Shown: positions 1 through 64,000 of the stretch, piece after piece
Numbering within the stretch: position 1 is the first letter of the stretch
Layout of the letters: each line of letters begins with the position of its first letter
Origin: Arenimonas daejeonensis
Lineage (GTDB): Bacteria; Pseudomonadota; Gammaproteobacteria; Xanthomonadales; Xanthomonadaceae
Direction of reading: 5' to 3'
Assembly: GCF_007993735.1 (NCBI RefSeq)
Contig: NZ_CP042453.1
Location: 62,001 to 126,000, forward strand
DNA: 64,000 bases
Position numbers and translations under genes: made by a program
The notes under the pieces: generated by a model
Seen by the model: the letters and a program-made list of their open reading frames with translations, nothing else
What the model was told of the DNA's origin: nothing
Databases searched by the model: none

Positions 1-926
1 ACCATCTCGAAGATCTCCTCGTAGCGGTTCTGCACCGCTTCGGCGAGCGCCTGGCGCGCCAGGCGACGCGGCGGGCGATCGCCCACGCTCGGCACCTGGA
101 TCGATTCCTCGGCGGTGGCCAGCTGCGCCAGCGCGCAGGCGTAGCGCACCTTGATCTGCTCGGCTTCCGGCGTCGGCGTGCGCAGCAGGTGTGCGATGTC
201 GTTGGTGACCTGGTCGCCGGCGATCGGCAGCGACGCGGAATGACGGATCGCACCCTGCACGAACACCGCGATGTCGGTGGTGCCGGCGCCGATGTCCACC
301 AGCACCACGCCCAGCTCGCGCTCGTCGGCGGTCAGCACCGCGGTGCTCGAGGCCAGCGAGCTCAGGATCAGGTCGTCCACCTGCAGGCCGCAGCGCTGCA
401 CGCACTTCATCACGTTGCTGGCGGCCGACTGCGCGCCGGTGACCAGGTGCGCACGCACTTCCAGGCGCACGCCGGACATGCCCACGGGGTTGCGGATGCC
501 TTCCTGCGAGTTGTCGACGATGTATTCCTGGGCGATGGCGTGCAGGATCTTCTGGTCGGCCGGCACGGCCACGGCCTTGGCAGCCTCGAGCACGCGGTCG
601 AGGTCGGCGTAGGTCACTTCGCCACCGGCCACCGGCACGATGCCCGGCGAGTTGCGGCACTGGGTGTGGCTGCCGGTGATCGATGCGTACACCGAGCGGA
701 TCTCGCAGCCGGCCATCAGCTCGGCCTCCTCGACCGCACGCTGGATCGACTGCACGGTGGACTCGATGTCCACCACCACGCCGCGTTTCATGCCGCGCGA
801 TTCGTGCGAACCGATGCCGATCACCTCGATCTCGTGGCCGGGCGAGTACTCGCCCACCAGGGCGGTGACTTTGGAGGTGCCGATGTCGAGCCCGACGATC
901 AGCGACTTGTCGCCTTTGCGGTTCAT
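1..926 (-). CDS. ftsA: Cell division protein FtsA (partial, 3' end outside window)
   Basis: Actin-fold ATPase that anchors the FtsZ ring to the inner membrane and recruits later division proteins. The visible 308 residues begin [20 protein letters not shown], with the phosphate-1 motif LDIGTSKV at residues 12-19. The later motif VLVDIGAGTTDIAV is the phosphate-2 loop of the actin/Hsp70 fold. The C-terminal part with the membrane-targeting helix lies beyond the window. The ATG at 926 overlaps the repaired ftsQ stop as ATGA, the usual dcw spacing. In the sequence as given ftsQ and ftsA share one open frame; this is an artefact of an extra base in ftsQ. Confidence 0.96.
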   Translation of the reverse strand, partial: MNRKGDKSLIVGLDIGTSKVTALVGEYSPGHEIEVIGIGSHESRGMKRGVVVDIESTVQSIQRAVEEAELMAGCEIRSVYASITGSHTQCRNSPGIVPVAGGEVTYADLDRVLEAAKAVAVPADQKILHAIAQEYIVDNSQEGIRNPVGMSGVRLEVRAHLVTGAQSAASNVMKCVQRCGLQVDDLILSSLASSTAVLTADERELGVVLVDIGAGTTDIAVFVQGAIRHSASLPIAGDQVTNDIAHLLRTPTPEAEQIKVRYACALAQLATAEESIQVPSVGDRPPRRLARQALAEAVQNRYEEIFEM

Positions 927-1673
927 GTGTTGGCCTGTGCTGCGGAAACGGGGATACCGGGGAAGCGACGGCGGCGCCGGCACGTCCTTCCAGACGAGGG
1001 CGAAACCGTTGGTGTAGCGGAGGTCGGCGCGCGCGAGCACGCGCGGGTCGTTGGCGCGCAGCTGCGGCAGCAGTCGCGCGAACCGTGCCAGCCGCACCTG
1101 CGGGTCGCCGCGGCCGGCCTCGATCTCGGTGCCGTCGTCCAGGCGCAGGCTCCAGCTGCCGCGCGGACTCAGGCGCACGGTCTCGACCCGAAGACCGATC
1201 GGCAGGAACAGCGGCCGCGCCAGGCTGTGGAAGGACATCAGTTCGCTGGCCCGCGCCTCGGGCCCCTCGAACAGCGGCAGGCTGGCGCCGGCACCGGATG
1301 GCGCAGCGAACAGCTCGCCGTCTTCGGACAACATGCGGTCGTCGCCCCAGCGCGCCACCGGCGTGTGTTCGCTCAGGCTCACTTCGAGCCGGTCCGGCCA
1401 GCGCTTGCGCACCTCGACCTTTTCGACCCAGGCCAGGCCCGCGACGGCGTCGCGCACCTGGTCCAGGTCCACGGCGAAGAAGCCACGCTGCACCAGCGGC
1501 AGCACGACCTCGCGTACCCTGGCCTCGTCCACCTGGTGGAACTCGCCGGTGACGGCAAGCCGGCGCATCGGCCAACGCTCGCCGGCGATCCAGCCGTTGA
1601 GCACGGCCACGACCGGCAGCGCCACCAGCACGATGGCGAGGCTCCAGGCCAGGATGCGCAGCAAGGCGTTCAT
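923..1673 (-). CDS. ftsQ: Cell division protein FtsQ (one apparent frameshift)
   Basis: Bitopic division protein that links early and late divisome proteins through FtsB and FtsL. It has a short cytoplasmic start [15 protein letters not shown] leading into one membrane helix (about residues 5-25). A periplasmic POTRA-like segment ([20 protein letters not shown]) and the beta domain follow. The ATG overlaps the ddl stop. As given, the frame runs straight into ftsA without a stop. Removing one base from the G run at 959-962 gives the ending PVSAAQANT and a TGA that overlaps the ftsA ATG, so the real protein is about 249 aa. I infer a consensus insertion, not a true FtsQ-FtsA fusion. Confidence 0.93.
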
Positions 1674-2629
1674 CCGCGGGCGGCCTCCAGGCTGGTTTCG
1701 AGCACGCGCCAGCACAGGTCTTCGAATCCGATGCCGACCTGCCGGGCAGCCTTGGGCACCAGCGAATGGCTGGTCATGCCCGGCGCGGTGTTCACTTCCA
1801 GCAGGTAGTTGTTGCCGGCGGGGTCGCGCATCACGTCGACGCGGCCCCAGCCGGTGCAGCCGGCGGCGCGGAAGGCGGCCAGGGCCTGCGCCTGCATCTC
1901 GCGCTCGGCGGCGGCATCTTCCAGGCCCGGGCACAGGTACTGGGTGTCTTCGGCCAGGTACTTGGCGTGGTAGTCGTAGTACTCGCCGGCGGGCACGATG
2001 CGGATGCTCGGCAGCGCCGCGTCGCCGAGCACGGCGACGGTGTATTCGCCGCCGACCACGAGCTGTTCCATCAGCAGTTCGCCCGGATACCGTGCGGCCA
2101 GTTCGACGGCGGCGTCGAGGTCGGCGTCGTTGAACACGCGCGACACGCCGACCGAAGAACCTTCGCTGGACGGCTTCACGATCACCGGAAGTCCGAGCTC
2201 GCGCGCGGCGTCATGCACGTTCGCGCCCTTGGCAAGACGCACATAGCGCGGCGTCGGCAGGCCCAGCGACAGCCAGACCTGCTTGGTGCGGATCTTGTCC
2301 ATGGCCAGGGCCGAACCGAGCACGCCCGATCCCGTGTACGGAACCTCCAGCGCCTCGAGCAGCCCCTGCAGCGTGCCGTCCTCGCCACCACCCTTGTTGC
2401 CGTGCAGGATGTTGAAGACGCGGTCGAACTGCTTCGCCAGCAAGGCATCGAGCAGCGCCGGGATGCCATCCACCGGCTGCGCGTCGATGCCGCGGGCGCG
2501 CAGCGCCTCCAGCACGTTGCGTCCGGAATCGAGCGACACCTCGCGCTCGGCGCTGGTGCCGCCCATCAGCACGGCGACCCGGCCGAAGGCCTTGGCATCG
2601 GTGATGCGCGGGGCGGGGATCGGCGTCAT
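1670..2629 (-). CDS. ddl: D-alanine--D-alanine ligase B
   Basis: ATP-grasp enzyme joining two D-alanines to make the dipeptide that MurF adds to the peptidoglycan precursor. The 319-aa protein has the N-terminal [17 protein letters not shown] loop and the [17 protein letters not shown] segment. The ATP-grasp elements [16 protein letters not shown] and [16 protein letters not shown] follow. Length is typical of DdlB. I start at ATG 2629, which overlaps the murC stop; upstream open frame is only antisense-type shadow over murC. It lies between murC and ftsQ, the conserved position for ddlB. The frame is intact. Confidence 0.97.
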
Positions 2630-4062
2630 GCCTTGTTCACTCCATTCATTCCGTGCACGGCCAGGTCGGCCGCGACGTAACCGATGTCGCCCGCGCCCAT
2701 CATCAGCAGCAGGTCGCCATCGGCCAGCACGTCGGCCAGCACGGGCGGCAGTTCCTTCGCGCTGCCGGCGACCACGGGGTCGATGCGGCCGCGGGCGCGG
2801 ATGGCGCGGGCCAGTGACTTGGCGTCGGCGCCGGCGATGTGCGCCTCGCCCGCCGGGTACACCTCGGTCAGCACGACGGCGTCGGCGCTCGAGAGCACGG
2901 CGGCGAAATCGTCGAACAGGTCGCGGGTGCGGGTGTAGCGGTGCGGCTGGAAGGCCACCACCAGGCGGCGGTCGGGCCAGCCGCCGCGCGCGGCGGCGAA
3001 CACCGCTTCCAGTTCGCGCGGGTGGTGGCCATAGTCGTCCACCAGCAAGGCCTTGCCGCGCCCGAAGTCGAGTTCGCCCTTGAGGTTGAAGCGTCGGCCG
3101 ATGCCCTGGAACTTCGCCAGCGCCGACGCGATCGCGTCCGGCTCGACGCCCAGCTGCCAGCCGATCGCGGCGGCGGCCAGGGCATTGAGCACGTTGTGCC
3201 GGCCCGGCAGGTTCAACGTGACATCGTGCGGCACGCCTTCCGGCAGGTGCAGGGTGAAGCGCATGCAGGCACCTTCCTGGCGCACGTCGCGGGCGAACAC
3301 ATCCGCCGGCTGTTCGATGCCGTAGGTCACCAGGTGGCGCGGCATCTCCGCCGCCAGCGCGGCGACTTCGGCGTCGTCCACGCACAGCACGGCCAGGCCG
3401 TAGAACGGCAGGCGATGCAGGAATTCGTTGAAGGCGGCCTTCACGCGCTCGAAGTCGCCGCCATAGTTTTCCAGGTGGTCGGCGTCGATGTTGGTGACCA
3501 CGGCCACCAGCGGGTTCAGGCGCAGGAAGCTGCCGTCGCTCTCGTCGGCTTCCGCCACCAGCCACTGACCGCCACCCAGGCGCGCATTGGCGCCGGCCGA
3601 CAGCAGCTGGCCGCCGATCACGAAGGTCGGGTCCAGGCCGCCTTCGCTGAGCACGCTGGCCACCAGCGAGGTCGTCGTGGTCTTGCCGTGGGTGCCGGCG
3701 ATGGCGATGCCGCGCTTGAAGCGCATCAGCTCGGCCAGCATCTCGGCGCGCGGCACCACCGGGATGCGCTGGGCACGCGCTTCCACCAGTTCCGGGTTTT
3801 CCGCGCGGATCGCGCTCGACACCACGACCACGTCGGCGCCGGCGATGTTGGCGGCGGCGTGGCCGCGGAACACGGTCGCGCCCATCGCCGTCAGGCGCCG
3901 GGTGGAAGCGGAATCGTTCTGGTCGGAGCCGGACACCTGGTAACCCAGGTTCACCAGCACCTCGGCGATGCCGCTCATGCCGACGCCGCCGATGCCGATG
4001 AAATGCACGCGCGGGAAGGCGCGCGCCAGGTCACCCGTTTCCTGCAGGCGGCGACGGATCAT
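2626..4062 (-). CDS. murC: UDP-N-acetylmuramate--L-alanine ligase
   Basis: Cytoplasmic Mur ligase that adds L-alanine to UDP-MurNAc, the first amino acid of the stem peptide. The 478-aa product shows the N-terminal Rossmann motif [16 protein letters not shown], the ATP P-loop GTHGKTTTT and the ligase motifs EADESDGSF and [13 protein letters not shown]. The C-terminal DDYGHHPRE segment is characteristic of MurC. Start ATG 4062 overlaps the murG stop and the stop overlaps the ddl start, so translation is probably coupled. No frameshift is seen. Confidence 0.97.
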
Positions 4063-5136
4063 GCGCGGGCCTCCTCGATGACGATGCGGGCGACGGTCTC
4101 GGCCGCGTGCGGCAGCGCGGCCGCACGCGCGGCTTCGGCCATGGCCAGGCGCGCCGCGGCATCTGCCAGCACGGGCGCCACCGCGGCGAACAGGCGGTCC
4201 TCGAAACCCTCGCCTTCCGGCACCAGGCGCGCGGCGCCCCGTTCGACCAGGGACTCGGCGTTGCGGGTCTGGTGGTCGTCCACTGCGTTCGGGAACGGCA
4301 CCAGCAGCGCGCCGACACCGGCGGCGCAGAGTTCGGCGAGGGTCAACGCGCCGGCGCGGCACACCACCAGATCCGCCCAGCCGTAGGCTTCGGCCATGTC
4401 GGCGATGAAAGGCTCCACGCTCGCCGGCACGCCGGCATCCGCATAAACCTCGCGGCACTTCTGCGCATGCCGCTCGCCACACTGGTGCCGCACTGTCGGC
4501 CGCTGCGCTTCCGGCAGACGCGCCAGCATGCGCGGCAGCGAGACATTCAAGCTGTTTGCGCCCTGGCTGCCGCCCAGCACCAGCAAGTGCACCGGACCGT
4601 TGCGGCCGGCGAAGCGTGCCGCGGGTGCAGCGACGGCGGCGATTTCCGGACGCACCGGATTGCCGACTGTCTCCGCATCCCGACCCGCGAACGCACCCGG
4701 GAACCCGCACAGCACGCGCCGCGCGAAACGCGCCAGCACCCGATTGGTCAGGCCGGGCGCGGCGTTCTGTTCGTGCACCAGCAGCGGACGCCGCAGCAGC
4801 CATGCGCCCAGGCCACCCGGACCGGCGGCAAAACCGCCGAAGCTCAGCACGGCGCGCGGCTGCAGCCGGCGCAGCACGGCCAGCGCCTGCCAGACCGAAC
4901 GCAGCAGCAGGAACGGCGCCTTGAGCAGGGTCGCCACGCCCTTGCCGCGCAGGCCGCTGACACTGATCGTCTCGATGCTGATGCCGGCCTGCGGCACCAG
5001 CCGCGTTTCCATGCCACCGGCCGAGCCCAACCAGACCACCGGCACGTCGTGCGCGCGCGCAGCGCCTGCGCGACCGCCAGGCCGGGAAGATGTGGCCACC
5101 GGTACCGCCGGCGAGGATCAGCACGGGGCCGCTCAT
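4059..5136 (-). CDS. murG: Undecaprenyl-PP-MurNAc-pentapeptide GlcNAc transferase MurG (two apparent frameshifts)
   Basis: GT28 glycosyltransferase on the inner face of the membrane that converts lipid I to lipid II. The N-terminus [18 protein letters not shown] carries the glycine-rich GGTGGH loop. The remainder, from [20 protein letters not shown] onward, is in a different frame and includes the second G loop [13 protein letters not shown] and [11 protein letters not shown]. Two one-base deletions near 5082 and 5055 would restore [10 protein letters not shown] between the two parts and give about 359 aa. Overlaps ftsW and murC by 4 bp each. An essential gene broken this way is best read as assembly error. 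Confidence 0.93.
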
Positions 5137-6443
5137 GCCACGGCTCCGATCTTGGGTTCGATGCGGTGGCGCGAACCGCGCGGGCCCACCGCCGGCGCGA
5201 CGGCGGCGGGAGATTGCGCCGGCATCACCGCGTCCAGGCCCTGGCCTTCGTCCGGCACCATGCTGCCTTCGCCGCGGATGCGCGCCACCTGGCGCTCGGC
5301 GCGGTCCAGTTCGTAGCTCACGCGCAGCAGCAGGCCGATCGCCACGCAGGTCATCAGCACGCTGGAGCCACCGGACGAAATCAGCGGCAGGGTCAGGCCC
5401 TTGGTCGGCAGGATGCCCAGGTTCACGCCGATCGAGACGAAGGCCTGCAGGCTGATCCAGAAGCCGACGCCGAAGGCGCAGAAACCAGCGAAATGCCGGC
5501 GCATCTCCAGCGCGCGCATGCCGATGTGGAAGGTGCGGGCGCTGAACGCGGCGAACAGCGCGATGATCAGGAACGACCCGGCGAAGCCCAGCTCCTCGGC
5601 CGTCACCGAGAAGATGAAATCGGTGTGCGCCTCGGGCAGGTAAAAGAGCTTTTGCACGCTGCCGCCCAGGCCGACGCCGAACCACTCGCCGCGGCCGATC
5701 GCGATCAGCGCCTGCGTCAGCTGGAAGCCGTCGTCGAAAGGATCGGCCCAGGGATTGAGGAAGGACTTCAGGCGCGCCACGCGGTACGGCGCCGCCACCG
5801 CCACCAGCGCCAGCGCCGGCAGCGCCAGGCAGGCCATCAGCACCAGGTGCAGGATGCGCGCGCCGCCCAGCCAGACCATGCCGGCGGTGATCGCCAGGAT
5901 CAGCGCCGCCGAACCGAAGTCAGGCTGCAGCAGCAGGATCGCGGTGATCGCGCCGGCCACGCCCAGCGGCTTCAGCAGGGCCGGCCAGCGGTTGCCGATC
6001 TCGTCGCGGTATCGCACCAGGTAGCTGGCCAGCCAGATGATCAGCAGCACCTTCACCGCTTCCACCGCCTGGAAGTTCGACACGCCCAGGTTGATCCAGC
6101 GCTGCGCGCCGTTCACGGTGTGGCCGATGCCCGGCAGGAACACCGCCAGCAGCAGCAGGAAGCAGCCCAGCAGCAGCCACTGGCTGTACTTCTCCACCAG
6201 CTTGAGTTCCAGCTGCATCACGACCCAGGCCAGGCCGATGCCGATGGCCAGGAACACCAGGTGCCGGGTCAGGAAGTGGAACGGCCCGACGTCCAGTCCT
6301 TCGGCGATGGCGATCGAGCTGGACGCGACCATCACCACGCCCAGGCTGGCCAGCACCAGGGCGATGCCCATCAGCCAAGGGTCGTAGCGCCCGGTGAGCG
6401 CGTCGAGCTTGGTGGCCTGGTGGGTGCGGTCGCCGAGGCTCAT
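5133..6443 (-). CDS. ftsW: Lipid II polymerase (SEDS) FtsW
   Basis: SEDS-family septal peptidoglycan glycosyltransferase working with FtsI. The 436-aa protein has about ten membrane segments. It carries the family signatures [16 protein letters not shown], the [18 protein letters not shown] loop, [19 protein letters not shown] and [11 protein letters not shown] Pro/Ala-rich cytoplasmic C-tail follows residue 390. It directly follows mraY (one base apart); in enteric bacteria murD lies between these two genes, and here it does not. Confidence 0.97.
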
Positions 6444-6444
6444 C

Positions 6445-7527
6445 TCAGCGCACCTTCAGGGTCGCAAGACCCACGAGCACGAGCATCACCGAGATGATCC
6501 AGAAGCGCACGATCACGCGCGGCTCCGGCCAGCCCTTGAGCTCGAAGTGGTGGTGGATCGGCGCCATGCGGAACACGCGCCGGCCGGTGAGCTTGAAGCT
6601 TGCGACCTGGATCATCACCGACAGCGTCTCGATGACGAAGATGCCGCCCATCAGCACCAGGATGGCTTCCTGCCGGACGATCACGGCGATCGTGCCCAGC
6701 GCCGCGCCCAGCGCCAACGCGCCGATGTCGCCCATGAACACCATCGCCGGGTAGGTGTTGAACCAGAGGAAGCCCAGGCCCGCGCCGGCGATCGCCGCGC
6801 AGAAGATGGTGATCTCGCCCGCGCCCGGGATCGCCGGGATCTGCAGGTACTGCGAGAACACCGCATTGCCCGAGGCGTAGGCGAAGATGCCCAGCGCCGC
6901 GGCCACCAGCACGGTCGGCATGATCGCCAGGCCGTCCAGGCCGTCGGTCAGGTTCACCGCGTTGGAGAAGCCGACGATCCAGAAGTACGCCACCACCACG
7001 AACATCGCGCCCAGCGGCAGGGCGAAATCCTTGAGCAGCGGCAGGAACAGCGTGGTGTTGTTGGCGTGGTCGGCGGTCCAGAACAGCACCAGCGCCGCCG
7101 CCAGCCCGAACAGCGACTGCAGCGCGTACTTGTGGCGCGACTTCAGGCCATTGGGATCGCGGCGCACGATCTTGATCCAGTCGTCCAGCCAGCCGATGGC
7201 GCCGAAGGCCAGCAGCACGCCCAGCAGCACCCAGATGTAGCGGTTGCGCAGGTCCGCCCACAGCAGGGTGGACAGCATGATCGTCATCAGGATCAGCGTG
7301 CCGCCCATGGTCGGCGTGCCGGCCTTGGAGAAGTGGCTCTGCGGACCGTCGCTGCGGATCGGCTGGCCGCCCTTGAGCTGGGCCAGGCGCGCGATTACGT
7401 AAGGACCCAGCCACAGCGACAGCAGCAGCGCGGTCAGCGCGCCCAGGATGGCGCGGAAGGTGATGTAGCCGAACAGCGCCGGCATCCATCCCATCCCGTG
7501 CATCCAGCGGGCCAGTTCAAGCAGCAT
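6445..7527 (-). CDS. mraY: Phospho-MurNAc-pentapeptide translocase MraY
   Basis: Integral membrane enzyme that transfers phospho-MurNAc-pentapeptide to undecaprenyl phosphate, giving lipid I. The 360-aa protein has about ten helices. Active-site signatures include [27 protein letters not shown] with its aspartates, and the [11 protein letters not shown] loop near the C-terminus. The start overlaps the 3' end of murF by 11 bp. Frame intact. Confidence 0.97.
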
Positions 7528-8899
7528 GGTCGGCGTCCCCTTCCCTGTCGGCGGCGAGCAAAGGCGCCAGCACCTTGTCCATCGCGCTCGAACGCGAACC
7601 CTTCACCAGGCAGCGCAGGCCGGGGCCGGCGGCGCGCAGTGCCGCACCCGGGGCCGCGACCAGCGCGGACTGGTCTTCGAAATGGCGCGCACCCTCGCCG
7701 AAACCCTGGCTGGCCGCGGCGCTCAGTTCGCCCACGGTCCACAGCCGGGCGATGCCGGCGGCGCGCGCCTGGCGGCCGATGCCGGCATGCAGCGCTTCGG
7801 CGCCCTCGCCCAGTTCCTTCATGTCGCCCAGCACCAGCCAGGCTTCACCGCCGGTCTGCGCCAGCGCGGCGATCGCCGCGGCAACAGAACCGGGATTGGC
7901 GTTGTAGCTGTCGTCCACCAGCACCACGCCGTTGCGCAGCGTGTGCGGGATCTGCCGGCCGGGCACGGGCGCGGCGGCGGCCAGGCCCTGCTCGACGTCG
8001 TCGAGCGCGGCGCCGGCGCCCAGCGCCAGCGCGGTCGCGGCCAGCGCGTTCATCACGTTGTGGCGGCCCGCCAGCGGCAGCACGATGTCGGTCGAACCGG
8101 CCGGCGTGTGCAGGCGGAAACGCGATCCCTCGGCCGTAGGCAACACCGCGCTGGCGCGCACGTCGGCGTCGTTCTCCAGCCCGAAACGCAGCACCCGGCG
8201 AGCGCCGATGCGCTGCAGGAACCACGGAGCGAAGGCGTCGTCGGCGTTGACCACGGCCACGCCGTCGTCGGGCAGGGCTTCGTAGATCGCACCCTTGGTT
8301 TCGGCGATGCCCAGCAGGCTGCCCATGCGCTCCATGTGCGCGGGCATGACGTTGTTCACCAGCGACACGTTCGGCGGCGCGATCGAGGCCAGGTAAGCGA
8401 TGTCGCCCGGCTGGCCGGCGCCCATTTCATAGATGGCGAAGCGCGCGTCTTCCGGCGCATCCAGCACCGCCAGCGGCAGGCCGATCTGGTTGTTGCGGTT
8501 GCCCGGGTTGGCGTAGGCCTTGCCGGCACGCGCCAGGATGCCGTGCACCAGCGTCTTCACCGAGGTCTTGCCATTGCTGCCGGTGATCGCCACGACCACC
8601 GCCGGCCGGCCCTGCTGCACGCCGGCGGCCAGTTCGCCCAGCGCTTCCTCGGTGTCGGCGCACAGCACCTGCGGCAGCGCGCAGTCAACTTCGCGATGCA
8701 CCAGCAGGGCCGCGGCGCCGCGTTCCAGCGCCTGCGCGGCGTGGTCGTGGCCGTCGTGGTGTTCGCCCTTCAGGGCGACGAACAGCGCGCCGGGCGCCAG
8801 GCTGCGGCTGTCGATGCCGACCGAGGTGATCTCGGCCTCGGCACCGAGGTGGCGGCCCTCGACCCAGCGTGCGGCCTGCGACAGCGCGATCGGCCTCAT
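7517..8899 (-). CDS. murF: UDP-MurNAc-tripeptide--D-alanyl-D-alanine ligase
   Basis: Mur ligase that adds D-Ala-D-Ala to complete the pentapeptide precursor. The 460-aa product contains the P-loop [15 protein letters not shown], the [10 protein letters not shown] segment typical of MurF, the lysine-bearing [10 protein letters not shown] and the C-terminal [14 protein letters not shown] motif. Start ATG 8899 overlaps the repaired murE stop (ATGA). Frame intact. Confidence 0.97.
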
Positions 8900-10382
8900 C
8901 GTCCGCCCTCCCGCGCCTGCAGCAGGTCACGCGCGACCTGCAGGTCGTCGAAGGCATGCCGCACGCCGGCGACTTATAGTAGGGCTCGTGGCCCTTGCCG
9001 GCGACCAGGACCACGTCACCGGCGCCGGCGTCCCGCAGTGCGTCGGCGATCGCGCGCGCGCGGTCGCGCTGCACGCTGACGCTGTCGGTACGGGTAAACC
9101 CGGCCAGGATGTCGGCGACGATGCGGTCGCCGTCCTCGCCGCGCGGGTTGTCGTCGGTGACGATCACGCGGTCGGCGCCGACCTGGGCGATGGCGGCCAT
9201 CTGCGGGCGCTTGCCGGCGTCGCGTTCACCGCCGCAGCCGAACACGCAGGTCAGGCGGCCGGGCGTGTGTTCACGCAGGCTGGCCAGCGCCTGGTGCAGC
9301 GCGTCGGGCGTGTGCGCGTAGTCCACCACCACCAGCGGCAGGCCGCCGGTACCGCCGACGCGGCTCATGCGGCCGCCCACCGGCGACAACCGCGGCAGCA
9401 TCGCCGCGATATCGGCCAGGGACCAGTCCAGCGCGCGCAGCACGCCGGCCACGGCCAGCAGGTTGTCGACGTTGAAGCGGCCCAGCAGCGGCGAAACGAT
9501 CCCGTGCCGGCGGCCGTCTTCGACCAATTCGAAGCCGAGGCCGGTAGGCCCCAACGTGATGAATTCCGCACGCAGCCCGGCGCCGGCGTGCCCGCGCGAG
9601 CTCAACAGGATGCGACGGACCCCGTCCTTCACTTCCGCCAGCAGCCCCTGGCCGAACGGATCGTCGAGGTTGACCACCACCGCCTGCAGCGTCGGCCAGC
9701 CGAACAGCTTCGCCTTGGCGGCACCGTAGGCTTCCATGCTGCCGTGGAAATCCAGGTGATCGCGGGTGAGGTTGGTGAACACGGCGATGCGGAACGCCAC
9801 CGCGTCCACCCGGCCCTGCACCAGTGCGTGCGAGGACACTTCCATGGCCACATGGCTGGCGCCGGCGTCGCGCATGTCGGCCAGCAGCCGGTGCACGGCG
9901 ATCACGTCGGGCGTGGTGCGTTCGCCCGCGACCAGCTGGCCGTGCAGGCCGGCGCCGAGCGTGCCGATGCTGCCGGCGGCCAGGCCGCGCAGGCTCAACG
10001 CCTCGGCGATCAATTGCACGGTCGAGGTCTTGCCATTGGTGCCGGTGACGCCGGCCACCGACAGCGTCGTGGAGGGCTGGCCGTAGAAACGGTCGGCCAG
10101 TTCGCCCTGGCGCTGGCGCAGGCCCGGCACGGCGACCGCATGCACCGGCACCGGCATTCCGACCGGCGCCGGCGGCTCGAACAGGATCACGCTGGCGCCG
10201 GCGGCTTCGGCCTGGGCGGCATGGCGCAGGCCATGGGTGCTGGCGCCGGCCAATGCGACGAAAGCGTCGCCCGGACGCAGGTCGCGGCTGTCGGCGCTCA
10301 GCCCGGTCACGGCCGGATCGAATCCCGGCGGCAGCGGTGCGGCGTCCTGCAGCAGGGCGTGCAGCGGCAGGGCGCGGCTCAT
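8896..10382 (-). CDS. murE: UDP-MurNAc-L-Ala-D-Glu--2,6-diaminopimelate ligase (one apparent frameshift)
   Basis: Mur ligase adding the third stem residue. [14 protein letters not shown] is the ATP loop. [11 protein letters not shown] contains the DNPR motif that in this family selects meso-diaminopimelate over lysine. The frame fails near 8980, just after KGHEPYYK. In the next frame the protein ends [17 protein letters not shown] plus a few residues, with a TGA overlapping the murF ATG. One restored base gives about 495 aa. The start ATG at 10382 overlaps the repaired ftsI stop. Confidence 0.95.
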
Positions 10383-12166
10383 CGCAGCACCTCCGGCACC
10401 GGGTTCACCGCGGCCGGCGGAGACGCGGCGGGCACCCCGTCGCCGCGGTCGTCACCTTCGGCGCTTCGCGCTTGGCCTGTGCCGTGAACCACTGCTCGAT
10501 GTCGTCCGGCGGCACGTCCATCAGGCGCAGCGCACCTTCCATCACGCGGTGGAACACCGGCGCCGACACTGCGCCGCCGCCGTATTCCAGGCCCTGCGGC
10601 TCGTGGATCACCACGGCCATGGCGAAACGCGGCTTGCTCGCCGGCACCAGGCCGACGAAGACCGCGGCATAACGTTTGGCGGCATATCCGCCGCCGCTGG
10701 CCTTGCGCGAAGTACCGGTCTTTCCGGCCACGCGGTAGCCCAGCACCGTGGCGCGCCGCGCCGTGCCCTCGGGACCGGTCACCGCTTCCATCATGGTCAT
10801 CAGCTGGCGGGCGATGGCCGGGTCCACCACCTGCACGCCTTCCTTGCTGCCGCCCTTGACGAAGGTGGCCTCGTGCAGGCGGCCGCCGTTGCCGATCGCG
10901 GCGTAGGCGCGCGCCAGCTGCAGCGGCGTCACCGACAGGCCGTAACCGTAGCTGATGGTCGCTTTCTCGGCCGGACCCCAGCGGTTGGGTGCGGTCAGCA
11001 CGCCGGTCACTTCGCCCGGGAAGCCGCTGCCGCTGGTCTGGCCCAGGCCGAAGCGCGTGTACATGTCGTACTGGTGTTCGCTGGTCAGCTCGTTCGAGAT
11101 CCGGGTGGCGCCGACGTTCGAACTCTTGGTCAGCACGCCGGTCAGGCTGAGCACGCCGTAGTTGCGGAAGTCGCGGATCGGATGGCCACCGGCCAGGGTC
11201 ATGTAACCCGGCGAGGTGTCGATCAGGGTGGTCGGAGTGAACTTGCCGCTTTCGATCGCCGCCGCGAAGGTCAGGGTCTTCATCACCGACCCGGGCTCGA
11301 CCACGTCGGTGACTGCGCGGTTGCGCTTGGCGTCGAGCGTGGCCGAACCCTGCGAGTTGGGGTTGAACGAAGGCTGGTTGACCATGGCGAGGATCTCGCC
11401 GGTCGGCACGTCCAGCACCACCACCGAACCGCTGGTCGCGCCGTGTTCGATCAGCGCGGACTTCAGCTCGCGGTAGGCCAGGTACTGGATGCGGCGGTCA
11501 ATGGACAGCGTCAGGTCGTGCCCGGGCTCGGCGGCCTTGACCAGGTCCACGTTCTCGACGGTGCGGCCGCGGCGGTCGCGGATCACGCGCTGCGCGCCCG
11601 GCTTGCCGGTCAGCCAGTCGTTGAAGGCCAGCTCCAGGCCTTCCTGGCCGGCGTCGTCGATGTTGGTGAAGCCCAGCACGTGGGCCATCACCTCGCCGTG
11701 CGGGTAGAAGCGCCGGAACTCGCGCTGCGAGTACACGCCCGGGATGCCCAGGTTCACCACCGCGGTGGCGACGTCCGGGTTCATGTGCCGGCGCAGGTAG
11801 ACGAATTCCTTGTCGGCGCGCTGCGAGATGCGGTTCTCGAGCACGTCGCGCGGGATCGACAGCGCTTCGGCCAGCTGCGGCAGCCGGTCCGGGTGCCGCA
11901 GCAGTTCCTGCGGGTTCGCCCACACCGACTCCACCGGCGACGACACCGCCAGCGGCTCGCCGTTGCGGTCGGTGATCATGCCGCGCGAGGTGGCGATCGG
12001 CAACCTCGCGCAGGAAGCGCGCATCGCCCTGCTGCTGGTAGAAACCCGGGTTGATCAGCTGCAGCCAGGCGGCGCGACCCACCAGCACCAGGCTGCACAG
12101 GCCGAGCACGATGCCGACGGCATAAAGCCGCTGGCGGGGGTTGTAGACGCGGGCCCGGGTCTTCAT
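10379..12166 (-). CDS. ftsI: Septal peptidoglycan transpeptidase FtsI/PBP3 (two apparent frameshifts)
   Basis: Penicillin-binding protein that cross-links septal peptidoglycan. A short cytoplasmic N-terminus and one membrane anchor ([20 protein letters not shown]) are followed by the class B dimerisation domain and the transpeptidase domain. The three catalytic motifs are visible: serine-lysine in [14 protein letters not shown] in [10 protein letters not shown] and GKTGTSRK. One extra base near 12,001 separates the anchor from [18 protein letters not shown]. One missing base near 10,445 hides the true C-terminus VNPVPEVLR, whose stop overlaps murE. The net length is in frame, about 595 aa. 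Confidence 0.95.
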
Positions 12167-12432
12167 GGCCGCAACACCACGATGTCGGCGTCTTCCGGGA
12201 ACTTCATGCCGATGCGGGTGCCGGCGACCTGTTCGATGCGGTTGGCTTCCGCCCAGGTGGCCTGTTCGATCTGCAGGCGGCCGAACTCGATGTTCAGCTC
12301 GTCGCGGGCGCGCTCCAGCGTGCTCAGTTCGATGTAGGCCTGGCGGTGGATGTGCCGTGCCCAGACCACGCCGATGGCGCTGCCCAGCAGGCCCGCCACC
12401 AGCAACAGCAGGACGAGGACGCGCAGGCTCAT
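12163..12432 (-). CDS. ftsL: Cell division protein FtsL
   Basis: Small bitopic divisome protein that forms a coiled coil with FtsB and activates FtsW-FtsI. The 89-aa protein begins with a membrane helix (residues 3-25). A heptad-rich periplasmic segment follows ([20 protein letters not shown]). Size, topology and position between rsmH and ftsI identify it, since FtsL sequences are poorly conserved. It overlaps rsmH and ftsI by 4 bp each. Confidence 0.93.
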
Positions 12433-13370
12433 GGCCGCTCCTGCGCCGCGAGTTTTTCCGCCACCCGCAGCACCGCGCTGCGTGCGCGCGGATTGACCGC
12501 GGTCTCGGACGACTCCGCGCGCAGCGCGCCGGACACGTCGGCCAGGGTCGGCGTGAACGCCACTTCCACCGGCATGCGGCGGTTGCCCGGGGGCGCCTTG
12601 GCGTGGCGGGCGATGAACTGCTTGACGATGCGGTCTTCCAGCGAGTGGAAACTGATCACCGCCAGCCGGCCGCCGGGCTTCAGGCGGTCGTGCGCGGCCG
12701 CCAGCCCACGCTCGAGGTCTTCGAGTTCGCGGTTGATGAAGATGCGGATCGCCTGGAAGCTGCGGGTGGCCGGGTGGATCTTGCTGTCGCCGCGGCCGAC
12801 CACCGAGGCGATCAGCTCGGCCAGCTGGGCGGTGCGCAGCAGCGGCGTGTCGTCACGGCGGGCAACGATGGTGCGGGCGATCTTGCGGCTCAGCTTCTCC
12901 TCGCCGTACTTCCACAGCACGTCGGCGATCTCGCGCTCATCGGCGCGGGCCAGCCAGTTGGCGGCGCTTTCCCCGAGTCCGGGTCCATGCGCATGTCCAG
13001 CGGCGTCCTTGGCGAAGCTGAAGCCGCGCTCGGCGACGTCGAGCTGGGGCGAGGACACGCCCAGGTCCAGCAGCACGCCGTCCAGGCCGGCGGCGGTTTC
13101 ATCCCAGTGCGCCAGGTCGGCGAAGGAGCCGCGATAGACGGCGACGCGCGCGTCCGCACCGAAAAGTGCGTGGGCGGTGGCGATCGCTTCCGGGTCCTTG
13201 TCCATCACCAACAGCCGTCCATCCGGCCCCAGCCGGTCGAGCACGCCGCGCGCATGGCCGCCGCGGCCGAAGGTTCCATCCAGGTACCTGCCATTCCCCA
13301 GCACACGCAGGCCTTCCAGCACCTGGGCGAACATCACCGGGAGATGGCTGGGCTGCGTGGATTCCCGCAT
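12429..13370 (-). CDS. rsmH: 16S rRNA (cytosine1402-N4)-methyltransferase RsmH (two compensating indels)
   Basis: SAM-dependent methyltransferase for N4 of C1402 in 16S rRNA; RsmI, encoded nearby, methylates the ribose of the same nucleotide. The 313-aa protein has [13 protein letters not shown], the SAM site [16 protein letters not shown] and [20 protein letters not shown]. Between residues about 120 and 135 the frame reads [11 protein letters not shown] where the family has a [11 protein letters not shown] block. That block is encoded in the next frame, so two opposite one-base errors near 13,003 and 12,972 scramble about a dozen residues without truncating the protein. Start ATG 13370 is 14 bp after mraZ. 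Confidence 0.95.
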
Positions 13371-13384
13371 CCCGGCCACGCCCG

Positions 13385-13827
13385 TCACAGCCTGAGGTCG
13401 AGCATGTCCTCGCTGATCTCGTCTTCCCCGATGGTCTGACGGATCTGCGCGAGGTGTGCCTGCTCGCTCCACAGTTCGAACTTGCCGCCCATGCCGAGCA
13501 GCACCGCTTTTTCTCGATGCCGGCCGCGTTGCGGTGGCTGGCGGGCAGCAACAGGCGGCCGCTGCCGTCGGGCTCCACCACGGTGGCGGCGCCGACCAGC
13601 TTGAGCTGCAGGTTGCGGTGCACGCGCTTGGCGTTGGGCAGGGCGTTGACCTGGTCGCGGACCTTTTCCCAGGCCGCTTCCGGGTACAGCCACAGGCAGC
13701 CGGCTTCGTAGGGGTTGTAGGTGACCACCAGGCGGCCGCCCACACGCGCGACCTGGTCCCGATGGGCGGTGGGAATCGCCAGTCGGCCCTTGTCGTCGAT
13801 CGTGATCGCGGTTTCGCCCTGGAACAT
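13385..13827 (-). CDS. mraZ: Transcriptional regulator MraZ (one apparent frameshift)
   Basis: AbrB-fold DNA-binding protein that represses its own dcw operon. The N-terminus [20 protein letters not shown] is the first of two MraZ half-domains with the DKGR motif; the second is [15 protein letters not shown] run at 13508-13512 appears one base short. The following frame continues [15 protein letters not shown] and ends SEDMLDLRL, giving about 147 aa. I chose ATG 13827 over a TTG 12 bp upstream because family members start MFQGE and an AAGGA ribosome-binding site lies 12 bp before it. Confidence 0.93.
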
Positions 13828-13840
13828 CGCCTGGATCAAT

Positions 13841-13890
13841 CCTTATCCACCAAAAGCCACGAAAAACCCGAAATTCCCTCGGAAGCCCAC
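13841..13890 (-). promoter_or_regulatory. MraZ-box-like array, five 10-bp direct repeats
   Basis: Read on the minus strand, five consecutive 10-base units start GTGGG, GAGGG, CGGGT, GTGGC and GTGGA with no gap. MraZ of Escherichia coli is known to bind direct repeats of a GTGGG-type pentamer separated by 5 bases. This spacing is exactly reproduced, with two weaker units added next to the start codon. The array begins at the -10 region and ends at the mraZ ribosome-binding site, so binding would block initiation. Confidence 0.8.
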
Positions 13891-13916
13891 GTTAGACCTG
13901 CCCCGGGGGCTGTCAA
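13889..13916 (-). promoter_or_regulatory. Probable sigma-70 promoter of the dcw cluster
   Basis: Minus-strand TTGACA (13916-13911), a 16-base spacer and TAACGT (13894-13889). The -35 element is a perfect consensus and the -10 is weak. The position, about 60 bases before mraZ and overlapping the first MraZ-type repeat, matches the mraZ promoter layout in other Gram-negative bacteria. Confidence 0.65.
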
Positions 13917-14150
13917 GGAAGTTTTCGGGTGAATTTCGCTAGGCGGATCAAGACTTTGCGCGAAACTTGAGAGTCTGGTTTAAGAACCGTTTGGCAAGTG
14001 TTGTTTCACATGGATTTGATCCAAGGCCGTGAAACAGCCCACAGATTGCCAGGACCCCGGACGCGGCTTGTCCCGGGATGTCCCGAGGGGCCGGGATCAG
14101 GTCCCGGTGCGCAGATCAAGGGGATGGAGCGGGATGGGAGCGAGGAAAGT
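13917..14150. other. Intergenic region between rnpB and the dcw promoter
   Basis: No coding sequence is supported here. The stretch is less GC-rich than its surroundings in its first half. Near the rnpB end, 14091-14107 reads CCGGGATCAGGTCCCGG, a 6-bp hairpin that could lie in the rnpB 3' trailer, but it has no following U-run on the minus strand. I found no convincing second promoter. Confidence 0.5.
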
Positions 14151-14506
14151 GGCGGAGCCGGCCGTTAAGCCGGGTTCTGTCGTGGACAGTCATTCCTCTA
14201 GCCCCAGCGTCACCGCTGGGATCAAGCAACCAACCCGGGTGCGGCACGAGCCATGCCATAGCACCCCTATTTGGTCTTGCTCCGGGTGGGGTTTGCCGTG
14301 CCCCGAGGCGTTGTCCCCTCGGGCGGTGGGCTCTTACCCCACCGTTTCGCCCTTACCACGCACCCTTGCGGGCCGTTCGGCGGTTTGTTTTCTGTTGCAC
14401 TTTCCGTCGGCTCGCGCCGCCCAGGCGTTACCTGGCACCCTGCTCTGTGGAGCCCGGACTTTCCTCGTCGCATTGCTGCGACGCGACTGTCTTGGCCGGC
14501 TCCGCC
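14151..14506 (-). ncRNA. rnpB: RNase P RNA (class A)
   Basis: Catalytic RNA of RNase P, which trims tRNA 5' leaders. The minus-strand transcript of about 356 nt is closed by a perfect 13-bp P1 helix (14494-14506 with 14151-14163). Internal hallmarks are the GAGGAAAGTCCGGGCTCC region near the 5' end, the GGTAAGGGCGAAACGGTGGGGTAAGAG core split over two conserved blocks, and the ACAGAACCCGGCTTA 3' element. It sits between rsmI and mraZ on the same strand. No T-run terminator is obvious after it. Confidence 0.95.
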
Positions 14507-14560
14507 GTGGCGGATTGTCTCACAGTGCCGCGCCAGAGGCGTTTTGCGGTTGCGCCGCGT

Positions 14561-15415
14561 TCACTCCCCGCCGCCGTAAAGCGCCTTGCGCGGCGCGCCG
14601 CTGATGTCGGCGGCGAGTTTGGCCGCCAGCGACGGCTTCAGGTGTTCGGCGAGTTTGGCGTACAGGCGCTGGCCCTCGAGCAGGCGCGCTTCGGTGTCGT
14701 CCTCGCAGCCGCGCACGACGATGACGAACTCGCCCTTGCGCTGGTTGTCGTCGGCGGCGACCTTCGCGATCAGATCGTCCAGCGTGTCGCCGAACACAGT
14801 CTCGAACAGTTTTGTCAGTTCGCGCGCCAGGACCGCTTCACGTTCGCCACCGAAGGCCGCCGCCATGTCCGCGAGCGATTCCTCGATGCGGTGTGAGCTT
14901 TCGTAGAACACCAGCGTGCGCGATTCGCCCGAAAGTGCGGCGAGTTTTTCCCGACGGCCAGAGGCCTTGGCCGGCAGGAAACCTTCGAAACAGAACCGGT
15001 CGCTGGGAATGCCCGCCACCGACAGCGCCGCGATCGCCGCGCAGGCGCCGGGTACCGGGCTCACGCGCAGGCCGGCGGCGCGCACTTCGCGCACCAGGCG
15101 GTAACCGGGATCGCTGACCAGCGGCGTGCCCGCATCCGACACCAGCGCCAGGCTTTCGCCCGCACGCAGCCGCTCCACCAGCTTCCAGGCGATGTCCTCT
15201 TCGTTGTGTTCGTGCAGGGCCAGCAGCGGCCGGTCGATGCCGACCGCGCCCAGCAGCTGGCGCGTATGCCGGGTGTCTTCGGCGCAGATGGCCGCCACCG
15301 ACGCCAGCACCTCGCGCGCCCGCGCCGTCAGGTCGCCCAGGTTTCCGATCGGGGTCGCCACCACGTAAAGGGTTCCCGCCTGTGTGACCGCCATGACCGC
15401 GCCCTCCGTGTGCAC
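14561..15415 (-). CDS. rsmI: 16S rRNA (cytidine1402-2'-O)-methyltransferase RsmI
   Basis: Tetrapyrrole-methylase-fold enzyme that methylates the 2'-OH of C1402 in 16S rRNA, the partner modification to RsmH. Family signatures: [60 protein letters not shown] and [12 protein letters not shown]. The open frame is 284 aa. A second in-frame ATG at 15394 ([12 protein letters not shown]) would give 277 aa and matches the usual start better. The gene is divergent from lpoA, 41 bp apart. Confidence 0.96.
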
Positions 15416-15456
15416 CGGGTATCATCTTAGCGGCATCGATCCCCCGGACCCCGACC

Positions 15457-17189
15457 ATGCTGCGATCCGCTCTTCTGCTGCTTGTCCTCGCCATCACCGG
15501 TTGCGCCAGCGTTTCGGTGTCACCCGAAGCCCCGGTGGCCGCCCAGCAGGACGCCGACCGCCTCGCTGCCGATGGCAACCACCGCGAAGCGGCGCGCACC
15601 TGGGTCGCCGCGGCCAATGCGTCCCGGGGCAGCGCAAGCGACGCGGCCTGGCTTTCCGCGGCCGAGCAGTACCAACTGGCCGGTGACGAAGGCGCGGCGC
15701 GCCAGGCCTGGGGTGAGTCGAACCGGCGCCGGCTGGCGGGCGACGGTGCGCTGCGCCACGACCTGCTGAACGCCGGATTCCAGGTGCAGGCCGGCAAATA
15801 CCCGCAGGCGCTGGAGCTGCTCGACCAGGGCCGCGACTCGGTGCCGGCGTCGCTGGCGCCGCGCTGGCACGGTCTGCGTGCGCAGGCGTTCGAAGCCCTG
15901 GGTCGCGATTTTGATGCCGCCGGCGAACTGGCCTGGATGCTCGGCACCCTGCCGCGCGATCAGCGCGCCGACACCCTGCGCCGCATTGATGGCCTGCTGG
16001 CCGCCCAATCCGATGCCGCACTCGCCGCCGGGGCCGCCGCGCTGCCGGTCGGACATCCGCTGTACGCCTACGCCGGCCGCCAGTTGACCCAGCGCGGCCT
16101 GCCGCTGCCGCGCCCCTACGATCGCGGCGCTTCGGCGCCGGGCCTGGAGGCGCTGCCGCCGCCGGAAGCCGATGGTTACCGTCCGCCACAACAGCTGGCC
16201 GTGCTGCTGCCGCTGAGCGGCCCCCTGGCCGCGGCTGGCCTGAGCGTGCGCGACGGCGTGCTGGCCGGTTATTACGCCGAACAGCGCCGCCGCCCGCGGC
16301 TGCGTTTCTACGACACCGCGGGCGCCGACGGCGTGCGCCGCGCGCTGGCCCAGGCCAACGAAGAGGGCGCGCAGATGCTGGTCGGTCCACTGACCCGCGA
16401 TGAAGTGAACACCCTGTTCGGCCTGCCGGAACTCGACCTGCCGGTGGTCGCGCTCAACCGGGGCACCACGCCGCCGCCGGGCAGCACGGCCTTCGCCTTG
16501 CTGCCGGAAGAAGAAGGCGTGGCCGCCGCGGACCGCCTGCTCGACCGCAACCTGCGCCGCGTGCTGGTGGTGACGCAGGCCGATGAAAACGCCCAGCGCG
16601 CGCTCGGCGCCTTCCGCGAACGCCTGCGCGAACGCGGCGGCGAGATCATCAACGAAGTCACGGTCAGCGAAGACAACCCCGACTACGTGCCGGCACTGCA
16701 GCAGGCCCTGGCCGGCACCCGTCCCGAGGCGCTGTTCCTGAGCCTGAAGGCGGCACCGGCGCGCCTGCTGTCGAGCCAGATGGACACCGCCGGCCTGGTG
16801 GGCGTGCCGCGGGTGGCAACCTCGCTGATCCTCTCGGGTGCCAACCTGCGCATGGACGTCGAACTCGACGGCATCGAATACCCCGAACTGCCGTGGCTGC
16901 TGGGCCAGCGCGGCGGCCTGCCCGATCCCGACACGCTGGGCACTACCCTGCCCAGCGCCCAGGCGGTGGCGCGCGCCTGTTCGCCTTCGGCATGGACGCG
17001 TGGAAACTGGCGGCCTATCTCGACCACCTCAGTGCCGATCCCGGCGCGCAGCTGCGCGGTGCCACCGGCGACCTGCAGATGGACGGACTGGGCACGATCC
17101 AGCGCCGCCCGGCCTGGGCGGTGTTCAGCGGCGGCCGGCCGCGCCCGGCGATGGACGGCGCCCTGTTCCCCGATGTCGCCCGCCCCTGA
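15457..17189 (+). CDS. lpoA: Penicillin-binding protein activator LpoA (one apparent frameshift)
   Basis: Outer-membrane lipoprotein that reaches through the periplasm to stimulate the synthase PBP1A. The signal peptide [11 protein letters not shown] ends in a lipobox. A repeat-rich N-terminal region of about 200 residues resembles TPR helices. From [21 protein letters not shown] on, the protein has a periplasmic-binding-protein fold. A base is missing near 16,977; the next frame continues [21 protein letters not shown] and ends at TGA 17189, giving about 577 aa. It overlaps yraN by 17 bp, the conserved rsmI/lpoA/yraN neighbourhood. Confidence 0.92.
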
Positions 17190-17553
17190 CCGGCGCGCGA
17201 CCGGCGCCGCGGCCGAAGACGCCGCGCGCGCCCTGCTCGAATCCCACGGCCTGCGCACCCTCGCGCGCAACGTCAACTACCGCTTCGGCGAACTCGACCT
17301 GGTGATGCGCGACGGCGATACCGTCGTGTTCGTCGAAGTGCGCTATCGCCGCGACGACCGCTTTGGCGGTGGCGCGGGTTCCGTCGATTTCAGGAAGCGC
17401 CGGCGCATCGTGCTGGCTGCACGCGCATGGCTGGCCAGGCAGCGCGGCCTGGCCGAGGCGCCCTGCCGTTTCGACGTGGTGACGGCGCAAGGCGAGGACG
17501 ATCGGCTCGATTGTGGATGGATCCGCGCGGCCTTCACCCTCGACGACGTCTGA
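17173..17553 (+). CDS. yraN: UPF0102 family protein YraN
   Basis: Small endonuclease-fold protein of unknown physiological role. The 126-aa product starts [20 protein letters not shown]. It contains the conserved core [25 protein letters not shown], in which the acidic and EVR residues correspond to the nuclease-like D-ExK motif. It is translated from within the 3' end of lpoA. It converges on the rhomboid gene, leaving only 33 bp. Confidence 0.9.
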
Positions 17554-17586
17554 AGTTCATTGCCCCGGGCCGACGGCGGCGAGGAC

Positions 17587-18384
17587 TCAGCGCCGCTCAC
17601 GCTCCGCCAGGAACTGCGTCCGGGCCCGCTCGCGCTGCATGATGCGGATCTGTTCCAGCCGCGCCTCTTCCACGAGCCTGGCCGGCACATAGCCCCACCA
17701 ACCACTCCCGTTGGCCAGGCTTTCATAGCGCCGCATCACGCCATACGACACGGCCACGGAGCCGACGACCAGGCCGAACAGGAAACCGGCGCCGTGGGCG
17801 ACGAAGTTGACGCCTCCGCTGCCCTCGAGCACGCCCTGCCCCTGCACCGTGCGGAAGACGTCCACGGCGAAGAAGAACAGCAGCACCCAGAGCGCCTGCA
17901 CATGCAGCGTATAGACCGGGAACACCAGCACCATCACCTTGAGGTCGATGGTCCGGCTGAAGAAGAGCACACCGTAGGCCCCGGCGACTGCCGCCAGGCA
18001 GCCTGAAGCACCGACGGAAGGAATCATCATTTCCGGATTGGCGTGTACGAACAACAGGTCGCCGGCCAGGCCGCCCAGCGCATAGACCAGCAGGAAGCCC
18101 GCCGGTCCCAGCGCGTCCTCGACGTTGTCGCCGAACACCCAGAGGAAAAACATGTTGCCGGCCAGGTGCAGCCAGTCGCCGTGCATGAAGGCGCTGGTGA
18201 TGAACTGGTACCAGCGCCAGTCGCCAGGCACCAGGCCGTACTCCAAGAACCAGGCCTCGACCTGTTCCGGGCTGCCGCCGGGCGCCAGCATGAAGGCGCC
18301 GACATTCAGCAGCAGCAAGGCCCAGGTCGCCCAGGGCCAGTGGCGCATCTGATTGTCCGATTCCCAGTGGAGCAGCCAGATCAT
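17587..18384 (-). CDS. Rhomboid family intramembrane serine protease
   Basis: Polytopic membrane protein of 265 aa with six or seven hydrophobic segments. Catalytic features of the family are present: an asparagine in HLAGNMFFLWVFGDNVED, the nucleophile serine in VGASGCLAAVAGAY and a histidine in NFVAHGAGFLFG. Rhomboids cleave transmembrane substrates within the bilayer; the substrate here cannot be predicted. The cytoplasmic C-tail (after residue 225) is rich in Arg and Glu. Start ATG 18384 is used; an internal ATG 12 codons in would omit only a few residues before the first helix. Confidence 0.88.
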   Translation of the reverse strand: MIWLLHWESDNQMRHWPWATWALLLLNVGAFMLAPGGSPEQVEAWFLEYGLVPGDWRWYQFITSAFMHGDWLHLAGNMFFLWVFGDNVEDALGPAGFLLVYALGGLAGDLLFVHANPEMMIPSVGASGCLAAVAGAYGVLFFSRTIDLKVMVLVFPVYTLHVQALWVLLFFFAVDVFRTVQGQGVLEGSGGVNFVAHGAGFLFGLVVGSVAVSYGVMRRYESLANGSGWWGYVPARLVEEARLEQIRIMQRERARTQFLAERERR

Positions 18385-18517
18385 CCGTTGCCCTCCGGGG
18401 CGCTTGCTTGTGCGCGCAGGTTACCGGAAGCGATGGACCGGCCAAGGTCCGGCAGACAGCTGCCATCCCGGGTTGCCCCCGGTCGTGCCAATGCCCTCGG
18501 GCTATGATCGTCCCACC

Positions 18518-19992
18518 ATGAGCCCCACCCTCCCCGCCCAACTCGCTCGCGACCTCACCACCTTGCTCGGCCCGGACGGGCTGCTGACCGATCCCGCGGA
18601 ACGGCTGGCCTACGGCTACGACAACTCCCGCCGCCAGGGCCTGCCGCTGGCGGTGGCACTGCCGACTACGGCGCAGCAGGTGCAGGCCATCGTGCGCCTG
18701 TGCCGGGCGGCGAAGCTGCCGATCGTGGCGCGCGGGCGCGGCACCAACACCACCGGGGCCAGCGTGCCCGGCGAGGATGCGCTGGTCGTGTCGTTCGAAC
18801 GCATGAACCGGGTGCTGGATATCCGGCCGGGCGACCGCGTGGCCGTGGTCGAGCCAGGGCTGCTCAACGGTGACCTGCAGGCTGCGCTGGCGCCGCACGG
18901 CCTGTTCTGGCCACCGGATCCCACCAGTGCCGCCTACTGCAGCATCGGCGGCAACCTGGCCTGCAATGCCGGCGGCCCGCGCGCGGTGAAATACGGGGCC
19001 ACCCGCGACAACGTGCTGGCGATCACCGCCGTCACCGGCACCGGCGAGCTGGTGCGCTTCGGCGCGCCAACCACCAAGGGCGCCAGCGGTTACGACCTGT
19101 CGCGCATCCTGATCGGGTCCGAGGGCACGCTGGCGCTGATCGTCGAGGCCACGCTGAAGCTGACGCCCGTGGGCGCCAGCGGCGGGCGTTGCGCGCGCTG
19201 TACGACGACGTGGCCAGCGCCGCCGCCGCGGTGGCGCGGCTGATGGCGCAGCCGGTCACGCCTTCGATGCTGGAATTCATGGACGGCGACTGCGTGCGGC
19301 TGGCGCGCGAGGTCGGTGGCGCGGATATCCCTGCGGCCGGCGCGCTGTTGATGATCGAGGCCGACGGCGAAGCGACGATGCTGGATGCCGCCGTGGCCGC
19401 GCTGACCGCCGCAGCCCAAGGCCCGGGCTGCCTGGAAGTGACCAGCGCGCCGGACGAGGCCGCGCGCGAGAAACTGTGGGCCGCGCGCAAGGCCCTGTCG
19501 CCGGCGCTGCGCACGCTGGCGCCGGGCAAGATCAACGAAGACGTGGTGGTGCCCGTGTCGCGCATCCCCGATCTGGTGGCCGCGGTGCGCGCCACCGCCG
19601 AAGCGCAGGCGCTGCCGATCGTGTGTTTCGGCCACGCCGGCAACGGCAACCTGCACGTGAACATCCTCTACGACCCGGCCGATGCCGACCAGGCCGCACG
19701 CGCAGATATCGCACTGGAAGCGGTGTTCGACGCCGTGATCGCGCTCGACGGCCAGGTCTCGGGCGAACACGGCATCGGCCTGGCCAAGCGCGAACTGCTG
19801 GCCCGCGCCCTGAGTCCGCCCGCGATGGCGCTGATGCGCGCGATCAAGGCGCAGTTCGACCCGGACGGCATCCTCAATCCGGGCAAGGTGTTGCCGCCGG
19901 TGGTCGCCGCCGCGCCATCGAAGAAAACGGAAAACAGCGGCGGCTACTTCTGCGCCACGCCGGACATCAACGAGGGCATCGGCGGACCATGA
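18518..19992 (+). CDS. FAD-linked oxidase, GlcD/D-2-hydroxyacid dehydrogenase family (one apparent frameshift)
   Basis: Flavoenzyme of the PCMH/VAO type. The N-terminal FAD-binding domain includes VARGRGTNTTGASVPG and CSIGGNLACNAGGPRAVKYG. The C-terminal oxidase domain includes CFGHAGNGNLHVNIL and SGEHGIGLAKRELL, histidine motifs that in D-lactate, glycolate and D-2-hydroxyglutarate dehydrogenases bind metal and substrate. A base appears missing near 19,178; repaired length is about 491 aa. The exact 2-hydroxyacid substrate is not decidable by eye. The stop overlaps the next gene as ATGA. Confidence 0.88.
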
Positions 19993-20591
19993 GCCGCCAG
20001 CGCGCCCCCAGCGAGCTGGACACCTTGTTGCTCGACATCCGCGCCTGCCGCTTGTGCGAAGCACATCTCCCGCTGGGCCCGCGCCCGGTGCTGCGCGCCA
20101 GCGCGACCGCGAAACTGCTGATCGTCGGCCAGGCGCCGGGCACCCTGGTGCACGGCAGCGGCGTGCCCCAGGACGATGCCAGCGGCGTGCGCCTGCGTGG
20201 CTGGCTGGGCCTGGACAAGGCTGACTTCTACGACGAGAAGACGATCGCCATCGTTCCGATGGGTTTCTGCTACCCCGGCCGCGGCGCCAGCGGCGACCTG
20301 CCGCCGCGCCCCGAGTGCCGCGCCACCTGGCACCCGCGCCTGCTGCCGCTGCTGCCCGACGTGGCGACCGTGCTGGCCATCGGCCAGTACGCCCAGGCGT
20401 ATTTCCTGGGCGAACGCCGCAAGAAGACGCTCACCGACACCGTGCAGGCCTGGGGCGAATACGCCCCGGCCGTGTTCCCCCTGCCCCACCCCAGCCCGCG
20501 CAATGTCGGCTGGTTCATGCACAACCCCTGGTTCGAGTCCGAGGTAGTCCCGACGCTGCGCCGCCAGATCCAGACCTTGCTGATGCCCTGA
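19989..20591 (+). CDS. Uracil-DNA glycosylase superfamily protein, probable Fe-S type
   Basis: 200-aa protein with the UDG motif I region LLIVGQAPGTLVHGSG and a terminal HPS motif in LPHPSPRNVGWF, as in family 4/5 uracil-DNA glycosylases. Four cysteines are placed as in the 4Fe-4S family: CRLC near residue 20, one in MGFCYPG and one in RPECRATW. Family members excise uracil or related lesions, but this divergent group is little characterised and activity is only inferred. Overlaps the FAD oxidase stop by 4 bp, so the two are co-transcribed. Confidence 0.8.
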   Translation: MSRQRAPSELDTLLLDIRACRLCEAHLPLGPRPVLRASATAKLLIVGQAPGTLVHGSGVPQDDASGVRLRGWLGLDKADFYDEKTIAIVPMGFCYPGRGASGDLPPRPECRATWHPRLLPLLPDVATVLAIGQYAQAYFLGERRKKTLTDTVQAWGEYAPAVFPLPHPSPRNVGWFMHNPWFESEVVPTLRRQIQTLLMP

Positions 20592-20600
20592 TCCGCACCG

Positions 20601-21104
20601 TCACGATGTGCGCAGGTAATCCCTGAGATAGAGCGCGAAGGCCATGCCCAGGGCCGGCACCAGCGAGGCCAGGCTTATCCACAGCAGCAGGTCGCCGAAA
20701 TTGATCGCCGTGAATCGCGTTCCGTGGATCACGCCGATGTAGTTGGTCACCTTCTGTGTCGCCAGCGACTCGAGCACGTTCAGGACCAGCACCCCGCCGA
20801 CCGCGCCGATCAGCCCGCGGCTCAACAGGAATCCGGCATTGCCTGGCTTCGCCAGATGTTCGGCAAATCGCACACTCGCGTACATCAGCACGATCACCAC
20901 GGCCGAAATGCCGAACCAGGTCATCGTGCCCAGGCCGAAGGCCCGGATCTCGTTGTGGTGGTGGACGTTGCCGACCAGGATCGGACCGAACATCCTCCCC
21001 TCGGAAGGGTCGAAAACGATGGCCGCGATGGCACGGAACACCGCGTCCGCCATGCCGAGCAGCAGTCCGACGAGTTCAGGGTGGTGCTTGAATAGTTCTT
21101 TCAT
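20601..21104 (-). CDS. LspA-like four-helix membrane protein, candidate immunity protein
   Basis: 167-aa protein with four predicted membrane segments: residues about 10-30, 57-80, 97-115 and 137-160. The plan resembles signal peptidase II: HHHNEIRAFGLG aligns with the LspA NxGAAF loop, GAVGGVLVLNVLES with GGALGNLxDR, and FTAINFGDLLLW with FNxAD. The first catalytic aspartate block (DR) reads ES, so normal lipoprotein signal cleavage is doubtful. It has a strong GGGAGG-like site (GGGAGG, 4 bases before ATG). It follows a leader-peptide gene and a palindrome, so I infer a role in immunity or peptide handling. Confidence 0.6.
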   Translation of the reverse strand: MKELFKHHPELVGLLLGMADAVFRAIAAIVFDPSEGRMFGPILVGNVHHHNEIRAFGLGTMTWFGISAVVIVLMYASVRFAEHLAKPGNAGFLLSRGLIGAVGGVLVLNVLESLATQKVTNYIGVIHGTRFTAINFGDLLLWISLASLVPALGMAFALYLRDYLRTS

Positions 21105-21121
21105 GGTGCCTCCCGAAAGGA

Positions 21122-21143
21122 CGTTGGCTGCCGGCAGCCAACG
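21122..21143 (-). terminator. Perfect 22-bp palindrome between peptide and membrane-protein genes
   Basis: CGTTGGCTGCC is followed immediately by its exact reverse complement. In RNA this forms a GC-rich hairpin placed 13 bases after the peptide stop and 17 bases before the next start. There is no U-run, only TCCTTTC. It could be a partial terminator or a 3'-stabilising structure that keeps peptide mRNA in excess. A similar palindrome follows the peptide gene at 27867. Confidence 0.6.
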
Positions 21144-21155
21144 CCCGTGCTTGGA

Positions 21156-21359
21156 TCACTTCGTCTTGGGCGGGCAGGTGACTTCGACCTTGATCGATTC
21201 CATGCTGATTTCCACGGAACCACTGCAACCCTGGCTGACGCCGTAGGCCGCCAGGCCCAGCGCCGCACCAGCCAGCAGTCCGCCGACGACGATGACGCCG
21301 ATCACGACCGGGTTGCCGCCACCGACCGCTTCCAGTTCGACATGACTCAGTTCACGCAT
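21156..21359 (-). CDS. Double-glycine leader peptide, putative class II bacteriocin/microcin
   Basis: 67-aa peptide. The leader MRELSHVELEAVGG has the L-S...E-L...V-G-G pattern cleaved by C39 peptidases. The mature part starts with a hydrophobic Gly/Ala/Val helix (NPVVIGVIVVGGLLAGAALG). It continues to a more polar tail holding two cysteines (QGCSGS and VTCPPKTK), possibly a disulfide. The ribosome-binding site AGGAAGGAAG precedes the ATG. No C39 transporter is adjacent; the nearest is at 24182-26325. The leader is nearly identical to those of the two peptides near 28 kb, so a shared exporter is inferred. Confidence 0.75.
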   Translation of the reverse strand: MRELSHVELEAVGGGNPVVIGVIVVGGLLAGAALGLAAYGVSQGCSGSVEISMESIKVEVTCPPKTK

Positions 21360-21716
21360 GGCACTTCCTTCCTGCGAAACCCGCGGATTGCGGGCGGCCC
21401 CACGACACCCTGCTTACCCGGGTCGGGTTCAAGGGAGAGGCATCGCGAAACCGGCGCGAAAAAACCGCGCTGGTCGGACAGGCCACGTCGCTGGATACCG
21501 CGCTACGGAAGGATTCCGCGAAAATTCGACTGCCGCGCGCCATCCCGCACAACGGCAGGACCGGGACGATTGCCGACAGGAAACAAGGCAGGCGATGACG
21601 CGACGTCGAGCCGGAGAACCCGGCAAGGAACCTGATCTGCATGTGCGCGGACTCCGCGACCCGGGACGCACGCAGTCTGCCCACGCAGCCACGCCGTGGC
21701 GCGGCGAAACCCGCCC
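21360..21716. other. 357-bp intergenic region upstream of the leader-peptide gene
   Basis: Only the ribosome-binding site of the leader-peptide gene and a small hairpin CCCGC/GCGGG (21380-21394) can be pointed to. Open frames exist on both strands, but none has a start site, composition or similarity that I can support. It presumably contains the promoter for the peptide gene and the 3' end of the pgpA transcript. Confidence 0.5.
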
Positions 21717-22211
21717 TCAGGCGCGTAGGAAAAAGGCCAGTGCCTGGACCACCGCAAGGGCATAAACACCGGCGATCGCATCATCCAACATCGCGCCGAA
21801 GCCGCCGTGCAGCTTCCGGTCGGCCCAGGAAACGGGCCAGGGTTTGGCGATGTCGAAGATACGGAACAGCACGAACGCCGCCACGACCCAGGCCCATCCC
21901 GTTGGCAGGAACAGCAGCGCGATCCACATGCCGATGTATTCGTCCCACACCACCAGCGACGGGTCCTCGATGCCGGTGCGGGCGATGGCCCAGTGCGAGG
22001 CCCACACGCCGATGCCGAATCCGACAGCCAGCACCGTCAGATAAACCGGCAGCGGCATGTCCTTCATCAGGAACCACCAGGGCAGCAGCGCAGCCAGGCT
22101 GCCGACGGTACCGGGCGCGCGGGGCGAAAAGCCCGCACCGAAACCGGCCGCGATCCAGCCCAGCGGGTGTTTCATCAGCTTGCGGCGGGTGCCGACCGGC
22201 AGCACGGCCAT
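21717..22211 (-). CDS. pgpA: Phosphatidylglycerophosphatase A
   Basis: Inner-membrane phosphatase that makes phosphatidylglycerol from its phosphate. The 164-aa product has four hydrophobic segments and PgpA signatures: GFGAGFSPRAPGTVGSLAALLPWW, the acidic VVWDEYIGMWIA and RIFDIAKPWPVSWADRKLHGGFG. LDDAIAGVYA follows near the C-terminus. Start ATG 22211 shares one base with the thiL stop, the common thiL-pgpA coupling. Confidence 0.95.
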   Translation of the reverse strand: MAVLPVGTRRKLMKHPLGWIAAGFGAGFSPRAPGTVGSLAALLPWWFLMKDMPLPVYLTVLAVGFGIGVWASHWAIARTGIEDPSLVVWDEYIGMWIALLFLPTGWAWVVAAFVLFRIFDIAKPWPVSWADRKLHGGFGAMLDDAIAGVYALAVVQALAFFLRA

Positions 22212-23170
22212 CAGTGCACTCCCTGGAAATGCTGGAACCCGGCGCTGGGTGGCGTGTAGTCGGCGCCCTCGGGCGTGGTGAAACGCAGGCCCGGCGTCGC
22301 TTCGAGCTGGCCGATCACGCTGGCGCCGACGCCGCAGCCGGCCAACGCCTGTTCGATGGCGAAGGCGGCCGAGGCCGGCGCGGTGAAACACAGTTCGTAG
22401 TCGTCGCCACCACCGAGCTGCAGCGGCCAGCGTGCGGCTTCGTCGAAATGATCGGCCAGCGTGCGCGAGGTCGGCAGGCGACCCAGGTCTATGCGCGCGC
22501 CGAGCCCGCTGGCTGCCAGCACATGCCCGAGATCGGCGGCCAGGCCGTCGCTGAGGTCAATGCCGGCGGTCGCGAGACCACGCAGCGCCAGGCCAACGGC
22601 CAGGCGCGGCGTGGGCCGGTCGAGGCGGTAACGCAGCTTGGCGCTGGCCGGGCCGCGCGCGCGCCACTGCTGCAGCGCGCCGGCGGCGTCGCCCAGCGTA
22701 CCGGTGACCCAGACTTCGTCGCCGGGCCGCGCGCCATCACGGCGCAGGGCCTGGCCTTCCGGCACGAAGCCGTGTGCGGTGATCGTGATCGACAGCGGAC
22801 CGTGCGTGGTGTCGCCGCCGACCAAAGAGACATCGTGTTCGTCCGCCAGTTCGAAGAACCCATCCAGGAAGGCGTCCAGCCACGCATCCTCCGCTTCGGG
22901 CAGCGTCAACGCCAGGGTGCACCACGCCGGCGTGGCCGCCATCGCCGCGAGATCACTCAGGTTCACGGCCAGGGACTTCCAACCGATGTCGGCGGGCGCA
23001 GTGTCGGTGGGGAAATGCACACCCGCCACGAGGGTGTCACTGGTGACCACGAGCTGCTGACCTGCAGGCACGCTCAACAGCGCGGCATCGTCGCCAATGC
23101 CCAGCACCACGTCGGGCCGAGCGCGCACGCGTGCGCGGATGCGGTCGATGAGGGCGAACTCGCCCGGCAT
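22211..23170 (-). CDS. thiL: Thiamine-monophosphate kinase
   Basis: Phosphorylates thiamine monophosphate to thiamine pyrophosphate, the last step of cofactor synthesis. The 319-aa protein of the PurM/ThiL fold shows LGIGDDAALL, TSDTLVAGVHF, KSLAVNLSDLAAMAA, LVGGDTTHG and LGGGDDYELCF, the Mg-ATP binding aspartates of the family. Start ATG 23170 overlaps the nusB stop. Frame intact. Confidence 0.96.
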   Translation of the reverse strand: MPGEFALIDRIRARVRARPDVVLGIGDDAALLSVPAGQQLVVTSDTLVAGVHFPTDTAPADIGWKSLAVNLSDLAAMAATPAWCTLALTLPEAEDAWLDAFLDGFFELADEHDVSLVGGDTTHGPLSITITAHGFVPEGQALRRDGARPGDEVWVTGTLGDAAGALQQWRARGPASAKLRYRLDRPTPRLAVGLALRGLATAGIDLSDGLAADLGHVLAASGLGARIDLGRLPTSRTLADHFDEAARWPLQLGGGDDYELCFTAPASAAFAIEQALAGCGVGASVIGQLEATPGLRFTTPEGADYTPPSAGFQHFQGVH

Positions 23171-23631
23171 CAGGGCTTGCGCGGCGCCTGCGCCTCGGCC
23201 TTGCGCCAGTCGGCGGCGGCATGGTCGAGCACGCCGTTGACGTAGGTGTGGCCATGTTCGCTGCCGAAACGCTTGGTGGTCTCGATGGCCTCGTTGATCA
23301 CCACGCGGTAGGGCACGTCGGGGCGGTGGCGCAGCTCGTAGGTGGCGATGCGCAGCACCGCGCGCTCGATCGGGTCCACCTGGGCGATGTCGCGGTCCAG
23401 GAATGCCGCCAGCGCCTCGTCCAGCGAACCGAGGTTCTTCTCCACGCCACGCACCAGGTCCTCGAAGTATTCGAGGTCGGCCACTTCCATGTCCTGCTCG
23501 TTGCGGAACTGGTCGATCACCTTGTTGATGGCGGTGTTCGACAGCTGCCAGGCGTAGATCGCCTGCAGTGCACGGCGGCGGGCGCGGGAACGGGCGTGCG
23601 GATCAACGCCGTCGGGACGGGAATGTTTCAT
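23170..23631 (-). CDS. nusB: Transcription antitermination factor NusB
   Basis: RNA-binding factor that, with NusE/S10, forms the antitermination complex on rRNA operons. The start [29 protein letters not shown] bears the arginine-rich boxA-binding helix. Signatures FLDRDIAQVDPIERAVLRIATYEL and VINEAIETTKRFGSEHGHTYVNGVLD follow. Length is 153 aa from ATG 23631, which overlaps the repaired ribH stop. Longer in-frame upstream sequence is an antisense shadow of ribH. Confidence 0.96.
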   Translation of the reverse strand: MKHSRPDGVDPHARSRARRRALQAIYAWQLSNTAINKVIDQFRNEQDMEVADLEYFEDLVRGVEKNLGSLDEALAAFLDRDIAQVDPIERAVLRIATYELRHRPDVPYRVVINEAIETTKRFGSEHGHTYVNGVLDHAAADWRKAEAQAPRKP

Positions 23632-24094
23632 GCCATTTTTCCGATCAGGTTCGCCATCTCGATGATGATGGGGCGGCTTCTTCGCCCTTGTTGCCGTGGC
23701 TGCCACCGGCGCGGGCCTCGGCGTGGGCGTAGTCGTCCACCGCCAGCACGCCGTTGGCGACGGGGATGCCGGTGTCCAGGGCCACGCGCATCAGGCCACG
23801 GGCGCACTCGTCGGCCACCTGCTCGTAGTGGCGGGTGTCGCCGCGCACCACGCAGCCCAGGACCACGACGCCGGCATAGCCGTTGCGGTCGATGGCGTTG
23901 GCGGCGGCCACGGGCAGCTCCCAGGCGCCGGGCACGCGGATCACGTCCACGTTCTCGGCGGCGACGCCGTTGCCCAGGAAGGCCCGGCGCGCGCCGTCCA
24001 CCAGCGCATCGGTGATGCGCGGGTTCCAGCGGCTGGAAATGATGGCGTAACGGGCCGAACCGGGGCTCTGGACGTCGCCTTCGTAATGGCTCAT
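23628..24094 (-). CDS. ribH: 6,7-dimethyl-8-ribityllumazine synthase (one apparent frameshift)
   Basis: Penultimate enzyme of riboflavin synthesis; condenses ribitylamino-uracil with dihydroxybutanone phosphate. Motifs: [55 protein letters not shown] and [18 protein letters not shown]. The frame breaks near 23,670 after KGEEAA. One restored base gives [13 protein letters not shown] with a TGA overlapping nusB, about 155 aa. The 87 bp separating it from the upstream ABC gene hold only GC-rich sequence and a TTTTTT run. In related genomes ribB normally sits directly upstream. Confidence 0.94.
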
Positions 24095-24181
24095 CGGGGA
24101 AGGGGCCGGAAAAAAGAGGCCTAGTTTACCCCGCGGGCGCCGCAAGATGCGCCGGCCGGGCCGGGCCGCAGCCGGGGGCGC

Positions 24182-26325
24182 CTAGGCCACCTCCAGCGGG
24201 GACGGGCTGGTCTCCACCGGCGGCCCTGGCGTGGCGGCCGGGGCGTGGGGCGTCCTGACCTCCTGCACGATCCGCCCGCCGTGCATCACCAGCACCCGGT
24301 CCACCGATGCGATCGTCTCCGGCCGGTGGGCGATGATCAGCTTGGTGAGCCTGAGCCGGCGCACGGCGTCGTTGACCAGCCGTTCGCGCTCGACGTCGAG
24401 GTGGCTGGTGGCTTCGTCCAGGAACAGCAGCCGCGGCTCGCGATACAGCGCGCGGGCCAGGATCACCCGCTGCTTCTGCCCGCCCGACAAGGTGGTGCCC
24501 ATGTCGCCGATCAGGCTGTGGTAACCCATGGGCATCGCGGCGATCTCGTCGTGCACGGCCGCCAGCCTGGCCGCGGCCTCGACCCGCGGGAAATCCATCC
24601 CGGTATCGCCGAACGCGATGTTCTCCGCCACCGATCCGGCGAACAGCTGGTCGTCCTGCATCACCGCACCCACCAGCGCCCGGTAGCTGCGCAGCCCCAG
24701 CTTGTGGATGTCCTGCCCGCCCACCCGGATCGAGCCCTCGCTGGCGGGCAGCAGGCCCAGCAGAAGCTTGACCAGGGTGGTCTTGCCGCAGCCGGACGCA
24801 CCCACCACGGCCACCGATTCGCCCGGCTCGACCGTGAAGCTGCAGTCCTTGACCACCCACGGTTCGCCATCGGCGTACCGGAAGCCCAGCCCCGTGACCT
24901 CGATCCGGGTGTCCGGCGGCGGCAGCGATGCGATGTCCGAGGCCAGGTCCCGTTCGGGCGGCGTCAGCACGATGTCGGCCAGGCGCTCGCCGTGCAGGCG
25001 CAGCATGCGGAACTCGATCCACTTGTCGATCAACCCCGACACCCGGGCCGCGAACTGGTCCTTGTAGGCCAGGTAGGCGATCAGCATGCCAACCGAAAAC
25101 ACGCTGTCCATGGCCAGGCGGGCGCCGATCCAGATGACGGCGATACGTTCGAGGCCGAACACCAGCTGGCTCGCGGTATTGAAGCCCAGGCCCAGTCGGG
25201 CGAGCCCCAGTTCCTGGTTCACGGTGTCCACCATCAGGTTCTGGTAGCTGCCCTGGCGCTGCGGCTCCTGGCCGGCCACCTTGACGCTCTGCATGCCGCG
25301 CAGCGACTCCAGAAGGTGCGACTGCTGCTGCGCGGCGCAGACCAGCTGTTTCTCGGTCGTAGTGCGGAGTGGCCTGAACAGGGCCGCGCGCATGCACAGG
25401 TACAGGACGACCGCGACCAACGTGATGGCCGCCAGCTTCGGGCTGTAGAGCAGCATCATCGCCAGCGTCGCCACCGCCATCAGGCCGTCTATCAGCGCCT
25501 CGATGAAACTCGTCGTCAGCGTGCGCTGGATCGCCTGCACGGCACCCATGCGCGAGACCACGTCGCCGAGGTGCCGTTTCTCGAAGAACGACATGGGCAG
25601 GCGCACCGCGTGCGCGAACACATTGCCCATCCACTGCAGTCCCAGCCGGCTGGACAGGAAAACCACCGACCAGCCACGCAGTACGCCGATCGCCACCTGC
25701 AGCAGCAGGGCCAGACCGAAGCCCAGGCCCAGGACGGTCAGCAGGTCCCGGTCGGCCGATACAGGGGCCTGGTCCACCACCCACTGCATGAAAAACGGTG
25801 CCAGCAGCACGAACACCTGCAGCGCCACCGACAGCAGCAGGATCATGCCCAGCGACCGCCAGAGTCCGCGTACCGGGCCGGTGAGCTGGGACAGCTTCAC
25901 CGCTGGCGGCGCCGGCTGCGGCTTGAAGTCGGCGCCGGGCGTCAACTCCAGCGCCACCCCGTGAAGTGTTTCGAGGCTTCCGCGTGGCTCAGCGTGCGTT
26001 CGCCGAACGCCGGGTCCAGGACGGTGATGCCGCGCGTCCCCACTTTCCTGAGCACGACGAAATGATTCAGGTCCCAATGCAGGATGCACGGGGCCTGCAG
26101 GCGGGTCATGTCCTCCAACTCCAGGCGCAGGGCGCGGGTCTGGAATCCCAGGGCCTGGGCGATGCCGATGAGGCCGGTCAGCGACGCCCCCTTGAGCGAA
26201 AGCTGGAACCGCTGGCGCAGATCCTGAAGGTCGGTGCGATGACCATGATGGTCGGCGACCATGGCCAGGCAGGCCAGGCCACACTCGGCCGCCTGGGCCT
26301 GGAGGATGAGCTTCATGCGGCTCAT
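24182..26325 (-). CDS. Peptidase-containing ABC transporter for double-glycine peptides (one apparent frameshift)
   Basis: CvaB/ComA-like exporter that cleaves the leader and secretes the peptide. An N-terminal C39 domain (residues 1-125) has the catalytic cysteine in AAECGLACLAM, histidine in WDLNHFVVL and aspartate in VLDPAFGER. Six membrane helices follow (about residues 150-430). The nucleotide-binding domain has VGASGCGKTTL, the signature LSGGQKQRV, LLFLDEATSHLD and IIAHRPETI. A base is missing near 25,960 between the peptidase and membrane parts; repaired length is about 714 aa. The start overlaps the HlyD stop. All catalytic residues are intact. Confidence 0.92.
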
Positions 26326-27590
26326 CGGGCCGAGGCCATGCTGCCGCTGAGCGCGTACAGCGGCTCAATCGCCCATTCCCAAAGTTTGCGCTGCTCCCCG
26401 AGGATATCGGCCTCGAGCAGCATGCCGGGCTTGAGCGATTCTTCGCGGCCGAAGGCGCGTACGGTGGGCCGGTCCAGCGCGACCACGATCCGGTAATACG
26501 GCTCGCCGGCCTGCGTGTTGCCCACCAGGGTGCCCAGCTCGCCGACGGTCAGTGCGCTGCGGGACACACGGACCACCTTGCCGCCATGGTGGCCGAACTT
26601 CTGGTACGGGAACGCCTGGTAACGCAGCAGCACCTGATCGCCTGGCTCGATGAAACCCACGGCACGGCTCGGCACCATCAGGTGCGCCTCGAGCGCGCTG
26701 GCCGCGGGCAACAGGCTGAGCACCGGCTGTCCGGGCTGCACTGCCTGCCCGGCCTGGCCCAGCAGCGTGCTGATGGTTCCCGACACGGGCGACTGGATCA
26801 CCGCCTCGGCCCGTGACGAGGCTTCCAGCGATTCCTGCGAGAGGCTGGCGCGGTCACGCTGCTCGCCGGCGTCGAGCGCCGCCAGGCGGGACGGCAATTC
26901 CTGGCGCGCCTGTTCAAGCTGCGCGAGCTGGCGGCGCAGGGCCAGTGCCTGGCGTTCCAGCGACTGGGCCTCGCCCAGCTTTTCCAGCGCCAGCGTTTGT
27001 TGTTGCTGCAGCTGCAGGTCAGTGACGAACTGCTGCTTGCGCAAGCCGCGGAAGCGCTCCAGCGTCTGTTCGGCCAGCGCATGCTGCTGGCGACGGGTGA
27101 AACTCTCGGCTTCGATCTGGCGCAGCTCTGCATGGCCGCCTGAGATCTGCGCGGCCAGGCCCGCCTGTTGTGCCTGGAGCTGAAGACGCTGGGAGGCATA
27201 ACTGTGCGCGACGCCGTCCTGGCGTTCGGCGATCGCTGCCTGCAGGGCGGCGGTGGTGTTTCCGGCGACCAGGGTCGAACGTGGTGTGGTCACGACCGCC
27301 AGCACGTCCCCGGCGAGCACACGCTGCCCTTCCTCGACACGCACCTCGGAAAGTATGCCGGCGCTGGGCGACGCCACGGACGCCAGGCCGAGGCTGGGCA
27401 CCAGCTGGCCCGTGACGCGGGTGCGCCGGGTGTAGTCGCCAAGCACGAGGAAGCAGATGACCGCTGCCGCCGCGAACACGGCGAAACCCGTGAGCAGCCA
27501 CAGCGACACCGGCTGGCCCAGCACGATGCCGCCCAGCCAGCGCGCCTGGCGCGCCTGCATCACTTCTTGTCGGAACAGGGAATCGGACAT
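26322..27590 (-). CDS. HlyD-family membrane fusion protein (peptide export adaptor)
   Basis: Periplasmic adaptor of a type I secretion system, expected to join the ABC exporter to a TolC-like channel, which is not in this window. The 422-aa protein starts MSDSLFRQEVMQARQARWLG. A single membrane helix (about 25-48) is followed by a lipoyl half-motif (SPSAGILSEVRVEEGQRVLAGD). A long Gln/Leu-rich coiled coil spans roughly 120-250, then comes the second lipoyl half (IQSPVSGTISTLL) and beta-barrel. ATG 27590 is chosen because this is the CvaA-like N-terminus; upstream in-frame codons are non-coding. Overlaps the transporter start by 4 bp. Confidence 0.92.
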   Translation of the reverse strand: MSDSLFRQEVMQARQARWLGGIVLGQPVSLWLLTGFAVFAAAAVICFLVLGDYTRRTRVTGQLVPSLGLASVASPSAGILSEVRVEEGQRVLAGDVLAVVTTPRSTLVAGNTTAALQAAIAERQDGVAHSYASQRLQLQAQQAGLAAQISGGHAELRQIEAESFTRRQQHALAEQTLERFRGLRKQQFVTDLQLQQQQTLALEKLGEAQSLERQALALRRQLAQLEQARQELPSRLAALDAGEQRDRASLSQESLEASSRAEAVIQSPVSGTISTLLGQAGQAVQPGQPVLSLLPAASALEAHLMVPSRAVGFIEPGDQVLLRYQAFPYQKFGHHGGKVVRVSRSALTVGELGTLVGNTQAGEPYYRIVVALDRPTVRAFGREESLKPGMLLEADILGEQRKLWEWAIEPLYALSGSMASAR

Positions 27591-27633
27591 GCGGAATCGG
27601 TGCCGGGCCGTGATGGTTGCCCGAAGGCCCGTA

Positions 27634-27798
27634 TCAGCCGCGACGATCCTGGCGGCGGCGCGCGAATGCGCCAACGGCCAGACTGGCTGCGGCAGCGAGG
27701 CCGAATCCCAGCCCGTAGGCCGGTGATACCACGACGCCGATGGTCACGCTGGCCAGCACGATGAGGCCACACACGGCGACAAGGATGGATTTGTTCAT
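27634..27798 (-). CDS. 54-aa two-helix membrane protein, candidate immunity protein
   Basis: MNKSILVAVCGLIVLASVTI opens the first hydrophobic helix. A short turn (SPAYG) and a second helix (LGFGLAAAASLAVGAF) follow, ending in a very basic tail ARRRQDRRG. A GGGAAG ribosome-binding site precedes ATG 27798. No family recognised. It lies between two double-glycine peptide genes and their export genes on the same strand, where small membrane immunity proteins are often found; that role is an inference from position and topology. Confidence 0.6.
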   Translation of the reverse strand: MNKSILVAVCGLIVLASVTIGVVVSPAYGLGFGLAAAASLAVGAFARRRQDRRG

Positions 27799-27825
27799 GA
27801 TCTTCCCAGGAAGGGGTGGCGGGAA

Positions 27826-27851
27826 GCCGTCCGGGGCCGGCCCCGGACGGC
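27826..27851 (-). terminator. Perfect 26-bp palindrome after the second peptide gene
   Basis: GCCGTCCGGGGCC is followed directly by its reverse complement. The predicted RNA hairpin is all but one pair G-C or C-G. It lies 15 bases after the peptide stop and 27 bases before the 54-aa gene, with no U-run. Probably an attenuating or mRNA-stabilising hairpin that favours peptide over transporter expression. It parallels the palindrome at 21122-21143. Confidence 0.6.
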
Positions 27852-27866
27852 AGGCGACGCAATGGA

Positions 27867-28079
27867 TCAGTTCAGCGCGTTCCAGAACACCAGCGTGTGG
27901 CCACCGGCGCTGATCGCACCGGCGACACAACCGATCGCGGTGCCGACGCCGGGCATCACGCTGCCAGCGAGTGCACCGGCAGCGCAGCCGACGAGGGCGC
28001 CGGTGGACACCACCGCAGCGCCTTCGGCGGAAGCACCGCCGACACTGGAAATTTCGTGCATAGAAAGTTCACGAACCAT
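27867..28079 (-). CDS. Double-glycine leader peptide B, putative class II bacteriocin
   Basis: 70-aa peptide with leader MVRELSMHEISSVGG. The mature part is Gly/Ala/Val-rich and hydrophobic (ASAEGAAVVSTGALVGCAAG, then ALAGSVMPGVGTAIGCVAGA). It has two cysteines 18 residues apart, several GxxxG helix-packing motifs and an aromatic tail (HTLVFWNALN). An AAGGAA ribosome-binding site lies 8 bases before ATG. It is the second of two tandem peptides, 15 bp after the first, resembling two-component class II bacteriocins. Activity is inferred only. Confidence 0.78.
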   Translation of the reverse strand: MVRELSMHEISSVGGASAEGAAVVSTGALVGCAAGALAGSVMPGVGTAIGCVAGAISAGGHTLVFWNALN

Positions 28080-28094
28080 GACAACGTTCCTTGT

Positions 28095-28298
28095 TCAGTC
28101 AGTGATGTAGTACAGGAGGATGCCGCCTGCGCAGCCACCGAGCACGGCGGCCGCGAGGCCCACGCCCCCGGTGACCACGCCAGCGATCGCGCCGCCCGTG
28201 GCGGCCGCACCGGCACCCGCCGCGCAGGACGCGGCCAGCTCGCCACCGGTGCCACCACCCATGACGGAACCCAACTCAACTACGCTCAGATTGCGCAT
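28095..28298 (-). CDS. Double-glycine leader peptide A, putative class II bacteriocin
   Basis: 67-aa peptide with leader MRNLSVVELGSVMGG. The mature segment is almost entirely Gly, Ala and Val (GTGGELAASCAAGAGAAATG, then GAIAGVVTGGVGLAAAVLGG). It has two cysteines and ends CAGGILLYYITD. Start ATG 28298 is supported by a GGGGAAAG site; the longer open frame upstream lacks a ribosome-binding site and would bury the leader. First gene of the peptide-export operon. The 156 bp upstream hold a GTCGGA/TCCGAC hairpin but no confident promoter. Confidence 0.78.
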   Translation of the reverse strand: MRNLSVVELGSVMGGGTGGELAASCAAGAGAAATGGAIAGVVTGGVGLAAAVLGGCAGGILLYYITD

Positions 28299-28454
28299 GT
28301 CTTTCCCCGAAAATTGAAACACAAGGTTATGCACCGCCGGCCGGATGGCGTGATCAGTGATGCCCGGTCGTGCGGGTACGAAATCGTCGGACCAAACATC
28401 CGACGCATCGAGTGGAGCACGACTCTGTTTCAGCATTCAATATCTTGACGCGCA

Positions 28455-28920
28455 TCACAGTTCGCGAGTATTCGCGGACACGGTTCCTGTGAGCGCGCAT
28501 TGCGGTTCGACCAGCTGCTTCCACCCTTTCCGCCGCTCGCGGAGGATGTCGGCCTCACGCAACATGCCAGGCATTCCGGCAGCAGGGCTCACCCTTCAGA
28601 CCTGATCGTCCAGACAGTGAGCCCAGCTCACACGTGGTGAGTGCGCTCCGGGAAACGCGCAGCACGGTACCCACAGCGGACTGGGTACTGACAAATGCGA
28701 TTACGGCGCACGCCCCTCCGTCGTGCGACCAGTTTTCCATCGGCTCCCGCGTCAGGCTGGCGCGCTCGTGCTGCCCGGCATCGATCTGGACCAACACGCC
28801 GTCACACCGCGAGGTTAGTCGTGCTTGCCGTTCCATGATGTGTCCACGCTGGGAAGCATGACTGTCCGACACACCGCCCTGGCGCGCCGCAACCGCGCGC
28901 GATGTCCCGACATCAAAACA
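28455..28920 (-). pseudogene. Decayed second copy of the HlyD-family adaptor gene
   Basis: Collinear fragments match the intact HlyD protein at 26322-27590. ARQGGVSDSHASQR matches its AERQDGVAHSYASQR. IDAGQHERASLTREPMEN matches LDAGEQRDRASLSQESLE. VLRVSRSALTTCELGSL matches VVRVSRSALTVGELGTL. PGMLREADILRERRKGW matches PGMLLEADILGEQRKLW. The order is kept but segments between are lost and the frame changes near 28,600. It ends at TGA 28455. It directly follows the ribB stop, is less GC-rich than its surroundings, and shows that an older export locus existed here. Confidence 0.8.
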
Positions 28921-28924
28921 GCAA

Positions 28925-30024
28925 TCAGCCGGCAGGCGCGACGTACTCGACCACTTCCAGGCCGTAACCAGCCAGCCCCACCTGACGGCGCGGCGTGCCG
29001 AGAACACGCAGCTTGCCCAGGCCGAGATCCGCCAGGATCTGTGCGCCGGCGCCGTTGCGACGCCACTGGCCGACGTCCTTGCGGTTGCCCTGCACCTCCG
29101 GCTGCTTGCGCAGGCGCGCCAGCAGGGCCTCGGCATTGCGCGGCTCCGACAGCACCACCATCACGCCCTGCCCTTCGCTGGCGATCGCGCGCAGGGCATC
29201 GGTACCGGCCACGCCAAAATCGTCGCGTCGCCAATGCAGCAGATCGCTGAGCGGATTCTCCACCTGCACGCGCACAGGGTCGGCACTTCACGGCCGGGGC
29301 TGCCCTTCACCAGCGCGAAGTGCAGCTCGTGGGCGATACGGTCGCGGTAGGTCACCAGGCGGAAGGGCCCGAACTCGGTCTCGATCTCACGCTCGTCGAT
29401 GCGCTCGACCGTGTGTTCGGTGGCCAGGCGCCAGGCGATCAGGTCGGCGATCGAGCCCATCTTCAGGCCGTGCTCGCGCGCGAACACTTCCAGTTCCGGG
29501 CGCCGCGCCATGCTGCCATCGGCATTCATCACTTCCACCAGCACGCCGGCCGGCTCCAGGCCCGCCAGCATCGGCAGGTCGCTGGCGGCTTCGGTGTGGC
29601 CGGCGCGGGTCAGCACGCCGCCGGGCTGCGCGGTGAGCGGGAAGATGTGGCCGGGCTGGCTCAGGTCGCTGGGCTTGGCGTCCGGGCGCACGGCGGTGCG
29701 CACGGTGTGGGCGCGGTCGTAGGCGGAAATGCCGGTGGTGACGCCTTCGGCCGCTTCGATGCTGACGGTGAAGTTGGTCTGGAACTGCGCGGTATTGGTC
29801 TGGACCATCGGCGCCAGGCCCAGCTGGGCGCAGCGTTCGCGCGTCAGCGACAGGCAGACCAGGCCACGCGCGTGGGTGACCATGAAGTTGATGTCGCTGG
29901 GTTTGACCAGCTCGGCGGCCATGATCAGGTCGCCTTCGTTCTCACGGTCCTCGTCATCGACGATCACGACCATGCGGCCCTGGCGGATTTCTTCCAGCAG
30001 TTCGGGGACAGGGGCGAAGCTCAT
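28925..30024 (-). CDS. ribB: 3,4-dihydroxy-2-butanone-4-phosphate synthase with degenerate GTP cyclohydrolase II domain (RibBX type; one apparent frameshift)
   Basis: The N-terminal RibB domain makes the four-carbon unit of the lumazine ring: [19 protein letters not shown], the THARGLVCL loop and [11 protein letters not shown] are its active-site blocks. The C-terminal half has the RibA fold, but the zinc-binding cysteines are gone: [21 protein letters not shown] stands where RibA has a SECLTGD...CDC segment. This matches the RibBX hybrid described in Proteobacteria. GTP cyclohydrolase II must therefore be encoded elsewhere. A base is missing near 29,279; repaired length is about 366 aa. Start overlaps the ribE stop. 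Confidence 0.9.
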
Positions 30025-30625
30025 GGCTGTTCCTCGCGAGCCGCCAGCAGGCGCTCGACGTAACGGGCGACGGTGTCGACCTCGAGATTGATGGCGGCGC
30101 CGACCTGGGTTTCGCCGAAGGCGGTGTGGGCGACGGTATGCGGCACTAAGGTTCACTTCGAACCCGGTGGCATCGACGGCGTTCACGGTGAGACTGGTGC
30201 CGTCCACCGCGATAGAACCCTTCACCGCGACATAGCGCAGCACCGAGGCCGGTGCGCTGAAACGCCAGCGCTGGCTGCGGCCGTCATCCCAGACCTTATC
30301 CACTTTGCCGACGGCGTCGACGTGGCCGGAGACCAGATGGCCGCCAAGGCGGTCGGTCGGCAGCAGCGAACGTTCCAGGTTCACCGCACTGCCCTCTTCC
30401 AGCGAACCGAGCGTGGTCAGGGCCAGGGTTTCGTTCGACACGTCCGCGGCCCAGCCGCTGGCGTCGAATTCGACCACGGTCAGGCAGCAGCCGCTGACGG
30501 CGATGGACTCGCCCAGGGCGATGTCGTGGGCGGGCATCGTGCCAGGAGAACCGCAACCGCTGGTCGCCACCGCGGGTTTCGCGGGCGACCAGCCGGCCGA
30601 CGGATTGGATCAAGCCAGTGAACAT
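30021..30625 (-). CDS. ribE: Riboflavin synthase alpha chain (two apparent frameshifts)
   Basis: Final enzyme of riboflavin synthesis, dismutating two lumazines. The N-terminal barrel begins [20 protein letters not shown] and has [14 protein letters not shown]. The second barrel has [14 protein letters not shown] and [15 protein letters not shown]. Extra bases near 30,546 and 30,148 split it into three frames; the last gives [20 protein letters not shown] and ends on a TGA overlapping ribB. Repaired length is about 200 aa. A HicA-like/HTH gene pair separates it from ribD. Confidence 0.93.
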
Positions 30626-30729
30626 GGGCAACACCAGGGGCCGGCCGGGTTGGCGGGCGGGGGCGTCATTGTATGCGCTGGGGCCGGGATCGGCCGGAAC
30701 TGCTGCCGCAACGCAGCTATCCGCGACTC

Positions 30730-31257
30730 CTAGATCAACGGGGCCAGGGCCTTGGGCAGCACGGCACCGGGCAACGCCCTGACCTGCCGGGCGATGTTGA
30801 ATTCCATCGTCGTCCGGGCGATCTCTCGCAAAATCCCGTCCACGGGGCGGGACTGCGCCTCGCCCAGCCAGTCCAGCACGCTGGCAAGGTGCCACAGCGA
30901 GGGGTTGCCCTCGTGCACCGCGGGCGGAAAGGTCGCGGCGTGACCGAGCATCAGCTTGCGCATGTTCTGGCGGGTAAAGCCGATCAGATCGGCGATGTCG
31001 GTGAGGCCGACGAAATCGGGCGAGGCCTCGACCAGTTCGGCACCGGGGATCGCCCGCTTCACGTCCTTCACGGCCGAGGCGATGGCGTCGTAGGCCGAGG
31101 CCGCACGCCGCGTGAAATCCAACGCGATGCGGCCGCGTTGGCCGATGCCGACCAGTGCGTCCTCGCAGCCGGCCTCGGCCAACGCCTCGAGGTGGGTTTC
31201 GGCATCCGCATTCGGATCCGGCAGCTTGAACTTCAGGGTGAATTCGTAATCATTCAT
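30730..31257 (-). CDS. HTH protein, putative antitoxin of a HicA-like pair
   Basis: 175-aa protein starting MNDYEFTLKFKLPDPNADAE. The N-terminal half (residues 1-75) is a small alpha/beta segment ending IALDFTRRAASAYDAIASAV. The C-terminal part has a helix-turn-helix of MerR/excisionase type, TDIADLIGFTRQNMRKLML. The ATG lies inside the end of the HicA-like gene (8-bp overlap), typical of toxin-antitoxin pairs. A perfect 16-bp palindrome in the shared promoter is the likely operator. The antitoxin role is inferred; no defined family name is claimed. Confidence 0.65.
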   Translation of the reverse strand: MNDYEFTLKFKLPDPNADAETHLEALAEAGCEDALVGIGQRGRIALDFTRRAASAYDAIASAVKDVKRAIPGAELVEASPDFVGLTDIADLIGFTRQNMRKLMLGHAATFPPAVHEGNPSLWHLASVLDWLGEAQSRPVDGILREIARTTMEFNIARQVRALPGAVLPKALAPLI

Positions 31258-31532
31258 CGTCTTTGTTCGGACGCCCGGCTGCCTGCGCTGCGGCCTGGTG
31301 CCAGCAGCGGTCCACCACACGCCGCAACTGCTTGCCGTGGGTTCCGGCGTTGCGAGGCGTGCTCCAGATGCTGGTGATGCAGAACTCGCCGCAGCGGCAG
31401 TATTCGTCGTTCCAGGGGGCAGTACATCTTTCCCCAGGCGTGCGATCCACCGGTCACGACGCGCCAGCCGTGGCGCTCTGCATGCACCAACGCGGCCTCG
31501 ACATCAGGTTTCGGGTGCCGCGTTCTGGGCAT
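31250..31532 (-). CDS. HicA-like cysteine-rich small protein, putative toxin (one apparent frameshift)
   Basis: About 93 aa after removing one base from the G run at 31415-31419. The N-terminal 40 residues (PDVEAALVHAERHGWRVVTG, then GSHAWGKM) look like the HicA dsRNA-binding fold with its G-S-H motif. They are followed by an unusual cluster of four cysteines in YCPWNDEYCRCGEFCIT, which could bind metal. The tail STPRNAGTHGKQLRRVVDRC is basic. HicA toxins cleave mRNA; whether this variant does is not known. The gene precedes and overlaps an HTH protein gene. Confidence 0.6.
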
Positions 31533-31534
31533 GG

Positions 31535-31570
31535 AGTTTAGGCCGATGAATCAGGTTGTCAAGTGACAAC
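31535..31570 (-). promoter_or_regulatory. Promoter and perfect palindromic operator of the HicA-like/HTH pair
   Basis: On the minus strand TTGACA (31562-31557), a 16-base spacer and TAAACT (31540-31535) lie immediately before the ATG (CCATG), suggesting a nearly leaderless mRNA. The -35 box is embedded in the 16-bp perfect palindrome GTTGTCAAGTGACAAC (31555-31570). A repressor bound there would block polymerase, so autoregulation by the HTH protein is likely. Confidence 0.65.
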
Positions 31571-31571
31571 T

Positions 31572-31592
31572 CGATGTTCAGGGCGAACATCG
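31572..31592. repeat. Inverted repeat CGATGTTC/GAACATCG
   Basis: Perfect 8-bp arms with a 5-base loop (AGGGC), located between the ribD stop and the operator palindrome. It may be a second regulator-binding site or a hairpin ending the ribD transcript. It has no T-run on the minus strand. Confidence 0.5.
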
Positions 31593-31659
31593 CATCAGCT
31601 TCAGCCTGACCGCGACCTCAGGACCGGCGCAGTCAACCCGAAAGGGCGTAAGGATTTTG

Positions 31660-32748
31660 CTACTGCGGCGCCAGCAGCAAGCGCAGGTCCGGCCCCACCT
31701 GCCGGGTCTCGACCAGGCGCAGCCCCAACCGCTCCGACATCGTCGCCGGGTCGATGCCGGCGAACAGCGGGCGGCCCTTATCGCCCAGCAGCACGGGGGC
31801 GATGTAGAGCAGCAGTTCGTCGATCAGGCCGGCCTTGAGCAGGGCGCCGGACAGCGTGGCGCCCGCTTCGACCTGCAGCTCGTTGACGCCGCGCTGGCCC
31901 AGCTGCGACAGCACGGCGTTGAGGTCCAGGCCCAGGCCGCCGCGGCGCACGGCGAAGGCGCTGACGTTGTCGTCGTAATCGGGCACCACGTCGTCGGCGT
32001 GCACGGCCAGCGTGGGCGCGGCGCCGTCGGTCAGCAGGGCCGATGTCGCCGGCAGGCGGCCGCGTTCGTCCAGCACCACTCGCAACGGTGGCATGAAGGA
32101 CTCGCCTTCGGGCAGGCGCACGGTGAGTTTCGGATCGTCGGCCAGCACGGTGCCGATCCCGGTCATGATCGCGCCGGAACGTGCGCGCCAGCGCATCACA
32201 TCGGCGCGCGCGGCTTCGGAAGTGATCCACTTGGATTCACCGCTGGCCAACGCGGTGCGGCCGTCCAGGCTCATGCCCAGCTTCACCCGCACCCAGGGGC
32301 GGCCACGTTCGATGCGCGAGAAGAAACCGCGGTTCAGATGCCGCGCCGCCGCCTCCATCAGGCCGTGTTCGACCGTGATGCCGGCGGCCTGCAGCTTGGC
32401 GAAACCCTGTCCCGCCACCTGGTAGAACGGATCGCGGCTGGCCGCCACCACGCGGGTGACGCCCGCGGCCACCAGCGCGTCGGCGCAGGGCGGCGTACGG
32501 CCATGGTGCGAACACGGCTCCAGCGTGACGTAGGCGGTGGCGCCCTGGGCGCGTGCACCCGCGGCGCGCAGCGCGTGCACTTCCGCATGCGGTTCGCCCG
32601 CGCGTTCATGCCAGCCTTCGCCGAACACGCGTTCGCCGTCTGCTATCACGCAGCCCACCATCGGATTGGGATGGGTGGTGAACGCGGCGCGCTCCGCGAG
32701 CTGCAGCGCGCGGGCCATGTGGGCGTGGTCCTGGGCGGAGAAGTTCAT
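31660..32748 (-). CDS. ribD: Bifunctional pyrimidine deaminase/reductase RibD
   Basis: Carries out the deamination and side-chain reduction steps of riboflavin synthesis. The N-terminal deaminase domain (residues 1-145) has zinc ligands in GEPHAEVHAL and EPCSHHGRTPPCADAL. The reductase domain has VRVKLGMSLDGRTALASGESKWIT, ARSGAIMTGIGTVLADDP and LQVEAGATLSGALL. Length 362 aa from ATG 32748, which overlaps the GNAT stop by 4 bp; the upstream in-frame extension is antisense to GNAT. Frame intact. Confidence 0.96.
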   Translation of the reverse strand: MNFSAQDHAHMARALQLAERAAFTTHPNPMVGCVIADGERVFGEGWHERAGEPHAEVHALRAAGARAQGATAYVTLEPCSHHGRTPPCADALVAAGVTRVVAASRDPFYQVAGQGFAKLQAAGITVEHGLMEAAARHLNRGFFSRIERGRPWVRVKLGMSLDGRTALASGESKWITSEAARADVMRWRARSGAIMTGIGTVLADDPKLTVRLPEGESFMPPLRVVLDERGRLPATSALLTDGAAPTLAVHADDVVPDYDDNVSAFAVRRGGLGLDLNAVLSQLGQRGVNELQVEAGATLSGALLKAGLIDELLLYIAPVLLGDKGRPLFAGIDPATMSERLGLRLVETRQVGPDLRLLLAPQ

Positions 32749-33209
32749 GCGGGGCGGATGTCCATCAGGCGAACGGGCGTGCCGCGCAGCGTGGCCGATT
32801 CGCGTGCACGCCAGCCCAGGCGGGCGTAGAAGCTTTCGTGTTCGGGCGTGAACAGCCACAGGCGCTCGACCCGCTGGTCGGCGGCGAAGGCCACCACCGC
32901 ACGCACCAGCAAGGCACCCAGGCCGCGTCCGCGCGCTTCAGGCCGCACGTAGAGGCTGGCCAGCCAGGCGTCGCCGTGGTTGCGCAGCTCGGGCGCATCT
33001 TCTTCGACCAGGCTGACGGAACCGAGCAGTTCATCGTCTTCGAGGGCGACCAGCGTGGTGGGCATGTCGCGCCGGGTCGCGTGGTCGCGCAGTTCCGCTT
33101 CCGCGACCTCGAGCGTCCAGTCCTCGTAGAGGTGCCCCCACTGCGCATGGTGCCAACGCGCCAGCACCGGCACGTGACCGGGGTGGTCGGCCAGTGGTCG
33201 GATGTCCAT
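32745..33209 (-). CDS. GNAT family N-acetyltransferase
   Basis: 154-aa acyl-CoA-dependent acetyltransferase. The acetyl-CoA binding motif A is WLASLYVRPEARGRGLGALLV. The C-terminal LFTPEHESFYARLGWRARES has the tyrosine typical of the catalytic acid. Substrate not predictable. It is wedged between nrdR and ribD with a 4-bp overlap to ribD, so it is transcribed with the nrdR-ribD operon. Confidence 0.88.
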   Translation of the reverse strand: MDIRPLADHPGHVPVLARWHHAQWGHLYEDWTLEVAEAELRDHATRRDMPTTLVALEDDELLGSVSLVEEDAPELRNHGDAWLASLYVRPEARGRGLGALLVRAVVAFAADQRVERLWLFTPEHESFYARLGWRARESATLRGTPVRLMDIRPA

Positions 33210-33214
33210 GGCGT

Positions 33215-33733
33215 TCAGCGCCTGGCCTTGTCGGGACCCGGCACGTCCAGCAGGGGCAGCTGCAGGCCTTCGAGGCCGGGCAGGTCGCGTTCAAGCCGCT
33301 CGATTTCCTCGCGGAAGGCCTGCACGTCCTCGAACTTGCGGTACACCGACGCAAAACGCACGTAGGCCACCTGGTCGAGCTTCTTCAGCTCGGCCATCAC
33401 GAACTCGCCGACGCGCAGCGAGGGCAGTTCGCGCTCGCCGCTCAGGCGCAGGGAATGCACCACCGAACGCACGGCCTCGTCGATCTGCTCGGCCGAGACC
33501 GGGCGTTTCTGCAGCGCGCGGTCGAAACTCACGCGCAGCTTGCGCTCGTCGAAGGCCTCGCGGCGTCCATCGCTCTTGACGATGGACGGCAGCTTCAGTT
33601 CGGCCACCTCGAAGGTGTTGAAACGCTCGTTGCATTGCTCGCACTCGCGCCGGCGCCGGATCGTGGACCCGTCCTCGGACACGCGCGAGTCGATCACGCG
33701 GGTGTCTTCGTGCTGGCAGAAGGGGCAGTGCAT
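33215..33733 (-). CDS. nrdR: Transcriptional repressor NrdR
   Basis: Zinc-ribbon/ATP-cone repressor of ribonucleotide reductase genes. [17 protein letters not shown] and [14 protein letters not shown] supply the four zinc cysteines. The ATP-cone follows ([20 protein letters not shown]). The 172-aa length is slightly longer than usual because of a C-terminal tail ([19 protein letters not shown]). It lies between glyA and ribD, a common proteobacterial order. Confidence 0.96.
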
Positions 33734-33742
33734 CCGGATCCG

Positions 33743-34993
33743 TCAGCCGTACACCGGGAACGCGCGGCACTGCTTGGTGACGTTGTCGCGCACGCCGGCG
33801 ATCACGTTCTCGTCGGTCGGCGCGTCGAGCACGTCGCAGATCCAGTTCGCCAGCGCCACGCACTCCGGCTCCTTGTAGCCGCGGGTGGTAACCGCCGGGG
33901 TGCCGATGCGCAGGCCCGAGGTGACGAAGGGCGAGCGCGGGTCGCCCGGCACGGCGTTCTTGTTGACGGTGATGTGGGCGGCGCCGAGCGCGGCTTCCGC
34001 GTCCTTGCCCGTGACGTCGCGGCCGATCAGGTCGATCAGCATCAGGTGGTTTTCGGTGCCGCCCGAGACGATCTTGTAACCGCGCGACATCATCGTCTTG
34101 GCCATCGCCTGCGCGTTCTTGACGACCTGCTTCTGGTAGTCGGTGAAGGCTGGCTCCAGCGCTTCCTTGAACGCGACCGCCTTGGCGGCGATCACGTGCA
34201 TCAGCGGGCCGCCCTGGGTGCCGGGGAAGACCAGCGACTGGAACTTCTTCTCCAGCACTTCATTGGCGCGCGCCATGATCACGCCGCCGCGCGGGCCGCG
34301 CAGGGTCTTGTGCGTGGTGGAGGTGACGACGTCGGCATAAGGCACCGGATTCGGATAGATGCCCGCGGCTACGAGGCCAGCGACATGCGCCATGTCCACG
34401 AAGAAATAGGCGCCCACCGACTTGGCGATCGCGGCCATGCGCTCCCAGTCGATGATCTGGGAATAGGCACTGAACCCGGCGACCAGCATCTTCGGCTTGT
34501 GCTCGGTGGCCAGGCGCTGCACTTCGTCGTAGTCGATCAGGCCGGCGTCGTTCACGCCGTACTGCACGGCGTTGAAGAGCTTGCCGCTGAAGTTGACCTT
34601 GGCGCCGTGGGTCAGGTGGCCGCCGTGCGCCAGGCTCATGCCGAGCACGGTGTCGCCGGCCTGCAGCAGGGCCAGGTAGACGGCGATGTTGGCCGAGGAA
34701 CCCGAATGCGGCTGCACGTTGGCGTAGTGCGCGCCGAACAGCTGCTTGAGGCGGTCCAGCGCCAGCTTCTCGGCCACGTCCACGTATTCGCAGCCGCCGT
34801 AGTAGCGCTTGCCGGGATACCCCTCGGCGTACTTGTTGGTCAGCACGCTGCCCTGGGCTTCCAGCACGCGCGGGCTGCAGTAGTTCTCCGAGGCGATCAG
34901 TTCGACGTGGTCTTCCTGGCGCTGGCGTTCGTGGGCGATGGCCTGGGCCAGGGCATCGTCGTAACCGGCAATCTGCATATCCTTGGCGAACAT
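33743..34993 (-). CDS. glyA: Serine hydroxymethyltransferase
   Basis: PLP enzyme interconverting serine and glycine with tetrahydrofolate, supplying one-carbon units. The 416-aa protein has [39 protein letters not shown], the PLP lysine in [13 protein letters not shown] and the C-terminal [15 protein letters not shown]. Frame intact. It is the first gene of the glyA-nrdR-GNAT-ribD run. Confidence 0.98.
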
Positions 34994-35070
34994 CGGCGCG
35001 CGTTTCCTGAAGGGCCTGGTAGCGCGAAATTGTAGCCCCGGCGGGGACTTGAGCCTAGCGCCGGCCCTTC

Positions 35071-35165
35071 TCCCTCCCCTGCTTGCAGGGGAGGGCTGGG
35101 GAGGGGTGAGCCCTTGCTCGAAGTTCCACCCCCTCCCAACCTCCCCTGCACAGCAGGGGAGGGGT
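35071..35165. repeat. Pair of inverted REP-like palindromes
   Basis: Unit 1 has arms CCCTCCCCTGC/GCAGGGGAGGG (35072-35095) followed by CTGGGGAGGGG. Unit 2, in opposite orientation, is CCCCCTCCCAAC followed by arms CCTCCCCTGC/GCAGGGGAGG (35140-35162). The two units are 40-50 bp apart and mirror each other, like the BIME arrangement of REP elements in gammaproteobacteria. They lie just after the creD stop and before glyA, and may act as transcript ends. No RAYT transposase gene is in the window. Confidence 0.75.
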
Positions 35166-35167
35166 AT

Positions 35168-36485
35168 TTACGGCGAGCCAAGGCGATTCCAGTCCACCCT
35201 TCGCGTCAACGCCATCACCGCCGCCAGGGCGGCGAACAGCACGCCGGCGCCCACCAGCAGGGCGTGGTCCTCGGAGCGCAGCAGCGCATAAAGCAGGCCA
35301 TAAAGCGTCGCAAGGCCCGCCCCGAAGGCCAATCCACGCCCTGCCCCACCCAATACGGCACTCAGGTAGTAGCCGATCAGTGCGCTGCAGGCCGCCGCCG
35401 CGGTGGCGTAGGCCGGCCCGAAGCCGACGTGCTCCGACAGCGACAGCAGCAGCAGGTAGAACATCGCCATCGCCAGCCCGGTCAGGCCGTACTGCACGAA
35501 ATGCACCGGCCGCGCGGCCAGGGCCTCGACCAGGAACACGGCGCCGAACAAGGGGGGCCAGGAACAGCAGCGCGTACTTCATGGCCCGGTCGGTCATCAG
35601 GTAACGGTCCACCGGCTCGACCAGGCGCAGGCTGAAGCGGCCCTCGGCCAGGTCCGGGCAGTCGGTGTGCAGTGGCGGGCAGCCGGCCAGCACCTGCTGC
35701 ACCCGGCTCGACAGCCGCGACACGGCCCAGCGGGCGGTGAAGCCGCTGTCGTCGATCTGCGGGGTTTCCGGCAGGTGCCGGCCCTCGAAGGCCGGGTGCG
35801 GCCAGGCGCCGCTGGCGGTCACGGTGGTTTCGGCGCCGACCGGCAGCCAGCCCAGATGGCCGGTGCCGCTCAGGTCCAGGGCCAGGTCGAAATCGAGCGG
35901 ACGGTCGAGCGCGGCCAGCGGCACCGGGGCGCTCAGGCCTTCGGGCAGCCAGCCGATGCGGGTGCCGGGGTCGGCGCCGACCGGCCGGCCATCGAGCTTG
36001 ATCGCCAGCGAACGCACGCCGCGGTTGTCGCCCAGGCCCAGCACCAGCCAGGCCCGGAGCGGGCGCAGCTGGCCTTCGTCCACCGGCGGCAGGTGGTGTG
36101 TGAACTGGCCCTTGATGTTCAGGGCGCCGTGGTAGAGCGGCACGGTGAACAGGCTGCGGCCGCGGCGTTCGAAGCGCAGGCGGTTGTCCACGGCCAGCGT
36201 CGCGGGACTTATCAGGTAATGCACGGTCTCGCTGGCCCGTTCGGTTTCCTGGCTCAGGTGGCCGTCGCGGCTGACCACGCGTTTTTTCTCGGTGATCTTC
36301 TGCGCCTCGACCAGCAGCAGCGGACCCACCAGGTCCTGCGGGCCGGCCGAGGAGCGGGCGATGTCCAGCGCGACCTCGGCGCCACGCATCTGCCGCTCGC
36401 TCACGAGGCCATCGAGCATGGCCAGCGGCACCAGCAGCAACAGCAGCAGGAACCCGACCAGCCCGAGTTTCAATCCAATGCGCAT
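35168..36485 (-). CDS. creD: CreD-like inner membrane protein (one apparent frameshift)
   Basis: Stress-associated inner membrane protein of unknown biochemical function. The N-terminal helix GLVGFLLLLLLVPLAMLDGL is followed by a large periplasmic region (residues about 35-300). The C-terminal block has five or six helices, including HFVQYGLTGLAMAMFYLLLLSLSEHVGF, which is the CreD signature. The G run at 35552-35557 carries one base too many and splits the last third. Repaired length is about 438 aa. No creABC regulators are next to it. Confidence 0.9.
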
Positions 36486-36719
36486 GGCGCACTCCCCACG
36501 ATCACCGCCCAGCGCGGCAGGGGCATGAAAACAGGCGCCCCGGGCAACCCCGGGCAAATTCTGGCAATCCCCGGGCGAAGGGTGCAGTGGGCGGGCGGGT
36601 GGGCGATAATGCGCCACCCTCCGACTCCGGACCGGCTGTGCGCCCTGCGCGCGGCCCCACCCCCGCCCGGCCGCGCCGTACCACCGCGCCGCCGCGCCCT
36701 GCGCCAAAGAGAGCCCGCG

Positions 36720-38381
<1,662 letters not shown>

Positions 38382-38411
38382 TCGGGCATTGTTCCGCGAA
38401 GCACACCCGGA

Positions 38412-38439
38412 CGGGCCGCGAAAGCGGCCCGTTCCGTTC
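38412..38439 (+). terminator. Intrinsic terminator after ettA
   Basis: CGGGCCGC, a GAAA tetraloop and GCGGCCCG form a perfect 8-bp hairpin followed by TTCCGTTCC, 30 bp after the ettA stop. It ends before the convergent glycosyltransferase gene and could also serve that gene from the other side. Confidence 0.7.
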
Positions 38440-38452
38440 CATAAAGCCAGCG

Positions 38453-39380
38453 TCATGCCGTCGCGCGGCTGCGCCACCAGGCCCGCGGTGCGGCGACGAC
38501 GTAGTGCGCCCACAGCGCCAGCCACAGCAGCGGCCGTTGCCAGGGTGGTGTTTCGTCGGACTCGAACTTGCTGAAATAGCGCCACAGCCCGCGGTGTTTC
38601 TGCCATTCCACCCACAACGGCCGGCGGCGGCTGGACACCCCGCGCACATGGGTCACGCGCAGGTCGTTGGCCACCACCACCTCGTAACCGGCGACACGTA
38701 CGCGCCGGCACAGGTCCAGGTCTTCGGCGTGCAAGCGGTAGCCTTCGTCGAAACCGCCCAGGCGCACGAACAGGCCCAGCGGCATCAGCATCAGCGCGCC
38801 GGACACCGCGTCCACCGGCTGCACGACCAGTGCCGGGTCGCGCCAGGTACAGGTCGTCGCGCCGGCCCAGCCCGGACATCTGCTCGCGCAGCGAAGGATC
38901 GCTGCGGCGCGAGGACAGGTCCACGACACCCTCCTCGTCCACCAACTCGACCCCGAGCAGACCGGCGCCGGCACGGGCGATGGCATGCGCCACCAGGCGC
39001 GACAGCGTGTCGCGCTCGACGTAGGCGTCAGGATTCACGAAGGCCACCCAGGGCTGCGAGACCGCGGTGGCACCCTGGTTGCAGGCTGCACCGAAGCCGC
39101 GGTTCTCGTCGTTTCGCACCAGGCTCAGGCGCGGGTCGCGCTGCGCCATGCGCCGAACGCGCTCGGCGCTGTCGTCAGGCGAGGCGTTGTCGATCACGAC
39201 CACACGCGCTACGTCGCGGGCGGCCAGCAGCCGGAACAGGCAGGCCTCGATGGTGCTGGCACTGGCGTAGGTCACCACGATGACGGCGATGTCCCGGGCG
39301 CTGAAGTCGCGGGCGCCATTGTCGCCGGTGACCGGGTAGTCGTGGGTGGTGTTGCTCACGCGGCGATCCCGCGCACGCAT
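38453..39380 (-). CDS. Family 2 glycosyltransferase, WbbL-like (one apparent frameshift)
   Basis: GT-A fold sugar transferase. IAVIVVTYASASTIEACLFRL, VVVIDNASPDDSAERV and WVAFVNPDAYVERD are the donor-binding strands, the last holding the DxD-like metal site. The C-terminal part (GGFDEGYRLHAEDLDLCRRVRVAGYEV) resembles rhamnosyltransferases. An extra base near 38,848 changes frame; repaired length is about 308 aa. The start is uncertain: ATG 39380 or GTG 39359, neither with a good ribosome-binding site. Sugar and acceptor unknown. Confidence 0.85.
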
Positions 39381-39436
39381 GCAGGCGTGCGGCGTCCACC
39401 GGCGAAGGGCAGGAAGGACTTGGCCATGTCGGAATG

Positions 39437-40294
39437 CTAGCCGAACAGGTCGCGCTGCGGGCCGGAACGCGCCAGGGCCTCGATCCGGTCGGCCAGGCGC
39501 GCGCGCAGCGGCCGCAGCGGGTCGGCCATGATGAAACGCGCCACGCGTTCGTTGTGGTCGGGCCAACGCGCCAGCAGCCGGGCCAGGTGATCACCGTCCG
39601 CCGCCAGGTCCACCGGCGCCGACGACGCGGCGCCCGGTCGCGCGACGTAGGCGGTCCCGCACAGCACGTTGCGCCAGCCCATGGCGGCGGCGCGCAGGCA
39701 GAAGTCGCTGTATCCACCGTGGCCGCCGCCGAAGGTCTCGGCGTCGAATCCACCCAGCTGGCGCAACGCCGCCCGCCGCAGGTACAGGCAGAAACCGGGC
39801 GCGGCCGGCAAGTCGGGATACTCCGGCGGCGACAGGCCGGCGGCAGCCTCGGCCACCGCGTCAGGATGCTCCGGTACCGGGTTGGCTTCGCAGAAGCGCG
39901 GGAAGGAGCAGATCTCGGCGTCGTTGGACCAGGGCGTGGCCGTGGCGATGCGCGGGTCGCTGGTGGCGCAGCGGGCGATCTGCTGCAGCCAGCCGGCCGT
40001 GGTGATGGTTCCGGTGTCCAGCAGCACCAGGTCATCGTCGCAGGTGTCCGCGAACGCGGCATTGCAGTTGGCGGACAGGCCCAGGTGGCGTTCGCGCCGC
40101 AGGTAGCGCACGTCCAGCGCGCTGCGTCCGGCCCAGCCCTGGGCCAGCGGTTCGATGCGTGGATCGGACGAGGCGTCGTCCGCAAGCAGCACGCGGCTGC
40201 CGGCCGGCAGCGTGCGGTCCAGCGAAGCCAGGCAGCCGTCCAGCGCCTCGAGTGCGTTGTGGATGGGCAGGACGACAGTGGGAAGCCGGTTCAT
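39437..40294 (-). CDS. Family 2 glycosyltransferase
   Basis: 285-aa GT-A protein. VVLPIHNALEALDGCLASL is the nucleotide-sugar strand, VLLADDASSDPRIEPL the next. DDDLVLLDTGTITTAGWLQ stands where the usual NSDT metal motif occurs, so the motif is altered. GGFDAETFGGGHGGYSDFCLRAAAMGWRN is the typical acceptor-side helix. It follows gspD by 21 bp in the same direction and precedes another GT2 gene, suggesting a small glycan-modification pair. Substrates are unknown. Confidence 0.85.
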   Translation of the reverse strand: MNRLPTVVLPIHNALEALDGCLASLDRTLPAGSRVLLADDASSDPRIEPLAQGWAGRSALDVRYLRRERHLGLSANCNAAFADTCDDDLVLLDTGTITTAGWLQQIARCATSDPRIATATPWSNDAEICSFPRFCEANPVPEHPDAVAEAAAGLSPPEYPDLPAAPGFCLYLRRAALRQLGGFDAETFGGGHGGYSDFCLRAAAMGWRNVLCGTAYVARPGAASSAPVDLAADGDHLARLLARWPDHNERVARFIMADPLRPLRARLADRIEALARSGPQRDLFG

Positions 40295-40315
40295 CCGGTG
40301 ACGGCGTGGCGCATG

Positions 40316-42466
40316 TCAGCGGGGATCGGCTTCCGCCTCGCGCAGCGGCTCGAGCGCACGGAAACGCTCGCCGTATTCGTCGGTGAGCTTGCGGGCTTCG
40401 GCCGGATCGCGGATCACCCGGGGCGTGACCAGCACGATCACCTCCGTGCGGCGCTTGTCCTGGGACTTCACGCCGAACAACGCACCGAACACCGGGATCC
40501 GGCTCAGGCCCGGCACGCCGGAACTGCCGTCGCTGACGCTGTCGGTGATCAGGCCGCCCAGCATCACCGTCTCGCCGCTCATCACGGCGGCCTCCGTGGT
40601 GACGGTGCGCTTGTTGATCGGCAGATTGCCGGTGGGATCGTCGGCACGCGCGGCGCCGGCGGAGCTGACCTCCTGCTCGATCTCCATGAATACGGTGCCG
40701 TCGCGGCTGATGCGCGGGGTCACCGTCAGGATCACGCCGGTGTCGAGGTATTGGACCTGGGTGTAGGTGCCGTTGTCGCTGCCGCCGTCGATCGGGTTGA
40801 AACTGGTGCTGTTGACCGGGATCTTGGTGCCGACGTCGAGCTTGGCCTCGGCGTTGTTGCGCACCAGCACCGATGGCGTGGACAGGATGCGGATGTTGGA
40901 CGCGTTGTCCAGCGCCGTGACGATCGCCGCCGTATCGCCACCGACGAAGTTCCAGATCAGGCCGGTACCCAGGTCGCCCTGTTCGCGGATCGAGCCGCCT
41001 TCGAGCAAAGTGCTCGGGACGGCGTTGCGGAAGAACCAGTCCACGCCGTAACGCAGCTCACCGACCAGTTCGACCTCGACCACCTGCGCCTCGATGTGGA
41101 CCTGCAGCGGCATGTTGTCGAGGCGCCCGATCGCGCGGCGGATCGATTCCCATTGACCCGGCGTGGCGCGCACCAGCAGGGCGTTGGATTCCTCGACCGC
41201 GCTGATGGACACGTCGTCGCTGCTGCCCAACGCGATGCCGTCGCCACGCGACGCCGACGCCGATGCGTTGGCGGCGTTCTCTGCGCGCGCCTTCGGATCG
41301 GCGGCATCCGGCGCCGGGGTTTCGATGGACCGGATCCGCACCGGCTCCAGTCCCGGCATCATCGAGGGCGGCCCGGCGCTGCCTTCCGACGAGGAACCGC
41401 CGCCGGAGCCACCGAACACGTTGCTCAGCTGCTCGGCCAGGTCCACTGCCTTCATGTACAGCACTTCGTAGGTGTACAGGCGCGCGCCTTCGCCGCCGCC
41501 GGCGTCCAGCCGTTCGATCCAGACCTGCGCCTCGCGCAGGTATTTGGCCTGCGGGGTGATCACCATCACCGCGTTCTGGCCCTGCAACGGCATGAAACGG
41601 ATCATGCCGGAGACCGGCATGCCGCCACCCTCGCCGAACACGCCGTTGAGTTCCTCGACGATCTGCGCCGCTTCGCCGGACTGCAGCGGGAACACGCCCA
41701 CCGACATGCCGGCCAGCCAGTCCACGTCGAAGATCTGCACCGTGCGCAGGTAGTTCTGCAGTTCGCTGCGGGTGCCGGCCAGGGTGATCATGTTGCGGGC
41801 GTTGTCGACGTTGACCACGGCGTTCGGGCGCGCGTAGGGCTCGAGCACCTTCTTCATCTCGCTGGCCGAGATGAACTGCAGCGGCACCGCGCGCACTTCG
41901 TAACCACGGGCATTGCCGGCGGTTCCGGTGCGCGGCGACAGGTTGCCGGCGATCGCCTGCTCGGTCGGCAGCACGTTGTAGCGGCCGTCGGACCAGACCA
42001 GGCGGGCGTTGTTCCAGCCCAGCACCATCTCCAGCAGGCTCAGGGCCTGGGCGGCGTTGACCGGCCGCGGCGTGGCCAGGGTCACCTGGCCCTGCACGTT
42101 CGGGGCGATCACGTAGTTCTGTTGCAGCAGGTCGCCAAGGATGGCCTTGACCACCGCATGCACCGGCTCGCCCTCGAAGTTGAAGGTGGCCTCGCCCGGC
42201 ATGTCGAGCGACGGCGCCGGGCTGGCGGCGACCTTCTGGTCGATGACGCGGCCGGTGCCCGGCGTGAGCTGCGCGGCATAGGGATCCCCGGTCACCGCCA
42301 CCACGTCCGTGCCATCCACCGGCCCGGCGCTGTCGGCGGCCGGCGCGATGCCGGCCTGCGGGTCACCGTCACGACTGATCACCGGCGCCGGTGCCGTGGC
42401 ACAGCCCACGAGCAGGACCAGCAGCGCGGTCGCGAACAGCAGTCGGTATCTGGCAACTCGATTCAT
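40316..42466 (-). CDS. gspD: Type II secretion secretin GspD/XpsD
   Basis: Outer-membrane channel of the T2SS. The lipoprotein signal LLFATALLVLLVGC is as in XpsD of Xanthomonas, so the secretin is itself lipidated. N0-N3 domains run from about residue 95 to 430, including FNFEGEPVHAVVKAILGDLL. A Gly/Ser-rich loop occurs around residue 350. The secretin domain has VEVELVGELRYGVDWFF, the membrane region ILSTPSVLVRNNAEAKLDVG and TVMLGGLITD. Length 716 aa, frame intact. Last gene of the operon, 4 bp after gspN. Confidence 0.95.
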   Translation of the reverse strand: MNRVARYRLLFATALLVLLVGCATAPAPVISRDGDPQAGIAPAADSAGPVDGTDVVAVTGDPYAAQLTPGTGRVIDQKVAASPAPSLDMPGEATFNFEGEPVHAVVKAILGDLLQQNYVIAPNVQGQVTLATPRPVNAAQALSLLEMVLGWNNARLVWSDGRYNVLPTEQAIAGNLSPRTGTAGNARGYEVRAVPLQFISASEMKKVLEPYARPNAVVNVDNARNMITLAGTRSELQNYLRTVQIFDVDWLAGMSVGVFPLQSGEAAQIVEELNGVFGEGGGMPVSGMIRFMPLQGQNAVMVITPQAKYLREAQVWIERLDAGGGEGARLYTYEVLYMKAVDLAEQLSNVFGGSGGGSSSEGSAGPPSMMPGLEPVRIRSIETPAPDAADPKARAENAANASASASRGDGIALGSSDDVSISAVEESNALLVRATPGQWESIRRAIGRLDNMPLQVHIEAQVVEVELVGELRYGVDWFFRNAVPSTLLEGGSIREQGDLGTGLIWNFVGGDTAAIVTALDNASNIRILSTPSVLVRNNAEAKLDVGTKIPVNSTSFNPIDGGSDNGTYTQVQYLDTGVILTVTPRISRDGTVFMEIEQEVSSAGAARADDPTGNLPINKRTVTTEAAVMSGETVMLGGLITDSVSDGSSGVPGLSRIPVFGALFGVKSQDKRRTEVIVLVTPRVIRDPAEARKLTDEYGERFRALEPLREAEADPR

Positions 42467-42470
42467 GCGG

Positions 42471-43193
42471 CTACTCTACCTGTTGGTCGTTGCGTCGCGC
42501 GTTTTCGGCGCGAATCTGGGCGCGTCGCGCCTCGATGCGGCGACGGATCGCCTCGACTTGTTGTTCCTGGGTCGGTTCGGCGTCGCCCTTCGGTGGTGGC
42601 GCCGGCTCGGCGGCGACCTTGTCTTCAGGATCGGCCTCGGGCGGTGCGGCTGCCGCCACCGGCGCCGCGCCGGGGTTGCCCGACACCGGCACCATGCCGC
42701 TGCCGCCGTCGAACACCCTCAGCGCCAGTTCGGTCCTGCCCTGCGGACCATCGAACACGGCGCTGCGCGGTTCCAGTTCCACCAGCCGCCAGGCGGTGCC
42801 TTCGATCAGTTCGCCCAGGTGCACGCGCCGGCTCTTGCCATCGTCCTTGACCTGCACGATCGCCAGCTTGACGTCGCCGGAAATCAGTACGCTGGTCAGC
42901 GTCACCTCCAGCGGTTTATCGCCCTCGCCTGCTCCGGCGTCGGACATCGGCGCGGGCCGGCGGTCAGCGGTCAGCAGCGGGCGATCGCCGACCTCCAGAT
43001 AATCCGTCGCTGGCCCAAGACGCGAACCGACCACCGTCAGGCGGACTTCCGGCATCGACGGCACCAGGGCGGTGTCATCGGGCCTGGGTGCCACCCGGCC
43101 GCCCAGGCCGGCCACCGCCAGCACGAACAGGCACACCGCCCACAGCGCCAGCGCGGCCAGCACCGCTCCCCGTGGCCGCAGCGCACTAATCAC
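42471..43193 (-). CDS. gspN: Type II secretion protein XpsN/GspN (GspC-like linker)
   Basis: 240-aa protein with one N-terminal membrane helix (AVLAALALWAVCLFVLAVAG). A periplasmic HR-like domain with LTSVLISGDVKLAIVQVKD and AWRLVELEPRSAVFDG follows. The C-terminal Pro/Ala and charged region ends in a helix rich in Arg/Glu/Gln. In Xanthomonas the corresponding XpsN bridges inner-membrane XpsL-XpsM to secretin XpsD, doing the job of GspC. No other gspC is present. It overlaps gspM by 8 bp. Confidence 0.85.
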   Translation of the reverse strand: MISALRPRGAVLAALALWAVCLFVLAVAGLGGRVAPRPDDTALVPSMPEVRLTVVGSRLGPATDYLEVGDRPLLTADRRPAPMSDAGAGEGDKPLEVTLTSVLISGDVKLAIVQVKDDGKSRRVHLGELIEGTAWRLVELEPRSAVFDGPQGRTELALRVFDGGSGMVPVSGNPGAAPVAAAAPPEADPEDKVAAEPAPPPKGDAEPTQEQQVEAIRRRIEARRAQIRAENARRNDQQVE

Positions 43194-43779
43194 GCGGCAC
43201 CTCCACGGGCGACTTCAGGTAACCGTAGAGATCGAAACTGACGTCCATGGCGCCGCCTTCCCGGCCCGCGCCCAGGTAGCTGCGACGCGACAGCAGGTCG
43301 AGGTTGTCCACGAACAGTTGCGGGCTGCCGCTCTCCAGCGCATGCAGCACCGCCCCGAGCTCGGCCATGCCGCAACGCAGCCGCACCTGCACGGTGGCAC
43401 GCACGAAGGGCTCGTCAATGCGCGTTTCCGACGGCGTGCGCGCGGTGATCTGGCAGCGCGTGGCCTGCGGGCTCGCTTCGCCGACCACCGATTCCAGCCG
43501 CTGCACTGGGGCCGCGGTCGCGAGCTGCAGGTTGGCCTCGGGCAGGAAGCCGGGGTTGCCGGCCTCGAACTCGCGCACCCGCGCGAGTTCGCGCTCCAGC
43601 GCCGGGCGTTGCGCAATCTCCATGCGCAGGGCCAGTTCCTCGTCGCGCAGGCTGGCGATCTGTCCACCCATCGCCAGCATCGGCGCGGTGAACCACCAGT
43701 GCAGCAGCACGAAATAGACGCCCGCGACCACCGCGATGGTGACGGCGAGCACGCGCAGGCGCTCAGCGTTGGGCTTCAT
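43186..43779 (-). CDS. gspM: Type II secretion inner-membrane protein GspM/XpsM
   Basis: 197-aa bitopic protein starting MKPNAERLRVLAVTIAVVAG. The membrane helix is at about residues 10-30. A periplasmic coiled coil (IASLRDEELALRMEIAQRPA) and a ferredoxin-like domain follow. It stabilises GspL and the ATPase platform. Start ATG 43779 lies within the end of gspL (17-bp overlap); the longer open frame upstream is a shadow of gspL. Confidence 0.88.
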   Translation of the reverse strand: MKPNAERLRVLAVTIAVVAGVYFVLLHWWFTAPMLAMGGQIASLRDEELALRMEIAQRPALERELARVREFEAGNPGFLPEANLQLATAAPVQRLESVVGEASPQATRCQITARTPSETRIDEPFVRATVQVRLRCGMAELGAVLHALESGSPQLFVDNLDLLSRRSYLGAGREGGAMDVSFDLYGYLKSPVEVPRD

Positions 43780-44897
43780 CGCCGGCCTCCACGGGTTTTT
43801 CGACGACACCGGCGGTGAGGGTGAATCGGTCGCGCCCACTGCGCGGGTCGGCCTGCACCGCACCCGACAGCGCCGGGTCCGACAGCAGCGGCGACGCCTG
43901 CAGCAGTCCCACCAGGGCCGGCGCGGCGCGGCTCTGCCCCACCATCACCAGCTTGCCGCCGTTCACGGCCAGCTTGTCCAGCGCGGTGTCGTCGGGAATG
44001 CGGCGGGTCAGGTCGTCCAGCAGCTCGAGCATGGTCGGCCGGTTGGCGCGGGTGGTGGCCAGGAAATTGGCCGCCTGCGCCGACACCAGCAACTGGTTCC
44101 GCAGCCCGCGCGCCTGGCGCGCTTCGTCGTTGGCAGCGGCGACCTGGCGCTGCAGTGTTTCCAGGCGCTCGCTGCGGTTGTGCAGGCACAGCAGCAGTGC
44201 GCCGAACAGCGCGACCGCCGCCGTCCCGGCCAGCAGCGTGTTCAGGCGGCGCACGGGATCACGGCGCTGTCCGCGCCGCGTGTCGGGCAGCAGGTTCAGC
44301 CCCAGGCGCCGGCCGTCGGCTTCCACCGCATCCACGCCGGCCAGACCCTGCGCCAGCGGGCCCAGTGCCTGCAGCCCGGCTTCAAGCCGTGCACGCGGCA
44401 GCACCAGCAGTTCCACCTGCAACTGCTGGCTGGCGGCATCACGCGACAGCACCCGGCCCTGAGTAACTCACCTGGTCGGCGCTGAAGGGGGTCTGCCGGT
44501 CCAGCTCGAAGGCCAGCACTTCGCGCAGGCGCGGCTCGGCGGCCGCCGGCAGTGAAAGCGTGCGGCGCAGGACCTGGGACGCGGGCAGCAACAGCCAGAC
44601 CGGCACCGCAGCCGCCTCCAGGCGCGCATGCGCGGCCTGCAGCACGCCGGCATCGTGCAAGGGCAGCGGGCCCAGCACCTGGTCACCACGACGGGTGGCG
44701 GCGATCAGCTCCAGGTGGTCGTCGCGGCGCAGTACGCAGAGTTTCTGCTCGTCTCCCTCGATGCCCTCGCGCCAGCGGACCGGCAACAGCGACAGCAATG
44801 CCTGCACGGCCTCGTTCGTCCATGCCGGCAGCGGACTGCGGGCCAGGCGCACTTTCAGGGGTTCGAGCAGGGTGGCGAAACGATCTGCGGCGGGCAT
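43763..44897 (-). CDS. gspL: Type II secretion protein GspL/XpsL (one apparent frameshift)
   Basis: Inner-membrane protein whose cytoplasmic actin-like domain binds the ATPase GspE. The N-terminal part includes LRRTLSLPAAAEPRLREVLA and FELDRQTPFSADQV, a hallmark of GspL/PilM-like proteins. A single helix (about residues 245-265) and a periplasmic coiled-coil plus ferredoxin-like domain follow. One extra G near 44,459 stops the first frame at SYSGPGAVA; the real continuation is VLSRDAASQQLQVELLVLP. Repaired length is about 377 aa. It starts at the gspK stop. Confidence 0.9.
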
Positions 44898-45778
44898 CAG
44901 TCGGGTTCTCCCGCCCGCCAGGCCAGCGGTGCGTACAGTTGGCCGAAACCGCTGCCGGCGCCCATGCGCAGTGTGGCGGTGATTTCGACCTGGGAGCCGT
45001 CCGGGCGGGTGGCGCGGCTGGCCACACTATACGTCCCGGACCCGACCACGGCGAGCGCGGTCCCGTCGGGCTGCAGCGGGACCGGAAGCCCCGGCTGCCA
45101 GGCCTCGCGGGCCGCCAGCAGCTGCGCCAGCTGCACCGGGTCCAGGCCCATGGCCTGCAGCACCGGCGCCTGGGCGAAGCTCGGGTCCGGCTGCGACCGC
45201 GCGGTGTAAACGGTGACGTACGGCACCAGCAGGCGATAGGTAGCCTCGTCCATGCCCAGCAGCTGCTGCAGTTCCGACAGCGTGGTGAACGGCTGGTCCT
45301 TGGCGCCGTAAGGCAGGTCGGCGGCGGCGTAGTCGCGGTCCTCGGCGCCGCCTTCGACCGCCAGCAGCTGATCGGGATCGCGCCAGTCCTGGATCGCACC
45401 GGCCAGGGCGCGCGCGCGGAATTCCTCGACGCCCAGCACCCTCATCAGAACCGCCAACTGGCGGACGTCGGCGACATTGAGGTCGAACTTGCCGGCCTCG
45501 TCCTGCACGCGCACCTCGAGCTGGTAGTCCTCGAACCGGAAGCTGTTCGGGCGCGCGTCCGGCACCCAGCGCTGGTTGGCATCCGGCGCCGACAAACGCA
45601 GCGCCGCCACTTCGATGCCGGCCTCGGCCGCCAGCCGCCCGGCCACCTGCGCGCGCAGCGCGCTGCCCTGAAGTGCCTCGGTGCGCGCGCCGAGCGCGAA
45701 CACCGACACCAGGCCGGCCATCAGCAACAGCAGCCAGAGCACCAGCAGCAGGGCGGCACCACGCATGCGCGGCATCAC
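44897..45778 (-). CDS. gspK: Type II secretion minor pseudopilin GspK/XpsK
   Basis: Large minor pseudopilin capping the pseudopilus tip with GspI and GspJ. MMPRMRG/AALLLVLWLLLLMAG shows the prepilin peptidase site after glycine; the +5 glutamate is absent, as normal for GspK. The alpha domain with FDLNVADVRQLAVLM and the AIQDWRDPDQL loop matches the family. Length 293 aa, frame intact. Overlaps gspJ by 4 bp. Confidence 0.93.
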   Translation of the reverse strand: MMPRMRGAALLLVLWLLLLMAGLVSVFALGARTEALQGSALRAQVAGRLAAEAGIEVAALRLSAPDANQRWVPDARPNSFRFEDYQLEVRVQDEAGKFDLNVADVRQLAVLMRVLGVEEFRARALAGAIQDWRDPDQLLAVEGGAEDRDYAAADLPYGAKDQPFTTLSELQQLLGMDEATYRLLVPYVTVYTARSQPDPSFAQAPVLQAMGLDPVQLAQLLAAREAWQPGLPVPLQPDGTALAVVGSGTYSVASRATRPDGSQVEITATLRMGAGSGFGQLYAPLAWRAGEPD

Positions 45779-46437
45779 TGACCCTCCCCGCCACCGGGGC
45801 CGAATCCGCGCGTCGCCTGCGCCGGCACGCCGCCTGCCAGCCGTGGCGCCGCGACCAGGGTCGGCCAGGAGGCTCCGGGTTCGTGCAGGCGCAGCTCCAG
45901 CCGCACCAGGTGTGGAATCTGTCCGGTCTCGTCCCAGTCGTCCTGCCAGGACCCCGGTTCGCCCTGGTCGTCCAGCGTGCGCAGGGCGAAGCCGCCTTCG
46001 GCGATGCCCTCGAGCAGGATTTCGGGCTCGCGTTCGTTTTCGATCGGGCCATCCGGCGTCAGCAACTGGTGGTCGAACTCCAGGCGCAGGCCGTCGGTGC
46101 CGCGCACCAGCCGGAAGGTCTGCACGTAGGGGCCGCCGCGCGAAAGGTAGCCGGGCATGGGCGCGACGAACTTCAGTTGCTTGCGATCGGCCTCGAACAC
46201 CATCGCCTCGCCGGCGCCGGTCTCGACTTCATAGGGAATGGCCAGCGCACCGTCGATCTGGCGGCGCAGGAAGGCCTGCACGGCGCGCAGGCGTTCGCTG
46301 CGCTGGGCCATCGTCTCGGCGCGCTCGGTGGCGCGGGTGGCGTTGACCAGGGTGCTGAACGCCAGCGCCATGCCAGCCGCCAGCAGCGCCGTCGCCAGCA
46401 GCACCTCGATCAGGCTGAAACCCGCGCTGCGTCTCAT
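45775..46437 (-). CDS. gspJ: Type II secretion minor pseudopilin GspJ/XpsJ
   Basis: 220-aa prepilin-like protein. MRRSAG/FSLIEVLLATALLAAG has the type IV prepilin cleavage site, Phe+1 and Glu+5. RLRAVQAFLRRQIDGAL and the C-terminal LVRLELRLHEPGASW are typical of GspJ. Forms the tip complex with GspI and GspK. Overlaps both neighbours by 4 bp. Frame intact. Confidence 0.93.
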   Translation of the reverse strand: MRRSAGFSLIEVLLATALLAAGMALAFSTLVNATRATERAETMAQRSERLRAVQAFLRRQIDGALAIPYEVETGAGEAMVFEADRKQLKFVAPMPGYLSRGGPYVQTFRLVRGTDGLRLEFDHQLLTPDGPIENEREPEILLEGIAEGGFALRTLDDQGEPGSWQDDWDETGQIPHLVRLELRLHEPGASWPTLVAAPRLAGGVPAQATRGFGPGGGEGQ

Positions 46438-46889
46438 GGCAAGGCCCCGACCGGTTGCTGCGGCAGGCGCGCGCGCAGCGTGGCGAAGCGCAGGCTGCGG
46501 GCGTAGTCGTCCTCGCCCCAGGCCACGTCCAGCTGGATCCGATAGAGCAGCGGCGTGCCGGCGAACTGCCGGCCGGCGGACTCCAGCGGCGCGGCATCGG
46601 GATCAACCGGCACCACCGGCGCCGGATCTTCGGCCTCGGTGATCTCCATCGTCCAGCGGTAGCGGCCGTCATCGGATTCGCCCTGGCGGCGGCCCGGCTC
46701 GATCGGCTCCAGCACGCCGAGTTCATCGAGCAGCGACTGCGCGTGCAGCGTCGCCTGGCTGGCGTCGGCGGCACCACGCACCTGGCCCAGGCCACCCCCG
46801 AGGATGGCGATCAGGATGCCCAGCGCCGACGCCAGCAGGGCGAAGGCCAGCATCACCTCGAGCAGGCTGAAACCGCGCTGTCGGTTCAT
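46434..46889 (-). CDS. gspI: Type II secretion minor pseudopilin GspI/XpsI
   Basis: 151-aa protein with prepilin signal MNRQRG/FSLLEVMLAFALLASALG (Phe+1, Glu+5). The short globular domain ends RSLRFATLRARLPQQP. GspI is the nucleating member of the pseudopilus tip. Its start overlaps the repaired gspH stop. Frame intact. Confidence 0.92.
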   Translation of the reverse strand: MNRQRGFSLLEVMLAFALLASALGILIAILGGGLGQVRGAADASQATLHAQSLLDELGVLEPIEPGRRQGESDDGRYRWTMEITEAEDPAPVVPVDPDAAPLESAGRQFAGTPLLYRIQLDVAWGEDDYARSLRFATLRARLPQQPVGALP

Positions 46890-47337
46890 GGCGCACCCAC
46901 GCCGCGGCTGAGCGTGACTTCACCGGTCAGCCAGGCCACGTCCACGCGCCAGGCGGCGTTGCCGCGCTTGAGCACGATCCGCCCGCCGGTGGCGGCGCCG
47001 TCCGGGAAAAACGCACGGCGGCCACTTCGCGTGCGGGTTGTTCTTCGCGGGCGGTGGTGGCGATCAGTTCGATCTCAGCGGGCAGTTCGCCGTCGCGTTT
47101 GCCGGCGGCCTTCCAGCGTTTGCCGATGACATCAAGCTCGAAGACCTGCGGGCGGCCGGTGGCGATCGCCTGGGCCCGGGTGAAGCGCAGCTGGCCGGCG
47201 ACCTCGCGCGCCGCCGTGCGCAGCTGCTGGCCCGGCAGGGCCTGGCCGATCACCGCCGCGGCCAGCCCGGCCAGCACGGCGATCAGCGCCACCACCAGCA
47301 GCAGTTCGACCAGGGACAGGCCACGTGCGGATTTCAT
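46886..47337 (-). CDS. gspH: Type II secretion minor pseudopilin GspH/XpsH (one apparent frameshift)
   Basis: Minor pseudopilin with prepilin signal MKSARG/LSLVELLLVVALIAVLAG (Leu+1, Glu+5). REVAGQLRFTRAQAIATGRPQVFELD is the FimT/GspH core. The A run at 47008-47012 seems one base short; the next frame gives FFPDGAATGGRIVLKRGNAA and ends LSRGVGAP with a TGA overlapping gspI. Repaired length is about 150 aa. Confidence 0.9.
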
Positions 47338-47356
47338 GGCCGCCGGTCCGTGTCGC

Positions 47357-47775
47357 TCAGGGGGCGCGCAGGTCCGCGTTGACGCTTTCGCCGCCGGGCT
47401 GCGCGTCGGCGCCGAGGCTGACCAGTTCGTAGGGGCCGGATTCGCCCGGCCGGCGGTAGGCGATCGCCGTGCCCCAGGGGTCGTTGAGCTCTTCCTTCTT
47501 CGCGTACGGGCCCAGCCAGTTAGGCATGCCGCTGGCACTGACCAGCTGGTCGAGACTGTCGGGCAGCTTGCCGGTATCCATGCGGAACTGGTCGATCTTG
47601 CCCGACAGCGTGATCAGCTGGGTCTTGGCGATGCCGACGTTGGCGCGGTCCTGGCCGCCCATGATGCGGCTGGTGACCAGGGCCAGTACCGAACCGATCA
47701 GTACGATGACGATGATGACTTCGATCAGGCTCATGCCGCGGGCCTGCTTGCGGGGGAAGCGGGGAGTCGTCGCAT
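47357..47775 (-). CDS. gspG: Type II secretion major pseudopilin GspG/XpsG (one apparent frameshift)
   Basis: Major subunit of the pseudopilus. The mature part reads MSLIEVIIVIVLIGSVLALV, with Glu+5, and ends with the GspG calcium-site region (NDPWGTAIAYRRPGESGPYE, SLGADAQPGG). The N-terminal leader lies in another frame: starting at ATG 47775, one added base near 47,766 gives MRRLPxFPRKQARG before the cleavage site. Methionine at +1 instead of phenylalanine is unusual. Repaired length is about 139 aa. Confidence 0.92.
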
Positions 47776-47780
47776 GGGAT

Positions 47781-48991
47781 TCAACCTATGGCGTTGGTGA
47801 GGTCGTAGATGGGCAGCAGCACCGAAAGCACGATGATGCCGACCAGTGCGGTGAGGAAGATGATGATGGCGGGGACCAGGCCAGCAGGCGCTCGAGGGAA
47901 TCGCCGGATTCGCGGTCGAAGGTGTCGGCGACCTTGAGCAGCATGGTGTCGAGTTCACCCGATTCCTCGCCGACCTGGACCATGTGCACGGCCAGTCGCG
48001 GGAACAGTTTCTGCCGGCCCAGCGCGTAACCCAGGCCGCTGCCGGTCTTGACCTCTTCGGCGGCGGCTTCGACCGCCTCCGCCAGCACCCGGTTCGACAG
48101 CACCGGGCGCGCCAGGTTCAGCGCGGTCAGCAGCGGCACGCCATTGCGCACCAGGGTGCCGAGCGTGCGCGCCAGGCGGGCGGTGTCGAGCCGGGCCAGC
48201 AGTTCGCCGGGGAAACGCCAGGACAGCAGGCGGGCGTCGATGGCGCGGCGGGTCGCGGGATCGGCGAAACGCGTTGCCAACCAGACCGCCAAAGCGATGC
48301 CTGCGACCAGGATCGCCCACCACCAGTCGCGCACGAACAGGCTGACTTCCAGCACCACCCGGGAATACTGGGGCAGTTCGACGTTCATGCTTTCGAACAG
48401 CGCCTGGAACTGCGGCACCACCACCGCCATCAGGAAGGCCACCGAACCGAACACCAGGCTCAGCAGGATGGCCGGATAGACCAGGGCATTGATCAGGCGT
48501 GCGCGCAGCATCGCGCTGCGCTCGAGGTAGTCGGCCAGGCGGCGCAGGCTTTCGTGCAGGCTGCCGCCCGCTTCGCCGGCGCGCACCAGGTTCACGTACA
48601 GGCGCGAAAACATGCCGTGCTGTTGATCCAGCGCGGTCGACAGCGGCGCGCCGCCACGCACCGACTCGCGCACGCGTTCGACCACGCGGCGGGCCTGCGG
48701 GCTTTCCGGGAGTTCCAGCAGGATGCCCAGTGCGCGATCCAGCGGCTGGCCCGCGCCCAGCAGGGTGGCGAGCTGCTGGGTGAACTGCAGCACCTGTTCG
48801 CTGCTGAATTCCCGCGACTTGAACAGCGTGTCCAGCGACGACCCGCCACCGGCATCCGCGCGGCGCGCCTCCACGGGCAGATGGCCCTGGTCCTGCAGCC
48901 GCGAAATCACTTCCTCGGCGCTGGCCGCTTCCATCTGGCCGTCGAGGGATTCGCCGGCCGCCGACAGGGCCTTGTAGCGGAACAGCGCCAT
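47781..48991 (-). CDS. gspF: Type II secretion platform protein GspF/XpsF (one apparent frameshift)
   Basis: Polytopic inner-membrane platform protein coupling the ATPase to pseudopilus growth. The duplicated GspF domain is visible as QLATLLGAGQPLDRALGILLE and ARTLGTLVRNGVPLLTALNL, each followed by a helix pair. Near the C-terminus a C is missing at about 47,880; the corrected end is ALVPAIIIFLTALVGIIVLS, then LLPIYDLTNAIG. Repaired length is about 403 aa. It starts 4 bp after gspE. Confidence 0.94.
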
Positions 48992-48995
48992 CGGC

Positions 48996-50685
48996 CTAGG
49001 CCTCCTGCGTGACGCGCAGGACTTCCTCGATCGTGGTCAGGCCCTGCATGGCCTTCACCAGGCCGTCCTCGTACATGGTGCGCATGCCGCGGGCACGCGC
49101 CGCCTCTTCCAGCTCGCCCATGCCGGCATGCTGCATCACCAGCCGGCGCAGGCTGTCGTCCATCATAAGAATTCCATGATGGTGGTGCGGCCGAGGTAAC
49201 CGGTCGGCGTCAATGCCGAGGGTTTGGGCCGGGTCAGGAAGATCGGGCCTTCGGGCTGGAAACGGCGCAGGCCGAATTCCTCCACCACTTCCGGCAGCGC
49301 CTCGTACTTCTCGGCATGCGTGGGTTCGATCCGGCGCACCAGGCGCTGGGCCAGGATGCCGTTCACGGTGGACGTCAGCAGGTAGTCCTCGACACCCATG
49401 TCCAGCATGCGGGTGATGCCGCCGGCGGCGTTGTTGGTGTGCAGGGTGCTCAGCACCGGGTGGCCGGTGAGCGCCGACTGGATGGCGATGCGCGAGGTTT
49501 CCAGGTCGCGCATCTCGCCGATCATGATGATGTCGGGGTCCTGGCGCACGATGCTGCGCAGCGCATGGGCGAAGTCCAGGCCGATCTGCGGCTTGGCCTG
49601 GATCTGGTTGATGCCCTCGATCTGGTATTCGACCGGGTCCTCGACGGTGATGATCTTCACGTCGGGCGTGTTGAGCTGGCTGAGCGCGGCGTACAGCGTG
49701 GTGGTCTTGCCCGAACCGGTGGGGCCGGTGACCAGCAGGATGCCGTGCGGCTGTTCGAGCACCTTGACGAACTGGTCCAGGAATTCGTCGGTGAAACCCG
49801 GGGCCTTGAAGTCCAGCACCACCGACTCGCGGTCCAGCAGGCGCATGACCACGCTTTCGCCATGCGCGGTCGGCACGGTGCTGACGCGCAGGTCGAGTTC
49901 CTTGCCCTGCACGCGCACCATGATGCGGCCGTCCTGCGGCAGCCGGCGCTCGGCGATGTTGAGCTTGGCCATGATCTTGATGCGCGAGATCACCGCGGCG
50001 GTGAGGTTGGCCGGCGGCGATTCGATTCCTCCAGCACGCCGTCCACCCGATAGCGCACCTTCAGGCGGTTCTCGAAGGGCTCGATGTGGATGTCGGAGGC
50101 GCGCAGCTCGACCGCGCGCTGGATCACCAGGTTCACCAGGCGGATCACCGGCGCTTCGGACGCGAGGTCGCGCAGTTGTTCGACATCGGCCTCGTCGCCG
50201 GCGGCCTCGTCGCCGAGGTTCTCGACGATGGTGCCCATGGCTGACCGGCCACTGCCGTAATAACGTTCGATCAGGTCGGCGATCTCGGCGCGCAGGCCCA
50301 CCTTCACCCGCACGCTGCGGCCGGTGGCCAGCGCGACCGCCTCGGCGGCGTAGGGATCCTGCGGCTCGGCCACCAGCAACTCGACATGGTCGTCGCCCTC
50401 GCCCACCGGGCACACCGCCAGCTGCTTGAGGAAACGCAGCGACAACTGCACGCCGGCGGGCGGCGCATCGGGACAATCCTTGGTCGAAAGCAGCGGCAGG
50501 CCCAGCACTTCGGCGGCGGCCTCGGCCATGTCGCGTTCGGACACCATGCCCAGGCGCAGCAGCAGGGCCGACAACGAGCCGCCCGCTTCGGCATGCAGGC
50601 GCTGGGCCCGCGTCAGGTCGACGTCCTTGAGCCGGCCACGCGCCGCCAGCGCCGCGGCGATGCGGCTGTCGGCAGAATCGGCGAT
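48996..50685 (-). CDS. gspE: Type II secretion ATPase GspE/XpsE (two apparent frameshifts, start unresolved)
   Basis: Cytoplasmic motor ATPase. The N-terminal XpsE-like region ([37 protein letters not shown]) is followed by the ATPase core: [38 protein letters not shown], the Asp box [16 protein letters not shown] and Walker [15 protein letters not shown]. Missing bases near 50,032 and 49,168 break the frame; the true end is [17 protein letters not shown]. No ATG/GTG lies between an in-frame TAA at 50686 and a TTG at 50574, although homologous residues extend upstream of that TTG. The zinc tetracysteine motif of many GspE proteins is absent. Confidence 0.9.
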
Positions 50686-50834
50686 TTATGGAAAGCAGCA
50701 GCCACGCAGCGCTCCACGACGGGGAGCCCGGAATTTATCAGGTCTGGGTGGCGCGCGGGTTCAGGCGGCCTGCCCTTGTCCACCCTGGCTGACATCGACC
50801 CGCACGCCGCTGGGCGGGTGCGGGCCGCGGGCCG

Positions 50835-54684
<3,850 letters not shown>

Positions 54685-54756
54685 GTCCGCACAATTCCGT
54701 GGGAAACGAGCGCCGTATTGTAAACGAAGGCCGGGCGCTCGGCCCGGTTTTCCGGC

Positions 54757-55545
54757 TCAGCGGGCCGGGGCGGCGGCCAGCTCGTCCAGACGGGCCCGCA
54801 TTTCCTCCGGCGACAGGTACCCGCCGATCTGGCGGCCGCTGGCGGAATAGATGGCCGGGGTGCCGTCCAGGCCGACCTTGCGGCCCAGTTCGTAGTCCAT
54901 GGTCACCGGGTTGGTGCAGTTGCCCTTGGGCAGGGTCTGGCCGGCCTTGGCGGCAGTCATGGCCTTGCGGCGGTCCGGGGCGCACCACACCGCCACCGCC
55001 TTGTCGAAGGATTCCGAGGCCAGGCCGCCGCGCGGGTAGAACAGGTATTCGATGCTGATGCCCAGGCGGTTGTACTCGGCCATCTGCTGGTGCATGCGCC
55101 GGCAGTAGCCGCAGTCGATGTCGGTGAACACGGTGACGGTGTGCTTCGGCTCGGCGGCCGCGAACACGATGCGACGGTCCGGGCCGACCTTGTCCAGCAC
55201 CACCTTGCGCAGGCCGGCCTCACTGGCCTCGGTCAGGTTGTCGCGGCGCGCGACGTCGATCAGCGCGCCCTGCATCAGGAAACGGCCGTCGTCGGACACG
55301 TAGAAGATGCGGCCATCCATCGCCACTTCGCGGAAGCCGGCCATCGGCGCGGCGGAGACGTGGGTGATCCTGGCCGTGGGCAGCAGGCTGAGGATGGCGG
55401 CGCGGGCGGCTTCGTCCGGGGACGAGGCGGCCGGGACTGCGGCGCCCGGCGCCGGTTTGGCGGCCGGCGCCTGGGCCTGGGGTTCGGCGGCACAGGCGGA
55501 CAGGCTGGCCAACAGGGCAAGCGCGGGCAGGAAACGACGGAGCAT
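54757..55545 (-). CDS. dsbC: Thiol:disulfide interchange protein DsbC, lipoprotein form
   Basis: Periplasmic disulfide isomerase. The signal peptide FLPALALLASLSACAAE ends in a lipobox-like LSAC, so the protein may be membrane-anchored, unlike soluble DsbC of enteric bacteria. An Ala/Pro linker leads to the dimerisation domain (FYVSDDGRFLMQGALIDV). The thioredoxin domain has the CGYC active site in DIDCGYCRRMHQQM and the cis-proline in GTPAIYSASG. A second cysteine pair is CAPDRR and GNCTNP. 262 aa, frame intact. Confidence 0.94.
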   Translation of the reverse strand: MLRRFLPALALLASLSACAAEPQAQAPAAKPAPGAAVPAASSPDEAARAAILSLLPTARITHVSAAPMAGFREVAMDGRIFYVSDDGRFLMQGALIDVARRDNLTEASEAGLRKVVLDKVGPDRRIVFAAAEPKHTVTVFTDIDCGYCRRMHQQMAEYNRLGISIEYLFYPRGGLASESFDKAVAVWCAPDRRKAMTAAKAGQTLPKGNCTNPVTMDYELGRKVGLDGTPAIYSASGRQIGGYLSPEEMRARLDELAAAPAR

Positions 55546-55626
55546 GCGGGGCGTCCTCGGGTTCGGTGCGGGTCCGACCCCGTGCGGGGCGGAAAGTTCG
55601 CGGATTGTCGCACGGCCCCGCCCGGC

Positions 55627-56535
55627 TCAGGCCCGGGGATGGTGCTGCTGGTGCAGGCGTTTGAGGCCCTCGCGCGCCACCAGCGTGTAGATCTGGGTGG
55701 TGGACAGCGAGCTGTGCCCGAGCAGCATCTGCAACGCGCGCAGGTCGGCGCCGTGGTTGAGCAGATGCGTGGCGAAACTGTGGCGCAGGCCGTGCGGGCT
55801 GACCCGGGCCGGGTCGATGCCCGCGGTCACCGCCAGCCGCTTCACCACGTTCCAGAACTGTTGCCGGCTCAGCGCCGCCCCGGCCCGCCCCGGGAACAGC
55901 GGGGCCACCGCCCGCCCACCCGCCAGGGCCGGGCGCGCTTCGGCCAGGTAACGCTCCAGCCAGTGCTGGGCTTCCTCGCCCAGGGGCACCAGGCGCTCCT
56001 TGCTGCCCTTGCCCATCACCCGCAGCACGCCCTGGCGCAGGTTCACGCCGGTGGCGGGCAGGTTCACCAGTTCACTCACGCGCAGGCCGGTGGCGTACAT
56101 CAGCTCGACCATGGCGCGGTCGCGCAGGCCGGCGGGCGAATCCAGCGACGGCGCGTTGATCAGCGCCTCGACCTCGGACTCCGACAATGCCTTGGGCAGG
56201 GAACGGCCGAGTTTTGGCAGGTCAAGCAGCGCGGTGGGGTCGTTCTCGCGAAGCCCCAGCCGCAATTGCTGGCCGAAGAACGCACGCAGCGAGGACAGCA
56301 GGCGGGCATTGCTGCGCGCGGCGTAGCCGGCGCCGGTACGGTCGGCCAGGTAGTCGAACAACACCTGGCGGTCCACGCCGGCCAGGCCGCGGCCGCGTGC
56401 GGCCAGCCAGCGCGCCAGTCCTTCCAGGTCGCGCCGGTAGCTGTCGAGCGTCAGGCGCGACAGACCGGATTCGGCCCAGGCGCGGTCAAGGAAACCGGCG
56501 ATCAGCCGCTGGTCCGCCGCCGAAACGTCCGGCAA
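55627..56535 (-). CDS. xerD: Site-specific tyrosine recombinase XerD
   Basis: Chromosome-dimer resolving recombinase that acts with XerC at dif. The 302-aa protein has the SAM-like N-domain ([20 protein letters not shown]). The catalytic residues are Arg in [13 protein letters not shown], Lys in [13 protein letters not shown], His-x-x-Arg in [14 protein letters not shown], His in [13 protein letters not shown] and the nucleophile Tyr in that last motif. Conserved neighbour of dsbC; divergent from the RDD gene. No attachment site or mobile element is nearby, so this is the housekeeping copy. Confidence 0.95.
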
Positions 56536-56624
56536 CGCGAGGGCACGGGCGCGGCGGTCGGCGGACGGCTGGCAGGCATGGCGCCAGCTTAACGGCGGCC
56601 AGGAGGCGCCGCTATGCTGTCGCG

Positions 56625-57081
56625 ATGAACGACACCTCCGCTGCTCCCGCGCGCCCGGCCCATCTGGGCTGGCGCCTGTTCGCCATGGTCTACGACTTCT
56701 TTCCCGTGCTGGCGCTGTGGTTCGCGCTCAGCGGGCTGTTCCTGCTGGCGCGCGGCGGCGTGCCGGTGGTGCCGGGCAGCGCGGGTTCGTGGATCGAGTT
56801 GCTGCTGCTGTGGGCCGTCACCGGGGCTTATGCGGTGCTTTCCTGGCGTCGTGGCGGCCAGACCCCTGGGCATGCGGCCCTGGCGACTGAAAGTGATCGC
56901 CGCCGATGGCCGCGCGGCCGGTGCGCGCGCGCTGTGCCTGCGTTACGCGGTGGCGACGCTGTCGCTGGCGCTGTGCGGCCTGGGTTTCCTGTGGTCCCTG
57001 TTCGAACGCGAACGTCGCACCTGGCACGACCTGGCCAGCGGCACCGTGCTGGTGCGCCTGGAACCCGCGAAACCCCAGTGA
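56625..57081 (+). CDS. RDD family membrane protein (one apparent frameshift)
   Basis: Small inner-membrane protein of about 151 aa with three hydrophobic segments. It has the RDD signature residues in [18 protein letters not shown] (Arg then Asp) and [18 protein letters not shown]. The C run at 56863-56866 has one base too many; the second part continues [20 protein letters not shown] to TGA 57081. Function is not established for most family members. It faces lptG convergently, 10 bp away. Confidence 0.85.
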
Positions 57082-57091
57082 CCGCGCGGCC

Positions 57092-58195
57092 TCATTCCCG
57101 CCGCGCGAACAGACCCCAGCACAGGCCCATCAGCACGACCGGCGGCAGGGTGTAGGCCAGGCGCGCGTCGAAGCGGTACACGTCCGACAGGCTGACCACC
57201 AGGCGCTGCGCCAGCAGGTAGCCGACGCCGATGACGATGGCGATGAACAGGCGTTTGCCAAAGCCACCCGAACGCAGCGAGCCGAAGGCGAACGGCAGCG
57301 CCGCCAGGCACAGCACCGCCACGTTCACCGGGTAGAACCAGCGCGCCCAGTAGGCGTTCTCGAAGGCCTTGGAATCCAGGCCGTTGCGCTGCAGGTAGGT
57401 GATGTTGCGCTGGAGTTCGGCGGCACTGAGATAACGCGGGCGTTTGGCCGCGGCCGCCAGCGCCTGGTCGTCCAGGCCGCTTTCCCAGCGTTCCTCGGCC
57501 AGGGTTTCGCTCTGCACCGACCGTTCGCCGAAACGCGCGCGGGTGACGTCGCGCAGCACCCAGCCGTCGGCGCGGTGTTCGGCCTGGCGCGCTTCGGCCA
57601 GCGACAGCAGCCGGCCTTCGTCGTCGAACTCGAACAGGCGCACGCCCTGCAGTTCGGTCCACTCCTCGCCGTCGGCCTGGCGGCGCACGCCGTCGCGGGC
57701 ATTGAGGAAGACATTGCCCTCGCGCGCCCACAGGCCGGATACGCGCGCCACCACCACGTCGCCGGTCTTGGCGGCGTTCACCACCGCCTGCGCGTTCTGT
57801 TCGCCGAACGGCGCCACGGTCTCGGCATTGAGCATCATCACTGCCGTCAGCAGGCTGAGCGACATCAGCGAGCCCAGGCCGATGCGCAGGCGCGACATGC
57901 CGACCGCACGCATGGCCGTCAGTTCCGAACGCGCCGACAGGCCGCCCAGGCCCAGCACGCAGCCGATCAGGGCCGCGGTCGGGAAGATCTCGTAGGCGCG
58001 GCGCGGCACGGTGTAGGCGGTGTACAGCACGGCGTGGCTGAGCGTGTAGCCGCCTTCGCCGATCTCGTCGAGTTCGTTCACCGGGGCCGTGATCACGTCG
58101 AAGCCGCCCAGCACGAACCAGGTGCCCAGCGTCGCCAGCATCACGCTGCGCGCCAGGTACAGGTCCACGATGCGCGGACGCAGGTTCAGGTTCAT
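57092..58195 (-). CDS. lptG: LPS export permease LptG
   Basis: One of the two membrane subunits of the LptB2FG transporter that pulls lipopolysaccharide out of the inner membrane. The 367-aa protein has three helices at each end around a periplasmic beta-jellyroll (residues about 125-265). Signatures: RIVDLYLARSVMLATLGTW, YEIFPTAALIGCVLGLGGLS and SELTAMRAVGMSRLRI, the coupling helix for LptB. Start ATG 58195 overlaps the lptF stop by 4 bp. lptB is not in the window. Confidence 0.95.
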   Translation of the reverse strand: MNLNLRPRIVDLYLARSVMLATLGTWFVLGGFDVITAPVNELDEIGEGGYTLSHAVLYTAYTVPRRAYEIFPTAALIGCVLGLGGLSARSELTAMRAVGMSRLRIGLGSLMSLSLLTAVMMLNAETVAPFGEQNAQAVVNAAKTGDVVVARVSGLWAREGNVFLNARDGVRRQADGEEWTELQGVRLFEFDDEGRLLSLAEARQAEHRADGWVLRDVTRARFGERSVQSETLAEERWESGLDDQALAAAAKRPRYLSAAELQRNITYLQRNGLDSKAFENAYWARWFYPVNVAVLCLAALPFAFGSLRSGGFGKRLFIAIVIGVGYLLAQRLVVSLSDVYRFDARLAYTLPPVVLMGLCWGLFARRE

Positions 58196-59274
58196 GCCCG
58201 CGCCCCGCGCGGCCGCCGCAGCCGGCCGTCGGTGCGGAACAGCCAGAACACCAGCGCCGCCATCGGCAGCAGCAGCCACCACAGGCCGATCCAGGTCGGC
58301 AGCACGCCGGTGCTCAGCCAGCCCTTGCCCAGGATCAGCAGCACCATGGCGTTGATGTAGATCAGAAGCGCCGCCAGGATGCGGCCGTAACGCGCCTGCC
58401 GCGGCTCGCCGCGGCCCAGCGGCAGCGCCAGGAAACCCAGCGCCAGCGCCATCAGCGGGGTGGCGATGCGCCAGTGCAGTTCGGCGCGCGAGGCGGCGTC
58501 GGGCAGGGAGAACAGCGCGACGGTGGCGCGCGCCTCGAGCTCGTCGGCTTCCGCCTCCACTTCGCGGTCGGGCACGCGCAGTTCGTTCTGGGCAAAACGC
58601 ATCAGCCGGAAATCCTTGCCGGTGGGAAGGCCTTCCACCCGGAAGCCGTCGCGCAGGCGCAGGTAGCGGCCGGTATCGCCCTCGAAGAACAGCTCGCCCT
58701 CGTGCGCCGTGATCACGTCCAGGCGCCCGTCACGCTCGGACTGCACGAACATCTTGCCGAACCGGGTGCCGTCGTCGCTGAGCTCGCCGACATAGAGGAT
58801 GCCGCCGCGGCCGGGCAGTTCCATGAAACGTCCCGCTTCCAGTCCGGCGACCAGGAAGGACCGGTTGGCGGTCTGGATCATGTCGCGCGCCAGCCGCGCG
58901 CCCGAGGGCGCCAGCCACAACGAAGCCGCGGCCACCACCAGCACCACCGGCAGCGTCACCAGCACCAGCGGCCGCCACAGCCGCTGCGGGCCTAGGCCCA
59001 CCGACGACAGCACGGCCATCTCGCTGTCGCCGTAGAGGCGGCCGACGGCCAGCAGCAGGCCGACGAACAGCGCCAGCGGCATCAGGATCGGCAGCACCTG
59101 GATCGAACGCAGGCCAAGTTGGGACAACAGCAGGCCGGCCGGCACCTTGCCACGCGCGATCTCGCTCATCAGGTCCACCAGCAGGCCGCCCAGGCCCACC
59201 AGCATCAGCACCACGGCCACCGCCATGACACTGGCGGCGAACTGGCGCAACAGGTATCGCTCGATCAACAACAT
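58192..59274 (-). CDS. lptF: LPS export permease LptF
   Basis: Partner permease of LptG. 360 aa, starting [20 protein letters not shown]. The coupling helix region is [20 protein letters not shown], followed by a periplasmic jellyroll with [21 protein letters not shown] and three C-terminal helices. I chose ATG 59274 since LptF homologues start at this position; the longer upstream frame runs over the pepA promoter and start. Divergent from pepA, the conserved xanthomonad arrangement. Confidence 0.95.
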
Positions 59275-59303
59275 GCGGTTGCGCGGCCTTGGCGGGGTGG
59301 GCT

Positions 59304-59312
59304 TGCTAGAAT
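59304..59312 (+). promoter_or_regulatory. Possible extended -10 promoter of pepA
   Basis: TGC TAGAAT matches the extended -10 pattern TGnTATAAT with one mismatch, 78 bp before the pepA ATG. No good -35 hexamer is seen at the right distance, which is acceptable for extended -10 promoters. It lies in the only gap between the divergent lptF and pepA genes. Confidence 0.4.
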
Positions 59313-59389
59313 CGTCCGGGTCAGTCCGGTCGCCCGCCCCCAGGGCGGCACCGGTCCCGAAACTCCCCGATTGTACGGAATCACGACCC

Positions 59390-60860
<1,471 letters not shown>

Positions 60861-60861
<1 letters not shown>

Positions 60862-61286
60862 TGCCCAGCGCCGTCTTCTACCTGATCGGCAAGCCGCGTT
60901 TCCGCGAGCAGCCGTTGCTGCTCGCCTGCGAGCTGGCCCGCAAGGCCAGCGACGCCGGCCTGCCGATGCTGGTGCTGTGCGCGTCGTCGGCGCAGGCGGA
61001 AATGCTTGACGACCTGCTGTGGTCGTTCGATCCCGATGCCTACGTGCCGCACCAGATCGTCGGCGCCGACGAGGATGAAGACGAAGTGCCGGTGCTGATC
61101 GCGGCGCCGGATCACGACGCCGCGCTGCGCCCGCTGGTGCTGAACCTGCGCGACGCGGCCGTGCCCGACGGCTTCGACCGCGTGCTGGAGGTGGTGCCCG
61201 CCGATCAATCGGCGCGCGGGCCGCTGCGCGAACGTTGGAAGCAGTACCAGGCGCGCGGGCTGGACGTCAGCAAACACGACATGTGA
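60861..61286 (+). CDS. holC: DNA polymerase III chi subunit
   Basis: Accessory subunit of the clamp loader that links it to single-strand-binding protein. The 141-aa protein starts MPSAVFYLIGKPRFREQPLL and contains LDDLLWSFDPDAYVPHQI, the typical chi core (LWTFxxxxFxPH), and a short C-tail RERWKQYQARGLD. Directly follows pepA, the conserved pepA-holC pair. Confidence 0.94.
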
Positions 61287-61291
61287 ATGTC

Positions 61292-61315
61292 GCGCGGCGC
61301 CCGCGGACGCCGCGC
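61292..61315. terminator. GC-rich hairpin between convergent holC and 61329 gene
   Basis: GCGCGGCG (61292-61299) and CGCCGCGC (61308-61315) form a perfect 8-bp stem with an 8-base loop, 6 bp after the holC stop. There is no T-run on either side. It may act as a bidirectional transcript end. Confidence 0.45.
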
Positions 61316-61328
61316 GGCCCCGCCGGAC

Positions 61329-61949
61329 TCAACCCGCCCGGAGCAGTGCGTCGATGCCGCCTTTCCCGGGCGGGTCCGTCGCGCTTCCCTCGGCGACGGG
61401 CACGCCGCCACGCAATATCCGGTACTGCCCGCAGTTGTAGGCCAGCAGCACTTCATACCGGTAGCTGTCGTGCGAATACTTCACGGCATGGCCGAAGACC
61501 GGCAGGCAGGCACCGGCCGGCTCCGCCTTCCCGGCCAGCCAGTCCGCCACCGTCCCGCGCACGAACGCCAGTTCTTGCACCGCCCGCACCGGCACGCGCC
61601 CGGACACCGGATAACCGCCCACGCAGGCGCTGCCGCAGGACAGGTTGGCCGGCACGCCAGGCTCGGACTTCAAGGCCACCAGTTCGATGTCGCCGGCCTT
61701 GGAGAGCGCGCGCAAGGCTCGGTCCTCGACCGCTTCCGACGGGGCTGCAGGCTGCTTCTCGTCCGGCCCGTAGGCGGCGAATGCGGCGCCTTCCCTCCGG
61801 TAGGTATCGGCCACGCCACCGTCCTTGACGATGGTGATCGGCGGCGGATCGGCGGCCGGGGCTTCCTCGGCCCAGGCCGGCGGCGAAACAAGCAGCAGTG
61901 CGCCGAACAAAGGCGCGAATCCGGTCGAGCCTTTCGGCAACACGTACAT
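61329..61949 (-). CDS. Secreted hypothetical protein with four conserved-looking cysteines
   Basis: 206-aa protein with a signal peptide ending near LLLVSPPAWA/EEAP. The mature part has no membrane segment. Cysteines occur in NLSCGSACVGG, PAGACLPVFG and AYNCGQYRIL, suggesting disulfide bonds in the periplasm or outside the cell. The segment VQELAFVRGTVADWLAGKAE is followed by YRYEVLLAYNCGQYRILRGG. I do not recognise the family. It precedes pepP's stop by 11 bp (downstream of pepP, same strand), so it may be co-transcribed with pepP. Confidence 0.7.
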   Translation of the reverse strand: MYVLPKGSTGFAPLFGALLLVSPPAWAEEAPAADPPPITIVKDGGVADTYRREGAAFAAYGPDEKQPAAPSEAVEDRALRALSKAGDIELVALKSEPGVPANLSCGSACVGGYPVSGRVPVRAVQELAFVRGTVADWLAGKAEPAGACLPVFGHAVKYSHDSYRYEVLLAYNCGQYRILRGGVPVAEGSATDPPGKGGIDALLRAG

Positions 61950-61960
61950 GTGACGCTCCT

Positions 61961-63271
61961 TCAGCGGGTGGCGAGCACGGCCTCGACGGCGTCGGGGTCC
62001 TTGGGCACGGCTTCGGTCAGCACTTCATGGCCTTCGCCGGTCACCAGCACGTCGTCCTCGATGCGGATGCCGATGCCCTGCCACCTGGCGGCCACGCCCT
62101 TGGTGCCGGGTGCGATGTACAGGCCGGGCTCGATGGTGAAGACCATGCCGGGCTCGAGGTCGCGGTAGTCGCCGGCGAGCTTGTATTCGCCGACGTCGTG
62201 CACGTCCAGGCCCAGCCAGTGTCCGGTCTTGTGCATGTAGAACTTCTTGTAGGCAGCCGACGCCAGCGCCGACTTGAGCGTGCCCTTGAGCAGGCCCAGG
62301 GACAATAGGCCGTCCGTCAGGGTTTCCACCGCGGCGTCGTGGCCGGCGATCCAGGGCTGGCCCGGGCGCGCCTTCGCGAGTGCCGCGTCCTGTGCGCGCA
62401 GCACGAGTTCGTACAGCGCGCGCTGCTCCTTCGAATACCTTCCGTTCACCGGCCAGGTGCGGGTGATGTCGGAGGCATAACCGGCGTATTCGGCGCCGGC
62501 GTCGCACAGCAGCAGGTCGCCGTCGGCGATCGGCCCGTTGTTGGCGCGATAGTGCAGCACGCAGGCGTTGGCACCGGCGCCGACGATGGGTTCGTACGCG
62601 GCCACGGCATCGTTCCTGCGGTACACGTACTGCAATGCCGCTTCGACCTCGTATTCACGGCCACCGGCACGGGTGGCGCGCATCGCCGCCACCTGCGCCT
62701 CGCAGGCGATGGCGGCGGCGCGGCGCATCAGCTTGAGTTCGGCCGGGCTCTTGAACAGGCGCAGCTCGTGCAGCAGGTGGCCGAGCTCGAGGAATTCATG
62801 CGGCGGCTGGGCGCCGTGCCGCACCTGCGAGCGCACGCGGTTGACCCAGCCGATCAGTTTGAGATCGAACTCGGTGTCGCGGCCGAAGTGGTAGTACACG
62901 CGCGAACGGCCTTCCAGCAGACCCGGCAGGATCTCGTCCAGGTCGGCGATCGGGTAGGCGTCGTCGAAACCAAACGCCTCGACCGCCCCCTCCGGTCCGG
63001 CGCGCGGACCGTCCCAGGCCTCGCGCTCGGGATCGCGTTCGCGGCAGAACAGCAGGGCCTCGCCGTGTTTGCGGCCCGGCACCAGCACCAGCACGGCTTC
63101 GGGCTCGGGAAAACCGCTGAGGTACCAGAAGTCGCTGTCCTGGCGGTAGGGATAGTGGGTGTCGTGGCTGCGGATGCGCAGCGGCGCGCTGGGCAGGATC
63201 AGGATCGCGTCCTGGTCCGCCATGCGCATCAGCTGTTTGCGGCGGCGGGCGAACTCGGCCGGCTTGATCAT
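61961..63271 (-). CDS. pepP: Xaa-Pro aminopeptidase II
   Basis: M24 dimetal peptidase that removes N-terminal residues before proline. The N-domain begins MIKPAEFARRRKQLMRMADQ, with SHDTHYPYRQDSDFWYLSGF. The catalytic pita-bread domain has metal ligands in LLCDAGAEYAGYASDITRTW, HWLGLDVHDVG, IEPGLYI and GIRIEDDVLVT. 436 aa from ATG 63271. It is next to ygfB, as in many gammaproteobacteria. Frame intact. Confidence 0.96.
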   Translation of the reverse strand: MIKPAEFARRRKQLMRMADQDAILILPSAPLRIRSHDTHYPYRQDSDFWYLSGFPEPEAVLVLVPGRKHGEALLFCRERDPEREAWDGPRAGPEGAVEAFGFDDAYPIADLDEILPGLLEGRSRVYYHFGRDTEFDLKLIGWVNRVRSQVRHGAQPPHEFLELGHLLHELRLFKSPAELKLMRRAAAIACEAQVAAMRATRAGGREYEVEAALQYVYRRNDAVAAYEPIVGAGANACVLHYRANNGPIADGDLLLCDAGAEYAGYASDITRTWPVNGRYSKEQRALYELVLRAQDAALAKARPGQPWIAGHDAAVETLTDGLLSLGLLKGTLKSALASAAYKKFYMHKTGHWLGLDVHDVGEYKLAGDYRDLEPGMVFTIEPGLYIAPGTKGVAARWQGIGIRIEDDVLVTGEGHEVLTEAVPKDPDAVEAVLATR

Positions 63272-63279
63272 GGCGGCGC

Positions 63280-63831
63280 TCAGTTGAGCTTGCGGCGGTG
63301 CCGGGGTCCCAGCACGCAGTCGCTGTGCAGCAGCATCACCGCCACGCGGACGAATTCGGAGACCTCTTCCAGCGCGTCCTCGTCGGCTTCCGGATCCTCG
63401 TAGCTCAGGTCGCTGGCGGCGATGCGGGCGAGATCCGCCAGCGCTTCCTCCGACTCTTCGGACAGGGGCGGCTTGGCGCCGGCGGCCAGGCCGAAGCCGC
63501 CAAGGAAGCCCCGGCCCCAGGCCAGCAGGCCATCGCCGCGCTCGCTGACCGGCCGGTCTTCGGGCGGCAGCAGCAGCTCGAACTCGAAGTCGGGTGATTC
63601 CAGCTGGCGGGTGCTGGCGAGGTACAGGCGATCCAGCGGTCCATCGGTTTCCGGCGCCGACAGCAGCGGGTCGGACATCACCTGGGCGAACCAGGTCCGC
63701 CGGTCGTGCTTGCCGCCGCCCGACAGGTAACCGCACAGCGAACCGTGCAGTTCGGACGGCTCGAGGCCGGCTTCCAGGCTGCGCAGCTCGGCGGCAATCT
63801 CGGCGTGGTCGGGCAGCAGGGGTTCGGACAT
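63280..63831 (-). CDS. ygfB: UPF0149 family protein YgfB
   Basis: 183-aa helical protein of the YecA/YgfB family, function poorly defined. Signatures: SELHGSLCGYLSGGG near residue 30 and LLAWGRGFLGGFGLA near residue 105. The C-terminal acidic stretch is LSYEDPEADEDALEEVSEFV. ATG 63831 starts MSEPLLPDHAEIAAEL; the additional upstream frame is not supported by a ribosome-binding site. It heads the ygfB-pepP run. Confidence 0.93.
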   Translation of the reverse strand: MSEPLLPDHAEIAAELRSLEAGLEPSELHGSLCGYLSGGGKHDRRTWFAQVMSDPLLSAPETDGPLDRLYLASTRQLESPDFEFELLLPPEDRPVSERGDGLLAWGRGFLGGFGLAAGAKPPLSEESEEALADLARIAASDLSYEDPEADEDALEEVSEFVRVAVMLLHSDCVLGPRHRRKLN

Positions 63832-63882
63832 GGGATCGGTGCCGTGAAGGTGCCGGCATTCTAGCAAGGCCGGACAGGCCGC

Positions 63883-63911
63883 TTGTGGCGGTGTTAGCGC
63901 CACCCTACACT
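63883..63911 (+). promoter_or_regulatory. Candidate promoter with palindromic operator at the right edge
   Basis: TTGTGG (63883), a 17-base spacer and TACACT (63906) could form a weak sigma-70 promoter pointing out of the window. GTGGCG and CGCCAC (63885-63890 and 63898-63903) form an inverted repeat inside it. The rest of the edge (63912-64000) contains no complete gene; an AGGAGG ribosome-binding site at the last bases implies a start codon just outside. Confidence 0.35.
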
Positions 63912-64000
63912 GCCCCGGATAGCACGGATCGAATCAGGGGACCTCCGGGCCTAATGGCGCAGCGGCGAAACAGGGTCAAGAGTCGGGCAGCCAGGAGGGT

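Follow-up and report, generated by a model that had tools for sequence, protein, structure and literature searches.

A putative peptide-antibiotic system in two pieces inside the riboflavin operon of an Arenimonas bacterium

In class II microcins such as microcin V (CvaC, with CvaA and CvaB), the leader of the precursor is cut by a peptidase-containing ABC exporter assisted by an adaptor protein, and a self-inhibition test on 23 candidates from Pantoea, Erwinia and Xanthomonas has been described in which 12 inhibited E. coli, with a weaker effect than that of microcin V (PMC13174018). The mcbABCI genes of Moraxella catarrhalis, defined by mutation and cloning, comprise two secretion genes, a gene for a double-glycine (GG) peptide and an immunity gene (PMC2761928). 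The horizontally acquired nap island of Neisseria encodes a C39 peptidase, a putative immunity protein and three GG peptides, which act in autolysis (PMC11798529). The globomycin and myxovirescin clusters encode copies of the lipoprotein signal peptidase LspA, for which a role in resistance has been proposed (PMC9943842).

The Arenimonas bacterium described here appears to possess a peptide-antibiotic factory in two pieces, located inside its vitamin B2 (riboflavin) operon. The window, that is, the whole stretch of 64,000 nucleotides analysed, contains on its minus strand, between ribB and ribH, the genes of two GG peptides (pep1 and pep2), a 54-aa hydrophobic protein (p54), an adaptor of the HlyD type found in class II microcin and double-glycine bacteriocin systems, and the C39 and ABC domains of an exporter (Table 1). 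The first-pass annotation of this DNA had recognized all of these elements and had overlooked both a second pair of genes, pepC and lspL (a name given here), and a decayed fragment of hlyD. The adaptor of the M. catarrhalis plasmid NC_011131.1, probably the one studied for mcbABCI, is 39% identical over 69% of the window's HlyD. Several differences are nevertheless apparent. In mcbABCI, one peptide and one immunity gene form a single block, whereas the Arenimonas system is split by a housekeeping operon and its pepC has an LspA-like partner, of which the abstract on mcbABCI makes no mention (PMC2761928). Unlike in microcin V, ribH-nusB-thiL-pgpA stands between the exporter and one of the cargo pairs, and the peptides match no microcin family above cut-off. 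In the nap island, a stand-alone peptidase and an outer membrane protein of the FapF type take the place of HlyD and C39-ABC. As in the globomycin and myxovirescin clusters, a relative of LspA is encoded together with an antibiotic, a putative one in Arenimonas; these two compounds, however, are not ribosomal peptides, whereas LspL adjoins one, and GlobF still has the conserved LspA residues (PMC9943842), LspL having diverged.

Table 1. Position of the features in the window and main properties
Feature	Position	Strand	Remarks
LspL (lspL), LspA-like membrane protein, 167 aa	20601..21104	-	putative immunity protein or pepC partner
Predicted hairpin, pepC-lspL junction	21119..21146	-	
pepC, 67 aa, third GG peptide	21156..21359	-	hydrophobic stretch then two-Cys tail; best leader of the window; Bacteriocin_IIc 20.3 bits (below 27.1)
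TAAACT, promoter-like element of ribH	24123..24128	-	conserved before ribH
ABC membrane and ATPase domains of exporter, second frame	24182..25960	-	ABC_tran 2e-33, ABC_membrane 7.3e-33
C39 peptidase domain of exporter, first frame	25942..26325	-	Peptidase_C39 E 4.7e-35
HlyD-type periplasmic adaptor, 422 aa	26322..27590	-	HlyD_3 69.3 bits
p54, 54-aa hydrophobic protein with basic tail, putative immunity protein of pep1/pep2	27634..27798	-	
Predicted hairpin, pep2-p54 junction	27826..27851	-	z -3.1
pep2, 70 aa	27867..28079	-	leader GG(A), two Cys, glycine-rich; Bacteriocin_IIc 16.6 bits (below 27.1)
pep1, 67 aa	28095..28298	-	leader ending GG, two Cys, Gly/Ala-rich; Bacteriocin_IIc 14.4 bits (below 27.1)
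Decayed hlyD 3'-end fragment (HlyD residues ~328-420)	28473..28743	-	55% and 39% identity to the window's HlyD, two pieces, E 3.8e-11
ribB (DHBP synthase and GTP cyclohydrolase II-type C-terminal part)	28925..30024	-	upstream neighbour; split by frameshift

The locus is read here, with a probability of roughly 0.6, as a chromosomal system of the class II microcin type (double-glycine peptides processed by C39) that occupies two sites of the riboflavin operon and comprises two cargo modules. In such a system, the exporter formed by HlyD and C39-ABC between ribB and ribH would serve both modules, each built of one or two GG peptides, a hairpin and a small membrane protein. One module, pep1-pep2-p54, lies next to the exporter, and the other, pepC-lspL, follows pgpA. 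The C39 domain would cut each leader at GG (or GGA), the mature peptide would be released through the exporter and a TolC-type channel, the membrane protein of each module would most likely protect the producer, and the hairpin would probably set the ratio of peptide to protector. Both p54 and LspL occupy the slot expected of a cognate, putative immunity protein. Some observations count against the microcin reading, namely peptides that are neutral to acidic and score below the Bacteriocin_IIc cut-off, an exporter that is frameshifted in the assembly, the lack of a peptide gene inside four of the five known islets, and the distance between pepC and the exporter.

The ribB-ribH spacing was compared in related genomes, and the earlier view of the islet as an insertion is upheld: HlyD and C39-ABC are present between the two genes in 5 of the 23 Arenimonas genomes in which both flanks are visible and absent from the other 18, weaker ABC hits having been removed by E-value filters in this comparison and in that of the exporter loci. 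Four of the islet-free genomes are distant ones (among L166-L170), with no exporter match and a gap of about 710-735 nt from the matched part of ribB to ribH. The four other islets consist of HlyD and C39-ABC only, the space in front of HlyD and that separating it from C39 being too short for peptide genes; the peptides were therefore gained in the lineage of the window or lost in the others. The five islets are not set apart in the HlyD tree, where G128 groups with G103 and where Silanimonas and G159 are interspersed with the others. Of 80 related loci, 27 have a GG-leader ORF between HlyD and C39, and 3 have one before HlyD, which is the layout of the window. The first-pass annotation had also pointed out that the islet separates ribH from the upstream promoter. 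The insertion itself is confirmed, and the worry is eased by a promoter-like element located about 30 nt before ribH, with or without an islet, in all 20 ribH loci compared (TAAACT in 17, TAGACT in 3), a set from which the five distant loci L166-L170 (ribH 40-42%) were left aside. Since the islet lies upstream of this element, ribH is probably not cut off. The other scans returned no tRNA in the window (ARAGORN), nothing in Rfam at gathering scores between 20000 and 34000, and, between 23500 and 29500, 0 promoters and 2 terminators versus 0.5 and 2.3 expected from shuffles.

The leaders were scored with a matrix; its training set of 57 leaders was taken from other loci by motif and may include false ones. 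Among the 1895 ORF starts of 30-130 aa in the window, pepC (22.6), pep2 (18.1) and pep1 (15.6) take the first three ranks and the next start reaches 10.5, so that the two GG-leader peptides of the first-pass annotation are borne out as second and third; the best cleavage fit for pep2 is after GGA. None of the three peptides attains the cut-off of the Pfam family Bacteriocin_IIc (PF10439). NCBIfam has no family for pep1 or pep2 and gave only hits below cut-off for p54, pepC and LspL, and p54 matches no Pfam or NCBIfam family above cut-off. For pep2, no match better than E 0.0047 was found in 26 other genomes of the genus. At locus L235, one GG ORF matches pep1 (37%, E 0.001) and a 68-aa hydrophobic ORF occupies the same slot as p54. 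A second GG ORF of this locus resembles pep2 by eye; BLAST gave no match.

The start of pepC lies 2.8 kb past the end of the exporter, with four housekeeping genes in between. The pepC-lspL pair can be considered as cargo of such an exporter because in G103, the sister of the window in the operon tree (drawn likewise without L166-L170), the gene order is HlyD-pepC-lspL-C39ABC. Microcin cargo may thus sit several genes away from its exporter, inside a housekeeping operon, and would be missed by searches confined to the vicinity of exporters. At E <= 1e-5, the pepC and lspL profiles find the same 7 of 395 genomes of the family, and lspL follows pepC or a pepC remnant in all seven; the pepC profile also reaches ten further genomes at E 5e-4 to 0.01, in eight of which the match is to the leader part, and these are left out of the pepC count. 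A. fontis, a cultured species, carries pepC-type and lspL genes at L058. A search with the single LspL sequence found the window alone among 369 genomes of the class and nothing in plasmids. No exporter match was detected in the 12, 5.8 and 15 kb around pepC in G284, G293 and G087, respectively. In G087, lspL has stayed open next to a decayed peptide, which is what retained immunity would predict.

Under the microcin reading, the mature peptides would be antibacterial. It is unlikely that they act instead on their own population (autolysis, biofilm, signalling) by the same export route, even if some points favour this: the GG peptides of the gonococcal nap island promote autolysis and lack antimicrobial activity (PMC11798529), biofilm development in Synechococcus involves small secreted proteins of the GG type (PMC4997328), and the peptides of the window are not cationic. 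The pairing of peptides with a membrane protein in each module and the survival of lspL beyond its peptide in G087 fit immunity better, however, and the patchy distribution of the pair suits a weapon more than it does a core signal.

By profile comparison, LspL is a diverged relative of LspA. The profile of seven LspL sequences gave a single hit among PDB sequences up to E 10, the lipoprotein signal peptidase 6ryo/6ryp (E 2e-7, positions 4-153 of 168), with no other LspA entry within this limit. Two LspA genes, one of them a neighbour of LytB, are likewise recovered with this profile (1.6e-6 and 9.2e-6), and homology to the LspA superfamily (Peptidase_A8) is detectable at this level. The Peptidase_A8 cut-off of 25 bits is passed by 3 of the 7 LspL tested; the LspL of the window scores 21.5, that of G128 has no match to the family, and a search of the PDB with a single LspL sequence returned nothing meaningful. 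An hhalign comparison of five LspL with two LspA placed motif on motif, weakly (probability 26%, E 7e-4). On the basis of the LspA residue list of PMC6952399, placed on the Arenimonas LspA by spacing, the LspL of the window keeps 6 of 14 highly conserved residues and carries Asn at the first catalytic position, and it therefore departs from an LspA enzyme, which has the 14 residues and both catalytic Asp. This position is also Asn in G103 and is Glu in one G076 copy, and none of the 8 LspL proteins retains the Asp-Arg motif. Both catalytic positions are Asp in 5 of the 8, and the general statement that LspL is catalytically dead was dropped for this reason.

These five proteins, together with the constant place of lspL after pepC or its remnant, would suit a maturation protease or chaperone of pepC, an LspA-type aspartyl protease trimming or inserting the peptide, rather than an immunity protein. 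Such a role is judged quite improbable, since the substitutions at the first catalytic position, the general loss of the Asp-Arg motif and the persistence of an open lspL beside the decayed peptide of G087 all speak against it. With LspL as a putative immunity protein, the pairing of pepC with a protein related to an essential membrane enzyme hints at a possible target of the peptide. An LspA relative as the partner of a microcin would point to this target from sequence alone, in a form that can be tested with two genes.

Both modules contain a predicted hairpin between the peptide gene and the membrane-protein gene. It is found in all seven pepC-lspL junctions, with z values of -2.0 to -5.4 (the G293 stretch was widened for the fold), whereas 8 other control stretches of the window have z above -1.5, some of these controls lying inside coding sequence and the pgpA one being off its start by some bases. 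The stems differ in sequence across the pepC-lspL junctions and the pairing is kept. A MAFFT alignment of the seven stems is poor. Hairpins seen by eye upstream of pepC were rejected, as the folds of these regions hardly surpass those of shuffled sequences (z -0.4 to -1.8, 6 genomes). The hairpin of L235 was folded without shuffles. That the junction hairpins are ordinary terminators, uninformative on a shared design, is an alternative of some weight, though on balance doubtful: GC-rich stems are common in such genomes and the weak folding upstream of pepC speaks in its favour, but the pep2-p54 junction and all the pepC-lspL junctions reach z <= -2.0 where the other stretches of the window do not, the pairing is kept while the stem sequences differ, and in the window no T-run follows and the start of the partner gene is within 16 nt.

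The exporter had been described as a C39-peptidase ABC transporter with intact C39 catalytic residues and all ABC motifs. Both of its domains do score above the Pfam cut-offs, as well-kept families, but the C39 frame ends at 25942 and the ABC part (~25960-24182) is in another frame of the assembly, so that an intact transporter gene was not visible there. The frame change is seen against the relatives L148, L152 and L157, in which C39-ABC is one open frame. Other frame changes occur in the same stretch, in ribE (two), ribH, a gene near 19175 and ribB, which is a single ORF in relatives and matches that of the window in two frames. With ribE, ribB and ribH affected as well, these changes are more readily ascribed to an error-prone assembly than to decay, and a working exporter may be encoded in spite of them. 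A dying remnant, in which the exporter would be truly frameshifted and the decayed hlyD fragment adjoining the peptides would mark a general decay, is very improbable: the decay of the whole pathway is hard to credit, matches to nusB, thiL, pgpA, ribD, HlyD and lspL are in a single frame, pepC is open, the genome assembly is one contig with 86% completeness, and the exporter domains are well kept.

The hlyD fragment itself, which sits between ribB and pep1, has counterparts elsewhere. Among 86 loci with a full HlyD, four (L041, L051, L177 and the window) contain a fragment of the hlyD 3' end and 82 show none; 7 of the 86 are duplicate stretches, which leaves 79 distinct ones. L036/L176 is a further case, in which HlyD is broken. 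The fragment of the window precedes another full HlyD gene and fits a recombination-scar model less well. A broader proposal, tentative and rather doubtful, would make pepC the first ribosomal peptide to act on the LspA or lipoprotein maturation of competitors and LspL an LspA-derived immunity protein that copies the target in altered form or serves as its decoy, with exporter loci gaining their cargo by recombination at the 3' end of hlyD and the fragments remaining as scars. All five fragments are C-terminal, and each is located 5' of a GG-leader ORF.

All parts of the minus-strand islet that the first-pass annotation had described between ribB and ribH were found, namely two double-glycine (GG) peptides (pep1 and pep2), a 54-aa hydrophobic protein (p54), an HlyD-type adaptor and a C39-ABC exporter. 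The gene names ribD, ribE, ribB, ribH, nusB and pgpA were verified with Pfam, and thiL fits the AIRS domains found. Adaptor and exporter domains all exceeded the Pfam cut-offs (E-values: Peptidase_C39 4.7e-35, ABC_tran 2e-33, ABC_membrane 7.3e-33, HlyD_3 5.7e-19), and the peptides matched Bacteriocin_IIc below the cut-off of 27.1 bits (pep1 14.4, pep2 16.6). A leader test independent of this family used a 12-position matrix whose training set comprised 57 leaders, all from loci of organisms other than Arenimonas; it scored the 1895 starts of window ORFs 30-130 aa long. The GG leaders proposed for pep2 (18.1, with the best fit for cleavage after GGA) and pep1 (15.6) ranked second and third, the next ORF scoring 10.5. 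The highest score (22.6) belonged to an ORF absent from the initial list, a third GG peptide of 67 aa named pepC. Two SALTVGELG-like minus-strand segments, in the decayed hlyD copy at 28674 and in HlyD at 26576, ranked fourth and fifth for a GG leader, probably by chance.

Features of the additional peptide module
Feature	Position	Strand	Location
pepC	21359-21156	minus	after pgpA
lspL, 167-aa membrane protein	21104-20601	minus	follows pepC

The relatives of pepC share a leader of the form MREL...E...V.GG, a hydrophobic stretch and two tail Cys. At E <= 1e-5, the pepC profile matched 7 of 395 genomes of the family, four from Arenimonas and three (G284, G293 and G087) from another genus, and a profile built from seven LspL proteins retrieved the identical seven; ten further genomes matched the pepC profile with E-values between 5e-4 and 0.01, for the most part in the leader. 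In one of these Arenimonas genomes, G103, HlyD and C39-ABC enclose pepC-lspL as their cargo. No exporter match was obtained within the stretch read around pepC/lspL in the three genomes of the other genus, two of which (G284 and G087) have a malic-enzyme ORF upstream; the G087 peptide is decayed and its lspL open. Three additional GG-leader-like small ORFs lie less than 4 kb from this lspL (L232 7810-9132), no exporter being matched in the 15 kb read.

The window LspL matched Peptidase_A8 at 21.5 bits, below the cut-off of 25; among the seven LspL, three exceeded it (29.1, 31.0 and 31.6), three including the window's were weaker, and that of G128 gave no match. The single match of the LspL profile in the PDB sequences was the lipoprotein signal peptidase 6ryo (E 2e-7), and two LspA genes were picked up in 180 genomes of the order (1.6e-6 and 9.2e-6). 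The four Arenimonas genomes tested all encode a full-scoring LspA elsewhere. Of 14 residues that PMC6952399 lists as conserved in LspA, the window LspL retains 6; across eight LspL, the second catalytic Asp is invariant, the first position is Asp (5), Asn (2) or Glu (1), and the Asp-Arg motif is always missing. Judged by its sequence, LspL is thus a relative of LspA and not LspA itself. Its predicted structure was too poor in quality to inform identity.

A hairpin is predicted between pepC and lspL in all seven genomes (z -2.0 to -5.4) and in the pep2-p54 gap (z -3.1), none of eight other window stretches used as controls falling below z -1.5. In locus L235, a pep1-like GG ORF (37%, E 0.001) and a second one resembling pep2 by eye precede a predicted hairpin and a 68-aa hydrophobic ORF. 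The plan shared by these loci, as predicted, is peptide(s), hairpin and membrane protein. Tandem lspL copies occur in A. fontis (L159 7376-8454), their junction lacking the pepC-lspL hairpin; the junction between two lspL copies in G076 gave z -0.6.

A ribH match was found in 25 of 27 genomes of the genus, and both sides were visible in 23, the contig being cut at ribH in two. HlyD and C39-ABC lie between ribB and ribH in five of them (the window, G167, G161, G151 and G128) and are absent in 18, in agreement with the insertion proposed earlier. Two Arenimonas loci (L040, L064) are arranged as in the window. In the four other islets, ribB is separated from HlyD by about 100-210 nt and HlyD from C39 by 8-22 nt, which leaves no space for a peptide gene at these gaps. 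In the ABC tree, the exporters of the five islets form one group (92/86, an unstarred fork, with two long branches flagged unsure); in the HlyD tree the islets do not stay together. A single insertion, with losses, moves or exchange afterwards, is therefore the likely history. G103 is the sister of the window in the operon tree (support 0.993); its ribB-ribH gap carries no exporter, and its HlyD-pepC-lspL-C39ABC cluster directly follows pgpA. These two exporter positions indicate that the riboflavin operon took up such systems at two places. Two different small ORFs with leader-like starts (L152 12437-12604 and 12864-13037) occupy the pepC-lspL position after pgpA in A. metalli. An exporter 72% identical to the window's occurs in a record titled Bacillus subtilis SK7B5 (L078), probably a contaminating contig.

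A decayed copy of the hlyD 3' end sits between ribB and pep1. Comparable fragments, all C-terminal and directly before a GG-leader ORF, were found in loci L051, L177, L036/L176 and L041, the last matching the HlyD of the same locus at 91%; of the 86 loci in which HlyD is complete, 82 lack such a fragment. This suggests, if thinly, that recombination within hlyD may be one route of cargo exchange. In one Silanimonas MAG, C39-ABC exporter genes are spread over three or more contigs (L034, L035, L036 / L175, L176), one locus combining a broken HlyD, an hlyD fragment and several GG-leader ORFs.

The transporter annotated as a C39-ABC protein does contain both domains, but in two different frames: the C39 frame stops at 25942, and relatives encode both parts in a single open frame. 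Between 18500 and 30700, frame changes against three relatives also affect ribE (two), ribB, a gene near 19175 and the 3' end of ribH; single-frame matches were obtained for nusB, thiL, pgpA, ribD, HlyD and lspL, and pepC is open. True decay is a possible cause, but the better explanation of these changes is that the assembly, a single 3.03 Mb contig of 86% completeness, contains indel errors. The rib region thus indicates an indel-prone assembly, and pseudogene calls in A. daejeonensis need care.

Most likely, the peptides are putative bacteriocins exported via HlyD-C39-ABC, with the membrane proteins providing immunity. The Moraxella mcb locus is an experimentally tested system of the same kind (PMC2761928). 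Against a killing role, gonococcal GG peptides drive autolysis and have no detectable antibacterial activity, according to PMC11798529. Because clusters of LspA-inhibiting antibiotics carry lspA copies (PMC9943842), the LspL partner points by analogy to LspA as a hypothetical target of pepC; a membrane immunity protein could also have been recruited from LspA without LspA being the target. Among the matches listed from the open-access literature (titles and abstract starts), no report linked signal peptidase II/LspA to a microcin, bacteriocin or immunity, and none on Arenimonas and bacteriocins described such systems. What appears new is the split layout, together with the LspA-like partner and the plan with a hairpin; the export system itself belongs to a kind already known.

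About 30 nt before ribH, the 20 loci compared, with or without islet, carry TAAACT (17) or TAGACT (3). The TAA is also the ribB stop in some genomes, yet the element is kept in islet genomes, where ribB stops elsewhere. This conservation suggests a -10 element of a putative ribH promoter, although a simple promoter scan did not call it. The upstream exporter gene ends 53 nt from the TAAACT element.
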